A stretch of DNA of 64,000 nt from Branchipolynoe longqiensis. Its lineage: Eukaryota > Annelida > Polychaeta > Phyllodocida > Polynoidae. Position 1 is the stretch's first letter, and each line of letters opens with the position of its first letter. The position numbers were made by a program, and so were the translations under genes. Location of the stretch: assembly GCA_030323885.1 (NCBI GenBank), contig JASIRB010001073.1, positions 39,961 to 103,960 on the forward strand, given 5' to 3'. The notes beneath the pieces were generated by a model. It was not told where the DNA came from and did no database searches. It was given only the letters and a program-made list of their open reading frames with translations. This document shows positions 1-64,000 of this stretch, piece by piece.

Positions 1-183
1 AGGGACGAGAGGTTACGGTGACAGGGAGGGGATGTTGGAAGGTTGGAGATGACAGGCCGACAGATGGAGATGAGAGGGTGGAGAGCTATAGGCAGAAAGG
101 TGCTGAGTGGGCAGATGTTTGTGTGGGACTAACAGACCAGGGATGTGGTGTCATATGAGACCAGGGCCGGGCAGAATAGGTTG

Positions 184-345
184 CTTGGTTGTTGGAGTTT
201 TACGTCCTAGCAATATCTAAGGTCATAGCGGAATGGGTACCGACTTGTGACAGTGCACACTCATGGCGAGTTAATAGTGCTGCCCCACTGGGAGGCCAGG
301 ACCAGGACCTGATATCTTACTCAGTCACATTGTTATCCTGACACA
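184..345 (-). mobile_element. SINE-A fragment, 3' two thirds
   Basis: The plus strand opens with the reverse complement of the SINE-A tail (GGTTGTTGGAGTTTTACGTC) and runs through the conserved CACTCATGG and CCCACTGGG blocks to TTATCCTGACAC. The tRNA-like head is absent, so this copy is 5' truncated or broken. No TSD was seen. Confidence 0.85.
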
Positions 346-360
346 ATTGTTACTTATCGC

Positions 361-505
361 TGCTGCATCAAAATGATGGCATCGTACCCAAAAGCGGGGC
401 TCGAACCCACATTTCTGCCAATTCAGAGCGAGCGTCCATAACCATTATGCGACCTCGGCTCCCTGATGCCATCCTACCTATCCACACCTACTTGTCTGTG
501 TTGCA
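361..505 (-). mobile_element. Diverged tRNA-like repeat, related to the TRIM-t terminal repeat
   Basis: On the minus strand a region with ATAATGGTTATGGAC is followed by GGTTCGAGCCCC (B-box-like). The order of blocks (GGGAGCC, tRNA-like head, ATCATTTT) matches the TRIM-t LTRs at 19612, 33482 and 52244, but with many mismatches. It is either an old solo LTR or the tRNA-derived ancestor of that module. Confidence 0.55.
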
Positions 506-532
506 TTTCACTTAAGGAGGTGAGTGCAACTC

Positions 533-670
533 ACGCCGCACCCTAGCCTGGCCTTAGGCATTACTAGGGTAGGGCAAGGAGCAGTGGAATGAGTAAGACC
601 AATTGTCTGTGGTTGAAATCCCCCCCCCCCACCCCCCAAACCCCCAAACCCCCGTTTAATCAACAAATGC
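533..670 (+). mobile_element. SINE-B 3' region with poly-C stretch
   Basis: The segment GCATTACTAGGGTAGGGCAA, then GTGGAATGAG and AATTGTCTGTGGTTGAAAT, also occurs at 17790-17865 and 53740-53805. It is followed by a C run and TTAATCAAC. Read as the 3' part of a SINE related to SINE-A with a different tail. Confidence 0.6.
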
Positions 671-712
671 AATAAAACAAAATAAACATGTGGGTGTCCT
701 TATGCATGTACA

Positions 713-1632
713 TGTGGTGGTGTGTGCAGATGTGGTGGTTCATGCATATGTGGTGGTGTGTGCACATGTGGTGGTGTGTGCGCATGTGGTGGGTCATATG
801 CAATTGGTGGTGCATGCACATGTGGTGATGTGTGCATAAGCGGTGGTGTGTGCATATTTCTGCACATGTGGTGGTGCATGTGCACATGTGGTGGTGCATG
901 TGCACATGTGGTGGTGGGTGCTCATGTAGTGGTGCATGCACATGGGGTGGTGTGTGCGCATGTGGTGGTTCACACACATGGTGTGTGCGCATGTGGTGGT
1001 ATGTGCACATCTGGTGGTGTGTGCATGTGGTTGTTAGTGTGCATTTGGTGGTGCATGCACATGTGGTGGTGTATGCATGTGTGGTGGTGTGTGCACATGT
1101 AGTGGTTCATGCACATGTGGTGGTGTGTGTACATGTGGTGGTGTATATGCATGTGGTGGTGTGTGCACATCTGGTGGTGTGTGCATGTGGTGGTTAGTGT
1201 GCATTTGGTGGTGCATGCACATGTGGTGGTTTATGCATGTGTGGTGGTGTGTGCACATGTGGTGGTTCATGCACATGTGGTGGTGTGTATGCATGTGGTG
1301 GGGTGTGCACATGTGGTGGTGTGTGCACATGTGGTGCATGCACATGTGGTGGTGCATGCACATGTGGTGGTGTGTGCGCATGTCTTGGTCCATGTCATGG
1401 TGCATGCACATGTGGTGGTGTGTGTATCTGGTGGTGCATGCACATGTGGTAATGCATGTGCATGTGGTGGTTCATGCACATGTGGTGTGTATGCATGTGG
1501 TGGTTGGTGTGTGTGCATGTGTTGATGTATACGCAATTGGTGGTGCATGCACATGTGGAGGTGCATGCGCATGTGATGGTGCATGTGCTTGTGTTGGTGC
1601 GTGCGCTTGTGTTGGTGCGTGCGCATGAGGCG
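713..1632. repeat. GTGGTGGTGTGTGCACAT minisatellite
   Basis: About 920 bp of imperfect tandem units of 12-21 bp built on ATGTGGTGGTG and TGCACATG. Many unit lengths are multiples of 3, so several frames stay open on both strands. The His/Met/Cys/Trp-rich frames are not genes. Confidence 0.95.
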
Positions 1633-1757
1633 GGGTTCATTGATTAATGGTGGCTTTTTATCACACCGTATATGATTACTTGGATTGGCGTTCACTTAAT
1701 CGTCACAACCTCCGGCATCACCTCCACTTGTCCCTTCTCCACCATTCCTTCACTCTT

Positions 1758-1861
1758 GCACACCCCAACACACACACGCACACACACACTCACACACACT
1801 CACAAACACACACACTCAAACACCCACCCACTCACACACACACACTCACACACACACACCG
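1758..1861. repeat. CA-rich microsatellite
   Basis: Interrupted (CA)n with CACACACT variants, joining the sequence before it to the 22-bp array that follows. Confidence 0.95.
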
Positions 1862-1916
1862 CCCGGTTATGTCTCACCTCGGCCCGGCGAGCTTTAACCC
1901 GTAAAACACGCCGCCA

Positions 1917-2990
1917 CCAGCTGTCACACTCGCCACTCCCATCTGTCACACTCGCCACTCCCATCTGTCACACTCGCCACTCCCATCTGTCACACTCGCC
2001 ACTCCCATCTGTCATACTCGCCACTCCCATCTGTCACACTCGCTGCTCCCATATGTCACACTCACCACTCCCATCTGTCACACTCGCCACTCCAATCTGC
2101 TACACTCCCCACTCCCAGCTGTCACAGTCACTGCTTCCAGCTGTCACAGTCACTTCTTCCAGCTGTCACATTCATCACTCTCAGCTGTCACTGCTTCCAG
2201 CTGTCACAGTCACTGCTTCCAGCTGTCACATTCATCACTCCCAGCTGTCACACTCGCCACTCCCAGCTGTCACACTCGCCACTCCCAGCCGTCACACTCG
2301 CCACTCTCAGCTGTCACAATTCCTGCTTCCAGCTGTCACATTCATCACTCTCAACTGTCACACTCGCCACTCCCAGCTGCCACACTCCCCACTCCCAGAT
2401 GTCACAATCATTGCTTCCAGCTGTCACATTCATTACTCTGCTGTCACACTCGCCACTCCCAGCTGTCATATTCGCCATTCCCAACTGTCACAGCCACTGT
2501 TTCCAGCTGTCCCATTCATAACTCTCAGCTGGCACATTCGCCAATCCCAGCTGTCACACCCGCCATTCCCAGCTGTCACACTCGCCATTCCCCTCTGTCA
2601 CACACACCGCTGTCAGCTGTCAATAAGGACACAACAGCTGTCACTCTCACCACCACCCGCAGTCACACTCAGAGCCGTCCACTGTCACTCACTCCACTCC
2701 CAGCTGTCACACTCATCAGTGCTCAATTTCAAACTCATCACTGCCCACTGTCATACACATCACCACCAGCTGTCACATTCATCACCAGCAATGCTCACAC
2801 TCAAAACCGTCAGCTGTCAAACTCCCAGCCGTCCACTGTCACTACTCACCACTCTCAGCTGTCACACTCATCATTTCCGGCTGTCACATTTATCAGCACC
2901 AGCTGTCAATATCCTCAACCCCAGCTGTCACGCTCATCACTACCAGCTGTCACACTCACACAACACAGTTGCCAGATGTCACCCCCACTG
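1917..2990. repeat. 22-bp minisatellite (CAGCTGTCACACTCGCCACTCC)
   Basis: Units of about 22 bp with core CTGTCACACTCGCCACTCCC are nearly identical up to about 2600 and then decay to scattered CAGCTGTCAC motifs. A 457-codon open frame on the plus strand across this array is a by-product of units lacking stops. No domain is present. Confidence 0.93.
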
Positions 2991-3036
2991 CAGGCTCACC
3001 TGCGGTCATAGTCCCATTCACTCCGAATTGCCGGCC

Positions 3037-3152
3037 GCCGTGTAACCCACGCCCCCTCCCGCCCAAGCACCCCATCCCCCTCCCGCCTCCGCGCCCCCTC
3101 GCCCCTCCCGCCCCAGCTCCCCCTCCCGCCCCCCTCCGCCCCTGACACTCTC
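3037..3152. repeat. C-rich CCCTCCCGCCC tract
   Basis: Short pyrimidine-rich run of CCCCTCCCGCC type, abutting the 22-bp array. Confidence 0.85.
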
Positions 3153-3263
3153 ACCCCTGTTATCACCAGCATCACGGCCTCCCGCAGCCTCGCTTTCAAA
3201 ATCCCAGCCATTCCACACACCCAGATCTGTTCGGTCCACAAAGGCAGGCGTTGACTGCCCATC

Positions 3264-3309
3264 GACTATTGACTATTGACTATTGACTATTGACTATTGA
3301 CTATTGACT
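3264..3309. repeat. 7-bp tandem repeat (GACTATT)n
   Basis: Six to seven near-perfect copies of GACTATT. After it, 3310-3475 is AT-rich with nothing recognisable. Confidence 0.97.
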
Positions 3310-3475
3310 CTGCAATGATTGGGGTTGGCTAACTGTTTCCCTCTTGGGGAGAAACAATTAGTATAATGATCTGAGAATGCTGACTGAAATTGAATGTAAC
3401 ATATTAAAATTATAAATTCTCTAATCGTGACTACCAGCACTTATTTATTGATATGTATGTACAGACGATGGCATA

Positions 3476-3786
3476 TACCAGATGGGATATCCAAATGAGT
3501 TGAACGTCTGTCACGTTTTGATGAGTGTGGGATTTGAAGCAATGACTTAAATTGATATTTGTCACTTCCTAGCCAGACACTCGGCATTATTAGGATAGGG
3601 CAAGGACTGGTTGTTGGCTCAGTGTGAGGATAATATGACTGAGTGGGATATCAGGTCATGGTGCTGGTGGCCTGGTCTCCCAGTGGTGCAGGACTATAAA
3701 GTCGCCATGAGTATGTACGCAACAAGTTGGTACCCATTCTGATATGACCTTAGATGTTGCCAGGACGTAAAAGTCTAACAACCAAT
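3476..3786 (+). mobile_element. SINE-A, near full length
   Basis: A degenerate tRNA-like head (GGATATCCAAATGAGTTGAA) is followed by the whole SINE-A body: CTTCCTAGCC, GGATAGGGCAAGGACTGG, TGACTGAGTGGGATATC, ATAAAGTCGCCATGAGT, CTGATATGACCTTAGATGTT and a CTAACAACC tail. The stretch 3787-3985 after it shows nothing recognisable. Confidence 0.9.
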
Positions 3787-3989
3787 GACTTATAGTATAG
3801 CGCCTGACTTCAGCGACTCCTGTGATTGGTTAATCTCTGGCATGTGCAGACAATAGTTCAACGTCCAAATTTATCTTTCTTTCATTTGACTGTTCCTTCG
3901 ATAACGAAGGTTCAAATGGACAACGCTCCTTCTTTGCACTGAACTTCCTCCTTCAGTTACCCCCTCCTTATACCCTCCACACACACCAG

Positions 3990-4957
3990 TTGCTTTAATG
4001 ATTCACCCTCTACCCACACACTCCACTCGCTTTACGACACCGGCCACACACCCCAGTTGTTTTACGACACCCTCCACACACCCCAGTTGTTTTACGACAC
4101 CCTGTACATACCCCAGTTGTTTTACGACACTCTCCACACACCCCAGTTGTTATATGATACCCTCCACACACCCCAGTTGTTTTACAACACCCTCTACACA
4201 CCCCAGTTGTTTTACGACACCCTGTACAGACCCCAGTTGTTTTATGACACTGCCTACACATCCCAGTTGTTTTACAACACCCTCCACCCAACCCAGTTGT
4301 TTTATGACACCCTCCACCCACCCCAGTTGTTTTATGACACCCTCCACACACCCCAGTTGTTTTATGACACTCTCCACACACCCTAGTTGTTTTACGACAC
4401 CCTCTACACACCCAAGTTGTTTTATGACACTGGCTACACCCTCTGTTGTTTTATGATACTCTCCACCCACCCCAGTTGTTTTATGACACCCTCCACCCAC
4501 CCCAGTTGTTTACAACACCCTCCACCCATCCCAGTTGTTTTATGACACCCTCCACATACCCAAGTTGTTATATGACACCCTCTACACACCCCAGTTGTTT
4601 TACGACACTCTCCACACACCCCAGTTGTTTTATGACACCCTCTACACACCCCTGTTGTTTTGCGACACCCTCCACACATCCGAGTTCCTATACGACACCC
4701 TCTCACGCCACAGTTGCTTTACAAGACACTCTCACACCTCAACCCCTTTACGATACCCTCCACATTTTATACAACATCTTCTACACCCACACTTCTTTTA
4801 CGACACCTACTTGTTTTATGACACCCTCCACACCACCCATTTGTTTTATGACATGCCACTACACACCCCAGTTCATTTACAACATCCTCTACACCTGCAC
4901 TTGTTTTACGACACCCTCCACACCCCCCAGTTCCTTTACGACACTCCCCCTCTCCAC
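3990..4957. repeat. 30-bp minisatellite (CCCAGTTGTTTTACGACACC...)
   Basis: About 30 units of 30 bp with core CACCCCAGTTGTTTTACGAC. Unit length is divisible by 3, so Thr/Pro/Ser/Cys/Phe-rich peptides repeat every 10 residues in several frames on both strands. The array runs into the broken LTR at 4958. Confidence 0.95.
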
Positions 4958-5225
4958 ACTCTGGTTTTATATAGGTACATGGGTTCATTGTAGAGTATCA
5001 TACCACACCACCTCCTTCCCCCAATGGGAATCTAGTATTCCTGGTCCTACCAATAGGAATCGAGTATTCCTGGTCTCTATGGATACCAGTGGTCTGACCA
5101 TCACCAGTAGCTGTATGGGCCCATGGCCACCACCTACCTTGATCTTTTGAGTGTGGTGACCCCTACCACCCAGACCTGCCAGCACCACTATGTTTATTTA
5201 CATCCCACTCAGGCACCACCAACCC

Positions 5226-5275
<50 letters not shown>

Positions 5276-5298
5276 CTGGTCACGTACACGATCAGTTG
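4958..5298 (-). mobile_element. 3' LTR (truncated) of LTR retrotransposon
   Basis: On the minus strand this starts at about TGTACGTGACCAGGTGCATA and continues through a TA microsatellite, GGTGGTGC and CCCATTGG blocks. It aligns with 6861-7257 plus 7736-7782 and with the plus-strand LTR at 32510-32972. The distal ~90 bp are missing: the copy ends in the 30-bp minisatellite. Confidence 0.75.
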
Positions 5299-5299
5299 T

Positions 5300-6430
5300 T
5301 GCATTGACAGTGCGACTGGAGTGTGCCTACTTACACCAGCATTTTCTACCCCGACTGACTGCCCTAGGTTTACGTGCGGCAATCCACCACATATGCCTTG
5401 GTTGTAAGAATTGACACAAGATGGTGTGGCAGCGTTCACAGCATCAATCGCCGACTGCTCAGAAACTACACTGCCTAATGACAAGTTACTCATGCACTTC
5501 CTAAGAGACTTTATTTCACCCTGAAGTGACTGCATGACCTGAATATCTGAACCAGAGGATTTAGAACCTCTGGAAGAAGAGAAAGACTTGGAAAGATCCA
5601 AAGAAGTACCAATTAGGCTATCTATTTGCTCACAAATAGCTAAATTCGCAAGACATGATTTTGCATGTCTGCTGCCTGATAGCAGACGTATCACTGAAAA
5701 TAGACATTTCAATGGCTTCTTCAAGAGTTTTTGGTCGGTTCGTTTCCACATACCACATGGTATTATTATCAAGTAAGGAATCTCAAAATCTCGAAAGGAG
5801 TATTTCGAAGGTGTCAGTACCGAAAACTGCACTTGGGAGATCTCAGCCTTTCACTGCCGCAGTCATAAAATGCTCACAGTATGCAGCTACTGTTTCCCCT
5901 TCTTGCTTCATAGCCATCACTACCCCCTTCAGGTGACTACGTTCATCCGCTGTCAAAAATGTTGACGCTATCACTTCCTTAATTTCTCTCCAGGACCTAG
6001 CATTTTCATGCTGAAAAGTTGTGGAAAGAACTTCATGCAGCGTTCCTGTTGCATTGGACAAAGCAAAACGAATAATGTCCAGGTCTGAAACAGCAGCAAG
6101 AGTCCCTATACATTCAATCAAATCAATCCAATTATGTAACGCTCCTCTGTCTGACCCGGCTAATAGGGCAACAGACTTGCCATACACCTTTAATTATCTA
6201 CACCTATCTTCAACCTGTAAAAGTTTCCATGCCTCCCTGCATTCTTCTATTTCTTCACGTATTTCTGTCCTATCCCTTATTTCTGAAAAACGCCCCTCCT
6301 GCTCTTCTTTAAGAATATCTAACCTAAGTGCCATAAACTTAGACCATGCTTCTACCGCTCCCGTTTCAGATGAATAATTGCCCAGTGTACACTGACCTTG
6401 GAACCATTGTTGAAACTCATCACGCAACGA
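5300..6430 (-). pseudogene. Gag-like remnant of LTR retrotransposon
   Basis: Three broken minus-strand frames (6427-6194, 6187-5843, 5832-~5285) lie between the LTRs. The middle piece has features seen in retrotransposon Gag: a Trp-containing helical region (HNWIDLIECIG), then SWREIKEVIASTF and a helical end with EGETVAAYCEHF. The frames are separated by stops and a frame change, so no intact product is expected. No protease, reverse transcriptase, RNase H or integrase was found before the LTR starts, so the element is gag-only or internally deleted. Host exon is an alternative reading, but the flanking LTRs and the downstream primer-binding motif argue against it. Assignment to Gag rests on pattern and context, not a search. 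Confidence 0.6.
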
Positions 6431-6850
6431 TTCCTCCCTTGCTCATTCGTGTGAGTGGCATCTTCAAGCTGCTATTGTATGCGGTGGTAGAAAAGATTTA
6501 GAAGAATTCAATCCAAGTATAGAAATGTCTGTAAAGAAGAAGAAATAGTTTTTAAAACACCGATGTAGTGTATCACTACTGTCATAAGGTTAAAGAAAGG
6601 CCAAAAGTAGTCCCGTATGAAAAAATAAATGTTGTCGGTGACGCGAGGCTTCAATGACAAAACATTACAGACATACCATCAATAAAGTGTAGCGGACTTT
6701 CCAAAATAGCGGTATTGTCGGAAAAATCATCGACAACCCAAATTCCGAAGAATTTCAAACCCTCACAGAGTAAAAAAAAAATAGAAGAAAAAACACTACC
6801 TACGCAGCGCACCAAACAAGCACTAACACCAGCAAGTATCTATAACTGTC
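6431..6850 (-). mobile_element. 5' leader of the LTR retrotransposon
   Basis: Sequence between the primer-binding site and the first gag-like frame. It is AT-rich with a short A run at 6772-6781 and no ORF of note. Confidence 0.5.
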
Positions 6851-6860
6851 ATGGTCACCA
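6851..6860 (-). other. Primer-binding-site-like motif
   Basis: On the minus strand TGGTGACCAT directly follows the LTR 3' end, as TGGTGACCAC does at 32973. TGGTGACC after an LTR is typical of BEL/Pao and some Gypsy elements. Confidence 0.6.
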
Positions 6861-7782
6861 GTTTGTAGAATCTGATGCTCGGATATGTGGCTGTGTACAT
6901 AGGCTATGGGGAAAACAATACAGACAAAGAAAAAGGAAGACAGCAAAGTATAATAGAAGAGACTCCAGCCCTCTGGTTTATTGTTTATATAGTTACATGG
7001 GTTCATTGTAGAGAATCATACCACATCCTTTCCCCAATGGGAATCTAGCATTCCTGGTCTCCATGGATACCAGTGGTCTGCCCACCACCAGTAGCTGTAT
7101 GGCACCCATGGCCACCACCAACCTTGACCTCTTGAGTGTGGTGACCCCTACCTCAGCAGAAGGGCTAGACCCTGAGTGCAATCACACCCAGACCAGCCAG
7201 CACTACTACGTCTATTTACATCTCAGTGAGGCCCCACCAACCCATATATATATATATAAGAGTCAGCCTCATGAAAATGGGCCAGTTGATGGTCAATTGA
7301 AGATGTCGGCATCACAATTCTTAAAAGTGTAGTGCATCTCTTTGTTTCATATTAAATTATCCTAGAAATAGAAATAAGGTTGTTGGCTTTTCTCGACCTT
7401 TACATTCAGGATAAATTTAAGGACTTTCCAACACCTCTGTTAATGCTAAACTATAATTATACCGATTGACGCCAACATCCAATGATCGACGCCAACAACT
7501 TTAATAGATGTCGGTGTCACAATTCTTAAAGTGTAGTGTATTTCTTTGTTTTATATTAAATTATCCTAGAAACAAATAAGGTTGTTGTATTTTCTCGACC
7601 TTCACATTCAGGATAAATTTAAGGACTTTCCAACACCTCTGTCAATGCTAAATTATAATTATACCGATCGACGCCAACATCCATGCTCGACGCCGACAAC
7701 TTTCCCCAATTGGCCTCTTTTAGTGATCCTGCCTCATATATATAAATATATATATGCACCTGGTCACATACACCGATCGGAA
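6861..7782 (-). mobile_element. 5' LTR, interrupted by a TIR element at 7258-7735
   Basis: Minus-strand LTR in two parts: 7782-7736 (TGTGACCAGGTGCATATATA) and 7257-6861. The central part matches the 3' LTR at 4958-5298 block for block, and the break falls inside the LTR's TA microsatellite. A TATATAAACAATAAACCAGA-like TATA/polyadenylation region lies near 6980. Confidence 0.75.
7258..7735. mobile_element. TIR element with two 205-bp internal repeats
   Basis: The ends form an imperfect inverted repeat of about 30 bp (AGTCAGCCTCATGAAAATGG against AGGCAGGATCACTAAAAGAG). Inside are two direct copies of ~205 bp, 7301-7505 and 7506-7702, about 90% alike, each starting AGATGTCGG and ending in GACGCCRACAACTTT. 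It sits in the TA repeat of an LTR. No ORF. Confidence 0.7.
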
Positions 7783-7937
7783 TATTTTACATACCCTTGC
7801 CCAACACACCAACTCCTTGGTGGCATCCCCCGCCCATCCTCCCTGAACAACATAATATGCCTAATGCAGCCTCCCTCCCACATCCCTGAGTTTCTTTACG
7901 GAGCCTCCATGCACACAATCCAATTGCTGTATAACTT

Positions 7938-8385
7938 CCTCTAATCTCCTCCCCTCCCCTGTCCCCCTCCCATGTCCTCCCCATCTCCTCCCGCTACTCC
8001 CTCCCGTACCCCATCCCCTTCCCCCTCCCGTGCCTCCCTCCCTCCCTGAACCCCCTTTCCCACTCCCCATTCCCCTCCTCTTCCTCCCCATCTCCTCCTG
8101 TCCTCTCCATCTCCTCCCCTCCTCCCCCTCTCCTCCCATCCCTTCCCCTCCCGCTCCTTCCTCCCCTACCCTGTTCCCCATTCCCCCCTCCACTTCCCCC
8201 CCTCCCCCCTCTACTCCTCTACTCCCCTCTCCCCCTCTCCCTTCTCCCCTCCCCATCCCACCTCCCCTTCCCCAACCACCTATCCACCTCCCCTCCCCTC
8301 TTCCTCCCTCTCCCTCTGCCCTCTCTCACTCCTCCCCTCCCCCTCCCCTACCACACCCCTTCCCCTGCTCGCCATGCATTATTCA
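7938..8385. repeat. C-rich polypyrimidine tract
   Basis: About 450 bp of CCCCTCCC/CTCCT units. Pro/Ser- and Gly/Arg/Glu-rich frames here are artefacts of composition. Confidence 0.92.
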
Positions 8386-8620
8386 GGCGGGCGGGTATTA
8401 TACTTTACTCGTTAGAGGCGCGCTGGTCGGAGGGCCGATTTCCTATTGCAGTTTGCGTGTTGACCCAGGTCGCCTCCCCCGCTCCCCGGGATGGCTCCGT
8501 CTGAGATCTCTCAATTCCACGCGGACCCCTTCCGGTCTCACTGCGCATGCCTGACGCAGCTATCGTAGCGCAGTATTCGCCATTATGCAGCTCTGTTTCG
8601 ATGGATGCGCTCGCCCTGCT
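8386..8620. promoter_or_regulatory. CpG-rich unique patch, possible promoter
   Basis: A non-repetitive stretch with many CpGs between a C-rich tract and a CTT tract. It includes CTGCGCATGCCTGACG, close to an NRF1 half-palindrome. No coding exon follows it that I can recognise, so promoter function is only a possibility. Confidence 0.3.
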
Positions 8621-8639
8621 GTAGTACTCCTCCTATACT

Positions 8640-8990
8640 TCTTGCTTCTTCTTCTTCTTCTTCTTCTTCTTGTCTTGTTCCTCTTGTTCCTCTCCTTGTT
8701 CTATTTCTTTGTCTCCATTTTTTTCTTTGTCTCTCTGTTGTCTCTATCTCTTCCATATTCCTCTTTGATTTCTTCTTTTACTTCTGTTTCTTCATCTCCA
8801 TCTACACTCCTCCCATACTCCTAGCTTCTTCTCCTTTTTCTTCTTCGTCTTCTTCTTCTTCTTCTACAACTACTACTACTATTTCTTCATCTCCATCTTT
8901 TTCCGTGTCTCTGTTGTCTGTATCTCCTCCTTATCCTTTTTTTCCTTCCTCTTCTTCGTCTTCTTTTTATTCGATTTCTTCATCTCCATC
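8640..8990. repeat. CTT/TTC-rich microsatellite tract
   Basis: (CTT)n at 8645-8672 and scattered TCTTCTTCTTC blocks to 8990. Leu/Phe/Ser-rich open frames are compositional. Confidence 0.92.
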
Positions 8991-8991
8991 C

Positions 8992-9334
8992 GGGATGGCC
9001 GAATGAGTTCGAGCGTCCGTCTCCCGTGCTGGTAGATCGTGGGGTCGTGGGTTCGAGTCCCGGTCGAGTCAAACCAATGACTTTAAAATTGATACTTGTC
9101 GCTTCCTAGCCAGGCGCTTGGCATTATTAGGATAGGGCAAGGACTGGTTGGCTCAGTGTCAGGATAATCTGACTGCATGGGATACTAGGTCATGGTGCCC
9201 GCGGCCTGGTTTCCCAGTGGGACAGCACTATAAAGTCGCCATGAGTGCACACTGTCACAAGTCGGTACCCATCCTGATATGACCTTAGCTGTTGCTAGGA
9301 TGTAAAACAACAACAAACAAACAACAACAAACAA
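8992..9334 (+). mobile_element. SINE-A, full length with perfect 12-bp TSD
   Basis: The 343-bp copy lies between two perfect copies of TCATCTCCATCC (8980-8991 and 9335-9346). The head carries an A box (TGGCCGAATGAG) and a B box (GGTTCGAGTCC). The tail is AAACAACAACAAACAAACAA. This is the best reference copy in the window for the element's ends and its retrotransposition hallmarks. Confidence 0.97.
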
Positions 9335-9479
9335 TCATCTCCATCCATTTCTTTGTCTCTTTGTTCCTATCTATCTCCTCCTCATCCTTCTTTGATTTCG
9401 TCTTCGTTTTCTTCTTCTGCTTTCCTGTCTTCAATTTCTTTGTCTCCATTGACACTCTTTGTGTATTGTATGTACATAT

Positions 9480-9545
9480 GCTCATATATATATGTATATA
9501 TCTATGTTTATTTGTATGTGTTTATGTGTATGCATATATAGGCAG
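9480..9545. repeat. TA/TG microsatellite
   Basis: Interrupted ATATATGTATATAT and TGTATGTGTTTATGTG repeats. Confidence 0.85.
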
Positions 9546-9555
9546 ATACAATATA

Positions 9556-9744
9556 CACTAAAACCTCCAATTAATCCCCTCCACAGATCAACCACTTCCC
9601 TATATCGATCGCTTTATTTGGGTCCCAAATGACCACCTATACAATACCATTGTAATGATATAAAAGCTCCCTAAACCGACCACCTCCCTAAAAGGACCAT
9701 TTAAAGTCAGTCCATGGTCGATCGATTTAGAGAGGTTTTCATGA
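9556..9744. mobile_element. Tigger/Pogo-like MITE
   Basis: The left end CACTAAAACCTC and the right end GAGGTTTTCATG are inverted repeats. The interior repeats CGACCACCTCCCTAAA-type motifs. TIRs of the form CANTRAAACCTC are typical of Tigger/Pogo-group non-autonomous elements (recall, not a search). Confidence 0.65.
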
Positions 9745-10200
9745 TGATGCTGTCGGTCGCAATGCGACAAAGACTGCTTTCATTAATTAAACTGCCGCTC
9801 TCCAATTAGATCTCTGCTGTGAGAGTGATGTTATTTCATGTGGTTGGACATTTCCTAAAAGCTGCTAGCAAAGTGTTGAAGTGCTGCTGGCTTTTGCAAG
9901 TTACTAGCGGCACTCTCTCGGGGAGCAAATAGAGGTCTCATACCGGCAAGAACACGTCAAGACAGGCGCAAGCTATTTGTCCCTGCAGTGACTGGTCGGG
10001 TGATGTTGGGAGTTCCATTCATCACCACCCTTAATGCTGCCACAGTAACATGGTTTTCTGTTAGGGTTTACTCCCTTAGCCTTTGGTTCTGTCAAGAACC
10101 TATACCACAAGGCAGTGGTTTACAACTTTGCAAGGCAGGGGCGTCAAACTCCCTGAGGTATTTAACACCTAAGGTATCAGAGGAACTGCAATACCCGCAT
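9744..10200 (-). mobile_element. Composite repeat: LINE 3' end joined to a ~350-bp unknown segment
   Basis: 9744-9840 is the reverse complement of the LINE 3' end seen at 26349-26644 and 63385-63497 (CATCATCAT tail, TGCTGTCGGTCGCAATGCGA, CTCTCTGCTGTGAGAG-like). 9841-10200 matches 63050-63380 in the opposite orientation. Both loci keep the same segment-to-tail order, so the two pieces form one repeat unit. No intact ORF is present. Confidence 0.7.
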
Positions 10201-10439
10201 ACCTACTAGAGAGGTTTGACTGTATACATAAACATGCCCTATTACCCTTTATGGGAATACAAACCAGGACACTACCCGTCACAGTTGGAGGACCTTCAGG
10301 CATAGAACCGATCAGGGCCACATTTGTTCTCTTGCATCATATATTTGTGGGCACGGACTGAGAAAGTATGAATGTAGTTCCTCACCTAGACGTGGGCACC
10401 ACCAGCAATTGGTCAGACCTGCATCTCCATGGTCTCTGA

Positions 10440-10600
10440 CGGCTGGATTTTAAAATCTGGCACCAATATCATTGGGATGTTGCAATTGAACAGGAACATC
10501 CTGCCTAGAGCGACACTCGAACCGGGGTCATATCCACCAGTGTCCTAACCATTAGGCTATGTTAGACTCCCTGGGACAACACATACCTATCTGGGTATGT
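10440..10600 (-). mobile_element. tRNA-like SINE fragment
   Basis: On the minus strand CCTAATGGTTAGGACACTGG (A-box region) is followed by CCCCGGTTCGAGTGTCGC (B-box region). The A-box region resembles that of the TRIM-t LTR, but the 3' half differs. It is not a plausible intact tRNA. Confidence 0.55.
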
Positions 10601-10679
10601 ATCATTTCACCTGGAGTGGTGATTGTAAATAACTACGCCTGTAGCATTTATGCTCTACATATTGTGTGTGACACATTCA

Positions 10680-10857
10680 GCTAGCAAATCCTTGCCATAT
10701 CCTATTAATGCTGAATGCCTGGCTAGGAAGTGACACATATCAATTTGAAAGTCATTGGTGTGACTCGACCAGGGTTCGCACCCGTCAGTTTGAATCCCAC
10801 GATCTCTGAAAAAGGGAGACAGATGCTCAACTCAATCAGCCATCCCGTCTGGTTTAG
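10680..10857 (-). mobile_element. SINE-A 5' half
   Basis: Reverse complement of the tRNA-like head and first body block (TCCTTGCCATATCCTATTAA, GGCTAGGAAGTGACA, GACTCGACCAGGGTTCG). The 3' half is missing. Confidence 0.85.
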
Positions 10858-10884
10858 GACATAAAGCAATACTATTTTTTTAAA

Positions 10885-11190
10885 CCACCCTGGGCCTCAC
10901 ATACCGGAGATTTGGAGTTTGGTTCCCGGTCGATCAAACCGATGACTTATAAAATTGATACTTGTTGCTTCCTAGCCTGGCGCTCAGCATTAATAGGATA
11001 GCACAAGGACAGATTAGCTCAGGGTCAGGATAATGTGACTGCAGGGGAAATTGGGTCATGGTGCAGGCAGCCTGGTTTTCGAGTGTGCCGGCACTATAAA
11101 GTGTGCACTGTCACAAGTTGGTACCCGTCCTGATATGACCTTAGATATTGGCAGGACGTGACACTGCAACAACCACCCAACAACCACAAA
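10885..11190 (+). mobile_element. SINE-A, head partly lost
   Basis: Starts within the tRNA-like head (GGTTCCCGGTCGA) and is otherwise complete to CCTGATATGACCTTAGAT and a CAACAACCACCCAACAACC tail. Confidence 0.88.
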
Positions 11191-11199
11191 GGAATAAAT

Positions 11200-11750
11200 G
11201 GGAACTGACAATTGGCAAGGCTGAATCAAACACTGGCACTAAACCTGACAACTTTTAGGAAATTAAGGAAAGTCATAAGTCAAAATACTGCACTGCTAGT
11301 GTACAAGACTACAATATTGCCTGTTATAGATTACAGTGACATCATATATGAGGTCTTAACAAAACAACAAAAGATCTAACTGCAAAGAATTCAGAACCGA
11401 GCATTGAGAACAGTCTACCAAGGCAAGAAACTCAGTGTGGTTGAACTCCACAAGAAAGCCAAATTGGATACTCGCTCCGAATGAAGGGACCTATACCTGA
11501 TGGCACTAATGCAGAAATGTGCAAAAGATGAAAAATTCATTGACCGCACAAATAGAATAACAAGAAGAGGGGCCTCCACTCTCCTCAATATACTACACCC
11601 TTCAACAAATATATATATCGGAGCACCAATCTACAAAAGTAGTGTCATGTGGAATGACCTCCCTACCAGAGTCAGAGAAACACAATCAATACTTGCCTTC
11701 AAAAATGCATGTGGAGCCCACCTGGTTATTCAGGCCCTTGAATGACTATT
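11200..11750 (+). pseudogene. CR1/Jockey-like LINE reverse transcriptase C-terminal remnant
   Basis: Conceptual translation gives LLVYKTTILPVIDYSDIIYE, then LQRIQNRALRTVY and, after stops, SVMWNDLPTRVRE near the end. Motifs such as LYKxxIxPxxxYxxxxY, LQxxQNRALR and WNxLP are standard for the region after the catalytic palm of CR1/Jockey-type LINE reverse transcriptases. At least two in-frame stops break it (near 11380 and 11480). The catalytic part is absent, so the copy is 5' truncated and dead. The second half is open at 11500-11745. A related minus-strand fragment lies at 13508-13622. Clade assignment is inference. Confidence 0.75.
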
Positions 11751-11785
11751 GTAGTAATTACTAGCAAATCCCTGAGCTTCTGCCC

Positions 11786-11870
11786 CCCCCCCCTCATTCT
11801 TGCTTGCTCTCCTGTGGGTTTCCATCCACCCACCCACCCCAATTGGCCCCCCTCCCCTGCCACCCCCCTT
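11786..11870. repeat. Short C-rich tract
   Basis: Runs of C with CCACCCACCC. Confidence 0.8.
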
Positions 11871-12440
11871 AACCACCATGAACAAACCATCAACACACTG
11901 AACATCCTACACAACTATCAACCTGTTTAAACACATTGAACATTATATAAGACAGACAAAATATGTTGTCAACTATAAGCGTACCTTGTTTTATAAGAGA
12001 AAAAATGTAATCCTGAACGATTGTTTGAGTTGCCCCGAGTATGCACTTTCTACTCGGTGCTGCTCCCAATTATACAGCAGGAGCCACTCCCTTAATTTTA
12101 CAGGATCGGTGCTGTAACTAATACAGCACTGATCAAACTTAGATTATTTAGACTGTCAATTCCAATAGTAAGATGGCCGGAAGACCAGTGCTCTGGCACT
12201 GACAAATGTCATATCAGATGAATAAATACTTTACCAATACATGGGCACACACACACAGAGCCCTACACACAGTGTGACAGACACCCCACAGAGGGCGCCC
12301 CGGCCTGATAGTGTCGTCCTGGTGGACGTCAACACGGGCTGAAATGACCCTATAAGTTACTGCAGGCTGACCTTTGCAGGAGTGGTGGGCACTGAGCACA
12401 GCATCAGTCTAGCACTACCGGGGTTGGACAGCACAAAGCC
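11871..12440. other. Unassigned, no gene seen
   Basis: Mostly AT-rich to 12230, then more GC-rich with a short CA run at 12247-12258. The end (12422-12445) contains GGACAGCACAAAGCCCGG, which recurs at 19011-19028. No exon, RNA gene or repeat family was recognised. Confidence 0.5.
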
Positions 12441-13045
12441 CGGGTATCCGGGGCGGGGATGGAGGGACGGGGTGGGGAGGCGGGAAGGGGCTAGAGGAGT
12501 GGAGGGGGGGGGAAGGTGTAAGTGGGTGGGCGTGGGGAGGAGACTTGGAGAGGCAGTGAGCGAGGCCGAAGTGGAATAGAAGGAAGGGGTGGGGGTGGAG
12601 GGGATGGGATGGGGGGGGCAGGGTGAGTGGGGGAGGGAGGGGGGGGGGGGAGGACGGGGATATAGATTCGGGGAGGCATGCGACGGGAGATGGGAAGGAG
12701 GGTTGGAGAGGGAGTGGGGTAGGAGGGAGGGAGGGTGCGGATGCAGGTGACGGGATGGGGAGGGAGTGGTGGGATGGAGTGGGGAAGAGCGGCCCGTGTG
12801 TGGGAGGGAGGGGAATAGAGTGAGGGGGGAGGCATCTCGCTTTTGGCCGGGCGGAGAGGGGGGGGTGGAAGGATTGGGGGGATGGGGTGTAGACGGAGGA
12901 GGGAGGGATGGAGTGGAGACGGAGGAGGTGGGGACGGAGGGGTTTGGAGGGAGTTGGTGGGAAGGGTGGGGAGGGAGTGGGCGGGAGGGGGTGGGAGTAG
13001 GGCGAGCGGGGTGGGGTTGGGGTGGGAGGGGGAGAGCTTCGCTTT
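12441..13045. repeat. G-rich tract (GGGAGGGAGTGGGGT type)
   Basis: About 600 bp of strongly G-rich sequence with many runs of three or more G, hence many potential G-quadruplexes. Gly/Arg/Glu-rich frames and their Pro/Ser-rich opposites are compositional. Confidence 0.9.
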
Positions 13046-13440
13046 TTGGGTAGGGATATATGGGTGTTGGATGGTCGGGCGAGATGTGTGGCTAAGAGCT
13101 GATTTTGTGAGGGTTATTCAACCTAGGGGGTTGTGAGTAGTAGGTGCAAAGAGGGGCGGATTGCGGCGGAGATGGCTTCTTTTATTTAACACTCTACAGG
13201 GGCAGGTGATACGTCACGTCTGCTTTCTGTGACGTCGCTTTCTATGCACACGCCTGATCCTATTATCGCCCAAGCTCCATTAGGTGTACTTGAGACTGCC
13301 ACTGCCGTCCGTTGCATTGTGGGGGGACGAGTCGTTTTGTAATTGATATCTGATGCTTGAGTGTCGTCTGCTTACATTACTCAGGTCCTATTTTAAAACA
13401 AGCACTCGCCATAGATTGTCTGAGATGTTGCGCATTATGT
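13046..13440. other. Unassigned, moderately CpG-rich
   Basis: Non-repetitive sequence after the G-rich tract, with CRE-like TGACGTC at 13221-13227. Nothing coding was seen. Confidence 0.4.
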
Positions 13441-13507
13441 AAAATTAGGATATCTATATATATATTTCACCTTCGACTGTCTATTTATATATAGACATAT
13501 ATATATA

Positions 13508-13622
13508 GACATGACTTTGGTAGGGAGGTCATTCCACATGACACTACCTTTGTAGATTGGTGCTTCGATATATTTATTTGTTGAAGGGTGTACTACATTG
13601 AGGAGAGTGGAACATGACATAT
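13508..13622 (-). pseudogene. LINE reverse transcriptase C-terminal fragment in TA repeats
   Basis: The minus strand encodes LLNVVHPSTNKYIEAPIYKG and SVMWNDLPTKV, matching the end of the LINE remnant at 11200-11750. It lies between TATATAGACATATATATA-type repeats (13450-13507) and a TA/TG microsatellite (13619-13702). Confidence 0.75.
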
Positions 13623-13646
13623 ATATGTGTGTGTGTATATATATAT

Positions 13647-13702
<56 letters not shown>
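13619..13702. repeat. TA/TG microsatellite
   Basis: (TA)n with TGTGTGTG and TATGTATATG interruptions. Confidence 0.95.
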
Positions 13703-13703
<1 letters not shown>

Positions 13704-13783
13704 CCGGGTGTGGTGGCCGAATCGGTAAAGCTCGGACATCGCGTGTGGCAGATCAGGAGTTGGGTTCCTGGTCGAGAGTCAAA
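13703..13783 (+). mobile_element. SINE-A tRNA-like head only
   Basis: GGTGTGGTGGCCGAATCGGT through GGTTCCTGGTCGAGAGTCAA, cut off where SINE-C begins. Confidence 0.85.
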
Positions 13784-13787
13784 CTCT

Positions 13788-14088
13788 TGTGGTGTTTTCT
13801 GTGGTGGAGTGGCTAGAGTGTCTGACTTTTTCCTAGGTCAGACTCCTAATCTGAAGGTCTGTGGTTCGATTCCCTGTGCCCCCACCTCTGCCAATTTGGA
13901 TTTCCACCGCTGTGTATAACTTACAGCGACATCAAAGGCCAGTTGCTCTCATACCATGTCTATGTGGTGTGGGAGGTTAAAAATCCCTTGGGTCGGTAAA
14001 AGTGTAGACTCAGGCTTTCTATTGACAAACTGTCTAATGGTGAAAACAAGTCTATTCAGACTTATCCATGATAGGCAGTATAAATCTT
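13788..14088 (+). mobile_element. SINE-C, full length
   Basis: A tRNA-like head (GTGGAGTGGCTAGAGTGTCT then GGTTCGATTCCC) is followed by a conserved body (GCCAGTTGCTCTCATACCAT, CCCTTGGGTCGGTAAAAGTG) and ends GGCAGTATAAA. It matches 44329-44622 over its whole length. The head looks like a long-variable-arm (Leu/Ser type) tRNA. Confidence 0.85.
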
Positions 14089-14142
14089 CAAGAAAAAAAC
14101 CAAAAAAAACAACTAATCAATCGCTGCTTTTATCTAACAACA

Positions 14143-14503
14143 TTAAAAGTTGCTTAGTTCGATGGAAGCATGACATTTTCAAAATCTAAACACTCATGTA
14201 AATTTGAACCTACATATCTACCTTAGATACTATACTTGTGCATTTATTAACCATTTGTCACCACACAGAAGGGAATATTGAAGAAATTTATTACAATCTG
14301 TTACCGCAGAAGTCTATAGTGTGAGAGCTTTAGCATGCTTGCCAAAATAAATTTAAGATGTTAGCACTTCAAATATATCAAAAGTTAGCCGTTTAAAATC
14401 AAAGTTATTTCAAACTAAAGTAAGGTAGATTATTATGATCAACCTCATATATTTATCTCGGAAAATGACAGAATCTCAAAACCATTGGACGATGCAACTT
14501 TAA
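14143..14503 (-). mobile_element. MITE-T copy
   Basis: Bounded by TTAAAAGTTGC and GCAACTTTAA. The interior shows the family blocks TTAGATACTA, CTTGCCAAAA, TAAAGTAAGGTAGATTAT and TTTATCTCGGAAAATGACAG. Non-coding. Confidence 0.85.
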
Positions 14504-14620
14504 TGAAGCAGTCACCATACACTGCAGCTTTTACTAACAATTACCGGTCTCAGTAAACCAGTCTTCCACCTACCAGTGCAGTCCACGCCCCCCCTCCTTC
14601 ACCTCCACCACTAATCGAAG

Positions 14621-15214
14621 GGCTCAGTCACACCTTACCGGATAGGGGTACTGGATAGAAAACGGTCAATGTCCGTTTTATATAAGGTGCGCATCCGGCG
14701 TGTCCGTTCTCTGTCCGGTGTGTGCGGTGTTAAGGTTTGAACATGCACAAAACTTGTACCGGACACTGCCGGACTGAAGTGTACTGTTGGTGTCCAGTTT
14801 AAGTCTGTTTAGTCCGTTTTGTCCGGTTCATGTCCGGTACCCATCCGTTAGGTGTCCGGTTTGTTTCCTGAAGAGTCCGTTGACGGTGCTGCGGGGATTC
14901 GGTCCGTCGTTTTTTTTAATGTTTTTGGCGTGTCCGTGATCAGTGCAGTTGGTGTCCGGTAGCGGTCCTGTTGGTGTCCGGTTGGTGTCCGGTTGGTGTC
15001 CTGTCCATCCGTTTGACATTCGGTTTTCGTCCGTCGGTTGACCATTGCTAGTCCGATGGCTATTCGTTAATGTACGTTCCTTGTCCGTTTAGCGTTCGCA
15101 TCGTCCGGTACATTTCGGTACATTTTAGTACATTTTGATACCGAACACCAACAGACAAGACAATTCTTTGTTCGGTGGTGTCCGGTACTCAGTCCGGTAA
15201 GGTGTGACTGGGCC
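14621..15214. mobile_element. TIR element saturated with GTCCG motifs
   Basis: The left end GGCTCAGTCACACCTTACCG and the right end, reverse-complemented, GGCCCAGTCACACCTTACCG differ at one position. The ~595-bp interior holds roughly twenty GTCCG motifs, mostly GTCCGGT or GTCCGTT in one orientation. No ORF, so it is non-autonomous. No convincing TSD was found. Confidence 0.85.
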
Positions 15215-15800
15215 TAAAGTTTGTAGTAGCATTTCAAGCATGATTATAACGGAAAATGACATCATGGTCCCCCCTCTGATAATAACAAAAAAACACAAAG
15301 GTTAATGCTAACAAACAATGCTAAGGTCATCGATAATTTCTCGAAGGTCACCTAAGGTCATTCATTGTCTCCCCTGAAAGTGGGGATGATTACGTAAGTT
15401 TCCGTTATAATCACTCCCGACATACTGCTGTTTGTGCGCAAGGTGCCTGTCTGTCCGATAATAAGCCTCTCCTGCTTCTCATCTGTTTGCGTGTGGGGGA
15501 CGGGGTTGGAGGTGGGGGGGGGGTAGTGGGGGGAGGGGAGCATCGCTGAAGGGATCTACTGGTGTTTGGTGAATGTGGGATGAGGGTCTCGACTGCAGAA
15601 GAGCACTGAGTGAGTGAGTCAGTGAGTGATGGTGATTTTACGCCATTTCAGCAACTAAGGTAGTATCCATAACACAATTTGGTTAGCATCTATTATTTTA
15701 AATCAATGTATATGCAGTTCTTAAAAAAAAAAAAATAGGTTTACCAAAAATCAGATCTGTATAATACAATAAACAAAATTGTTAAGCATCTATTATTTAT
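15215..15800. other. Unassigned AT-rich stretch
   Basis: No gene seen. It contains a GAGTGAGTGAGTCAGTGAG run near 15607 and an A run at 15724. The block AAATCAGATCTGTATAATAC at 15747-15766 is repeated at 16057-16076. Confidence 0.5.
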
Positions 15801-15804
15801 ATTT

Positions 15805-15980
15805 GATATATATGTGCTGTAGAATCTATTATGGGAATATAAACAAGGACACTATCTATCTTCAGTTCCCCATGTAATACTAATAGTATATTCATTATAT
15901 CCTATCTGACTGACCCTGTGTAGTACAGTATTGGCCACACTGGCACCACCTGTGAGGGGCTCTAAGCACTGTATGCCAGC
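15805..15980 (+). mobile_element. TA-element, left part
   Basis: ATATATGTGCTGTAGAATCT then TATTATGGGAATATAAACAA and a later CACTGGCACCACC match the left arms at 26326 and 59852. The right end is not clear. Confidence 0.6.
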
Positions 15981-16237
15981 TGCGTCTGGCCGTTATCGCC
16001 TATAGACCCGTCGGGACGGTCAAATTTTAACTTGTTTTTAAAAAAAAAGGTTGTAAAATCAGATTTGTATAATACAATAAAGAAAGAAGAATAATTGCTA
16101 TTTTGTGTAATTTGACACAACCGCTTTAACTATTTGATTCGATCAAATCCGTTTTCGGTGAATAAAGAGTCGGAGAGGAAGAATGTATTTGTTAATTTGC
16201 TTACCTTTGGGTAGGTGTAAGCAATGAACCGAGTGTA

Positions 16238-16312
16238 AATATTCATCTCGCCGTGAATATGGCCTATGCTCCTGATTCGGCGTAAAGCAATCACCAATCA
16301 ATCAATCAGTAA
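16238..16312 (+). mobile_element. 5'-truncated retroelement tail with CAATCAATCA
   Basis: CTCGCCGTGAATATGGCCTA then GGCGTAAAGCAATCACCAAT and CAATCAATCA. The same tail ends the nested insertion at 50728-51026, so this is the 3' end of a shared SINE or LINE family. Confidence 0.7.
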
Positions 16313-16469
16313 ATATTCATATATGACTATGCAGCAGGATCATAGAATGCTGTCCTGCTGCTGTCTTTAGAAATATTAAATTTGTTTATATCCGATATCT
16401 TTAACAGAGGACGTGTCTTGTCTGCTTGATAAATAGATTTGTATGTTTCAGCATCCCTCCCTATTCCAC

Positions 16470-16512
16470 ACTCACACACTCACACACTCACACACTCACA
16501 CACTCACACTAG
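16470..16512. repeat. (CACACT)n microsatellite
   Basis: Short CACACTCA repeats just before SINE-A. Confidence 0.9.
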
Positions 16513-16513
16513 A

Positions 16514-16843
16514 CAACCGGGCGCTGTGGCCTAATCGGTAGAGCATTGGCCTTGCGTGTGGCAGGTTGGGAGTTTGGTTCCCGGTCGACTCAAACCAATG
16601 ACTTAAAAATTTATACTAGTCGCTTCCTGGCCAGGTGCTCGGCATTAATAGGATAGGGCAAGGACTGGTTAGCTCAGTGTCAGGATAATGTGACTGAGTG
16701 GGATATTGTGTCATGGTGCATGTGGCCTGATTTCCCAATGGGGCAGCACTATAAAGTCGCCATGAGTGTGCACTGTCACAAGTCAGTGCCTGTCCTTAAA
16801 TGACCTTAGATGTTGGTAGGCCATAAAACAACAAATAAAACAC
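16514..16843 (+). mobile_element. SINE-A, full length
   Basis: A box GTGGCCTAATCGGTAGAG, B-box-like GTTTGGTTCCCGG, the complete body and an AAAACAACAAATAAAACA tail. No clean TSD in the surrounding CA repeats. Confidence 0.93.
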
Positions 16844-16882
16844 CAGCACACGCACCCTCTTACAGTTACAGGAAAAAAACTA

Positions 16883-17312
16883 TCCCTGCCAGACAGACAG
16901 ACAGACACACACACAGACAGACACACACACAGACACACACACCACCACACACACACACACACAGACACACACACAGACACACAGACACACACAGACACAC
17001 ACACAACCACCCACACACACACAACCACACACACAGACACACACACAGACACACAGACACACAAAGACACACACATACACAAACAGACACACGCACAGAC
17101 ACACACACAGACACACGCACAGACACACGCACAGACACACGCACAGACACACGCACAGACACGCACAGACACATACACAGACACACACATACACACACGC
17201 ACACAGACACGCACACAAACACGCACACAGACACGCACAGACACACGCACACACACGCACAGACACACGCACAGACACGCACAGACACACACAGACACAC
17301 ACAGACACACAC
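16883..17312. repeat. CACAGA/CACACA microsatellite
   Basis: About 430 bp of (CA)n with regular CACAGACA and ACGCACAGAC variants. Thr/His- or Cys/Val-rich open frames on both strands are artefacts. Confidence 0.95.
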
Positions 17313-17318
17313 AGATCC

Positions 17319-18440
17319 AAACCCACTGACACAGCAACAGCACCACCACCAGCAACAACAACAGCAGCAGCAGCAACAACAACAGCAACAACATCAACAA
17401 CAGATACTTAATCAATTAATGTAACCCCCACAAAAAGACCAAACCCACTCACACATCAACATCACCACCCCCACCACCAGAGACACAGACACACACATGT
17501 CTCACCCCACCTACTTATTCAAATGTTAGCAAAAGATCCGTAGCATAGATATTAGAAGAAAAATGGCCCTGGAGTATATCGAGAATATATAAAAACCTCC
17601 AAAGAGATAAACCAAGAAAAAGCCCCCCCCACCCCCACCCCCACCCCCAAGACCCAAACCAGATGGGGTGACCAAATGAGTTGAATGCCTGCCTCCTGAT
17701 TTGGTAGGTCGTGGCATTTTAACCTGTCGATTCAAACCCTGACCAAGTCAAACCAATGACTTGAAATTTGATACTTGTCGCTACCGAGTCTGGCGCCCAG
17801 CCTTCCTAGGATGGGATAAGGATTAATGGAATGAGGAAGACGAATTGTCCGCGATTGAATTGTCTTCCCCTGCTTAATCAATCAATGTTCCCCCCCCCAC
17901 AAAACAAACAAAAAGACCACTCACACATCAGCATCACCACCACCAGCAACAACAAAAATAACAACAACACCAAAACCACCAGAAACAACAATAACAACAT
18001 CAACAGATACTTAATCAATTAATGTTCCCCCCACAAAAAAAACAAAGAGCCACTCACACAGCAGCATCACCAGCAACAAGAACAAGAACAACAGCAACAA
18101 CAACAATAATAACAACAGCAACAACAGCAAAAACAACACCAACACCACCAAAAACAACAATAAGAACAACAATATGAACAGAAACTTAATCAGTTAATTT
18201 ACCCCCACAACAAATCCAAACCCACTGACACAGCAACAGCACCACCACCAGCAACAACAGCAGCATCAGCAACAACAGTAACAACAACAGCACCACCAGC
18301 AGCAACAACACCATCAACAACAGCAACAACAGATACTGAATCAATTAATGTAACCCCCACAAAAAGACCAAACCCACTCACACATCAACATCACCACCCC
18401 CACCACCAACAAGACCAACACCAACACCACCAACAACAAC
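17319..18440. repeat. CAA/CAG/CAC higher-order array
   Basis: A unit of about 160-200 bp, made of (CAACAG)n then AGATACTTAATCAATTAATG and CCCCCACAAA, recurs at 17319, 17886, about 18040 and 18218, interrupted by the SINE-B at 17662-17870. Gln/His/Asn-rich frames are not supported as genes. Confidence 0.85.
17662..17870 (+). mobile_element. SINE-B copy
   Basis: The head GGTGACCAAATGAGTTGAAT resembles SINE-A. The 3' part is GGATTAATGGAATGAGGAAG then AATTGTCCGCGATTGAATTG and a (TCAA)n tail, matching 533-655 and 53690-53815. Confidence 0.7.
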
Positions 18441-18720
18441 AACAAAGACGACGAAAACTGCTGGTGGGGAATCGTCCAGGGTATTTGCACACGGCGGGCG
18501 ACTATTGATGGATGATACAATTTGTAGCGCGCAAAAGTTCTGACGGAGGAGGAGAAGCAATTGCAAGCTGAAGCGCTGCAGGTCGGGCAGAATTGGGAAA
18601 CATGGAATTATTGCGTGGCTGTGGCCGAGGATCGCCACCGGGTCTTAAGTAAGACGACCCCGGCCGACAGTGCACGCAGCCCCGGTGTTAACCTTCATCT
18701 TCCCCGGAGTGCCTGCCCAA
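18441..18720. promoter_or_regulatory. CpG-rich unique patch
   Basis: Non-repetitive, CpG-rich sequence between a CAA array and a C-rich tract. No splice-supported exon was recognised. Promoter or unmethylated-island function is a guess. Confidence 0.25.
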
Positions 18721-19010
18721 TCGGCCCCGCCCCTCCCCATCCCTCTCCCACCGGCCTCCCCTCCCCGCGTTCCCCGGGCCCTCCCCTACCCTGCCGGCCT
18801 CCCTTCCCCGCGTTCCCCCGGCCCCTCCTCCGCCCACCGGCCTCCTCTCTTCGCGTTCCCCGTGCCCCGCACCTCCCCCGCCCGCCTCCCCTCTCCGATT
18901 CCCCGGGCCCTTCCCCGTCCCCCGCCGGCCTCCCCTCCCTGCGTTCCCCGTTCCCCGACCCTCCTCCCCCCCCCTCCCACTCGCCGGCCAGCTCGTGTTC
19001 CTCGGGGATG
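18721..19010. repeat. C-rich tract with CCGGCCTCCCCTCCCCGCGT units
   Basis: Units of about 32 bp with core CGGCCTCCCCTCCCCGCGTT repeat imperfectly. It ends at GGACAGCACAAAGCCCGG, shared with 12426-12443. Confidence 0.85.
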
Positions 19011-19106
19011 GACAGCACAAAGCCCGGATCCGCGACACACTCACACACACATACACATGTTTGCTACACCCGCCAACACTCCGCCCAGTGTTGGCGGGTA
19101 CCCCCC

Positions 19107-19162
19107 CCCCCCGGTCCTGATATGACCTTAGATGTTGCTAGGACGTAAAACAACAACAAACA
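19107..19162 (+). mobile_element. SINE-A 3' tail only
   Basis: GGTCCTGATATGACCTTAGA through GGACGTAAAACAACAACAAA. Upstream of it lies a palindrome, CGCCAACACT...AGTGTTGGCG (19070-19097). Confidence 0.9.
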
Positions 19163-19334
19163 ACCAACCCCCCCTCCTTTCCGGGCCCGCCCACAACACG
19201 GCCAGGTTACTTTGCATCCTCCAGACCCACATTCCATCCAGTAGGGTCTTATCACACACCACCTTTCATATCGCCCCTTCTCCATACTCCTCACCTCTCA
19301 CGCACTCTCCCATCGCAGATTTCAGCCGTAAACT

Positions 19335-19507
19335 CTCCTGTGCCTCTCTCTCTCCCTCTCATTCTTTCTCTCTTTACCTTTCTCTCTCTTTGTCTCTCCC
19401 TCCTCCTCTTTCTCTCCTTATTTCTCTCTTTCTTTCTCTCTATTTCACTTTCTTTCTCTCTTTCTCCCTCTTTCTCTCTCCCTCTTTCTCTTTCTTTCTC
19501 TCTCTCC
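19335..19507. repeat. CT-rich microsatellite
   Basis: TCTCTCTTTCTTTCTC repeats, continuing after the SINE-A tail that follows. Confidence 0.92.
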
Positions 19508-19555
19508 GTCCTGATATGACCTTAGATGTTGCCAGGACGTAAAACTCCAACAACC
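19508..19555 (+). mobile_element. SINE-A 3' tail only
   Basis: CGTCCTGATATGACCTTAGA to CTCCAACAACCAA. Flanked by TCTTTCTCT-type sequence on both sides, which may be a TSD, although the CT-rich context makes this uncertain. Confidence 0.88.
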
Positions 19556-19611
19556 AACTCTTTCTCTTTCTATTATTATTATCATTATAATTATTATCAT
19601 GAATATTATAC

Positions 19612-19794
19612 TGTCGTCGGGGGTGATGAAAATGGGAAATATTGCGCCTAGAGCGGGACTCGAACCCATCTCTCGTTGCATTCCGGGCCAGTGGGCTAAC
19701 CATTACACCACCTATGCTCCCTGATGTCACCACACTACCCATGCCTACCTGTCTAGGCGATTCCTTGACTGACAGGTCAGTGCAGACTACTACA
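19612..19794 (-). mobile_element. TRIM-t solo LTR with 4-bp TSD
   Basis: A 183-bp unit running TGTCGTCGGGG...GACTACTACA, flanked by ATAC on both sides (19608-19611 and 19795-19798). It matches each terminal repeat of the elements at 33482 and 52244. On the minus strand it holds TGGTGTAATGG (A box) and GGTTCGAGTCC (B box, 19656-19666). A single LTR with TSD is what LTR-LTR recombination leaves behind. Confidence 0.85.
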
Positions 19795-19845
19795 ATACCA
19801 GGTCCTGATCTCCACGTATCTTTTTCTAAACATATGTTTGTTTCC

Positions 19846-20126
19846 TAATGCCTGGTACACACCTACCGTTTGTGCGCGCACACCTCCCGTTTACGATCGA
19901 AAACTGCCTGTTTCGCGCACAAAAATCGCTAGGTGTGCGCCCCCCGCGCACACCTAGCGATTGCAATTCGTGCATAAAACTCAGTTTTTAGTGCTAAAAG
20001 CGGCCGTTTACGATTGCGATTCGCGATTCGAAAAACGAATCGTCCCGTTTTCAGTTTTAAGCGGGTCGGGTCGAGTCGCGAGTTTTAGTGCGCGAATCCT
20101 ATATGGGAGGTGTGTACTAGGCATTA
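19846..20126. mobile_element. TIR element with a perfect 17-bp internal hairpin
   Basis: The left end TAATGCCTGGTACACACCT and right end AGGTGTGTACTAGGCATTA are inverted repeats with one mismatch. AATCGCTAGGTGTGCGC (19924-19940), a CCCCC loop and its exact complement (19946-19962) form a strong cruciform or hairpin. No ORF. Confidence 0.85.
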
Positions 20127-20329
20127 AAGAGCAGTCTGTAGGTTAATTGTATATTAGTTCCAGGGCTCATAATTTTATTTTATGGATTATTTTGTTTATA
20201 AGGGGCAGTGAGAAGACAATCATTAATGGTTACACTGTTCCTGCAATTTCTATTGTCAACAGAATTGTATGTTTGTGGAATAATGTATAGAAATTGTGAA
20301 TAAAAAATGTCTGAAATGTCAAAAAATAT

Positions 20330-20698
20330 CTTCCAACACACACTCCACTCTCCCCCCACATACCCTGCACCTTTATCACTCCCATTATTAACCATCTTTT
20401 AACACACACTCCAATCTCCCCCCACATACTCTGCACCTTTATCACTCCCATTATTAACCATCTTTTAACACACACTCCACTCTCCCCCCACATACTCTGC
20501 ACCTTTATCACTCCCATTATTAACCGTTTGTTAACACACACTCCACTCTCCCCCCACATACTCTGCACCTTTATCACTCCCACTTTTAACCATTTGTTAA
20601 CACACACTCCACTCTCCCCCCACATACTCTGCACCTTTATCACTCCCACTTTTAACCATTTGTTAACACACACTCCACTCTCCCCCCACATACTCTCT
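20330..20698. repeat. 66-bp minisatellite
   Basis: Between five and six copies of a ~66-bp unit (AACACACACTCCACTCTCCC, CACATACTCTGCACCTTTAT). The unit length is 22 codons, so the minus strand shows a 22-residue peptide repeat (MWGESGVCVNKW-like), not taken as a gene. Confidence 0.92.
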
Positions 20699-20938
20699 TT
20701 GTCCTTGCAATTATCATTCCATCTTCCATCACACGACTCACTCTCCTCCCACATCTGCTCCTTTACTCCATCTGTCCACACCACACACACACATACAACC
20801 CCCCCCTCCCCCTCCTCCGAATGCTTTCTCCTCCACACCAACCAGAAGCCAAATTCCTCCCCCCTCCCCCACCCCACACACCACCACCACCATATTCGCT
20901 CCCCTCACCGACTAGCCGTATTCTCCACCTTCACCTTC

Positions 20939-21431
20939 CCGGTGTTGCGGTTTCCCAGGGAAACCAGTTTGCCAGGGACACATTGCTTCTGCGCATGCGT
21001 CAAAATCGAACAGCATCGTCACTAACCTTATACATTTAATATAATGTTTTTGGTAAAGATGTTTTCTATATGTGTACCAAACAATTTGTTTCTAGGTGGT
21101 GTCGTTTTAGAGATATTTAACTTTTCCTGTATTTTCTGTATGATGATTGCTCACGGCCATTGACAATGCCTTGAGTTGGATGGTACGCGCAGTGAAAAAC
21201 ATTAGTTTTATTCAAAATTAATAGAAATCAAGAACCCTACCCTTATCAATTTAATATAATCTTAATGGTAAAGATGTTTTCTTTTTGTGTACGAAGCGAT
21301 TTGTTTCTAGGTGGTGTAATTTTAGAGATATTTGATTTTTTCTGTATGAAGATTTGCTCACGGCCGTTAACAATGCATTTGAATGGAAGTGTCCCTGGCA
21401 AACTGGTGTCCCTCGGAATCCGCAACACCGG
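20939..21431. mobile_element. TIR element with 43-bp TIRs and internal duplication
   Basis: Left end CCGGTGTTGCGGTTTCCCAG and right end (reverse complement) CCGGTGTTGCGGATTCCGAG continue to CCAGTTTGCCAGGGACAC, with about three mismatches in 43 bp. Inside, 21020-21160 and 21240-21370 are direct repeats (AAAGATGTTTTCT, TTTGTTTCTAGGTGGTGT, TTGCTCACGGCC). Non-coding. Confidence 0.85.
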
Positions 21432-21740
21432 CCCTCATTCACCCCCCTCTCCCCGCCCGCTCCATTCACACAGCACTCTGTCCGTCACAACAACCAGGCG
21501 CCCGGCCACTCCACCCCTACCCCTACCCCCACCTCCACACTCCCTCCCCACCGCACCTTGACCCAAATTAAGCGCGGGCAATACGCAGTCAGAGTCCACC
21601 CCGGCGCCATTGATATGCGAGGTCGCCCGACCCCTGACCCCGACCTCCCGCCCGTGACCTCGCGTGACCTCACGTGACCACGAGAGTTGGTCTTTTGGCG
21701 GCCATCACCGTCGCCCCCTGGTGGACTGGCGGGAAATGAG
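21432..21740. other. C-rich to CpG-rich unassigned patch
   Basis: C-rich at 21432-21555, then a non-repetitive CpG-rich stretch with CGACCTCCCGCCCGTGACCT and two CGTGACC repeats. No gene recognised. Confidence 0.4.
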
Positions 21741-21834
21741 ACCGAATTAGATTGTGGGTGCCACAGACGCTTTAATTGGTCACTATGATTAGGTTTTCCT
21801 GTTTGGGTGGCGGTGGACCCCTTTTAGGCTCTTT

Positions 21835-22232
21835 ACTAAATAAAAATAGAATATTTGAAAATAATAATTTTTTTTTTAAACCCGCGAATTCAATTGAAAC
21901 ACTGTCAACCTATGAACTAAATATAATATTCGAATTTTAAGATAAAAAAATAAAAATGAAACCGAGGTCAATTGAAACAATGTTAAACCATGAACTAAAT
22001 ATAATATTTGAAAAAACCCACACAAAAAACAACCGATGTCAAATTGAAGCAATGTTAAACTATGAACTAAATAGAATATTTGAAAATAAAACTTAATAAA
22101 TTAAAACAAAACCCATATCAATTGAAGCAATGTTTATGAACTAAATAGAATATTAAAAAATATTTTTTTTAAAAAGAAAAAATTAAACCGATTCCAATTG
22201 AAACAATGTTGAACCATGAACCAAATGAAAAT
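21835..22232. repeat. 76-bp AT-rich tandem repeat
   Basis: CAATTGAAACAATGTTAAAC recurs at about 21891, 21969, 22044, 22119 and 22196 (spacing 74-78 bp), each followed by ATGAACTAAATAGAATATTT. Five diverged copies. The stretch 22233-22455 after it is unassigned. Confidence 0.88.
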
Positions 22233-22455
22233 TTCAGTCTGCGCAACGTTGGTTAGTACAACTATTTACTCAAACATGTGCTCTGTGGTGTGGATGTGTT
22301 CAGTTCGTGGTGTGCGCTTCCTCCATTTTCTTTTTTAAGAAGCAAAGAGTCAATGATTTGCTAGTTAAGTGGGTCTCGTACTTCAAAGCGTGGGGGACGC
22401 GCCTTTAAGGGAAATTGACGGCGTTCCGTCGGCTTATGGGCATGCGCGGACCCGT

Positions 22456-23248
22456 CATGCTGGGCCCCGGGCCCCGCGTACTAACAACTAACACACGTCC
22501 CCGCGTGCTGCACTAGGGCCCCGCGTACTAACAACTACCACACCTCCCCGCGTGCTGCACTAGGGCCCTGCTTAATAACAACTACCACACCTCCCCGCGT
22601 GTTGCACTAGGGCCCCGCGTACTAACAACTAACACACCTCCCCGCATGCTGCACTAGGGCCCTGCGTAATAACAACTACCACACCTCCCTGCGTGCTGCA
22701 CTAGGGCCCCGCGAAATAACAACTAACACACATCCCCGCATGCTGCACTAGGGCCCTGCATACAAACAACTACCACACCTCCCCACGTGCTGCACTAGGG
22801 CCCCGCATACTAACAACTACCACACCTCCCCGCGTGCTGCACTGGGCCCTGCGTACAAACAACTACCACACGTCCTGCATGCTGTATTAGGGCCCTGCAT
22901 ACAAACAACTACCACACCTCCCCGCGTACTGCACTAGGGCCCTGCGTACTAACAACTACCACACCTCCCCGCGTGCTGCACTAGGGCCCTGCGTACTAAC
23001 AACTAACACACGTCCTGCATGCTGTATTAGGGCCCTACATACTAACAACTACCACACCTCCCCGCGTGCTGCACTAGGTCCCTGCGTACTAAGAACTACC
23101 ACACCTCCCCGCGTGCTGCACTAGGGCCCCACATACTAACAACTAACGCACCTCCTGCATGCTGCACAAGGGCCCCGGGTATTAATAACTAACACACGTC
23201 CCCACGTGCTGCACTAGGGCCCCGCGTACTAACAGCTATCACACCTCC
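22456..23248. repeat. 50-bp minisatellite
   Basis: About 16 copies of a 48-51 bp unit with cores GCGTGCTGCACTAGGGCCC and ACTAACAACTACCACACCTC. Copies differ by scattered substitutions and there are no unique spacers. Confidence 0.96.
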
Positions 23249-23254
23249 TGACCG

Positions 23255-23562
23255 ACAGTGGTGGCCGAATGAGTTGAGCGCCCGTCTCCCGTTTTGGTAG
23301 ATCGTGGGATTCGAACCCATGGGTTTTAACCCTGGTCGAGTCAAACCAATGATACTCAGCATTAATAGGATATGGAAAGGACTTGTTGGCTTAGTGGCAG
23401 GATAATGTGACTGAGTGGGATATCAGGTCATGGTGCTGGCAGCCTGGTCTCCCAGTGGGGCAGCACAATAAAGTCACCATCAGTGTGCACTGTCACAAAG
23501 TAGTACCGGTACTGATATGACTTTAGCTGTTGCTAGGACGTAAAGCAACAGCAAAAAAACAA
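23255..23562 (+). mobile_element. SINE-A with internal deletion
   Basis: Head GTGGTGGCCGAATGAGTTGA, then the body with the CTTCCTAGCC block missing (CAAACCAATGATACTCAGCA), ending GGACGTAAAGCAACAGCAAA. Confidence 0.92.
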
Positions 23563-23606
23563 ACTTCTTAATGTTGACAACTGCGGCCAAACAGTTTTAT
23601 GTGATG

Positions 23607-24415
23607 GTGGTGAACTGTGCCTAGATGTTAATGCAATGGCTGACTGGGTGTATTGTGTATATATGTGTGTATTTATACACACAAATGTACATACATATAT
23701 ATAAATTCCAGTGGTGCAGTGAGTGGCAGTTACAGTGTGAAGCAGGTGGTGGTGCCACGATCGAGCTGAGGTTGACTAAGCTGGAACAGCAGATGAGTAG
23801 TCCAGACTCCAGCAGTCGATGACACTGGGAGTATGTGTGCGGTGGACTGTGCCTAGACATTAATGCAATGGCTGACTGGGAGCACTGGGGAGGATGAGGG
23901 ATATTCCGGGCTATTATACTCGCATAATTCTTATACAGCATATACATATATGTACATACATATACACACATATGTACATCTACATGTGGCAGGTCTTTGC
24001 TATTCTTCTTAGCTTTGATGACTGAAGCCAAACAGTTTTATGCAGTGGTGGTGGACTGTGCCTGGATGTTAACGCAATGGCTGACTGGGAGTAGGTGTGC
24101 GGTGGACTGTGCCTGGATGTTAATGCAATGGCTGACTGGGAGTAGGTGTGCGGTGGACTGTGCCTGGATGTTAATGCAATGGTTGACTGGGAGTAGGGGT
24201 GCGGTGCACTGTGCCTGGATGTTAATGCAATGGCTGACTGAGAGTAGGTGTGCGGTGGACTGTGCTGGGAGGTTAATGCAATGGCTGACTGGGAGTAGGG
24301 GTGCGGTGGACTGTGCCTGGATGTTAATGCAATGGTTGACTGGGAGTAGGGGTGCGGTGCACTGTGCCTGGATGTTAATGCAATGGCTGACTGGGAGTAG
24401 GTGTGTGGGCACTGG
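23607..24415. repeat. 51-bp minisatellite, interrupted by a TA-element
   Basis: Unit GTGCGGTGGACTGTGCCTGG then ATGTTAATGCAATGGCTGAC. Single units lie at 23607-23650 and 23838-23890, and seven more at 24043-24415. The 17-codon period keeps frames open on both strands. Confidence 0.92.
23651..23950. mobile_element. TA-element
   Basis: TA/TG repeats, then CAGTGGTGCAGTGAGTGG and GGTGGTGCCACGATCGAGCT, ending ATTATACTCGCATAATTCTT and ATACAGCATATACATATATG. It shares blocks with 39268-39490, 48740-48928 and 59830-60235. Confidence 0.65.
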
Positions 24416-24784
24416 CCGTTAGGCCTTGCTGAACGTTAGAGCTCAATTTCCGTGGCGCCAAGACGCACCATTGATAAGCAGCAATTGGAAGCCGTGCTGT
24501 AAGGGCCTGCAAGACCAACAGTTCCAGCACCCGCCTCAACCTAAGTAGGCAGCAGCAAACTTGCACCTTGGTCATTCATAGTCTGTGCTATATTTGACCG
24601 CATAAGCCAGTAAGAGTAGTACAATCAAGTATTGTCTGGACTATTTTATTAGTTACTCATCAATGTTCCTCCAACGCTGAAGTTTCGGGCGGTAATGGTG
24701 GTGGTGGTGGTGGTGGGAGGGGAACTAAAGGAATTGAGGGGGAATGAATGATTCCTGTGCCAGCCCTGCATAGGTATGCAGACT
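24416..24784. other. Unassigned, with short (GGT)n
   Basis: Non-repetitive except for GGTGGTGGTGGTGGTGG near 24700. No gene seen. Confidence 0.5.
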
Positions 24785-24997
24785 TACCAGACTGGATGCC
24801 TCCCATTTTGTTAGATTTGTCGAGTCAAACCAATGACTTATGTATATGTGTCGCTTCTTAGCCAGGTGCTTGGCATTATTAGGATAGTGCAAGGACTGGT
24901 TGGCTTAGTGTCAGGATAATGCAACTGAGTGGGATATCAGGTCATGGTACTGGCGGCATCACTGTCACAAGTCGGTACCTGTTCTGATATGACCTTG
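24785..24997 (+). mobile_element. SINE-A, partial
   Basis: Degenerate head, body with an internal deletion (GGCATCACTGTCACAAG), ending in CTGATATGACCTTGGTGTGG where it merges into the next minisatellite. Confidence 0.88.
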
Positions 24998-25670
24998 GTG
25001 TGGGTGTCTAGTGTGGGTGTCTGTGGGTGCCTGGTGTGGGTGCCATATCTGGGTGTCTGGTCTGGGTATCTGTTATGGGTGTCTGGTGTGGGTGTCTGGT
25101 GTAAATGTATGGTGTCGGGATCTGGTATGGGTGTGGTGTGGGTGTGTGGTGTGGGTGTCTGGTATGGGTGTGGTGTGGGTGTCTGGTGTCGGTGTGTGGT
25201 GTGAATGTATGGTGTGGATGTGTGTGGGGGGGGGTGTGGTTTGGGTGTGTGGTGTGTGTGTCTAGTATGAATGTATGGTGTCGGTGTTTGGTGTGAATGT
25301 ATGGTGTGGGTGTGTGGTGTGGGTGTGTGGTGTAAATGCATGGTGTGTGTGTCTGATATGGGTATCTGTTGTGGGTGTGTGGTGTGGGTGCGTGGTGTGG
25401 TGTGGGTGTTTAGTGTGGGTGTGTGGTGTGGTGTGGGTGTTTAGTATGGGTGTCTGGTTTGGGTATGTGGTGTGAGTGTGTGGTGTGAATGTATGGTGTG
25501 GGTGTTTGGTGTGGGTGTTGGTGTGGGTGTCCAGTGTATGGTATGAGTGCGGGTGTCTGGTGTGGGCGTCCGGTATGAATGTATGGTGTGAATGTATGGT
25601 GTGAATGTATGGTATGGGGGGTCTGTTTGGTGTGAATGTATGGTGTGGGTGTCTGGTGTGGGTATCTGGT
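24998..25670. repeat. GTGTGGGTGTCTGGT minisatellite
   Basis: Imperfect units of 12-16 bp. Val/Trp/Cys/Gly-rich frames and the His/Thr/Pro-rich opposite strand are compositional. Confidence 0.94.
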
Positions 25671-26310
25671 GTTGCTGAGTTCCAATGTGAATAGGAGAGT
25701 TAGGTAAATGGAGCGACTATAGTTTGGTCCACGGTGGGCGCAGAGTGCCCATACAAGTGCCGGCTTGATGAACAGCGGAAGGAGTGTGTTCCGATGTGGG
25801 GCCGGTCTCGATTGGAGGGCTGGGTAAATGGTGCTCAAGAGGCAGTGCACCCACCACACCTTATCTCACCCTCTCACTCTCCCCGACACCCCACCATGCC
25901 CTTTGCCCCATCACGCTTTGCCTCTGGGTCTCATAACTGGAGGACCCATGGGGTTTTCTCACCAATAGGGCAGCCCTGTCACAAACCTATTTATACAGGA
26001 TATAATGTATGATGTGCTGTATAATGTATTATATGAATATAAATTTCGAGTGTATGCATTGGTATTGTGTGGGCATATATATCGGGCCGGCTTGAGCCGT
26101 TATGGAACCTTGGCCTGCATTTCGGACAGCTCCGTGTCAAGCCGGGCATTTCCGGCCGTTTTGAATGCACCGATCCAAGCATTCGTTGGTGAAATTTAGA
26201 CTTATTATGTAACAGTAGCGCATTTATAGTCCGGCCAAGGATCGAAATAAACATCGGTTCCCACCCACACCTCCGTTATGTTCTCTTTCTCCTATCTCAC
26301 TAAATGAGGA
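25671..26310. other. Unassigned, includes a small CpG-rich patch
   Basis: No repeat family was recognised except AT-rich TATAATGTAT motifs at 25998-26042. 26070-26180 is CpG-rich. No exon could be supported. Confidence 0.4.
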
Positions 26311-26830
26311 ATATTTATATAAGATATATGTGCTCTGTAATCGATTATACTCGAACGGATGGGGCTGCCCTCTATGGAAGATCTTCTGATCAAAAAGAAT
26401 CTCCGGTGGACTGGACACCTCATGAGGATGTCATCAGACAGGCTACCAAAGCAGATCCTCTATTCTCAACTGCCTTCTGGCTACAGGTTCAGGGATACCA
26501 TCAAGAGAAACCTGAAGCTGAGAGACATTAAGACCGACTCATGGACGCAACTCTCACAGCAGAGAGCTAAATGGAGAGCGGCAGTCAAGTAATGAAAGCA
26601 GTCTTTGTCGCATCGCGACCGACAGCATGATGATGATGATGATGAATCTATTATGGGAATATAAACAAGGACACTACCACTTATCAATTCCCTTCTCTAT
26701 ATTTTATTGTTAGTTATTATCTATTATCCTGCTGTCACAGGACTTAGTTCCTACTTCTGCCATTCTGGCGCCACATGAGGGTAGCTCCTGGCCATCCTGA
26801 TATCAGCGCTGTATGGTCACTACCACTTCC
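26311..26830 (+). mobile_element. TA-element interrupted by a LINE insertion
   Basis: The left arm ATATATGTGCTCTGTAATCGATTAT and its continuation TATTATGGGAATATAAACAA (from 26650) match 15808 and 59852 once the LINE at 26349-26644 is removed. The right part contains TTCTGGCGCCACATGAGG. Confidence 0.65.
26349..26644 (+). pseudogene. LINE 3' end (reverse transcriptase C-terminus), 5'-truncated insertion
   Basis: It encodes MGLPSMEDLLIKKNLRWTGH, then LKLRDIKTDSWTQLSQQR and a stop, followed by a short 3' UTR and a (GAT)n tail. The frame agrees with the C-terminal end of the larger copy at 48929-49834, except for a small internal deletion in the copy here. It is flanked by AATCGATTAT (26339-26348) and AATCTATTAT (26645-26654), a 10-bp TSD with one mismatch. 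This is a classic 5'-truncated target-primed insertion and is not a functional gene. The (ATG)n-type tail suggests an RTE-related clade, by inference. Confidence 0.85.
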
Positions 26831-27250
26831 AGACCTGAGTGGACGGTCAGATTAAAAACCGCCGGTCACGGTTTAGGGGAAGCAGAAACCAGCAGCAGTG
26901 CGCTGGTCAGTCAGGTGGATGTGGGGAACCAGGGCGTGACTGAATATCATCATCTGAGTCAGTTATGGGCGGAGGGGGCGTCAGACATTGACACCGAAAA
27001 CATTGAGTGTGCTCATTATTTTATACACACATAATACATTATGAAAATACACAGACATCCAAAATTCCAAGCTTCTTTAAAAGCTTGTCTGTGGTGTCCG
27101 TATCTGTCTTTTTGAATTGCTCATGTGTATATGTGAATTGTTATTTAGTCTTTTTTTTTTTAATGACTGAAAATCAGAATTAGGTGATCAATATTTCATA
27201 GCGGTTTATTTTGACAAGTCAAGACTTAACCAAATTTATATTTGCTGCTA
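26831..27250. other. Unassigned
   Basis: A 73-codon open frame at 26813-27034 has no recognisable domain or splice context. From 27040 the sequence is AT-rich with AAGCTTCTTTAAAAGCTT near 27070. Nothing supported. Confidence 0.4.
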
Positions 27251-27251
27251 C

Positions 27252-27470
27252 ATTGCCTGCCTGACGCCCAGCATTGCCCTAACAGAGCAAGCAAGGATTG
27301 GTTCGCTCAGTGTCAGGATAATGTGACTGAGTCGGGGATATTGTGTCATGGTGCGGGACGTGCGAGAAGCACTGCAAAGTCCGAATGAGCGCGTCCTGTC
27401 ACAAGTCTGGATATGACTGCAAATGTTGCTAAGATGCAAGATCACTCAATCACCAATCACTCAACCAATC
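27252..27470 (+). mobile_element. Diverged SINE-A-like copy
   Basis: GCCTGACGCCCAGCATTGCC, GGTTCGCTCAGTGTCAGGAT and AATGTGACTGAGTCGGGGAT follow SINE-A order. The end is GATATGACTGCAAATGTTGC with a (CAATCACT)n tail, so this may be a separate subfamily. Confidence 0.75.
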
Positions 27471-27604
27471 ACGTCGCAGAAGCATTGACTCGCGGAACAA
27501 CTTGGGACGACAGGAATCAATAGAGATGCGATTAAGGGCCACATGCAGTGGGTATAATTACAAGAGGTTCCAGTGTGTCGCTGTGGTTAACGCTGTTGCT
27601 TCAT

Positions 27605-28655
27605 CTAGATCGCTTTTGGTGCGGGAGTTGGGGTGGGGGAGGGAGGAGGAGGGTGGGGGGAGTTGGAGGGAGGAGGAAGTGGGTGAGGGAGAAGGGTGAG
27701 GAGGGGAGGGTGGAGGATGGGGTGGGTGGGGGAGGAGGAGGGAGTGGGTGAGGAGAAGGGAGGGGAGGGTGGGGGAGGGAGGAGGGGGTGGGTGGGGGGA
27801 GGTGGAGGGAGTGGTGAGGGAGAAGGGTGAGGAGGGGAGGGTGGGGGAGGCAGGAGGGGGAGGCGGAGGGATGGGTGGGGAGGGTTAGGAGTGGAGGATG
27901 GGGGAGGGAGGGAGGAGGGCAGGGTGGGGGAGAGAGGGAGGAGGAGGAGGGTGGGGGAGGGAGGGAGGGAAGTTTGTGAGGGAGAGAAGGGTGAGGAGGG
28001 GATGGTGGGGGTGCGCCGGAGGAGGAGGGTGGGGGGGACGGAGGAGGAGTGGGTGAGGAGAAGGGTGAGGAGTGGAGGATGGGGGAGGGAGGGAGGAGGG
28101 AGGGAGGAGGGAGGGAAGAGGGGAGAGGGTCGGGGAGAGAGGGGAGGAGGCTCGGGGGAGGTGGAGGCAGGAGGAAGTGGTGAGGGAGAAGGGTGAGGAG
28201 GGGAGGGTGGGGGGTGGAGGGAGGAGAAGTGGGTGAGGGAGAAGGGTGAGGAGGGGAGGGTGGGGGAGGTGGAGGGAGGAGGAAGTGGGGAAGGGAGGGA
28301 GAGGGGGGAGGTGGGGGGAGGGGGAGGAGAAGTGGGGGAGGGAGAAGGGTGAGGAGGATAGGATGGGGGAGGGAGGGGAGGAGGGGAGAGGGTGGGGGAG
28401 AGAGGAGGAGGAGGGTGGGGGGAGTGGAGGGAGGAGGAAGTGGGGGCAGGGAGGAGAAGGGTGGGGGAGGGAGGTGGGAAGGGAATAGGGCTGAGACGGT
28501 TAGGGTGGTGGGGGAGAGGGAGGAGGGGAGGAGGTGGGAGAGAGAGGATGGGGGGGGGGGTTAGGAGGGGGGAGGGGGGAGGGAGGAGGGAAGGGGGAAG
28601 TGGCGGGAGGGAGGAGGGATGAGGGAGAGGGGGGGGGGGGGACATATTATTGGTA
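27605..28655. repeat. ~1-kb G-rich polypurine tract
   Basis: Almost pure G/A on the plus strand, with GGGTGAGGAGGGGAGGGTGG and GGAGGGAGGAGGAAGTGGG units. Strong potential for G-quadruplex and triplex (H-DNA) formation. The 379-codon Pro/Ser/Leu frame on the minus strand reflects composition. Confidence 0.95.
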
Positions 28656-28769
28656 CGCGGCCACTTAAGCAGCAGAGGAAGTAATGGGATTCGTGTAGCG
28701 GAGAGTCTCTGTGGCTGATAACAACAAGAGAATGCAGATGGCATCTCCCAGCATTCCGCGCAAGGGGGG

Positions 28770-29062
28770 GGGGGCGTCTTACTACATACTCACCGAGCAG
28801 TTTTGGCCGACGTCTTACTAAATAATCACTGAACAGTTTTGGCCGACCTCTTACTCAATAATCACCGGGCACTTTTGGCCGACGTCTTATTAAATACTCG
28901 CCGAGCAGTTTTGGGCCGACGTCTTACTAAATACTCACCGAGCAGTTCTGACCGATGTCTTACTAAGTAATCACCGAGCAGTTTTGGCCGACGTCTTACT
29001 AAATACTCACCGAGCAGTTCTTGCCGATGTCTTACTAAGTAATCACCGAGCAGTTTTGGCAA
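28770..29062. repeat. 36-bp minisatellite
   Basis: Seven to eight copies of CACCGAGCAGTTTTGGCCGA then CGTCTTACTAAATACT. Twelve codons per unit, so a 12-residue peptide repeat appears on the minus strand. Confidence 0.94.
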
Positions 29063-29108
29063 GCGATGTAAAAATAGCGTAGCTTGAAAGTGCACTATGT
29101 GTGCTGTA

Positions 29109-29446
29109 TTAAAGCTGCATAGTCCGAAGCTTTAGAATTTTTGTAATTTGTATGAGATAAATATATATTAATTTGATTGTTGTAATCTACCTTACTTTAG
29201 TTTGAAGTAACTTTTATTTTAAATGGCTAACTTTTAACATGTCAAATTAGTTTGTCAAGCCTTCCAAAACTCTCACACCATAGGCTTCTGCAGTAACAGG
29301 TTCTAGTAAATTGGAACAGTTATCCCTTCTAAGTGGCGGCATTTGCTTAATAAGTGTGTCAGTATATACGTTTAGTATGTAGAACCAAATCTAGATAATT
29401 GTTTGGGTTTTGAAAATGTTATGTTTCATCGGACTCTGCATCTTGA
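29109..29446 (+). mobile_element. MITE-T copy
   Basis: TTAAAGCTGCATAGTCCGAA at the left end and TTCATCGGACTCTGCATCTT at the right. Interior blocks ACCTTACTTTAGTTTGAAGT and TAGGCTTCTGCAGTAACAGG. Confidence 0.87.
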
Positions 29447-29676
29447 AGCAGTTACTGACTGATGTCTGGTTTTGGGACTGTGGGAGTTTACGTTGAATAT
29501 TGCCCGAAGCCAAATCCTGAATCGATGTCTATTCTAGAGGCGTGAGGAAATTAAACCCCATATTGTGGTTTACTTGTTTGTTGGGGTTTCACTTCCTAAC
29601 AACATCCATTGTCGTAGAAGGACAGGCGCATAGGGATGATTAATGTTCTCATTGAATGAGTCGCTTTAGCGATGTA
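29447..29676. other. Unassigned AT-rich spacer between MITE-T copies
   Basis: No gene or known repeat seen. Confidence 0.4.
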
Positions 29677-30030
29677 TTAAAGTTGCATAATCCGATGGTT
29701 TTGAATTTCTGTATTTTTTCTGAGATAAATATATTAGATCGATCACCAGTATCTACTTTACATTAGTTCAAAGTTACTTTTATTTTAAATGGTAAACTTT
29801 TTAGATATTTTGAGTGCAAACATGGAAAATTAGTTTTGGCAAGCTTGCCAAAAGTCTAACACCATAGACTTCTGCAGTAACAGGTTCTGTTAAATTGACT
29901 CAGTATTCCCTTCTACGCAGAAACAAATGCTTAATAAGTGCATCATTATCTAAGTTAGATATGTAAACTCAAATCTAGATAATTGGTTTGGTTTTGAAAA
30001 TTTGATATTTCATCAGACTATGCAGCTGAA
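29677..30030 (+). mobile_element. MITE-T copy
   Basis: TTAAAGTTGCATAATCCGAT to TTTCATCAGACTATGCAGCT, with all family blocks in order. Confidence 0.87.
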
Positions 30031-30591
30031 ATGTGTTTATTAAATGTTAAGCCTTAGTCGTTATTATTATTAGAAGCCAACATTTAAATGATTCCTTTGT
30101 GGTTTTCGTGAGTCATTTTTTTGTGGTTTAGACCTTTAAGGCTAACTATACTCATTAGATGGTTTTGTTGGGGTGGTTTGTTCGGTGCTATAGATTTTAG
30201 ATTATTCCTTTTAACAATAATCATCCATAGTAAAATACCAAATGAGTGATCTGGGAATGTGGTCTGGCAAGTTGCCAGGCCTCATTATTTAGAAATATGG
30301 TTATTTTATGTTATTATACTGATGTCATAGGTACATGAGCATATTTCGTAGGGGATAAATCAGATCGATATGAATGAAATTCCGCGACATAGACATCTAG
30401 AAAGTGTACGAATGTGATGTATCACAGTGTTATACAAGTATAAATACCGGGAAAGGCTATCTTGCCCCACCCCATCTGTACTACCTCGCTCATCATCTCT
30501 TCAACTAGACTGGTGGCGCCCCCACCGTGTGCCCACCACACTAACCGCTACCGACTGCCTAGGTTAGCTAGTCTCAGTGGAAAAGGCATGG

Positions 30592-30594
<3 letters not shown>
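30031..30594. other. Unassigned AT-rich stretch
   Basis: No ORF or repeat family recognised. It ends at a (TA)n run, 30595-30617. Confidence 0.4.
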
Positions 30595-30626
<32 letters not shown>

Positions 30627-30857
30627 GGTGCGCATTGCTGTGCTAATTGACATTCCCTGGATCCTTTCTGGACATGGCATCCTGCGCACTATAAAGATAT
30701 GCTTGTCTGGGGATACCTGACACGTGCTTCTGATAATCCTGCTGTAATGAAGCTTTATCCGATACTCGTCTGACACCGAATCTATCCCATCATGCCATAC
30801 CGTGTCATAAGGTCATCAGTAAGCCTTCACTGAACTGTCACACAACTGACAGTTTGA

Positions 30858-30908
30858 TTAAAGCTGCATAGTCTGATGAAGCATCACATTTTCAAAACCA
30901 AAGCATTT
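30858..30908 (-). mobile_element. MITE-T end fragment
   Basis: TTAAAGCTGCATAGTCTGAT and CACATTTTCAAAACCAAA: only the first ~50 bp, just upstream of a complete copy. Confidence 0.75.
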
Positions 30909-30930
30909 GTTTTTTGTTTTGTTTGTTTGT

Positions 30931-31285
30931 TTAAAGCTGCATAGTCCGACGAAGTATCACATTTTCAAAACCCAAACAATTATCCAAAATTTATTCTACA
31001 TATCTAACTTAGATACTCAGGCACTTATTACACATTTGTTGCCATGTAGAAGGGAATACCAAGTCAATTTAATAGAACATGTTACTGCTGAAGCCTATGG
31101 TGTCATAGTTTTGGCATGCTTGCTAAAACTAATTTTACCTGCCTGTGCTTCAAATATCTCAAAAGTTTACCATCTAAAATAAAAGTTACTTCAGACTAAA
31201 GTAAGGTAGATTGTAACAATCAATTTAATGTATTTATCTCAGAAAAATGACAGAAACTCAAAACCATCGGACTATGCAACTTTAA
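30931..31285 (-). mobile_element. MITE-T, complete copy
   Basis: TTAAAGCTGCATAGTCCGAC ... CATCGGACTATGCAACTTTAA. The outer ~20 bp are inverted repeats and both ends carry TTAA. 355 bp, non-coding. The best reference copy. Confidence 0.92.
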
Positions 31286-31539
31286 CGATCCCCAGCACAA
31301 GAAGTAGACATCGGCTATTGGGGGTCATACAGTGGTTTAAACATACCTTACTAAAACATGACAAGTTTGTATTTATTTTTGTTTAAAAGGAGATACATTT
31401 GATAAAATTGGTAAAATAGAGCACATATATATATATGCTGAAAGAACATACAATTTTGGAAAAATCACAAGTGGTGTACGATAAATACAATCAATGGTAA
31501 AAGACCCTTCAAGTTAAAAATCGAAAATGAACTTTTGGT
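31286..31539. other. Unassigned AT-rich spacer
   Basis: Nothing recognised. Confidence 0.4.
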
Positions 31540-31770
31540 AAAAACCATCAAAACCGAAACAATTATCTAGATTTGAATCTACATATCCAACTTAGATACT
31601 GATGCACTTATTAAGCATCTGTTGCCACATAGAAGGGAACAACAAGTCAATTTAATAGAATCTGTTACTTCAGAAGCCCAGAGTAAGGTAGATTATAATA
31701 ATAAATTGAATATATTTATCACAGAAAAATGACAGAAACACAAAACAATCGGACTATGCAATTTGAACGT
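31540..31770 (-). mobile_element. MITE-T with internal deletion
   Basis: Runs from CCATCAAAACCGAAACAATT to GAAGCCCA, then jumps to GAGTAAGGTAGATTATAATA and ends AATCGGACTATGCAATTTGA. About 120 bp of the family interior is missing. Confidence 0.8.
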
Positions 31771-31977
31771 AGTATTTGATTGAGCTTCTATGGAAATGTA
31801 GTGCATAATTAATGGTTAAAATTGTTACAGCTAATTAAAAGCTGTAGTATCAATTTCTCAATATCGGAGCCCTTTTAAGTGGTGAACAATGGATGGAATA
31901 GCATCATAATGTTGTTGAATTTACCTAATTACCCACATGTCATTGTTGACAGAGGAATGTACACTTACTTAACCTGA

Positions 31978-32040
31978 GCCCCGTCCTGATATGACCTTAG
32001 ATGTTGCTAGGACGTAAAACAACAACAAACACACAAAAAC
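31978..32040 (+). mobile_element. SINE-A tail with perfect 12-bp TSD
   Basis: A 63-bp, 5'-truncated SINE-A (GTCCTGATATGACCTTAGAT to ACACACAAAAAC) between two perfect copies of TACTTAACCTGA (31966-31977 and 32041-32052). It has split the left end of a MITE-T. Confidence 0.95.
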
Positions 32041-32480
32041 TACTTAACCTGATGGTTTTGAGTTTCTGGCATATTCCTTTTAAAAAGATAAATATATTAG
32101 GTTGATCATTATAATCCAATTATCAAACCAATTATCTATCTCCTACTGAAATGCAGGCAATCAAATACCTTATCAGCAGCCACTGTGTGGTAAGATAACA
32201 CCAACACTACAACTAGCCAGCAGTGAAAACAAGGCTGGGTACCCGGGCTTATATGCTATGGACAGTATAAATGCAGCCTCAATCAAAATTATAAAAATTA
32301 AAAAAAATCCAATTTACTTTACTAGGAAGTAACATTTGTTTTAAGTGGTTAATATTTTAGGAATATTTTAATTGAAAATATACGAGATTAATATTGGCAT
32401 GCACATAAAAATGTTCGACATCAGTGATAAGGTCTCTTAAATTAAATTAACATTATGTAAAATATTCTGATTTAAAGTAT
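32041..32480 (+). mobile_element. Degenerate MITE-T carrying a 184-bp insertion
   Basis: CTGATGGTTTTGAGTTTCTG and ATAAATATATTAGGTTGATC match the MITE-T left half. After the insertion at 32122-32305, GGAAGTAACATTTGTTTTAA continues it. The right end is very diverged. Confidence 0.6.
32122..32305 (+). mobile_element. Retro-insertion of unknown family with 9-bp TSD and A-rich tail
   Basis: Flanked by perfect AATCCAATT copies (32113-32121 and 32306-32314) and ending ATTATAAAAATTAAAAAAA. The body (TATCAGCAGCCACTGTGTGG, CAGTGAAAACAAGGCTGGGT) does not match other repeats here. It could be a truncated LINE, a SINE or a processed transcript piece. Confidence 0.65.
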
Positions 32481-32509
32481 TGGTGGGGGAATGCAAATGT
32501 TCTATTATG

Positions 32510-32972
32510 AAACAGGTATACGTGACCAGGTGCATATATGTGTATATGTAGGTGCTGGTGGTGCTTGATTGATAGGTAAATATACATAGTGGTGCTGGCA
32601 GGACTGTGTGTAAGGGGCACTCAGAGCCTACCCCCTCCCCACTCTGCTAGTCAGGATCACCACACTAAGGCTCAGGGCAGGTGATGGCCAAGGGAGCCAC
32701 ACAGCTTGGTGGTGGTGGGCAGATCAGTGGTAACCATTGGGACCAGGAATGCTGGATCCCTATTGGTAGAGCTAAGAATGCTTGTTTCTCATTGGGGGAA
32801 TAGGGTGGGGTGATACTCTGCACTGAATCCATGTACCATATAAATAATAAACCAGAGGGCTTGACTCTCTCTCTTCTTTCACACTTTATACTCTTCCTTT
32901 CTCTTTGCCTGTATTGATTTCACTATAGCCTGCCTACACGACCACAGATTCGAGCATTACACTTTAAATACT
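32510..32972 (+). mobile_element. LTR, plus strand, related to the 5-7.8 kb element
   Basis: TACGTGACCAGGTGCATATA at the 5' end, then GGTGGTGGGCAG, CCATTGGGACCAGGAATGCT, CCATATAAATAATAAACCAGA (TATA or polyadenylation region) and a CT-rich end before TGGTGACC. Same block order as the minus-strand LTRs at 4958 and 6861. Confidence 0.75.
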
Positions 32973-33300
32973 GGTGACCACAATGAGTGGTAAATCTATT
33001 AGTTGGAGGACGGATTCAACTTTACTTCATGGAGACCTCGTCTTTACAATTATATGTATGCAGCAATAACTGTTTACTGACTGCAATAGTATCTGCAGTA
33101 GCACTAAAACGGTATTCTAAAACTTAAAAATAAAACTATCACAAGTCAGTAGCCACGTCCTGATTTCATGTCAAATGTTCCTAAGATGGATGGTACCAAT
33201 CAATCTATAAATAAATTCACTAACCTAATTAATGGTTCGTATAGCGAACCATATTGCGACTGTGAATAATATAAAAAGAAAGATAAAACCCAAATTTAGA
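32973..33300 (+). mobile_element. Primer-binding site and leader remnant after the LTR
   Basis: TGGTGACCACAATGAGTGG directly follows the LTR. A short frame starts MSGKSISWRTDSTLLHGDLV but stops soon after. No second LTR was found downstream, so the element is truncated. Confidence 0.5.
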
Positions 33301-33337
33301 TGAACATTACCCCTATTGCCCTATATGTTGAAGAAGG

Positions 33338-34197
33338 AAAATGTTTGTTTTATTTAACGACACCTCTAGAGCCCATTGATGTTTATCATTGGCTATTGTC
33401 TGTCAAATATATGGTCATTCTGACATATTTCTTCGGGGGAAACCCATGGTCGCCACATAGGCTACACTTTCGGATAAGCAGTGTCATGGGGGTGATGAAA
33501 ATGGGAAATATTGCGCCTAGAGCGGGACTCGAACCCACATCTCTTTGCATTCCAGGGCAGTGTGTTAACCATTTCACCACCTAGGCTCCCTGATATCATC
33601 ACACTACCCACGCCTACCTGTCTATGTGGTTACTTGCCTGAGAGGTCAGTGCAGACTACTACACTCGTCCCTCTGGAATTGTAAGTCTTTTAATGCTTAC
33701 AATTACATACATACAGGCAATGCACTAACACATACACAGGGTAGGTTAAACAACTATACAGTGCGTAGCTTGTACAGGATCCTGCTCACGGCACCAGTGT
33801 CATGGGGGTGATGAAAATGTGAAATATTGTGCCTAGAGCGGGACTCGAACCCACATCTCTTTGCATTCCGGGCCATTGGGCTAACCATTACACCACCTAG
33901 GCTCCCTGATATCAACAAACTACCCATGCCTACCTGTCTATGTGGCTACTTGCCTGAGAGGTCAGTGCAGACTACTACAGCAGCAAGGGGGTCTTTTATA
34001 TATGCATTTTCTCACATAGAGGACAGCACATACCACAACCTTTGATGAACCAGTTGTAGACCACTGGTTCAGAACTGAACCAGTGGTCTACAACGGAAAA
34101 TAGCCCAAACTGCAAATGTGTCCACTGAGCACGATCGACAGGATGACCCACACCTTCACAGGTGAACAGTCTACCGCCTGAGCTACGTCCCGCTCCC
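33338..34197 (-). mobile_element. SINE-D (mollusc-type), split by TRIM-t
   Basis: With 33482-33979 removed, the minus strand reads from a tRNA-like head (GGGACGTAGCTCAGGCGGTA, 34197-34150) through TAGCCC, CACATAGGCTACAC-type and GGTCGCCAC-type blocks to TCGTTAAATAAAACAAACAT at 33338-33357. From memory, TTTATTTAACGACRCCTCTAGAGC-type ends are common in gastropod and other mollusc genomes. Confidence 0.75.
33482..33979 (-). mobile_element. TRIM-t, complete: LTR-core-LTR
   Basis: Terminal direct repeats 33482-33663 and 33798-33979 (182 bp each, about a dozen differences by eye) both run TGTCATGGGG...CTACTACA. The core is 134 bp. TSD is GCAG (33478-33481 and 33980-33983). In the minus-strand sense, one base after the 5' LTR comes TGGTGCCGTGAGCAGGATCC (33796-33777). 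Its first 11 bases equal the complement of a tRNA-His 3' end. A purine-rich CCAGAGGGACGAG precedes the 3' LTR. Each LTR has an A box (TGGTGTAATGG, 33895-33885) and a B box (GGTTCGAGTCC, 33851-33841) on the same strand. No ORF. Confidence 0.85.
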
Positions 34198-34267
34198 CTT
34201 CGCATTACTGATCCCTGTAATAATGACAGTAGTAACCCAAGCAAGACAATTCTAAACAACATACCCA

Positions 34268-34602
34268 CCGGACGCGGTGGCCTAATCGGTAGAACGTGGG
34301 CCTCGCGTGTGGAAGGTCGTGAGTTCAGTTCCCGGTAGAGTCAAACCCAATGACTTAAAAATTGATACTTGTTGCTTCCTAGCCCGCCACTTGGCATTAA
34401 TAGGATAAGGCAAGGACTGTTTAGCTCAGTGTCAGGATAATGTGACTGAGTGGGATATTGGGTCATGGTGCTGGTGGCCAGATTTCCCAGTGGGACAGTG
34501 CTATAAAGTCGCCATGAGTACGCACCGTCACAAGTCTGTACCCATTCTGATATGACCTTAGATGTTGCCAGGATGGTAAACTCCAACAATCAACTAACCA
34601 AC
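34268..34602 (+). mobile_element. SINE-A, full length
   Basis: GGACGCGGTGGCCTAATCGG head, complete body, AACTCCAACAATCAACTAAC tail. The flanks CAACATACC and CAATATACC may be a TSD with one mismatch. Confidence 0.93.
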
Positions 34603-34841
34603 ACAATATACCATACACAGAGTAGCATCAGAAGAAAGAATGTCTTTCAAACCATTAATTAAATTTTACTCGTTTAATAACCAAAGAATAAGTTTATATA
34701 TCCTTATTATCGATACTTGATGTTAGGCTATTTGGAACATTCATTGGACCATACACCCCATTGGACACCAAATGTTCCATCCCAACCCAAGCCTACATGC
34801 CCTCCCACTCTCAGTACTGTCGACCCCCTTCCTCCTACAAG
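34603..34841. other. Unassigned
   Basis: AT-rich then C-rich sequence between two SINE-A copies. No gene seen. Confidence 0.4.
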
Positions 34842-35168
34842 ACGCGATGGCCGAATCGGTAGAGCGCTGTCTTCCCATATGGATGGTTGGGAGTTTGAAT
34901 CCCAGCCGAGTCAAACCAATGACTTATAAAATTGGTACATGTCATTACCTAGCCTGGTACTCGGCATTAATAGGATAGGATAATGACTGGTTTGCACAGT
35001 ATCAGGATAATGTGACTGTGTGGCGTAATGGGTCATGGTGCTGGTGACCCTGTCTCCTAGTGAGGCAGCACTATACAGTCACCATGAGTGTGCACTATCA
35101 GATGTTGGTACCCGTCCTGATATGACCTTAGATGTTACCAGGATGTAAAACTCCAACAACCAACAGCA
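34842..35168 (+). mobile_element. SINE-A, full length
   Basis: GACGCGATGGCCGAATCGGT head to AACTCCAACAACCAACAGCA tail. Many substitutions suggest an older copy. Confidence 0.93.
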
Positions 35169-35640
35169 ACCAACCTAGGTTATCTAACTCTACCTACCCA
35201 GGCGAGCCATGAGAGGTGCTACCTCTACATGTTTAATACTGCTTTCCCTTATTGGTCAATGCTGCTCCCCCACCTCTCACCTGTATGCATAGCAACAACC
35301 GTGGTTATATGCATTATGCATAACATGAGGTACCTACCTACCCTATGGAGTATCACTGATGAAATCAATGCAAGCATTGCCATATTGAGTGACCATTCAC
35401 ATCGCCCAACATAGATACACTACTCCTAATACTACAGTGACATTCTTGTTCCTAACTTCTTAATATTTCAGCAAGTGGGTTCTATGAGATCATCCAGATG
35501 CATTGGTTTATAGAGCACCTTCCAAATCCCCAAAATGCTCCCTCATCCTCCTCACCCTGCGCACTCACTGGCTACAATCATGGCATCTTTTCTGGGGCTT
35601 TCTAAGGTTTCCATATAACTTTGCCATACTGTACTGGCGG
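35169..35640. other. Unassigned
   Basis: No repeat family or supported exon. Short frames only. Confidence 0.45.
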
Positions 35641-36185
35641 CAACCCCCCCCCCCCGCCCCTTCCTCCTCCAGAGTGCTTTGGGTTTTGTGACAGCATGGC
35701 TTGGAGCGACAAGAAGCTTTGCGTGCACCCACTCCTCTGCCCCTTCCCAGCCTTCCTCCTCCCCTTTCCCCAACCCTTCCCTCTTTGCGCGCACCCATCC
35801 CTTATCCCTGCCCCAGGCCCCTTCCCCCTGCCTCTTCCCCGCTCCTTCCCCGCCCCTTCCCCGCCCTCCGACTGCCCCCTCCTCCCTTCCCCCTCCTCCC
35901 CTTCCCTATTTGCGCGCACCCACCCCTCTTCCCAATACCATACCCCTCATCCTCCCCCTTCCCCCCTCTTCCGCCCACCCCCCACCCCTCCTCTTCCCTT
36001 CCCCTCCCGCCCATCCCCCTCCTCCTCGCCCTCCCCCCCCCCACCCCCCCTCCCTCCCCTTCCTCCCCTCTTCCGCCCTTCTCCCTCCTCTCACCCTCCC
36101 CTCCCCCTCCTCCCCCTCCCCCTTCCCCCTCCTCTCTTCCCCTCCACTCCCCCCCCCCCTCCCCCTCCCCCCAAATCCCCGTTCA
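35641..36185. repeat. C-rich polypyrimidine tract
   Basis: CCCCTTCCC/CCTCCTCCC with three TTTGCGCGCACCCA repeats (35783, 35910 and a related TTTGCGTGCACCCA at 35717). Long Pro-rich frames are compositional. Confidence 0.93.
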
Positions 36186-36520
36186 CAGTGCATGCTCAAC
36201 CCTCTTGGAAGTGCAGCTCTTTGGCGCAGTTATCCCTGCTCCACATAGTTCCTCCGCCCGCCGCTCGCCCACCAAAGCGGCGCTAGTGTCGGCCTCAGCA
36301 GACGACTTTTCTGCCTGGATGATTTTGGCGGGCTTAAGCGCCTGTTGCCGGCACGTCCCGGAGTGCGTCGACCCTATCTGCAGACATTTCGCTTGTCGCC
36401 GAAGGATCGACGCTAAGAGGCGGGGCATCATGTCAACGCACTACTTTGTTGTCGCACGCGAAGGGGTTTCCCGTAAGTGGTCCGAGATGCGTTGTGACGC
36501 CGGAGATTAGAAAGAGGAGA
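36186..36520. promoter_or_regulatory. CpG-rich unique patch
   Basis: Non-repetitive with dense CpG (CCGCCCGCCGCTCGCCCACC, GTCGCCGAAGGATCGACGC). A plus-strand frame crosses it, but its composition changes abruptly from the C-rich tract and no domain is seen. Possible promoter or first exon; unsupported. Confidence 0.3.
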
Positions 36521-36716
36521 AGGAGAATGAGGGAAGGGGGAGTGGTCTCTGGGGGAGAGTGGAGTGTTCGATTGTATGTGTCTGTGCTGCAATATCGGAG
36601 GGGTAATTTGTTATACCAATGTGGCGGAGAGATGTGATTGCTGATTATTTGGAGCTGGAGTGCATGTGGGGTTGATGAAGTTTTCTGCTAGCAGGCGGAA
36701 GGATATTTCAACACTT

Positions 36717-37047
36717 AGGTTGGGTGGTTGTTGGAGTTTTATGTCCTGGCAACATCTAAGGTCATATCAGGATGGGTACCAACTGGTGACAGCGCATACT
36801 CATGGTGATTTTGATTTTATAGTCCTGCCCCACTGGGAAATCAGGCCACCAGCATCATGACCCAATATCCCACTCAGTTACATTATCCTGATACTGAGCT
36901 ATCCTATTAATGCCGAGCGCCAGGCTAGGAGGCGCCAAGTATACATTTTTTTTTTATAAGTCATTGGTTTGACTCAACCGGGAACCAAACTCCCGAACTC
37001 GCGCAAGCGATGCCCGCGCTCTACCGAATCGGCCACTGCCTCCGGTG
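36717..37047 (-). mobile_element. SINE-A, full length
   Basis: Plus strand begins GGTTGGGTGGTTGTTGGAGT (tail) and ends CTCTACCGAATCGGCCACTG (A-box complement). A nine-T run lies near 36950. Confidence 0.93.
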
Positions 37048-37092
37048 TCAACACATTGGTGATTGGGGAAACAATTGGAACGAGCAAATTTA

Positions 37093-37432
37093 TCCAGCTG
37101 GGTATAGTTAGGAGTGTGCATTCTGTGGGTTAGTAAGATGTGCGAATAAAGTTTGGAATATCTTCTTTGCACCGCGCGCATGAAGTCGTGGATTCGATCC
37201 CCGACAGAGTTAAACCAAAATCTTACACAATTTAGTTGGGAGTGTTAAATGTGTGGGTTATTAAGGAGTGTGAATCTGTGAATAAAGTTTTGAACATCTT
37301 TGTGCCCCATGCATGAAGTCCTGGGTTCGATCCCCGACAGAGTTAAACCAAAAGCTTACACAATTTAGTTGGGAGTGTTAAATGTGTGGGTTGTTAAGGA
37401 GTGTGAATAAAGTTTTGAATATCTTCTTTGCA
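37093..37432 (+). repeat. ~130-bp tandem repeat containing a tRNA-like 3' half
   Basis: Two to three copies of GGGAGTGTTAAATGTGTGGG, GAATAAAGTTTTGAATATCT, GCATGAAGTCCTGGGTTCGA and TCCCCGACAGAGTTAAACC. GGTTCGATCCCC is a B-box sequence. The same CGCGCATGAAGTCCTGGG block appears in the SINE at 37768. Confidence 0.8.
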
Positions 37433-37767
37433 GGAACCCCAGACACTCTGCCTGATGCTACCTAAATTCACCTATTCAAATTGAGTGTATACACAGTAAT
37501 AGGACTCCTGTCCCATGGGCTGTAGGCACTGCTTTCAGTATATATATGCTAAATTGACAATGAGACATAGTGTGGGCAGTATATGAGGAGTGCAGGTGCT
37601 AGGACGCATGTAAGGGGGGTGACAGGAGTTGCTGCCAATAAAGCACAACTTATTCACTGTTCATCTGTGTGACTGGTTTTCCTTCCTCTTTCCAGACGTG
37701 GTTAAATTGATTAGGCTGATTGCATCACAGGTGAAATGAAGGGGGAGAGTTTTGTAATTACATAGGG
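37433..37767. other. Unassigned, LTR-like feature near its end
   Basis: GCCAATAAAGCACAACTTAT at 37638 followed by TGTGTGACTGGTTTTCC resembles the R/U5 region of an LTR, but no second copy or primer-binding site was found. Confidence 0.3.
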
Positions 37768-37925
37768 TGCTCACAGCGGCAGAGCACTCATGTTTTTATA
37801 CCGCGCATGAAGTCCTGGGTTTGATCCCCGACAGATTCAACCCAAAAGCTTAGAAAATACTAGTCACTAACTAACCTGACGCTCAGCATTACTAGGATAT
37901 GGTACGGATCAGTGCAGAGTAGGAG
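37768..37925 (+). mobile_element. SINE-B-like copy with tRNA-like head
   Basis: CACAGCGGCAGAGCACTCAT (A-box region), GGGTTTGATCCCCGACAG (B box), then GACGCTCAGCATTACTAGGA. Confidence 0.65.
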
Positions 37926-38329
37926 ATCAATATATTATTGTTCACAGCTGAAAATTCCCTAGTTTAATCGACGAATACAAATAGTAAATTGGTCCCAGAA
38001 GCAATTCACACATGCTTTCAAGTATACTTAAGCACAGTAGTTATTTATTGGCGGGTGAAGGGTGTGTGAACCTCTACTATTCAACTGGAATAAAGGATAA
38101 AAATAAAGAAACTCTAATATTAAACATATAAATTAAAATCAGAAAAGGCTTGTTTCCACCAACCGACCCACCTCGGCCCCTCGGTAGATCATGGTTCATT
38201 TGTAGCAGACTGCACTTTGCCTGCACTACTCACGGGCAAAGTACCGTGCAGTGCCCGAGGCAGCCTCCCTTTATGCCTGTGTATGTATTGCCTCATCTCT
38301 CTGTCTCCTCTCGCCCTGATTGCCGACAC
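37926..38329. other. Unassigned
   Basis: AT-rich to 38145, then mixed. No gene supported. Confidence 0.4.
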
Positions 38330-38700
38330 GTCACCCCCAACCCCCACCCCATCCACATCCACATTCCTACCCCAATCCCACCCCACTCCCACCTCAACCC
38401 CATTCCCACTCCCACCTCAACCCCATTCCCACTCCCACCCAACTCCCACCTCCACCCACCCCCGCTCCCACCCCTACCCTTACTTACCCATCCCCTACTC
38501 CCACCCCCCCTCCCACCCCAACCCAAACTCCCCCACCCCCTACCCACCCCTCTCCCATCGCACCCACCCTACCCACCCCCACTCCCACCTTACCATACCC
38601 ATACCCACCACCACTCCCACCTCCACCCCACCCCACCCCACCCCGTGCTCCCCTATACATGCCGACATACTTTCCCACCCACCCACCTACTTACTTACTA
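38330..38700. repeat. C-rich minisatellite (CCCCATTCCCACTCCCACCT)
   Basis: Imperfect CCCACTCCCACCTCAACCCC units. Pro/Thr/His-rich frames are compositional. Confidence 0.93.
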
Positions 38701-38878
38701 TTCAGCCGTGACTGCCATCCGCCATCTCCTCCCACCTCACCTGCGTGTAATTTACGGCCAACCCGTGTAAGACCCGCGTGTTGTCGGCCCTCAGACCCTC
38801 ACCCAACACCTATCAACCATCTCAATGCACCGCCCCATATTACAGGCAGGTGGCGCTACGAGTCCACCGATCCAAATA

Positions 38879-39230
38879 TTAAAGTTGCATAGTCCGATTG
38901 TTCTGAGTTTCTGTCATTTTCTGAAATAAACGTATTAGGTTGATCGTTATAATCTACCTTACTGTAGTTTGAAGTAACTTTTGTTTTGAATTACTAACTT
39001 TTAGATATTTGATGTCAAAACATGCCAAATTAATTTTGGCAGCATGCCAAAACTGACACCATAGACCTCAGTAGTAACACGTTCTATTAAATTGACTTAT
39101 TACGACCCTCTTTGCAGCAACAAATGCTTACGAAGTGCATTAGTATCTAAGTTGAATATGGAGAATCAAATCTAGATAAGTATTTTGGTTTTGAAAATTT
39201 TATGTTTTCATCGGACTATGCAACTTTGAA
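38879..39230 (+). mobile_element. MITE-T copy
   Basis: TTAAAGTTGCATAGTCCGAT to CATCGGACTATGCAACTTTG with the full interior. Confidence 0.88.
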
Positions 39231-39602
39231 GTTGCCACTAGTTCTGAGTTTCTGTCTTATATATATTTTTTCGGCGGGAAGTGAGTCAGGATAATGAGCA
39301 AGGCGAGCGGTGGCGCCACCGTCAGAGCTGAGCGGTGGCGCCACCGTCGGAGCTGAGCCGAGTAGGTTGGAGCAATAGATGACTAGCCCGAGGCTCCACC
39401 ACCCAATTACTGGTGGGTGGGTGGGTGTGAGGAACGAGTACAGCATTCTGGGTTATTTTTATTATACTCGTATAATTCTTATACAGGTTAATCATTATAA
39501 TCTACTTTACTGTAGCTTAATGTATTAATATTATAATCTACCTTACTGAAGTTTGATGTAACTTTCATTTTAAATGGGTAATTTTGTGGAGCTATTTTAA
39601 GT
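39227..39602 (+). mobile_element. Second MITE-T copy, interrupted by a TA-element
   Basis: Begins TTGAAGTTGCCACTAGTTCTG, abutting the previous copy. It resumes after 39488 with GTTAATCATTATAATCTACT and GATGTAACTTTCATTTTAAA. The right end is lost where SINE-A starts. Confidence 0.65.
39256..39488. mobile_element. TA-element
   Basis: TATATATATTTTTTCGGCGG, duplicated GAGCGGTGGCGCCACCGTC, GATGACTAGCCCGAGGCTCC, ending ATTATACTCGTATAATTCTT and ATACAG. Same blocks as 23651-23950. Confidence 0.65.
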
Positions 39603-39938
39603 TGGTTGGTTGGGTGTTGGAGCTTCACGTCCTCGCAACATCTAAGTTCATATCAGGACGGGTATCAACTTGTAACAGTGCAGACTCATGGTCAGTTTGT
39701 AGTGCCGCCCGACTGGGAAATCAGGCCGCCAGCACCATGACCTGATATCCCACTCAGTTACATTATCCTGAGACTGAGCTAACCACTGAATGAACCCTAT
39801 CCTAATAATGCCAAGCGCCAGGCTAGAAAGCGGCAAGTATCAATTTTAGAAGTCATTTATTTGAATCGACCAGGAATCAATCTCCCGATCTCCCGCACGG
39901 GAGGCCTGCGCTCTACCAATTCGGCCACCCTGTATGGG
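39603..39938 (-). mobile_element. SINE-A, full length
   Basis: GGTTGGTTGGGTGTTGGAGC tail at left, CTCTACCAATTCGGCCACCC head complement at right. A small ACTGAATGA insertion near 39785. Confidence 0.93.
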
Positions 39939-40225
39939 ATAATGAGCACTGGTAGGCAGGGTCAGACATGGTTGGTGGTGAGACAATCCATGCAACTGGC
40001 ACAGAACGAAGGAAGATACCGAAGTCAGATGCATATTAATAATATATTTTTTAATATGATACATATGTAAACTACATGAGCAGCTGAATCCAAATATGGC
40101 GCCATCTAGTGTGTGCGGCGAAAACCAGAACATGGTAAGAACATAGGGGAGTCTGAATAGGTTTCTACCGCCATCCGCCCTCTGATAGCTGTAGTTAAAG
40201 CTAATCTGCGAAGCAGCTCACAGTG
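39939..40225. other. Unassigned
   Basis: No gene or repeat recognised. Confidence 0.4.
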
Positions 40226-40240
40226 CAACATCCTCTGTGG

Positions 40241-40575
40241 GAACTGGGCGCGGTAGCCGAATCGGTAGAGCGTAGGCCTCCCATGCGGGAGATCAGGAGT
40301 TCAATTCCCAGTCAAACCAATCACTTACAAAATTGAGACTTGTTGCTTCCTAGCTTGGTGCTCAGCATTAATAGGATAGGACAAGGACTGGCTAGCTCAG
40401 TGTCAGGACAATGTGACTGAGTGGAATATCGGGTTATGGTAGTGGCAGCCTGGACTCCCAGTGGGGCAGCACTATAAAGTTGCCATGAGTGTGCACTGTC
40501 ACAAGTCGATAGCCATGCTGATATGGCCATATACCTTGGATGTTGTCAGGATGTACAACTCCAACAACCAACCAA
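40241..40575 (+). mobile_element. SINE-A, full length with 15-bp TSD
   Basis: Flanked by CAACATCCTCTGTGG (40226-40240) and CAACATTCTCTGTGG (40576-40590), one mismatch. Head GGTAGCCGAATCGGTAGAGC, tail CAACTCCAACAACCAACCAA. Confidence 0.96.
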
Positions 40576-40590
40576 CAACATTCTCTGTGG

Positions 40591-40889
40591 AAAAGAAATG
40601 TTATAAGAGGATTTCCACGACAAACATACCCTCTGAAGACAGAGCATTGGTGGCGGGACATAATGTGAACTAGGCTGCACTGTCAGGGATGGGTCTGGGA
40701 TTATCCGTTCTGGCCGGCCTTGCCGGATTCCTCCCCGATAACCTCCGCTAATCCCCCCCCCCCTCTCGCCCGTACAGAGTCTGCGGGTACTGGAGGAAAT
40801 CCCCGGAGCCATTCCCACAGGACTTAGATTAATAATAAGACAGAGGAGGGCTGTGACACAATTATGGCGTTTGTCAAACCTGGACACTG
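40591..40889. other. Unassigned
   Basis: Non-repetitive apart from a C run at 40756. No gene supported. Confidence 0.4.
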
Positions 40890-41275
40890 CAGTGCTTCTA
40901 GAGCACGCGTCCACTGCAGTAGTTCTGGATCACGCGTTCACTGCAGTAGTTCTGGATCACACGTTCACTGCAGTAGTTCTGGATCACGCATTCACTGCAG
41001 TAGTTCTGGATCACGTGTTCACTGCAGTAGTTCTGGATCACGCATCCACAGTAGTTCTGGATCCCAGTAGTTCTGGATCACGCATCCACTGCAGTACTTC
41101 TGGATCATGTGTACACTGCAGTAGTCCTGGATCACGTGTCCACTGCAGTACTTCTGGATCATGCATCCACTGCAGTACTTCTGGATCACGTGTTCACTGC
41201 AGTACTTCTGGATCATGTGTACACTGCAGTAGTTCTGGATCACTGCAGTACTTTTCAATAACACGTAAACTGGAC
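40890..41275. repeat. 27-bp minisatellite with PstI-like CTGCAG
   Basis: About 14 copies of CACTGCAGTAGTTCTGGATC then ACGCRTT, varying at TAGTTCT/TACTTCT. Nine codons per unit, so Ser/His- or Val/Leu-rich peptides repeat in several frames. Confidence 0.95.
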
Positions 41276-41377
41276 TGCTTCTGGATTACATGAACACTGC
41301 ATTGAGTAATTACAATGATATGACATTCAATAAATGTTTTGCGTGAGTGTCTTTATTTGGAATTTTGCGTACTAAAA

Positions 41378-41665
41378 ACATTTGAGGTCATGTCAGGCTG
41401 GGTACAGACTTGTGACAGCATAAACTCATGGTGCGTTTTTACTGCGTATTGCCACAAACAATATGTATAATGGCGCTCAGCATTAAAAAGATAGGGCAAG
41501 GACTGTCTCAGTACCAGAATAATGTGACTGAGTGGGGTATCGGGTCATAATGCTTGTGACCTACTTTCCGAATAGGGAAACACTACAAAGCCACACCTCA
41601 GTGCACATCTGATATGAACTTAGATGTTGCTAGGACTTAACACCCCAACAAGCAAACACAAAAAC
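41378..41665. mobile_element. Two SINE-A pieces in opposite orientation
   Basis: 41378-41450 is a minus-strand 3' piece (GAGGTCATGTCAGGCTGGGT, ACTCATGG). 41470-41665 is a plus-strand body from GGCGCTCAGCATT to CTTAGATGTTGCTAGGACTT with an (ACAAA)n tail. An internal inversion or two insertions. Confidence 0.75.
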
Positions 41666-42115
41666 AAACAAACAAGCAAACCTCACCTGTCCGAGGGGAG
41701 CGAAGTGGATTGACACCGGACTCTCGTAGGACTATAATTATGCCACTGCGACCTGGCACGTCCAGTCACTCACACCTGTGAACACGCCCCTACACCTGTT
41801 GACGCTGCGTTCACGTTCCTTCGATTCAATAAACTATAAGTAGAATTGGTCGTGTACTCCAATGACAATTGACATTCAACTGTGTCAAAGTCGTTTTTCA
41901 ACGACGGTAGAACTAAAAAAAACAGGTTCAGGTAAACAAAGAACTGTGAGAGTGTGTTGGGCATTTTACTTCGACTTTCTATTAAATGGGCCGTTTAGAA
42001 ATCGTTTGGAGATGCGTATACTTGTTGTTGTGTGTATCATGGAACTGTTCAATGGGGTATTGCAACTATTACAATTGTTTTATTTGGAGTCTCAAGAAGG
42101 TGTGGTAGTTACTAA
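41666..42115. other. Unassigned
   Basis: A 92-codon plus-strand frame (41862-42140) runs into the next transposon and has no recognisable domain. Nothing supported. Confidence 0.4.
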
Positions 42116-42720
42116 AGCTGTATTCACACGGGGAAGTTAAATCGATTCATATACATCGACTTGCCTAGTTCGACTCACATTTGCCGTGTGAATGCACGGC
42201 TGAGGCATTTTAGGGCTGAATCGCTTCATATAAATCGTTTAATGTAAAACGCTTCGCAAGGTGGTCTACAGGAACCGATCTACGCTGAATCGTTTTATTT
42301 ATGACATCACACTCATGTGCAGTCGAGGGAAATGTGACGGTCGAGACCTGAGTGTGTTGAATTTCCGTCAAATTTGCTTTATGAACCTGCTAGAGGTGCA
42401 CATATATTTTTTTCATCATTTATTTTTAAGGTTTCACTGCCCAGCAGAAGTTTTGACTGTTCCAAACCAATACGATTCAGTCCATACATATCTAGGTCGA
42501 ACCCACACTCTCTCGGCCGACGTCAATGAACCCAAACTGGCGCTGGTTAGTCTGGACTTGCTCATGTGCAGATATCCACTTCCGCCTTAAACCTCCCTAA
42601 GTACTGCCTGTGTGAATGCGACACACTCTGAAACTCAGCCCGTGTGAATGCGCGCCTAGATCGCTTCATATAAATCGCCTTCTGTAGATCGCCTTAGATT
42701 TTGCCCGTGTGAATACAGCT
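42116..42720. mobile_element. PIF/Harbinger-like non-autonomous TIR element
   Basis: Inverted ends AGCTGTATTCACACGGG and CCCGTGTGAATACAGCT are a perfect 17-bp match, flanked on both sides by TAA (42113-42115 and 42721-42723), the 3-bp TWA duplication typical of PIF/Harbinger. Subterminal ATCGCTTCATATAAATCG repeats (42220 and 42660) and GTGTGAATGC motifs may be transposase sites. No transposase ORF in 605 bp. Confidence 0.85.
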
Positions 42721-42723
42721 TAA

Positions 42724-43077
42724 CATTGACAATAAAATGCGTCATTCTATGAAACTAATTACCACACAATTGATTTCCATGTTACCATGGTGACAATTAA
42801 TTCTTTCTCTATGTTGGTAGCATGTCAAATAGTTATTGTTGCCTTTGTGTGTTAAATAATAAATAAATAATAAAACATTTATATAGCACCCGATCCAGCA
42901 AGCCATTCTCACGCGCTTTACATAACAAACAAATATACAGGAAAATAAATTTCACCTAGTTAAAAGCAGTATGCTGGCATTACTACATGCATTTAATCTA
43001 TCCCACAAAATGTACCAACTCTTAGATGTATCACTCTTAGATGTTGTAAGGACGTAAAACTCCATCAACAACTACTC
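42724..43077. other. Mostly unassigned, with SINE-like fragments
   Basis: 42855-42925 (AATAAATAATAAAACATTTA, TCTCACGCGCTTTACATAAC) resembles a widespread invertebrate repeat end. 43032-43075 is a diverged SINE-A tail (CTTAGATGTTGTAAGGACGT, AACTCCATCAACAAC). Confidence 0.5.
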
Positions 43078-43130
43078 ATCATCATCGTCGTCAATTATCG
43101 TTATCATCATCATCATCATCATCATCGTTG
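43078..43130. repeat. (CAT)n microsatellite
   Basis: CATCATCGTCGTCAATTATCG then (CAT)n. Confidence 0.93.
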
Positions 43131-43159
43131 CTCATACCCCCACGTTCACCTCTATCCCG

Positions 43160-43560
43160 CCCCGGCCGTCAGTTCACCCCCGTGTCCCCCCCCCCCCCAC
43201 TCACACACTTACACCCACTCGTCCCACCCACTCAAACCCAGCTGCGCTTTCGAACGCCGTCACGTGGTCTGTGGTTAGCCGTGATGCTTCCTTTCCGCAT
43301 GAACGCGCGCGTTCCCACCCTCTCACTACTCACCCCCTCTGAGAATCTGAGGCATCCTCCCCCCCCCCCCTCCCCCAACTCCCGTCCACCCCTCCTCCCG
43401 CCCCTGCTGCCGCATCTCCCGCCCCGTCTCCCCGCGTCCCACCTTGTACACACACACGCACACACACACGCCCCATCTGGAACACTTCGTCTCCTCATTC
43501 CCCACTTCTCCACCTCCCGCCTCTTGTGCTCCGCCTACCCACATCTTATCCACCACCCCT
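43160..43560. repeat. C-rich mixed tract
   Basis: C-rich with a non-repetitive CpG-rich island at 43240-43330 and a short CA repeat at 43448-43470. Confidence 0.75.
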
Positions 43561-44328
43561 CCTTCCGCCTGCCACACCCCACCTGACACCGCCCACACCC
43601 CACCTGCCACAGCCCACACCCCACCTACCACAGCCCACACCCCACCTGCCACAACCCACACCCACCTGCCATAACCCACCTGCCACAACCCCCAGCCCAC
43701 CTGCCACAGCCCACACCCCACCTGTCACAACCCACACCCCACCTGCCACAGCCCACACCCCACCTGCCACAACCCACACCCCACCTGCCACAACCCACAC
43801 CCCACCTGCCACAGCCCACACCCCACCTGCCACAACCCACCTCGCGCACACCCCACATTAACACCCTACCTCCCACACCCTTCCTCCCACACCCCACCTC
43901 CGCCTCCCCACCTCCCTCACCCCTCTCGCTCCATGCTTCTCCACACCCAGTCTTCTGCACTCCGCCTCCTACACCTTCCAGAAGCTACCTCCCCACACCC
44001 CACCTCCCACCACACACCCCACCTCCTCCCACCACACCTCCCACTCCACCTCCCACACCCCACCTCCCACATCTCACACCTGCCTCCAACAACCCAGCTG
44101 CCACACCCGACCTCCCACATCCCACCTCCCACACCCCACTTCCCACACCCCACTTCCCACACCCTACTTCCCACACCCTACTTCCCACACCCCACTTCCC
44201 CACACTCCGCCTCACACCACACTCCACGCACCCCACCTCCTCACACTCCACCTCCCACACCCCGCTTCCCACCTCCCACAACCTACATTCCCACACCCCA
44301 CCTCGCACTTGACACCACACACCACATT
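43561..44328. repeat. 22-bp minisatellite (CCCCACCTGCCACAGCCCACAC)
   Basis: Units of ~22 bp to 43850, then related CCCCACCTCCCACAC units of 11-15 bp to the SINE-C insertion. Pro/Thr/His-rich and Gly/Val/Trp-rich frames are compositional. Confidence 0.94.
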
Positions 44329-44622
44329 TGGTGTTCTCTGTGATGGAGTGGTTAGACTGTCTGACTTTTTTCTAGGTTGGACTCCTAATCTGAAGGTTGG
44401 TGGTTCGATTCCCCATGCCCCCACCTCTGCCAATTTGGATTTCCACTGCTGTGTATACCTTGCAGTGTCATCAAAGGCCAGTTGCTCTCATACCATGTCT
44501 ATGTGGTGTGGGAGGTTAAACATCCCTTGGGTCGGTAAAAGTGTAGGTTCAGGCTTTCTATCAACAAAGTGTCTAATGGTGAAAACAAGTCTATTCAGAC
44601 TTATCGATGATAGGCAGTATAA
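44329..44622 (+). mobile_element. SINE-C, full length with 5-bp TSD
   Basis: TGGTGTTCTCTGTGATGGAG to GATAGGCAGTATAA, flanked by ACATT (44324-44328 and 44623-44627). It is inserted in a C-rich minisatellite that resumes at 44628. Matches 13788-14088 throughout. Confidence 0.88.
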
Positions 44623-44627
44623 ACATT

Positions 44628-45165
44628 CAACCACACACCCCATCTCCTCACACTCCACCTCCTCACACTCCAACTCCCACACCCAGCTTCCCACCTCCGA
44701 CACTCGCCTCCCACACCCCACCTCCCATCTCCCACAGCCCGCCTCCCACACCCCGCCTCCCACACCCCGCCTCCCACACCCCGCCTCCCACACTCATCTA
44801 CCTGCATGGCTCCGCACACCCCATACCCCACAACCCACCTCCCAAACAACACCTCCCCACACCCCGTCTCCCAGTGCATACCTCCTACACCACCCCTCCC
44901 ACCCCGACTCCTACACCCCACCCCCCACACCCATCACCCTACAGCCCCATCACCACACACCCATCACCCTATCCCCCATCACCCCACACCCTATACCCCA
45001 TACCCTATCTCAACACCCCACCTCCACACCACCTCTCCCTCCGTGCCTCTCCACTCCCCCCCCCTCCCCCCACTCCACTTCCCCCACACCCCCTCCCCCC
45101 CTCCCCCCCTCTCCCCTCCCCCTCTACCTCCCCTCCCCCTCCCCGTCCCCCCGATCCATCATGCG
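44628..45165. repeat. C-rich minisatellite, continued
   Basis: CCTCCCACACCCCGCCTCCC and CCATCACCCCACACCC units, then CCCCCTCCCC to 45165. Confidence 0.93.
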
Positions 45166-45400
45166 TGCCGCCCCGTCCCACCGGCACTCAGTCATCGTCG
45201 CGCGACAACCCGCTGGTCTCGCAGGGTCAAGCGCAGCGCGACATGCCGGCTGGACCGCCTCTTCTCCCGCCATATATTTTCATTTGGCCGTCGCTATGAC
45301 GTATTCAATATGGCCGACTGGTCACTTCCGGTTCCGGCAGACATACATATCAAACGTTTTCACTGCTATCCAAGCGTTGGGGGTTGCGAAGTTGGGGGGG
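45166..45400. promoter_or_regulatory. CpG-rich, promoter-like patch
   Basis: Unique CpG-rich sequence containing CGCTATGACGTA (CRE-like), CAATATGGCCGAC (YY1-like ATGGCCG) and CACTTCCGGTTCC (ETS/GABP-like) within 45290-45335. Such clustering is seen in TATA-less housekeeping promoters. It lies about 1.1 kb upstream of the PKD exon on the same strand, but that exon is internal, so a link is not shown. Confidence 0.4.
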
Positions 45401-45772
45401 GGGTGCGGTCAGGGAGATAACCATGGGCTTGTAGTGGGTGGGTGGGTGGGTGCGGGGGTGGAGTTGGTGGGTGTGTGGGGGTATTGTGGGTATTGTGGGG
45501 AGTTAACTGGGGTGGCGAGTGGTTGTTATAGGTAATAAATAGATGTAGAAGCTATTGCAGTTAGACCTATGTTTGTGTTCGCCTATACAATGATGCTTCG
45601 AATGGAACCTGGTGTAACATAGTGTGACGTGGTATAACATGTGACCTAGTTTAACAAAGTGACCTCATTTATCATGGAGTTACTACACGTGACCTACATA
45701 GAAGGCTCCTTCGTTAGGTCCAGCCGATCTTGATCATTTTGCTATTAAACTCACAGGTTCATTTATATTCCC
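45401..45772. other. G-rich then unassigned
   Basis: G-rich to 45520. 45610-45700 has short direct repeats of GTGACCT and TAACATRGTG. No gene. Confidence 0.45.
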
Positions 45773-45826
45773 GCCCTGATATGACCTTAGCTATTGCCAG
45801 GACGTAAAACTCCAACAGCCAACCAA
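45773..45826 (+). mobile_element. SINE-A 3' tail only
   Basis: CGCCCTGATATGACCTTAGC to CTCCAACAGCCAACC. The flanks TTCATTTATATTC and ATCATTCATATTC could be a diverged TSD. Confidence 0.88.
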
Positions 45827-45928
45827 ATCATTCATATTCTTTTTAAATTAATCTGATTATCCTTTGCTTGTTATTCAATTACTACCATGCATTTTGTGAT
45901 ATTTTTTTAAGTACACTTCATGCTTGTA

Positions 45929-46272
45929 TTAAGGTTGCCTTGTTCGATGGTTTTGAGTTTCAGAAATTTTTCTTAGATAAATATATTATCTTAATTGTTT
46001 TAATCTACCTTTCTTTATTTAGAAGTAACTTTTATTTTAAATGGCTAACTTTTGAGATATTTGAAGTGGAAATACGGTAAATTAATCTTGGCAAGCACGC
46101 CAAAAACTCTGACACCATAGGCTTCTGCAATAACATATTCTAATAAATGTCTACTATGTGGCAACACATGCTTAATAAGTGCATTAGTATCTTAGTTAGA
46201 TATGTAGAATCAAATCTAGATAATTGTTTTGGCTTTGAAAAATGTATGCTTCATAGGACTATGCAGCTTTAA
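45929..46272 (+). mobile_element. MITE-T copy
   Basis: TTAAGGTTGCCTTGTTCGAT to CATAGGACTATGCAGCTTTAA with a full interior. It ends ~150 bp upstream of the PKD exon, so it is intronic if the exon is real. Confidence 0.87.
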
Positions 46273-46409
46273 GGCATGGCCCATGTTCTCTTCCTTTAAT
46301 CTAAAACATTAAACACTTGGATTTATCTCGTCACAATATCTATCACACATCAGAAGATGAACTATACAAAATAAACCTATTATTAACATGCATCCTATTT
46401 CATTTCCAC

Positions 46410-46423
46410 TCTTTGTCGTCCAG
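46410..46423 (+). promoter_or_regulatory. Splice acceptor of the PKD exon
   Basis: CTCTTTGTCGTCCAG follows a pyrimidine-rich CCTATTTCATTTCCA stretch and sets the exon start at ATTGCTGTC. Confidence 0.75.
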
Positions 46424-47714
46424 ATTGCTGTCAAGCGGGAGTTGAATGACTTGACCTTGACCTTGGAGGAAAACCAGCCCAACGTAACCACTGCGGGGTC
46501 TTCCATCGGCTTCAGGTTCTCCATGGTAACGACAGACCGCCAGGACACCCACCTGGAGGTGAACTTCGGCGACGGTGATATCCAGAGGTACCTGATCACA
46601 GACGAGCACGGCAGGTACTTGGGGCTGCTCCAGGGTGCCTCGGATCAGGTGGCCCTGAGGGCTGACTACGGCACAGGATCCTGCGTCCTCCAGCTGGCCA
46701 TCGATCACACCTACGTCAGGCAGAGCGACGGCTATGCAGTGACAGCGGTCGCATGGAATGCGAACAGCAACATCACAGCGAGCCTCCAGCGGCCAGTTGT
46801 GGTTCAGATCCGGGTCGTGGTTGCGCGCGTCGCCGGAGTGCGGGACGCGCTGGTCGAAGTCGAGTGCACGTTCACCGTCGAGTTCAACGGGGTAACGCCG
46901 CTCGGTGTGGAGTACACCTGGTGGGTGATGTCACCCAGCGGGAAGTTCGAGACCGTTACGACGGCTCTGGTGAATGAGCTCCACTATGAGTTCCAGCAGC
47001 GGGGTGCATATGAAGTCCGGCTCACCGCAAGCAACATTGTCAACACCGATTCGCACAGCTTCATGGTGCAGGTCCACCAGCCAATCAGGGGCCTCGAAGT
47101 GCATCTGCTCTACGGGGGACGCTTCCTGATCGCCACGGGGGACCGGCTCAGCTTCCGGGCCAGCGTCTCTTCGGGCAGCAGTCTGCAGTTTGAGTGGGAC
47201 TTCAGTGATGAGGATGAGGACGAGAGCGTGACTGACGTCAGCGCGTTCGTTATGGACGATGAGTTGACGTCATCAGCGAATCACACGTTCAGTAAGAGCG
47301 GGAGATATTCAGTGCACGTTGTAGCTTTTAATGCTCATGACACAAAATCGGTGACACTCTCCATGATAATCGTCGCTCAAGACCCTATCGAGACACTCCG
47401 CGTGACGTCAGACGAACCGACATTGCTGAACACGTCGACCGTCGTCACGGCCATCGCCAAAGGCGGAAGTGACGTAAACCTCATTCTGAAGTATGACTCG
47501 ACGCGGATTGAGCGAAACAACACCCACAGTGCTAACTGGTCGGTGGTTTTGAAGCTCGGCGTGACGAAACTGAACGTCATCGCCTACAACGGCGTGTCCC
47601 GAAAGTCGCAGATGACACTTGTAGAAGTGCAGCAGGAAGTGGGCGAAGTGCGCGTCATCACCAAAGTCGACCTAGTTCTCGGGGAAAGTGCCACATTCAT
47701 CGCCTTACAAGAAA
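46424..47714 (+). CDS. Internal exon of a PKD-repeat (polycystin/REJ-like) protein
   Basis: A 1291-bp exon coding for ~430 residues. The acceptor is a pyrimidine-rich CTTTGTCGTCCAG ending at 46423; the donor is GAAA|GTAAGT at 47715. Entry phase 0, exit phase 1. The frame is open 46388-47812, but residues outside these sites look intronic. Tandem PKD-type beta-sandwich domains: 1 (residues ~1-130; VNFGDGD, then IDHTYVRQSDGYAVTAVAWN), 2 (~131-225; YTWWV, then YEFQQRGAYEVRLTASN), 3 (~226-330; FEWDFSDED, then NHTFSKSGRYSVHVVAFNAH), 4 (~331-412; less canonical), and the start of a fifth. Several N-glycosylation sequons (NVT, NIT, NHT, NTS, NNT, NWS) fit an extracellular segment. PKD repeats are adhesive ectodomains of polycystin-1-type and REJ proteins. 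No transmembrane, GAIN/GPS or PLAT part is in the window, and no neighbouring exon was recognised. It could be another PKD-domain surface protein or an isolated pseudogenic exon. GC-rich codon use contrasts with the AT-rich flanks. Confidence 0.85.
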
Positions 47715-47720
47715 GTAAGT
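47712..47720 (+). promoter_or_regulatory. Splice donor of the PKD exon
   Basis: AAAGTAAGT is a near-perfect donor. After it codon composition changes at once to AT-rich, and the frame meets a stop at 47810. Confidence 0.8.
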
Positions 47721-47950
47721 CAGCAGCTATAATTGAAAGACATGATTTCACACCCGCAGCAGTTCAAGTGGATGAGATAAGTGAATTTAAGCCGATCAAA
47801 GCCGAAGGCTGAAATCATTCTACTTACCCATCAGGGTTATTAGAATTCCTGCAGGTGTTTACAATTGTGTCTTCCATTCCGTATTGCACATGTATAGATA
47901 TATTTTTTTAATTTACTGTGGAACTAAATTCTAGTGGTTTCATATGGTAA
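47721..47950. other. Intron start, unassigned
   Basis: AT-rich sequence downstream of the donor. Nothing else recognised. Confidence 0.5.
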
Positions 47951-47960
47951 TCATCTTCAC

Positions 47961-47998
<38 letters not shown>

Positions 47999-48135
47999 AT
48001 CCCTTAACTGCTAGAGTCATTGGGGAACCCACAGGTGACTTTGCAACCAGCTTTTTCTCCATTTTCCGCTGTTCACCACTGTCCACTGGGACTTGCCAAT
48101 TTCCAGGTCTGTCCATTCCCTGGTGTTGTTTAAAA
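47951..48135 (-). mobile_element. LINE 3' end with (GAT)n tail, minus strand
   Basis: (ATC)n at 47958-48000, then CTTAACTGCTAGAGTCATTG and TTGCAACCAGCTTTTTCTCC. The minus strand gives NSGKWRKSWLQSH-like codons, typical of LINE C-termini. 62717-62900 is a second copy. Confidence 0.7.
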
Positions 48136-48735
48136 AAAATCCTTTTCCATTGTATCCGCTTTTACAATGACTTGCAAGATGATTTTGGCGAGACCTGATG
48201 AACAGGAAATATTACTAAGCTATTGGAACGAGGCCCACTCAATATGATTCTGGTAAAAAAGTGTTTTATTATGGGGCCCAACTACTACACTGGCTGTGCA
48301 CGGCAAGGTGCCTGCTTCGGCTGCCAGTGGCACCATACATACATATACTACATAGACGACTGCAGTTTGCATCTCTTTACAATTATCAGGAGATCTGTGT
48401 GGTCTAATTCCTTGCTAGATTTTGGCATGGTCTTGGTCATTCGTAACATGGTCTTTGTATGCTCTTGCAATAGCACCCCATTTCTAGCGTTTGTATTATT
48501 CCTTTGGAGCTCTGTTGTGAGGGTTCATGATTCATGTGGATGGCCGTGATATTCAACTGAACACACGAGACCCTTGTAGCAAACAGGTGCAATAAATTGC
48601 TTTTTAAACAGGAAAAAAAACATGTCTCGATTTGTAACGGATAGCGTTTAAACAAATTGTACACCCGTTTATTAAATATGAGGAACTCTTTTAATTCCCA
48701 CAGTTTTTTCAATGATGCTTCTCTTGTTTGACTTT
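48136..48735. other. Unassigned, intronic if the PKD gene continues
   Basis: A 108-codon plus-strand frame (48223-48549) is Cys/Phe-rich, without domain or splice context. No gene supported. Confidence 0.45.
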
Positions 48736-48928
48736 CTGTATATATATCAAATTTCAGTGGTACAGTGAGTGAAAGCAACGGCCGATGAGGCGTGGGCGAG
48801 CAGGTGGCGCCACATGCTCAGGTCATGAGGAACTAGTAGATGCCCTAATGAGTAGGTGACCAGCCGATGACTTAGTGGCTGGGGAGTAGATGAAGCTTCC
48901 AGCTTATTATACTTGTGTAATGGCTTAT

Positions 48929-49834
48929 CATCATCATCATGCTGTCGGTCGCGATGCGACAAAGACTGCTTTCATTACTTGACTGCCGCTTTCCATTTAG
49001 CTCTCTGCTGTGAGAGTTGCGTCCATGAGTCGGTCTTAATGTCTCTCAGCTTCAGGTTTCTCTTGATGGTATCTTTGAACTGGAGACGGGGGCGCCCTCT
49101 CTTTCTGTAGCCAGAAGACAGTTGAGAATAGAGGATCTGCTTTGGTAGCCTGTCTGATGACATCCTCATGAGGTGTCCAGTCCACCGGAGATTCTTTTTG
49201 ATCAGAAGATCTTCCATAGAGGGCAGCCCCATCCGTTCGAGTATTTCCTTATTCGTCACTTTGTCCTTCCAGGTTAGCCTCATGATTGAACGCAGATGTC
49301 GCATCATGAAGGCATGCAGCTTTTTCACCTGCTGTCTGTACACTGTCCAGGCCTCGGCTCCATATAGTAGGGTGGATAGCACGATTGCGCGGTAGATCTT
49401 ACCTTTGACCCGAATGGACACATGGTGGTTGTTCCAGAGTCTCTGGCGTAGTCGGCCTAAAGACGCGATAGCCTTGGCCATCTTCCTCTGTATCTCAGCA
49501 TCAATGCGTCCATCACTTGATATAGTGCTTCCGAGATAGATGAATTCCGGAACAGAGTTCAGCTTGTTTCGTCAACCATGATCTCCTCCTCGGGTTCCTG
49601 TAGAGTTGGGTTGGTACAGCACCTCCGTCTTCTTGATGTTGATTTTCAGGCCAAACTTCTTTGATGCATCGGAGAAAGCGTCCACTATTTTCTGGGTCTC
49701 TTCAGCAGAGTGGGCAACCATCTGCGAATAGTAGCTCTCTCACCAGTATCTGAGTAGTCTTGGTCTTCGCTCTGAAGTGTGCGACATTGAATAGGTCAGC
49801 GCTCTGTCTGGACTGTATATAGATGCCATCCCCC
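48929..49834 (-). pseudogene. LINE (RTE-like) reverse transcriptase fragment with 9-bp TSD
   Basis: A 906-bp, 5'-truncated LINE between two perfect ATGGCTTAT copies (48920-48928 and 49835-49843). On the minus strand the region near 49740 reads RELLFADG, a damaged form of the reverse transcriptase FADD catalytic box. After frameshifts and stops there is an open frame of 168 codons (49481-48975) with MAKAIASLGRLRQRLW, VLSTLLYGAEAWT, MRHLRSIMRLTWKDKV and LRWTGHLMRMSSDRLPKQIL. It ends in TQLSQQRAKWKAAVK, followed by a short 3' UTR with TGTCGCATCGCGACCGACAG and a (GAT)n tail. These are the usual blocks downstream of the RT palm in RTE-related LINEs (clade by recall). It cannot make an active enzyme. 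The related copies at 26349 and 63385 show that the family has been active here repeatedly. Confidence 0.88.
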
Positions 49835-49846
49835 ATGGCTTATACA

Positions 49847-49850
<4 letters not shown>

Positions 49851-49890
<40 letters not shown>

Positions 49891-49923
49891 CATATATATA
49901 TATATACAGCATATATATATACA

Positions 49924-49958
<35 letters not shown>
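49851..49958. repeat. (TA)n microsatellite with CAGC interruptions
   Basis: TATATATA blocks separated by ACAGCATATA. Confidence 0.97.
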
Positions 49959-49960
<2 letters not shown>

Positions 49961-49961
<1 letters not shown>

Positions 49962-50267
49962 GCCCAAGTGACGAAGCTGCGCCCTTGACATCCTCCCACA
50001 CATAAAGCCATTTTATTCTCCACTTTACTCTGGCCTCATTTGTACCTTTATTGAGCCAGCTCGGAATAGACCGGAAGTTGCAGTTGACCGCTGGGAGTTG
50101 GAGGTGACCGGAAGTGTGCCGGATTGGCGATCGTTTAGTATGTGCCGTCAGCGATGGTGATGAGGGAAGGGATAATTTAATGACCTAGGTGGGTGTGGGT
50201 GGTGGGTGGTGGGTGACGGATTGGGGTAAGCGTGAGGCAGTAGGTCAGGACTGTCGACATCTTGGAT
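49961..50267. other. Unassigned
   Basis: Contains CCGGAAGT twice (50070 and 50109; ETS-like) and a GGTGGGTGGTGGGTG run. No gene seen. Confidence 0.35.
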
Positions 50268-50582
50268 CAGGGATGAAAGATCTCCGCGATTCCGCGGATT
50301 TCCGAGATTTTTCAATCCCGCAGCACTATCAGCGTATACTAATATGTGGTGCAGGCGCTCCAGGACTATCAGCGTATACTACTAATAAATGCTCCAAGCG
50401 CCACAGCACTATGATCAGCGTACACTAATAATACATGCTTCAAATGGTGTAGCACTATCAGCATATACCAAGATATATGAAACCCGACTTCCGGGAATTT
50501 TCCATGATTCCCTGACAGTGCTAAACCTATGGGAGAATATCAGCATTTCCGCTTTTTTTCCTGGAGGCCAATTTCATCCCTG
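50268..50582. mobile_element. hAT-like MITE with internal tandem repeats
   Basis: Left end CAGGGATGAAAGATCTCCG and right end, reverse-complemented, CAGGGATGAAATTGGCCTCC. It is flanked by TTGGAT on both sides (50262-50267 and 50583-50588). CAGGGATG ends are usual for hAT. The interior has four copies of GCACTATCAGCGTATACTAA at ~50-bp spacing. A second left end lies at 53668-53688. Confidence 0.8.
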
Positions 50583-50616
50583 TTGGATATGAACCGGTGA
50601 AATTAGCTCAGAAGGT

Positions 50617-51278
50617 TGTTGGTTGGTTGTTGGAGTATTACGTCCTGGCAACATCTAAGGTCATATCAGGACGGATACCGACTTGTGACAGTGCACACTC
50701 ATGGTGACTTTATAGTGATGTCCCAGTAAAACAAGAAAACATTTTAGCCTTTTTGATGGCAGCTGGACTGTACCACCTCATATAGTTTACTAAATAAATT
50801 CTATCAATTATTAATAAACTTTTCTTTTTCTATGGGAATTTGTTTCCCTTGACCACAAATATATGACTGTGAGCTTTCTAATTTAATGAGTATCTATTGG
50901 CACATCATTGATTGTCTGCTTTTACATGTAAAAGCGATGGTTTGAACAAAAAACAAACATTTCTCGCCGTGAATATGGCCTATGCTGCTGACATGGTGTA
51001 AAGCAACCACCAATCAATCAATCAAACCCAGTTGGAGGCCAGGCCAACAGCACCATGACCTGATTAAGTGATATTCTACTCAGTCACATCATCCTGACAC
51101 TGAGTCAACCAGTTTTTGGTCTATCCTAATAATACCGAGCACCAGGCTAGGAAGCGATAGGTATGAATTTTTAAGCCATTGGTTTGACTCGACCAGAGTT
51201 TGAACCCATGGGTTCGAATCCCATGATCTACCAAAACGGGAGACCGACCCTCAACTTATTCGGCCATCTCGTCTGGTC
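50617..51278 (-). mobile_element. SINE-A split by a 299-bp insertion; 12-bp TSD
   Basis: Flanked by AGCTCAGAAGGT (50605-50616) and AGCCCAGAAGGT (51279-51290). The tail half is 50617-50727 and the head half 51027-51278. Joined, they give one full SINE-A. Confidence 0.93.
50728..51026 (+). mobile_element. Retroelement nested in SINE-A, CAATCAATCA tail
   Basis: Flanked by CCCAGT (50722-50727 and 51027-51032). The last 65 bp (CTCGCCGTGAATATGGCCTA, GGTGTAAAGCAACCACCAAT) match 16238-16312. The rest is AT-rich without an ORF. Confidence 0.75.
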
Positions 51279-51389
51279 AGCCCAGAAGGTAATTAACTGA
51301 CATACATTGATCAAGCGGGGGGAACATTTCATTTGAAGACACTTTTTTGTTGTTCGTAAATATGTTTATTCATCTGAAATTACAATTCC

Positions 51390-51590
51390 CTCCTTATCTC
51401 ACACTTAAATCCCGCCTTATATTACACTAAATTACCGCCTTATCTCACACTTAATTACATCCGTATCTCACACTTAATTACATCCGTATCTCACACTTAT
51501 TTAACGCCTTATATTAAGTTAATTATCACCTTATCTCACACTTAATTACCGCCTTATATTAAGTTAATTGTCACCTTATCTCACAATTAA
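51390..51590. repeat. Tandem CTTATCTCACACTTAATTAC repeat
   Basis: Eight or so units of 23-35 bp built on CCTTATCTCACACTTAATTA and TATATTAAGTTAATT. Similar remnants continue after the SINE-C fragment (51720-51790). Confidence 0.88.
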
Positions 51591-51591
51591 T

Positions 51592-51716
51592 TTCCTCGGT
51601 GGAAATCCAAATTGGCAGAGATGAGGGCATGGGGAATCGAACCGCCGACCCTCAGATTAGGAGTCTGACCTAGAAAAAAGTCAGACACTCTAACCACTCC
51701 GCCACAGAGAATGCCA
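51592..51716 (-). mobile_element. SINE-C head fragment
   Basis: Reverse complement of the tRNA-like head: GGGGAATCGAACCGCCGACC, GGAGTCTGACCTAG and CACTCTAACCACTCCGCCAC. Confidence 0.85.
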
Positions 51717-51853
51717 ATTACTGTACCATGTCGATTTAATCACATTACCCTCTCCTTTAATTATCGCCTTATCTGACAAATTTCTTTCACTCCGCTATCT
51801 CATACATCTCTCCGCCTTTAATCACCCCTCCCACATCCGCCATCTCCACTAGG

Positions 51854-52185
51854 GCACCGGTGGCCTAATCGGTTGAGCGCGGCCCTCACGTGTGGAAGAT
51901 CGGGAGTTCGGTTCCTGGTTGAGTTAAACCAATGACTTATAAAATTGCTACATATTGCTTCCTACTATCCTAGCCAGGCACTCAACATTAATAGGATAGG
52001 GCAGGGACTAGTTAGCTCAGTGTCAGGATAATGTGACAGTGGGATATCCGGTCAAGGTGCCAGCGGCCTGATATCCCAGTGGGGCAGCACTATAAAGTTG
52101 CCATGGGTGCGCGCTGTCACAAGTCGGTACCTGTCCTGATATGACTTTAGATGTGGCTAAGACATAAAACGACAGCAAACAACAG
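51854..52185 (+). mobile_element. SINE-A, full length
   Basis: CACCGGTGGCCTAATCGGTT head, complete body, CATAAAACGACAGCAAACAA tail. Shows a small TCCTACTATCCTAGCC expansion. Confidence 0.92.
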
Positions 52186-52194
52186 CACAATTTA

Positions 52195-52800
52195 GTCACG
52201 GTGAGTGTGCGCTGTCACAATTCGGTACACGTCATGATATGACTGTCATGGGGGGGTGATGAAAATGGGAAATATTGTGCCTAGAGCGGGACTCGAACCC
52301 ACATCTCTTTGCATTCCGGGCCAGGGTGTGAACCATTACACCACCTAGGCTCCCTGATATCAACACACTACCCATGCCTACCTGTCTATGTGGTCACTTG
52401 CCTGAGAGGTCAGTGCAGACCACTCACTACACTCGCCCCCCTGGAATTGTAAGTCTTTTAATGCTTACAATTACATACATACAGGCAATGCACTAACACA
52501 TACATACACAGGGTAGGTTCAACAACCATACAGCGCGTAGCTTGTACAGGATCCTGGTCATGGAACCAGTGTCATCGGGGTGATGAAAATTGGAAATATT
52601 GCACCTAGAGTGGGACTCAAAGTCGAATCCACATCTCTTTGCATTCCGGGCCAGTGTGCTAACCATTACACCACCTAGGCTCCCTGATATCAACACACTA
52701 CCCACACCTGCCTGTCTATGTGGTCACTTGCCTGAGAGGTCAGTGCAGACCACTACATGACCTTAGATTTTGCCAGGACGTAAAGCTCCAACAACCAACA
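52195..52800 (+). mobile_element. SINE-A 3' part, split by TRIM-t
   Basis: 52195-52243 (AGTGTGCGCTGTCACAATTC, CATGATATGAC) and 52758-52800 (TGACCTTAGATTTTGCCAGG, CTCCAACAACCAAC) join into a continuous SINE-A end once the TRIM-t is removed. Confidence 0.92.
52244..52757 (-). mobile_element. TRIM-t, complete, with perfect 4-bp TSD
   Basis: Terminal direct repeats 52244-52431 and 52570-52757 (188 bp each), core 138 bp. The TSD is TGAC (52240-52243 and 52758-52761); because the target is a known SINE-A site, the empty site can be read directly. In the minus-strand sense the core begins C then TGGTTCCATGACCAGGATCC, and the purine-rich CCAGGGGGGCGAG precedes the 3' LTR. Consensus A and B boxes lie in each LTR (B box 52299-52289). 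No ORF. Confidence 0.88.
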
Positions 52801-53667
52801 TGTCCGCTAGGTGGCGGGCTCACCAATCACCAATCACCCAGGGCCACCACGCCTAAACTGCATAAACAAATTACTCCGTAGCCAAAAGACATTGTCCACA
52901 CCGCCTAACAAGGTGCAACCACTGCCCCCTGGCGGCCACCCTGTAGTTCACAAATGTCCCGTGAGGAGACGTGTCACCGTCGGCGGAAGCAATCGGCCCT
53001 GTTACAGTGGATTTGATTGGTCGTGTATTGCACACGTCGTTGAGTAAAGTGATGTGTATTGACCCCGCTGGGTGCTGCTGCCCGGTGCTGCCACCACCCG
53101 GCCCCGGCCTACACTGACACGCACTCTGGTCGGAATTAACCAATCAGCTACTGCGTTGCCAGTTAGTGCGGAGTCGAATCGGGCCGCAGCAAATTGCTTC
53201 AGCCAATCAATGCCCAGCCTGTCTGTGTGTATGTGTGTGTATAGGCGGAGGTGTTATTTGATGCTCAGGGGCTCCTTTTGAATCGTTAGTGTTAATCTTA
53301 TTTCATTGGAAAACGCAGAGGTGATTGTGTCAAGCTTAGATAATTGCAGGATCGTTTATGTATATGAGACTGTCTCAAAAGGTGCTAAGCAATATGGGAC
53401 AAAACTTTGCCATAGTAACGAATAACATACTATCTGCTCATGCATTTGCTTAGGATGAACTGATTTGTTTTTTTACATGGTGTTTCATAATCCCAATAGA
53501 ATACATATTGATTTGAAGCAAATTTCCTTGTGTTTTCAGTGTAACCATTTCTGTGCTGTTTTGTATCAATCATTACAATGGACACAAAAAGAAGAAGAGT
53601 TATCACCTTTTCAGACAGGCTCATATGTATCTTTGAGGCCTGTAGAAGGCACAGCGTTACTAATATG
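52801..53667. other. Unassigned, CpG-rich at 52930-53190
   Basis: The GC-rich part holds GTCACCGTCGGCGGAAGCAA and CACCACCCGGCCCCGGCC. No exon is convincing. 53280-53667 is AT-rich. Confidence 0.4.
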
Positions 53668-53815
53668 AGGGATGAAAGATCTCCGCGAGTAAAACCAATG
53701 TCTTACAAAAAAATATGAAGATAGTTCTCGCTGTGTCATGGTGCTTGGCATTGCTAGGATAGTGCAGGACGCAGTGGAATGAGGAAGACCAAATATCCAC
53801 GATCGAAAGTTATAT
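53668..53815 (+). mobile_element. hAT-like end fragment joined to SINE-B
   Basis: GAGGGATGAAAGATCTCCGCGA (53667-53688) is the left end of the hAT-like element. It is followed by TAAAACCAATGTCTTAC and a SINE-B end (GCATTGCTAGGATAGTGCAG, GTGGAATGAGGAAGACCAAA). Confidence 0.65.
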
Positions 53816-53818
53816 CCA

Positions 53819-54196
53819 TTTAAAGCTGCATGGTCTGATGAAAAATCAAATTTTGACAACTGAAACCATTATCGAGATTTAATTCTACATGCCTAACTTA
53901 GATACTGGCGCACTTATTAAACATTTCTCATCACATATATGGGGATACTGAGGCAATTTAATACAACCTGTTACTGCAGAAGCCTATGGTGTCAGACTGC
54001 AGAAGCCTATGGTGTCAGAGTTTTGGCAAGCTTGCCAAAATTAATGTAGCATATACACACTTCAAATATCTCAAAAGTTAGCCATGTAAAATAAAAGTTA
54101 CTTCAAACTAAAGTAAGGTAGGCTATAATGATCAGCCTAATATGTTTATCTCAGAAAATGATAGAAACCCCAAATCATCGAACTATGCAGTATTAA
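53819..54196 (-). mobile_element. MITE-T copy with short internal duplication
   Basis: TTAAAGCTGCATGGTCTGAT to ACTATGCAGTATTAA. CTGCAGAAGCCTATGGTGTC is present twice in tandem (53976-54017). Confidence 0.87.
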
Positions 54197-54395
54197 TCAA
54201 TGAATCGCTTCATTTTTAAATGTAGCATTTCCAGTGATCCTACAAGTTGCTGAGATACCAATGTATTCCTATAGCCATGACGAAAAATGGTGAAATACTA
54301 TCCCAGCAATGGCTGGACACAGTGTGTAAAACGTAGTTGGCAGTGACAATTAGAAAATTAGATTCGGCGAGTGGCATTTAAAAGATCTCTTGTGG
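54197..54395. other. Unassigned
   Basis: No gene or repeat recognised. Confidence 0.4.
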
Positions 54396-54706
54396 TTAGA
54401 TTCTACACTCAGGGTTCTACGCATGCATCAAAATCGAACAGCATTTCAGCATATTCAATTAATCAACTCGGTTGACCCTAGCAACTTTTGGACACACAAA
54501 TGTGATATCATCGCTCCTAGCCAACCCCAGCCAAGAGGTGGGTTAAACTTTTTGCACAAGGGACTTTTTTTGTCAACTCCACTTGTGGTGTTCTATTTGA
54601 ATTTCTAGCAACTTGGGTGACCCGAGTCGCCCGGGTCGTGTTAATCGGATACGTGCATGCGCATAGCCCATTGACGCATGTGCAGAACCCTGAGCGTAGA
54701 CTCTAA
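54396..54706. mobile_element. TIR element, ~311 bp
   Basis: Left end TTAGATTCTACACTCAGGGT and right end, reverse-complemented, TTTAGAGTCTACGCTCAGGG continue to CATGCRTCAA: about 38 bp with few mismatches. GCATGCATCAAAATCGAACA also appears inside the element at 20995. Non-coding. Confidence 0.82.
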
Positions 54707-54817
54707 ATACACTGAGATTTAAACCGCCATATTGTCATTCCTAGCAGTCGGAAGCTTAACTAAACACGACGCGTCTCGCTGGGTGTGGTCAATGGTGGCG
54801 GTGTCAAGTCAACAAGA

Positions 54818-55445
54818 GGCTGAGGGTGCGTGTTGAGGCTGAGGGTGCATGTTGAGGCTGAGGGTGCGTGTTGAGGCTGAGGGTGCGTGTTGAGGCTGAC
54901 GGTGCGTGTTGAGGCTGAGGGTGCGTGTTGAGACTGAGGGTGCGTGTTGAGGCTGAGTGTGCATGTCGAGGATGAGGGTGCATGTTGAGGCTGAGGGTGC
55001 GTGTTGAGGCTGAGGGTGCGTGTTGAGGCTGAGGTTGCGTGTTGAGGCTGAGGGTGCGTGTTGAGGCTGAGGGTGCGTGTTGAGGCTGAGGGTGCGTGTT
55101 GAGGCTGAGGGTGCTTGTTGCTGCTGAGGGTGTGTGTTACGGCTGAGGGTGCGTGTTGAGGCTGAGGGTGCGTGTTGAGGCTGAGGGTGCGTGTTGAGGG
55201 TGAGGGTGCGTGTTGAGGCTGAGGGTGCGTGTTGAGGCTGAGGGTGCGTGTTGAGGCTGAGGGTGCATTTTGAGGCTGAGGGTGCGTGTTGAGGCTGAGG
55301 GTGCATGTTGAGGCTGAGGGTGCATGTTGAGGCTGAGGGTGCGTGTTGAGGCTGAGGGTGCGTGTTGAGGCTGAGGGTGCATGGTGCAGCTGAGGGTGCA
55401 TGTTGAGGATGAGGGTGCGTGTTGAGGATGAGGGTGCGTGTTGCT
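54818..55445. repeat. 19-bp minisatellite (GTTGAGGCTGAGGGTGCGT)
   Basis: About 33 copies of a 19-bp unit. 19 is not a multiple of 3, but the unit lacks stops in the minus-strand frames, so three units (57 nt) give a 19-residue peptide repeat (PSASTRTLSLNTHPQPQHA). Minus-strand frames of up to 260 codons are artefacts. Confidence 0.97.
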
Positions 55446-55555
55446 AAGCAACGTTCAGCCCAACGGTGACAGACCACGATTAACCCATAGGAATAGTAAT
55501 TGATTACAAATATGAACTTTAATTTAATATATGTAACATTGGTTGCTCGGCCGGA

Positions 55556-55935
55556 TTGGTTGGTTGTTGGAGTTTTACGTCCTGGCAACACCTAGGGTCA
55601 TATCAGGATCGGTACTGATTCAGGCCGCTGGCACCATGACCCAATATCCCACTCAGTCACATTATCCTGACACTGAACTAACCAGTCCTTGCCATATCCT
55701 ATTAATCCTGAGCGCCAGGCTAGGAAGCGACAAGTATCAATTTAAAAGTCGTTGGTTTGACTCGACCGGGAACCAAACTCTCGATCCTACGCACGTGAGG
55801 CCCGCCTTCTACCGATTTAGGAAGTGACAAGTATCAATTTAGTACGTCATTGGTTTGGCTTGACGGGGAATTGAACTCCTGATCTCCCGCACGGGAGGCC
55901 TGCGGTCTACCGAATCGGCCATCGCACTCGGTCAA
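55556..55935 (-). mobile_element. SINE-A with duplicated tRNA-like head
   Basis: Tail at 55556 (GGTTGGTTGTTGGAGTTTTA), an internal deletion near 55618, and a head ending at 55817 followed directly by a second head piece, 55818-55935 (AGGAAGTGACAAGTATCAAT to CTACCGAATCGGCCATCGCA). Confidence 0.88.
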
Positions 55936-56015
55936 ACCAGAAGTAACCCATAGAAATAGAAATTGATCGTGGCTATCCAGGAACTTGGAACTATAACACT
56001 GTTTGTATTTAAAGG

Positions 56016-56684
56016 CCATGTGACACTACGACGTAACAACATCAGCGTAGGGAGAACATGAAGAACGTTGAACTTCTCAGCGTAGTATGCAAATTTGGGC
56101 ACAAGTTGAACGTGGATGCAGCGTAGTTGACGAGAGCGTAACATCGGTAAAGCGTAATGATACCATCATTCAACAAGAGAGGACAACGTCATTACGCTCA
56201 AGGAACATTATGAACGTTATTCCATCGCCAGAACTACGTTATGTGACGTTACATACATCATGACACGGTGGCAAAACATTGAACATACGTTGAACGTACA
56301 TTCTCCTGACGTTCTGACGTTCTGCTGACATTCCCACTACGCCGTGTGGATGTTTCCACCGGGTTTAATGTGGGTCAACGTAGTGGAACGTAGTTGAACG
56401 TAGTGAGCAGCGTTTGACTAATGTCCGTTTAACGTCATTGACGTTCGCCGAACGTGTACAGAATGTATGGTGAACGTAAACTCTTACGTTCAAGTTACGT
56501 CAAAAGTTTTGAACAGGTTCAAAACTTTGATGCGCGCCGACGTAACACGACATAATGTGACGTAGCTCGACGTCAGTCTAACGTCATTCTGACATCATCA
56601 TAACATAACCCAACATACGTCAACATAATGACGAAATGTGATCACGTCAGGCTTACGTTTGCTCATTACGTCGTAGTGTGACAG
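56016..56684. mobile_element. TIR element saturated with ACGT motifs
   Basis: Ends CCATGTGACACTACGACGTAA and, reverse-complemented, CCCTGTCACACTACGACGTAA differ at two positions. The ~670-bp interior holds dozens of ACGT tetramers, commonly as GAACGT or AACGTA (TTGAACGTAGTGAGCAGCGT). No ORF. Confidence 0.85.
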
Positions 56685-56799
56685 GGGTATAACCCACAAC
56701 TCTGAGGTTAAAAGTATGAATTTTAATTTAATGGAACATTGGTTGATCGGCTGGAAGATCACCCCTTGGGGAAACCATTCAGTAACATTATTGCTTGTT

Positions 56800-57444
56800 G
56801 GTAGTCAAATGAAAGTATCAAATTTTCAAAATCAAACCAAGTATCTAGATTTGATTTTGTTTGTTTGTTGTTTTATGTCCTTGCAACATCTAAGGTGATA
56901 TCAGGACGGGTACCGACTCGTGACAGTGCGCACTCATGGCGACTTTTATTGTGCTGCCCCACTGGGAAATCAGGCCACCGGCATGACCTGATATCCCACT
57001 CAGTCACATTATCCTGAAACTCAGCTATCCAGTCCTTGACCTATCCTATTAATGCCGAGCACCAGGCTAGGAAGCGACAAGTATAAATTGTTAAGTCATT
57101 GGTTTGACTCGACCAGGATTCGAACCTACGGTCTACCAACACGATCTAGATTTGATTAGACATGTGTAACTTAGATAGTAGTGCACTTATTAAGCATTTG
57201 TCACCACACAGAATGACATACTGAGGCGCTTTAATAGAACCTGTTACTGCAAAAGCCTATGGTGTCAGAGTTTCGGCATGTTTGCCCAAATTATTTTTGA
57301 ACATTTGCATTTCAAATATCTCAAAAGCTAGCCATTTAAACTAGAAGTTACTTCACACTAAAGTAAGGTAGATTATAGCAATCAACCTCATATTTATCTC
57401 AGAAAATAACAGAAACTCAAAACCATCGGACGATGCAACTTTAA
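56800..57444 (-). mobile_element. MITE-T, split by SINE-A
   Basis: AAATTTTCAAAATCAAACCA to TAGATTTGATT, then after the SINE TAGATTTGATTAGACATGTG through GACGATGCAACTTTAA. The left TIR is degraded. Confidence 0.8.
56857..57143 (-). mobile_element. SINE-A nested in MITE-T with perfect 14-bp TSD
   Basis: Flanked by ATCTAGATTTGATT (56843-56856 and 57144-57157). Tail TTGTTTGTTTGTTGTTTTAT on the left. The tRNA-like head is cut after GGTAGACCGTAGGTTCGAAT, so it is slightly 5' truncated. Confidence 0.96.
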
Positions 57445-57800
57445 ATAAAAGTTAAAACTCAACTCAACTAAAAAAACTAATCACCTTTTTTCAGTTAGCT
57501 GCCCCCGCACGTTCCGACTTACCTCATAAGAACAAACCCCCGCAAACTCAGGAACCCTGTCATACCAACAGAACAGAATGCATATACCACTATTGATAAC
57601 TGTCCCAAATAAGTTATGTTGAAACAACCACACCATACACTGCACACACACACACACTTACATTCACCGCAAACAGACACTACACAATTCCCTCTGCCAC
57701 ATCTCACATCTAACATCTCTCCTAGCAGTTTGCATCGGACTGTGTGCTTGTGGAGGAGGGTTCAATCAATGGAGTAGTCTTCGTCAATACAGAATCCATC
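57445..57800. other. Unassigned
   Basis: No gene recognised. Short CA repeat at 57643-57656. Confidence 0.4.
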
Positions 57801-58800
57801 CATTGACTTCTGGGCGGCAATGAAAACGGATACGGGCAACAGGGGCGGCGGCGGGCCGGCCCGCAGCGCCCTCTATACACAAACGGCGGCGGCCGGCTTT
57901 GATTGGAAGAGCCAGCGACGAAGCAGACGACAACGCCGAAGCAGACGACCTTGCCATTGGGCACGCCGTGTGTCCCCGCTCAAGCGCGGCGAGGGGGATG
58001 GGTATGGTGCGGGGTAAGGCGGGGCGGTGTAAGGCGGGGGCGGGGGCGGGGGCGGGGTAGGGCGAGGCGGGGCGGGATAAGGCGGGGAGGGGTGGAATAG
58101 GACGGGCCGGGGAGGGGTGAGACAAGAAGGGGAGGGACAGGACGAGGCGGGGCACAGGCGGGGCCATGACGGGGACGAACAAAGCGGGACGGGGTGGGAC
58201 AGGACAGGGCGCCGGTAGCGACAATGCGGGGAGTTACGGGATGGGGCGCGCCAGGCGGGCATTGTGCGAACTATCGCAACCAATCACGAATTAAGTAACG
58301 GCGCGAGATTAGGTGGTCAGCAGAATGAAAGAAATGGCTGCCATCCTACCAGGCTGCCCGCAAGCCTTGCCTGCCTTTCCTGTTTCGCGCATGCGCTCTC
58401 TCGCCCACCCACCACCCGCCGATGGATCGGCGCCCGGGATGGCGGGAAGTTGATTTGATGTGTGAAATTATATCCGCAATGACGTCTCGGATCGATCAGG
58501 GAGGTCGGCGTGCGGGAATGTTGTTATACGGCGTGCTGGTGGGGAGGTGGGGGGGGGGGGTGCTGGAGGAGAAAGGAGGGGGGGGAGGGGAGGGGAGAGA
58601 GAAGAAGGGGGAGTTGGGGGTGGCGGTGGGGTTCTCCGACGGATGATGCTCGAGCGCGGTGCCGGGTCTGCTCGCGCTAACACGGCGTGAATGGAGCATG
58701 TGTAACTACCCGTTCGGCGCCAATCATTTGATTTGTCAGCGACTCGCTGCGCCTGCGCGCCGGAACTAGCAGCTCACCGTTGGTCCCCACCGAATTGTGC
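57801..58800. promoter_or_regulatory. ~1-kb CpG-rich island-like region
   Basis: GC-rich with a GGGGCGGGG-rich core (57980-58210), a perfect NRF1-type palindrome GCGCATGCGC at 58387-58396, a G-rich run at 58540-58620 and CGCCTGCGCGCCGGAACTAG near 58750. It is the largest island-like region in the window. No first exon could be defined. Confidence 0.4.
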
Positions 58801-58850
58801 CATTCCTACACCCCCCCCCTGCCCCCCACCCCCCCACAAAAAACATCACC
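58801..58850. repeat. Poly-C rich run
   Basis: CCCCCCCCCTGCCCCCCACC followed by an A run. Confidence 0.85.
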
Positions 58851-58934
58851 CTAGAAAACAAGAAATGAATATCTTGTTTAAAGAACTCATGAGCAGGTCT
58901 GTCGTTTATTTGAGTGGTGCCACGCGTGTTTGTA

Positions 58935-59257
58935 GTTAGTTGGTTGTTGGAGTTTTATGTCCAGGCAACATCTAAGGTCATATCAGGATGGGTACCGACT
59001 TGTTACAGTGTACACTCATGGTGACTTTATTGTTCTGCCCCTCTGTGAGATGAGACCACCTGATATCTCACTCAAGTCACATTATGCTGACACTGACGGA
59101 ACAAGTCCTTGCCCTATCCTAATAATGCAGAGCGCCTGGCTAGGAAGCAACAAGTATCACTTTTACAGGTCATTGGTTTGACTCAACCGGGAAGATAAGT
59201 CCTGATCTTCTGCATGCAAGGCTCACGCTCTACCGATTCAGCCACCGTGCCCGGTCC
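58935..59257 (-). mobile_element. SINE-A, full length with 12-bp TSD
   Basis: Flanked by CGCGTGTTTGTA (58923-58934) and CGCGTGTATGTA (59258-59269), one mismatch. Tail AGTTGGTTGTTGGAGTTTTA, head complement CTCTACCGATTCAGCCACCG. Confidence 0.95.
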
Positions 59258-59261
59258 CGCG

Positions 59262-59333
59262 TGTATGTATGTATGTATGTATGTATGTATGTGTGTATGT
59301 ATGTATGTATGTATGTATGTATGTATGTATGTG
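59262..59333. repeat. (GTAT)n microsatellite
   Basis: Near-perfect TATG tetranucleotide run beginning in the SINE-A target site. Confidence 0.97.
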
Positions 59334-59484
59334 CGTGGCGGTGGGAGTGGGATAGCATATGACGTCACACTTGGGGAGTTACTGTGTGCACACTTACCGC
59401 TGCCCTACCTATGCAATGCAGGTCATTGCAGGTTTCGAGCTGACCCTACACGAGCCTGGCGTTTCTTTGACCTGGCGCCGCTCA

Positions 59485-59511
59485 ATAAATAAATAAATAA
59501 ATAAATAAATG
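59485..59511. repeat. (AATA)n microsatellite
   Basis: AATAAATAAATAAATAAATA run. Confidence 0.97.
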
Positions 59512-59800
59512 ACGGCGCGTGGTCAGTCAGGGTGCCGTTGGTGACTCCGGCCTGATCGGCCACCTTGCTCCGATGTGAGCTGCTCTCTGACCCTGGCCTT
59601 TCTTCCCCCCTCCCCCTCCACTCCACCCCCCCGCCCCCCGACACACCCCGGTATCAAGTGGGGCACATTCACCAACAATTCGTCGATGCTTGGGTACAGA
59701 AAGTCGGCAACGTCAAGAAAGCTACACAAATACGACAACCAACCCATGCGCATTATTTTTTACTCGACACTGCCTGGCAGCTCCTTAGATTTATGAGTTA
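59512..59800. other. Unassigned
   Basis: GC-rich, C-rich at 59605-59650. No supported exon. Confidence 0.4.
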
Positions 59801-60235
59801 CTCTTAATATATAATATATAATATATAATATATGTATAATATATTATATATATATGTGCTCTATAATCTATTATGGGAAGATAAACAGAGAAACTATCCC
59901 CGTCAGTTATATTTGTATATATGAAGGCCGACTACAGTCCAAATGTTTGTTTGTTTGTTGTTGTTTTACGTCCTCGCAACATCTAAGGTCATATCAGGAC
60001 GGACAGTCCAAATGAGAAGACAAGACAAAGGAGAATTACCAGTCGCGAGTGACAGTGTAGTGTCACCGTTAGAATCGTGCCGGTGGTGGCGCCACCGGTA
60101 ACGTGGTTGGAGGGGGGGGCCATATATCAAGTAAGCCACACCATCAATAATTAAGTAGTAACTAAACATATATAATTCCCTTCCGTGCCTTTATACTCAC
60201 ATAATGCGTATACATATATATATATATATACATCA
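59801..60235. mobile_element. TA-element, near complete
   Basis: TA repeats, GTGCTCTATAATCTATTATG, GGCGCCACCGG and the right end TTATACTCACATAATGCGTA, then (TA)n. Left and right ends are imperfect inverted repeats. A SINE-A tail is inserted at 59946-60002. Confidence 0.7.
59946..60002 (-). mobile_element. SINE-A tail with perfect 12-bp TSD
   Basis: 57-bp, 5'-truncated copy between ACAGTCCAAATG at 59934-59945 and 60003-60014. Poly(TTTG) at left is the reverse complement of the tail. Confidence 0.95.
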
Positions 60236-60654
60236 CATGTATCTTGGCTTCGCCAGTTTGTGTTGGCAGTTCGCTACTGAACCAGTGCCACGGAGGTGTT
60301 CTTGTGGCTGCAACATTGAATGCATTGAGTGATCGTGCTTTTTATTAGCAGCTACAAGACACTTTGGTAATAAGACAGAGTGCATCGCTTATCTGACCTT
60401 CTCACGACTGTTCGCCACCGAGAGTCCAGCAGTCAAATGTCCGACTCATATTCAGACGCCACGCTTGTCTGTGTGTGTGTGTGGGTGGGTGGGTGGGTGG
60501 GGTTAGTAAGGGGTTGCCTTTCCTTTAATGTGTCTCTACATCCATCACAAATACCTGCCACGAATCAACTTGATCAGCACTTTTCATCCATGGTCCAATG
60601 TGTGTTCTGTAGTTGGGTAATCATTTTGTCTTATGAGATTGCCCCGTCTATATC
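60236..60654. other. Unassigned
   Basis: A TGTGTGTG/GGGTGGGTGG run lies at 60470-60500. No gene seen. Confidence 0.4.
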
Positions 60655-60707
60655 TGACCTTAGATGTCGCCAGGACGTAAAACTCTAACAACCAATCAAC
60701 CAGCCAA
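60655..60707 (+). mobile_element. SINE-A tail, copy 1 of a local duplication
   Basis: TCTGACCTTAGATGTCGCCA to CTAACAACCAATC. The downstream GGCATTGTAGAATTGAAGGC is shared with the copy below. Confidence 0.85.
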
Positions 60708-60810
60708 CATAAGATGGCATTGTAGAATTGAAGGCATTTATTTGTATCTATATGTGTAGTAGTCGGCACTGACCTCACAGGCAAGGGGATATCTACATAG
60801 GGAATGGGTG

Positions 60811-60861
60811 GATATGACCTTAGATGTTGCCAGGACATAAAACTCCAACAACCAACCAACA
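60811..60861 (+). mobile_element. SINE-A tail, copy 2 of a local duplication
   Basis: GGATATGACCTTAGATGTTG to CTCCAACAACCAACC, again followed by GCATTGTAGAATTGAAGGCA. Tail and flank were duplicated together, about 155 bp apart. Confidence 0.85.
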
Positions 60862-60903
60862 TAATGCATTGTAGAATTGAAGGCACACAGTTGTATGTAT
60901 ATG

Positions 60904-61697
60904 GGGTCACTCTCCTGAAAACTGGCCAGAAGTGTCACATGGAGAGTTAAAATCTAATATTTCAATTTTTTACATTTTTTGGTTGCAAATGAAAGCTGGA
61001 AATCTTCCCTTTACATCTGTGTAAAATATAAATTGATGAGATAAAAAAATAAAGGTGTAGTCCATGATTAAGCTATATCTTATGGCAGTATAACATGTGT
61101 GTCACATGTGTAACACATGTTTAGGACACCACATAGTCTGCTTAATAAAAATCTAATCAGAATTAAATAATATCATACTTAGAAGCATATTAATTATGGC
61201 ATAATATACAGAAATATGTACTGCTTATATTGATAAAAGAAAGTAATTCCCAGCCATGCTTTATTCACTGAAAATTAGTGTACAATATTTGTGTGGCATC
61301 CAGACACCACTGGTTACACGCCTGATGGAAATTTGTAATGTTATTTCTGAAGACATAAAATTTCTTTTTAAATTTAAGCATGCATGCATGTTAATAAATA
61401 CTTCCTTTCTGATTTGGGAACTGTTTTGTTTGATATATAAATGCAATACAAGATGTTAATAAGGATTTAACCACATGTCATGTTACAAATGGCTGACTGT
61501 AAAATGTTTTCTTTTGGTACAAAAACACTTCATAACTAAAAGGACCAAACTTGCACACAGGTTATTTTATTTCCATTATTTCTTTCATCAAATCTGAACA
61601 TGAATATGAAAAGTATAAGAAAAAAATAAGTAGGAAGTTTTTTTATTGATGTTTTAAAATCCCGTCCCATGCTGACCAGTTTTCAGGAGAGTGACCC
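60904..61697. mobile_element. AT-rich TIR element with 26-bp TIRs
   Basis: GGGTCACTCTCCTGAAAACT...GGCCAG (60904-60929) and its inverse at 61672-61697 differ at one position. The ~740-bp interior is strongly AT-rich without a transposase frame. No clear TSD. Confidence 0.8.
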
Positions 61698-61734
61698 AGA
61701 TGTTTAATGGCCAGCACTGCCCTCACAGGCACTC

Positions 61735-61861
61735 TACACAGGGAAAGGCTGGATAGGCTGATGGTTAGGATACTTGGGATGGAATGGCAGCAATGAGGGT
61801 TCACATCCCACTCTAGCCACTCTATTCCCTTTGTTTGAAACACCTCAAAGACACTGATTGA
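61735..61861 (+). mobile_element. tRNA-like SINE fragment
   Basis: GGCTGATGGTTAGGATACTT (A-box region) and GGGTTCACATCCCACTC (B-box region), 40 bp apart, then an AT-rich body. It is repeat-like and does not fold as a clear tRNA. Confidence 0.5.
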
Positions 61862-62129
61862 TTGACCTTGATCCTGTACTCGCTACCTGATGTATGGTTG
61901 CTGCACTAGCCTCGCATATGTATATGATAATTCCATTGCCAGTAGTTATGTAATCATACGTAAGAAGCGACTTATGGATATACACCATTCAATAAAACCC
62001 TTACGATTCCAGTGGAGTAGTCTGCATTGATCAGACAGGGAAGGGGGCGCATGCACAGATACAAGATCAGGAGTCTTAATTGAAGTATTTGCCGTCATCT
62101 CATCCGCTCCTCTGCGAATTGCGCATCTT
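61862..62129. other. Unassigned
   Basis: Nothing recognised. Confidence 0.4.
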
Positions 62130-62530
62130 GGTGCTAATGTGGTGTAAAGTCCTCAGCTGGCAGTCTTAGTTGTGTAGGTAGGCTAAGAGGAAATCACTAC
62201 AGGCAAGGAAGGAAAGCAGATATAAAGTGAAAGTAGGAGAGCTAGACTCCAGTCTTAATTATATCTATAGTTTTCAAGAATCAAGATGGTGGCTCACACC
62301 TGATCAGAACCCTCCAATCAGCAACAGGCATTCTTATATCAACCAATGAACATTCAAGATCCTTGTAACCAAGGCATGGTTATGTCTGGCTACAGTGCCC
62401 TGTTGTGTCTGGTGTGCAGTGATCCATAAATAACACTTGGGGGGGAGGGGGTATGTAAGCAGAGCTCCGAAGACTCTGTACATTTCAAGAAGTGCCCCTC
62501 TCACACTATCTATTAAAATACACAATTCTT
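62130..62530 (-). mobile_element. LTR-like sequence related to the 6861-7782 LTR
   Basis: TAGGCTAAGAGGAAATCACT, GCAAGGAAGGAAAGCAGATA, GAGAGCTAGACTCCAGTCTT and ATTATATCTATAG follow the order of 6900-6990 in the minus-strand LTR. More diverged. No partner LTR or internal region found. Confidence 0.5.
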
Positions 62531-62716
62531 ATCTTAAATCAGTAATGGATCACCAACACCACATATACCTCATATGCCTTTGGTTTTACATACCATTTAC
62601 CATTATATAGACCATTTGTAATTTATTATAGAATAGTTCCAACCTTAACCAATATCTCAAATATCGGGAAATTTTACAGTGGTATGTCACTTACCTGTGC
62701 CACTGGACAGTCCATT
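62531..62716. other. Unassigned
   Basis: AT-rich, no feature. Confidence 0.4.
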
Positions 62717-62900
62717 AACTCATCACCATCATCACCATCACCATCATCATCATCATCGTCATCATCATTATCACCCTAACAACGAGGTTTGTTGAGGCAT
62801 CACACTTGAATTTCCAACCAGCGTTCTCCATTTCCCCTGTTCTCCACTGCCCTCTAAGACTTGCCAAAATCCAGGCCTCTTCATTAACTGCTTCTAACTA
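62717..62900 (-). mobile_element. LINE 3' end with (GAT)n tail, minus strand
   Basis: (CATCAC/CATCAT)n at 62717-62776, then AATTTCCAACCAGCGTTCTCC and CCCTCTAAGACTTGCCAAAA, matching 47951-48135 after its (ATC)n run. Confidence 0.7.
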
Positions 62901-63049
62901 TTCCTGTCCTTACCAGTAACCCCCCACCCCTAACCCTCAGCCAACTCCAGCCACCAAACTCCTCAACTCCTCCCATCATCAACTTCCAACATCTGCCAGA
63001 ATGCTGATGTTGTTTGTTGGGGTTTTACACCCTGGTAAGATCTAAATAT

Positions 63050-63497
63050 GAGTATGCAGGTATTGCAACACCTCAGGGAGTTTGACGCCCCTGCCCTGCA
63101 GAGTTGTAAACCACTGCCTTGGGGTACAGGTTCTTGACAGAACCGAAGGCTAAGGGAGCAAACCCTGAACAGAAAACCATGTCACTGTGGCAGCATCAAG
63201 GGCGATTGATGTATGGAACTCCCAACATCTCCCGACCAGCCACTGCAGGGACAAATAGTTTTGCTCCTGTCTTGACATGTTCTTCCCGGTGTGAAACCTC
63301 TATTTGCTCCCCAAGAGAGTGCCGCTGGTAATTTGCAAAAGCCAGCAGCACTTCAACACTTTTGTAGGCAGTTTTCATGAAATGAAGACCAACTCATGGA
63401 CATCACTCTCACAGCAGAGAGCTAAATGGAGAGCGGCAGTCAAGTAATGAAAGCAGTCTTTGTCGCATCGTGACCGACAGCATGATGATGATGATGA
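63050..63497 (+). mobile_element. Composite repeat: unknown segment plus LINE 3' end
   Basis: 63050-63380 is the inverse of 9841-10200 (CCTCAGGGAGTTTGACGCCC, CAACATCTCCCGACCAGCCA, GGAACTCCCAACATC-type blocks). 63385-63497 is the LINE end with GCAGTCAAGTAATGAAAGCA and TCGTGACCGACAGCATGATG. Same arrangement as at 9744-10200. Confidence 0.7.
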
Positions 63498-63548
63498 ACA
63501 TCTAAAGACAGATATTGCCTTGTGACAGTAGATGCTCATAGCAACCTT

Positions 63549-63842
63549 TCGTGTAGAGCGCCAGCCTCCAGTGCGGGAGATCGGGAGTTTGATTCCCGGT
63601 CGAGTCAAACCAATGACTTATAAAAATTGATATTTGTCGCTTCCTAGCTTGGTGCTCAGCATTAATAGGATAGGGCAAGGACTGATTGGGTCAGTGTCAG
63701 GATAATGTGACTGAGTGGGATGTCGGGTCATAGTGCTGACGGCCTGGTCTTCCAGCATTATAGAGTGCGCACTGTCACAAGTCGGTACCCTGATATGACC
63801 TTAGATGTTGCCAGGATGTTAAATTCCAACAAGCAACCAACC
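63549..63842 (+). mobile_element. SINE-A, nearly full length
   Basis: GTGTAGAGCGCCAGCCTCCA head remnant, then GGTTTGATTCCCGG-type B box, the body and a TTCCAACAAGCAACCAACCT tail. A short deletion lies near 63755. Confidence 0.92.
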
Positions 63843-64000
63843 TACTCCTCCCTCCCTCCCCCCTCCCCCCCACAAACCCACACATCCCACACACTCACTC
63901 TCCACACATTGCAATTCAGCTAACACCTGAATATCCGGCCAATGGTTGTATAAGGCGACGTGGGGCCTCACGCATCACCCCATCACCCCATCTGCCCCCC
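63843..64000. repeat. C-rich sequence to the window end
   Basis: CTCCCTCCCTCCCCCCTCCC and CCATCACCCCATC. No feature beyond composition. Confidence 0.7.

Follow-up and report, generated by a model that had tools for sequence, protein, structure and literature searches.

A Helenus-type miniature LTR retrotransposon with tRNA-like LTRs in Branchipolynoe longqiensis, and its candidate Gypsy partner

The window analysed here, a stretch of 64,000 nucleotides from the annelid Branchipolynoe longqiensis (contig JASIRB010001073.1), contains a short element at 33482..33979 whose two terminal repeats each carry a tRNA-like sequence. The locus raises three questions: whether the element is a miniature LTR retrotransposon (TRIM) or a pair of SINEs, which polymerase would transcribe it, and whose enzymes would move it. 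Judged by its sequence features, it is very probably a Helenus-type TRIM, that is, a non-autonomous LTR retrotransposon with a tRNA-like pol III promoter in its LTR.

The anatomy was measured first-hand, and the description given in the first-pass annotation was confirmed. The element has terminal repeats of 182 bp running TG...CA, a 134-bp core and the target-site duplication (TSD) GCAG, which gives 182 + 134 + 182 = 498 bp, with the minus strand as the sense strand. The tRNA-complementary primer-binding site (PBS) begins one base inside the 5' LTR, and the purine-rich stretch was found at the 3' end of the core, before the other LTR. The claimed lack of an ORF was also upheld, as the longest stop-to-stop stretch in the six frames spans 80 codons. 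The two LTRs are 93.4% identical and differ at 12 of 182 positions. The coordinates are collected in Table 1, together with those of three further copies in the window. In the second full-length copy, the B-box of the 5' LTR has a 6-bp insertion, and only the 3' LTR reached the tRNA cut-off. The 4-bp TSD was perfect in all three window copies with measured ends.

Table 1. Coordinates of the 33482..33979 element, its parts and the related copies in the window
Feature	Position	Strand	Basis or remark
Complete TRIM, very probably Helenus-type, 498 bp	33482..33979	-	LTR/core/TSD measured; genome search
5' LTR, 182 bp, TG...CA	33798..33979	-	
3' LTR, 182 bp, TG...CA	33482..33663	-	
Non-coding internal region, 134 bp	33664..33797	-	without TTTT
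PBS	33779..33796	-	17 of 18 nt complementary to host tRNA-His 3' end + CCA
Purine-rich tract CCAGAGGGACGAG	33664..33676	-	before 3' LTR
TSD GCAG, left	33478..33481	.	
TSD GCAG, right	33980..33983	.	
tRNA-like sequence, 5' LTR	33830..33902	-	Rfam RF00005 41.8 bits; ARAGORN tRNA-Ser(gga)
tRNA-like sequence, 3' LTR	33514..33586	-	Rfam RF00005 45.5 bits; ARAGORN, without amino acid
A-box-like TGGTGTAATGG, 5' LTR	33885..33895	-	sequence
B-box-like GGTTCGAGTCC, 5' LTR	33841..33851	-	sequence
B-box-like GGTTCGAGTCC, 3' LTR	33525..33535	-	sequence
TTTT, 5' LTR	33814..33817	-	sole T4 run of 5' LTR + core; candidate weak pol III terminator
TTTT, 3' LTR	33498..33501	-	candidate end of full-length RNA
Second full-length copy, 90% identical	52244..52757	-	TSD TGAC
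Solo LTR	19612..19794	-	TSD ATAC; without A-tail
Diverged partial LTR (72%)	393..528	-	B-box-like stretch visible; without tRNA call

Two other stretches of the window were recorded. A short repeat-like stretch at 33340-33470 (GTTTTATTTAACGACACC...) adjoins the element and resembles a mollusc repeat. A 483-aa open frame containing a PKD domain lies at 46361-47809 (+); the protein search with this exon scored 8000 candidates and returned no homologue at E 0.001. Elsewhere in the assembly, egg lysin (PF01303) and haemocyanin (PF14830) gave no match, but neither did they in any control genome, which makes the result uninformative. Three muscle-myosin loci were translated, and two exons of one and one exon of another were compared with solved structures. 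The equivalent exon of both loci scored best with scallop and squid myosin chains and the remaining exon with a squid chain, vertebrate myosins following closely; the alignments were far from identity.

The tRNA-like module was scored with two programs, Rfam (RF00005 cut-off, 29 bits) and ARAGORN. Both called it in each LTR of the element. RF00005 was the sole Rfam family at gathering score in the whole window. Details of the module needed correction. The annotation had placed A- and B-boxes in each LTR: B-box GGTTCGAGTCC is present in both, but the exact A-box TGGTGTAATGG occurs only in the 5' LTR, and the 3' LTR has TGGTGAAATGG, one base different. We take TGGTGTAATGG and GGTTCGAGTCC of the 5' LTR to fit the A-box and B-box consensuses, respectively. 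An acceptor-like stem does exist, but the proposed pairing of GAGCCTA with TAGGCGC at six of seven positions is two bases off register; in the Rfam register, GCCTAGG and TCTAGGC pair at 7/7 positions, including one G-U.

With these signals, pol III would initiate shortly before the tRNA-like sequence of the 5' LTR, pass the weak TTTT there and the core, which has no T4 run, and terminate at the TTTT of the 3' LTR. The predicted RNA would be ~410 nt long with a terminal repeat of ~95 nt. The genome-wide search described below covered 40 loci of the family, in which TTTT was present in 101 of 103 LTRs vs 1 of 63 internal regions. The occurrence of a single TTTT per unit was rejected as a signal in its own right, since 821 of 2000 shuffles also have one.

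The tRNA-like sequence may instead be a passenger with an idle promoter, in an element transcribed by pol II. In the first 30 loci, the A-box was exact in 73 and the B-box in 74 of 78 LTRs, but the LTR is conserved throughout, and the two stretches rank 57th (A-box) and 49th (B-box) of 172. The boxes are thus no more conserved than other good LTR stretches, and their conservation does not demonstrate selection on them, as the passenger reading would have it. Against this reading, AATAAA, ATTAAA, TATAAA and TATATA were absent from all 103 LTRs of the TRIM family, whereas AATAAA was found in every one of the 14 LTRs (13 loci) of the candidate Gypsy partner introduced below. The tRNA-like match also lies well over the Rfam cut-off. 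We consider an idle promoter unlikely.

Dispersal of functional tRNA genes by the element is a highly improbable reading. ARAGORN named tRNA-Ser(gga) for two of its three tRNA-like matches in the window, but the third lacks a full anticodon, and the copy in the 5' LTR of our element has non-standard pairs at 2/5 anticodon-stem positions and one in the D-stem.

The TRIM was then sought across the 1.85-Gb assembly. In the whole-element search, the best 40 of 7074 candidates were scored, yielding 41 matches in 40 loci (two in one locus), with the window element among them; all 40 were examined. The core-only search scored the best 40 of 2122 candidates. The figures 7074 and 2122 count first-look candidates and are not copy numbers. 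The LTR–core–LTR structure seen in all 40 loci is partly a matter of construction, as a complete element served as the query and its top matches were selected. Features that do not depend on this selection were clear of it: TG...CA ends were present in 38 of the 40 best-matching loci, the core contained the PBS, and the 4-bp duplication was perfect in 24 loci, had one mismatch in 10 and was worse in 6. Chance would give ~0.2 perfect duplications with equal base use. The 16 loci without a perfect duplication are a point against the LTR-type reading. L020, L023 and L029 have ATAG on the left vs ATAT on the right, a one-base mismatch at the same position of the duplication. The purine tract CCAGGGGGACGAG was found in 54 of 63 internal regions.

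Two tandem tRNA-derived SINE copies mimicking LTRs, which the first-pass annotation had named as the reading that would overturn its own, might account for the tRNA-like sequence inside the LTR, as in SINEs, and for the tandem arrays at 10 of the 40 loci, but this is almost certainly wrong, as the ends, the perfect duplications, the PBS and purine tract of the core, and a solo LTR flanked by a 4-bp duplication and lacking an A-tail all speak against it. Membership in the SINEs was rejected on the duplications, the TG...CA ends and the PBS of the window copies and the 40 best-matching loci. The family inserts as an LTR-type element, and the window anatomy, the duplications and the tRNA calls give good support to the claim of a miniature LTR retrotransposon whose LTRs contain a tRNA-like module.

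The arrays have 3 to 9 LTRs each, and their outer duplications were perfect in 5/10. Five of the eight internal units of array L008 are identical, indicating local duplication. Among the first 30 loci, units within the arrays L003, L013, L024 and L030 were less alike mutually than to some unit elsewhere, part of the difference being the PBS insertion described below; this mixture indicates exchange or the insertion of concatemers. Of the first 30 loci, 22 have two LTRs; in these, the median LTR–LTR difference was 1.1% within a copy vs 3.3% between copies, and one LTR pair was identical. The low divergence within copies and the identical pair point to recent activity. The window element, with its 12 differences in 182 positions, is among the older copies.

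The PBS is the complement of the tRNA-His end plus CCA. An 18-nt copied length is expected if a modified tRNA base halts copying. The 18-mer, with up to three mismatches allowed, had two matches in the window vs 0.07 expected. The tRNA-His 3'-end pattern occurred at 43 places in the genome, with 0 matches for the control; eight of these loci were run through ARAGORN, which called tRNA-His(GTG) in four, a Helenus LTR (as tRNA-Ser) in one and no tRNA in three. Host tRNA-His would prime reverse transcription at the PBS, as the sequence match supports. The PBS itself is dimorphic. The exact sequence TGGTGCCGTGACCAGGAT was present in 15 of 63 internal regions, a variant with an extra T (TGGTTGCC) in 34 and other variants in 14; the TGGTGCC form, which copies tRNA-His, and TGGTTGCC occur together within the single arrays L007 and L008. 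The extra-T variant counts against tRNA-His priming, because a PBS renewed in every round should lose the extra T.

Three observations were made near tRNA-His sequences. A tRNA-His gene with an encoded CCA (L041/L056; 4886-4960 in L056) lies between inverted short repeats. By eye, the sequence next to this gene in L056 resembles a SINE head. At ~4500-4930 of L055 (minus), a SINE-like head appears to be fused to ~37 nt from tRNA-His and to Helenus core and LTR sequence that has diverged. An interpretation of L044/L055 as a diverged, long-PBS TRIM was rejected because the sequence looks like a fusion, and the locus was left out of the evidence.

The first-pass annotation knew of no described animal family of this kind. 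This did not hold, since Helenus, a group of TRIMs with a tRNA-like LTR, was published in 2024 from fungi, a plant and six animal phyla (Kojima 2024, PMC10886601). According to the passages of that paper used here, Helenus (TRIMp3) elements are non-coding, have two LTRs and measure 311-1263 bp; their LTRs contain the A and B boxes of the tRNA-like sequence, and their core is bounded by a PBS for a tRNA 3' end and by a purine tract. In animals, they have 4-bp duplications and a PBS in common with Gypsy elements, on which they are inferred to depend; their primers include tRNA-His in bivalves and vertebrates. Solo LTRs are reported, as are tandem arrays for LTR-11_DR, and pol III transcription is put forward there as an expectation, not as a demonstrated fact. 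Our literature search had no other paper naming Helenus among its best matches. The window element agrees with this description in its 498-bp non-coding body with two LTRs, the A and B boxes of its tRNA-like LTR, its tRNA PBS and purine tract, and its 4-bp duplications, and the family agrees in having a solo LTR and tandem arrays. We therefore file it as a further Helenus member, a placement made by features. A recombinant with a Gypsy partner, described below, was seen here only and sets the family apart from the account in PMC10886601, as far as the passages cited go.

Other miniature elements were also compared. Cassandra, a plant TRIM with 5S rRNA in its LTR (PMC7215508, PMC10853983), resembles the family in its small-RNA promoter and in tandem arrays sharing LTRs, as those sources describe them in part, but it differs in its 5S rRNA derivation and its plant host. 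Membership in Cassandra was rejected; the window gave no 5S rRNA-derived LTR, RF00005 being its sole gathering-score match. The biv-TRIM elements of bivalves have repeats of 202-218 bp, a core of 77-80 bp and no unambiguous PBS in the parts of PMC6934838 cited here; they are also short TRIMs with solo repeats and tandem forms, but those parts describe no tRNA-like LTR promoter. Ajax, as outlined in PMC10886601, is another TRIM from animals whose promoter is of the pol III type, but it is 5S-derived, has 5-bp duplications and belongs to nemerteans.

A candidate for supplying the enzymes was indicated by one of the eight loci examined for tRNA-His (L042, enlarged as L054; C1:101288000-101294500; sense minus, 2158-3227). 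Here a Helenus 5' LTR is followed by the tRNA-His PBS and then by a different internal region, which has a purine tract at its end, and by a second, dissimilar LTR (348 bp), without a matching outer duplication. On its sequence, the locus is a recombinant, seen once. The 348-bp LTR and the internal sequence next to it are abundant, with 5053 first-look candidates, of which the best 40 were scored. One copy, L057, contains two of these partner LTRs and a PBS that matches tRNA-His over 25 nt; its core has no frame of at least 150 aa, and the copy has no matching duplication.

In three longer loci, L070, L071 and L072, the 3' part of the partner family was common to all. L071 and L072 also align over the stretch that encodes a Gypsy-type RNase H in L072. 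A Gypsy-type integrase adjoins the aligned stretch in L071, and L072 is without integrase. In L070, sequence far upstream encodes, on the same strand, a Gypsy-type reverse transcriptase and RNase H; it did not align with L071 or L072. Insertions interrupt L072 (LINE-like) and L071 (another Gypsy-type). A long open Gypsy-type polyprotein frame is nested in the partner locus at L071 4433-8413 (-). As the sequence of L070–L072 stops short of the 5' LTR and PBS, L057 is what connects the coding copies with the PBS, and it does so indirectly.

When the TRIM LTR and core were compared with the partner LTR and L057 (one sequence each), just two matches stood out: 15 bp at the LTR start (E 0.007) and 18 bp at the PBS (E 0.004). 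The sequence TGTAGTAGTCTG opens 12 of 103 Helenus LTRs exactly, and TGTAGTGGTCTG opens 81. We regard this Gypsy-type element, with its common LTR tip and tRNA-His PBS, as a candidate partner of the TRIM. Its Gypsy-type proteins would act in trans, making the cDNA and inserting it with the 4-bp duplication; the duplication is observed, and the partner is a candidate. TATAAA was found in neither partner nor Helenus LTRs, and ARAGORN detected no tRNA in 12 partner loci. AATAAA in all partner LTRs, which have no detected tRNA, vs none in the TRIM LTRs suggests that the latter have traded their pol II signals for pol III ones. A division of labour is conceivable, though we hold it doubtful given the indirect link between the partner's coding copies and the PBS: the TRIM and its Gypsy partner would share only the parts read by the enzymes (LTR tip, PBS and purine tract), and the TRIM would have given up its pol II start and its AATAAA end in favour of a tRNA-type promoter and a leaky TTTT.

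These results document a Helenus-type family that is repeated and has recently been active in an animal genome of 1.85 Gb. Judging from the three calls in the window, tRNA annotation of such a genome would include tRNA-like LTRs. What this analysis adds is one recombinant locus and a concrete candidate for the Gypsy partner, which has the LTR tip and the tRNA-His site in common with the TRIM; in the account of PMC10886601, as far as cited here, the animal Helenus–Gypsy link is otherwise a similarity of the PBS. If the division of labour is true, the R region of the TRIM would be set by pol III, and each LTR could also release a tRNA-like RNA of ~95 nt.
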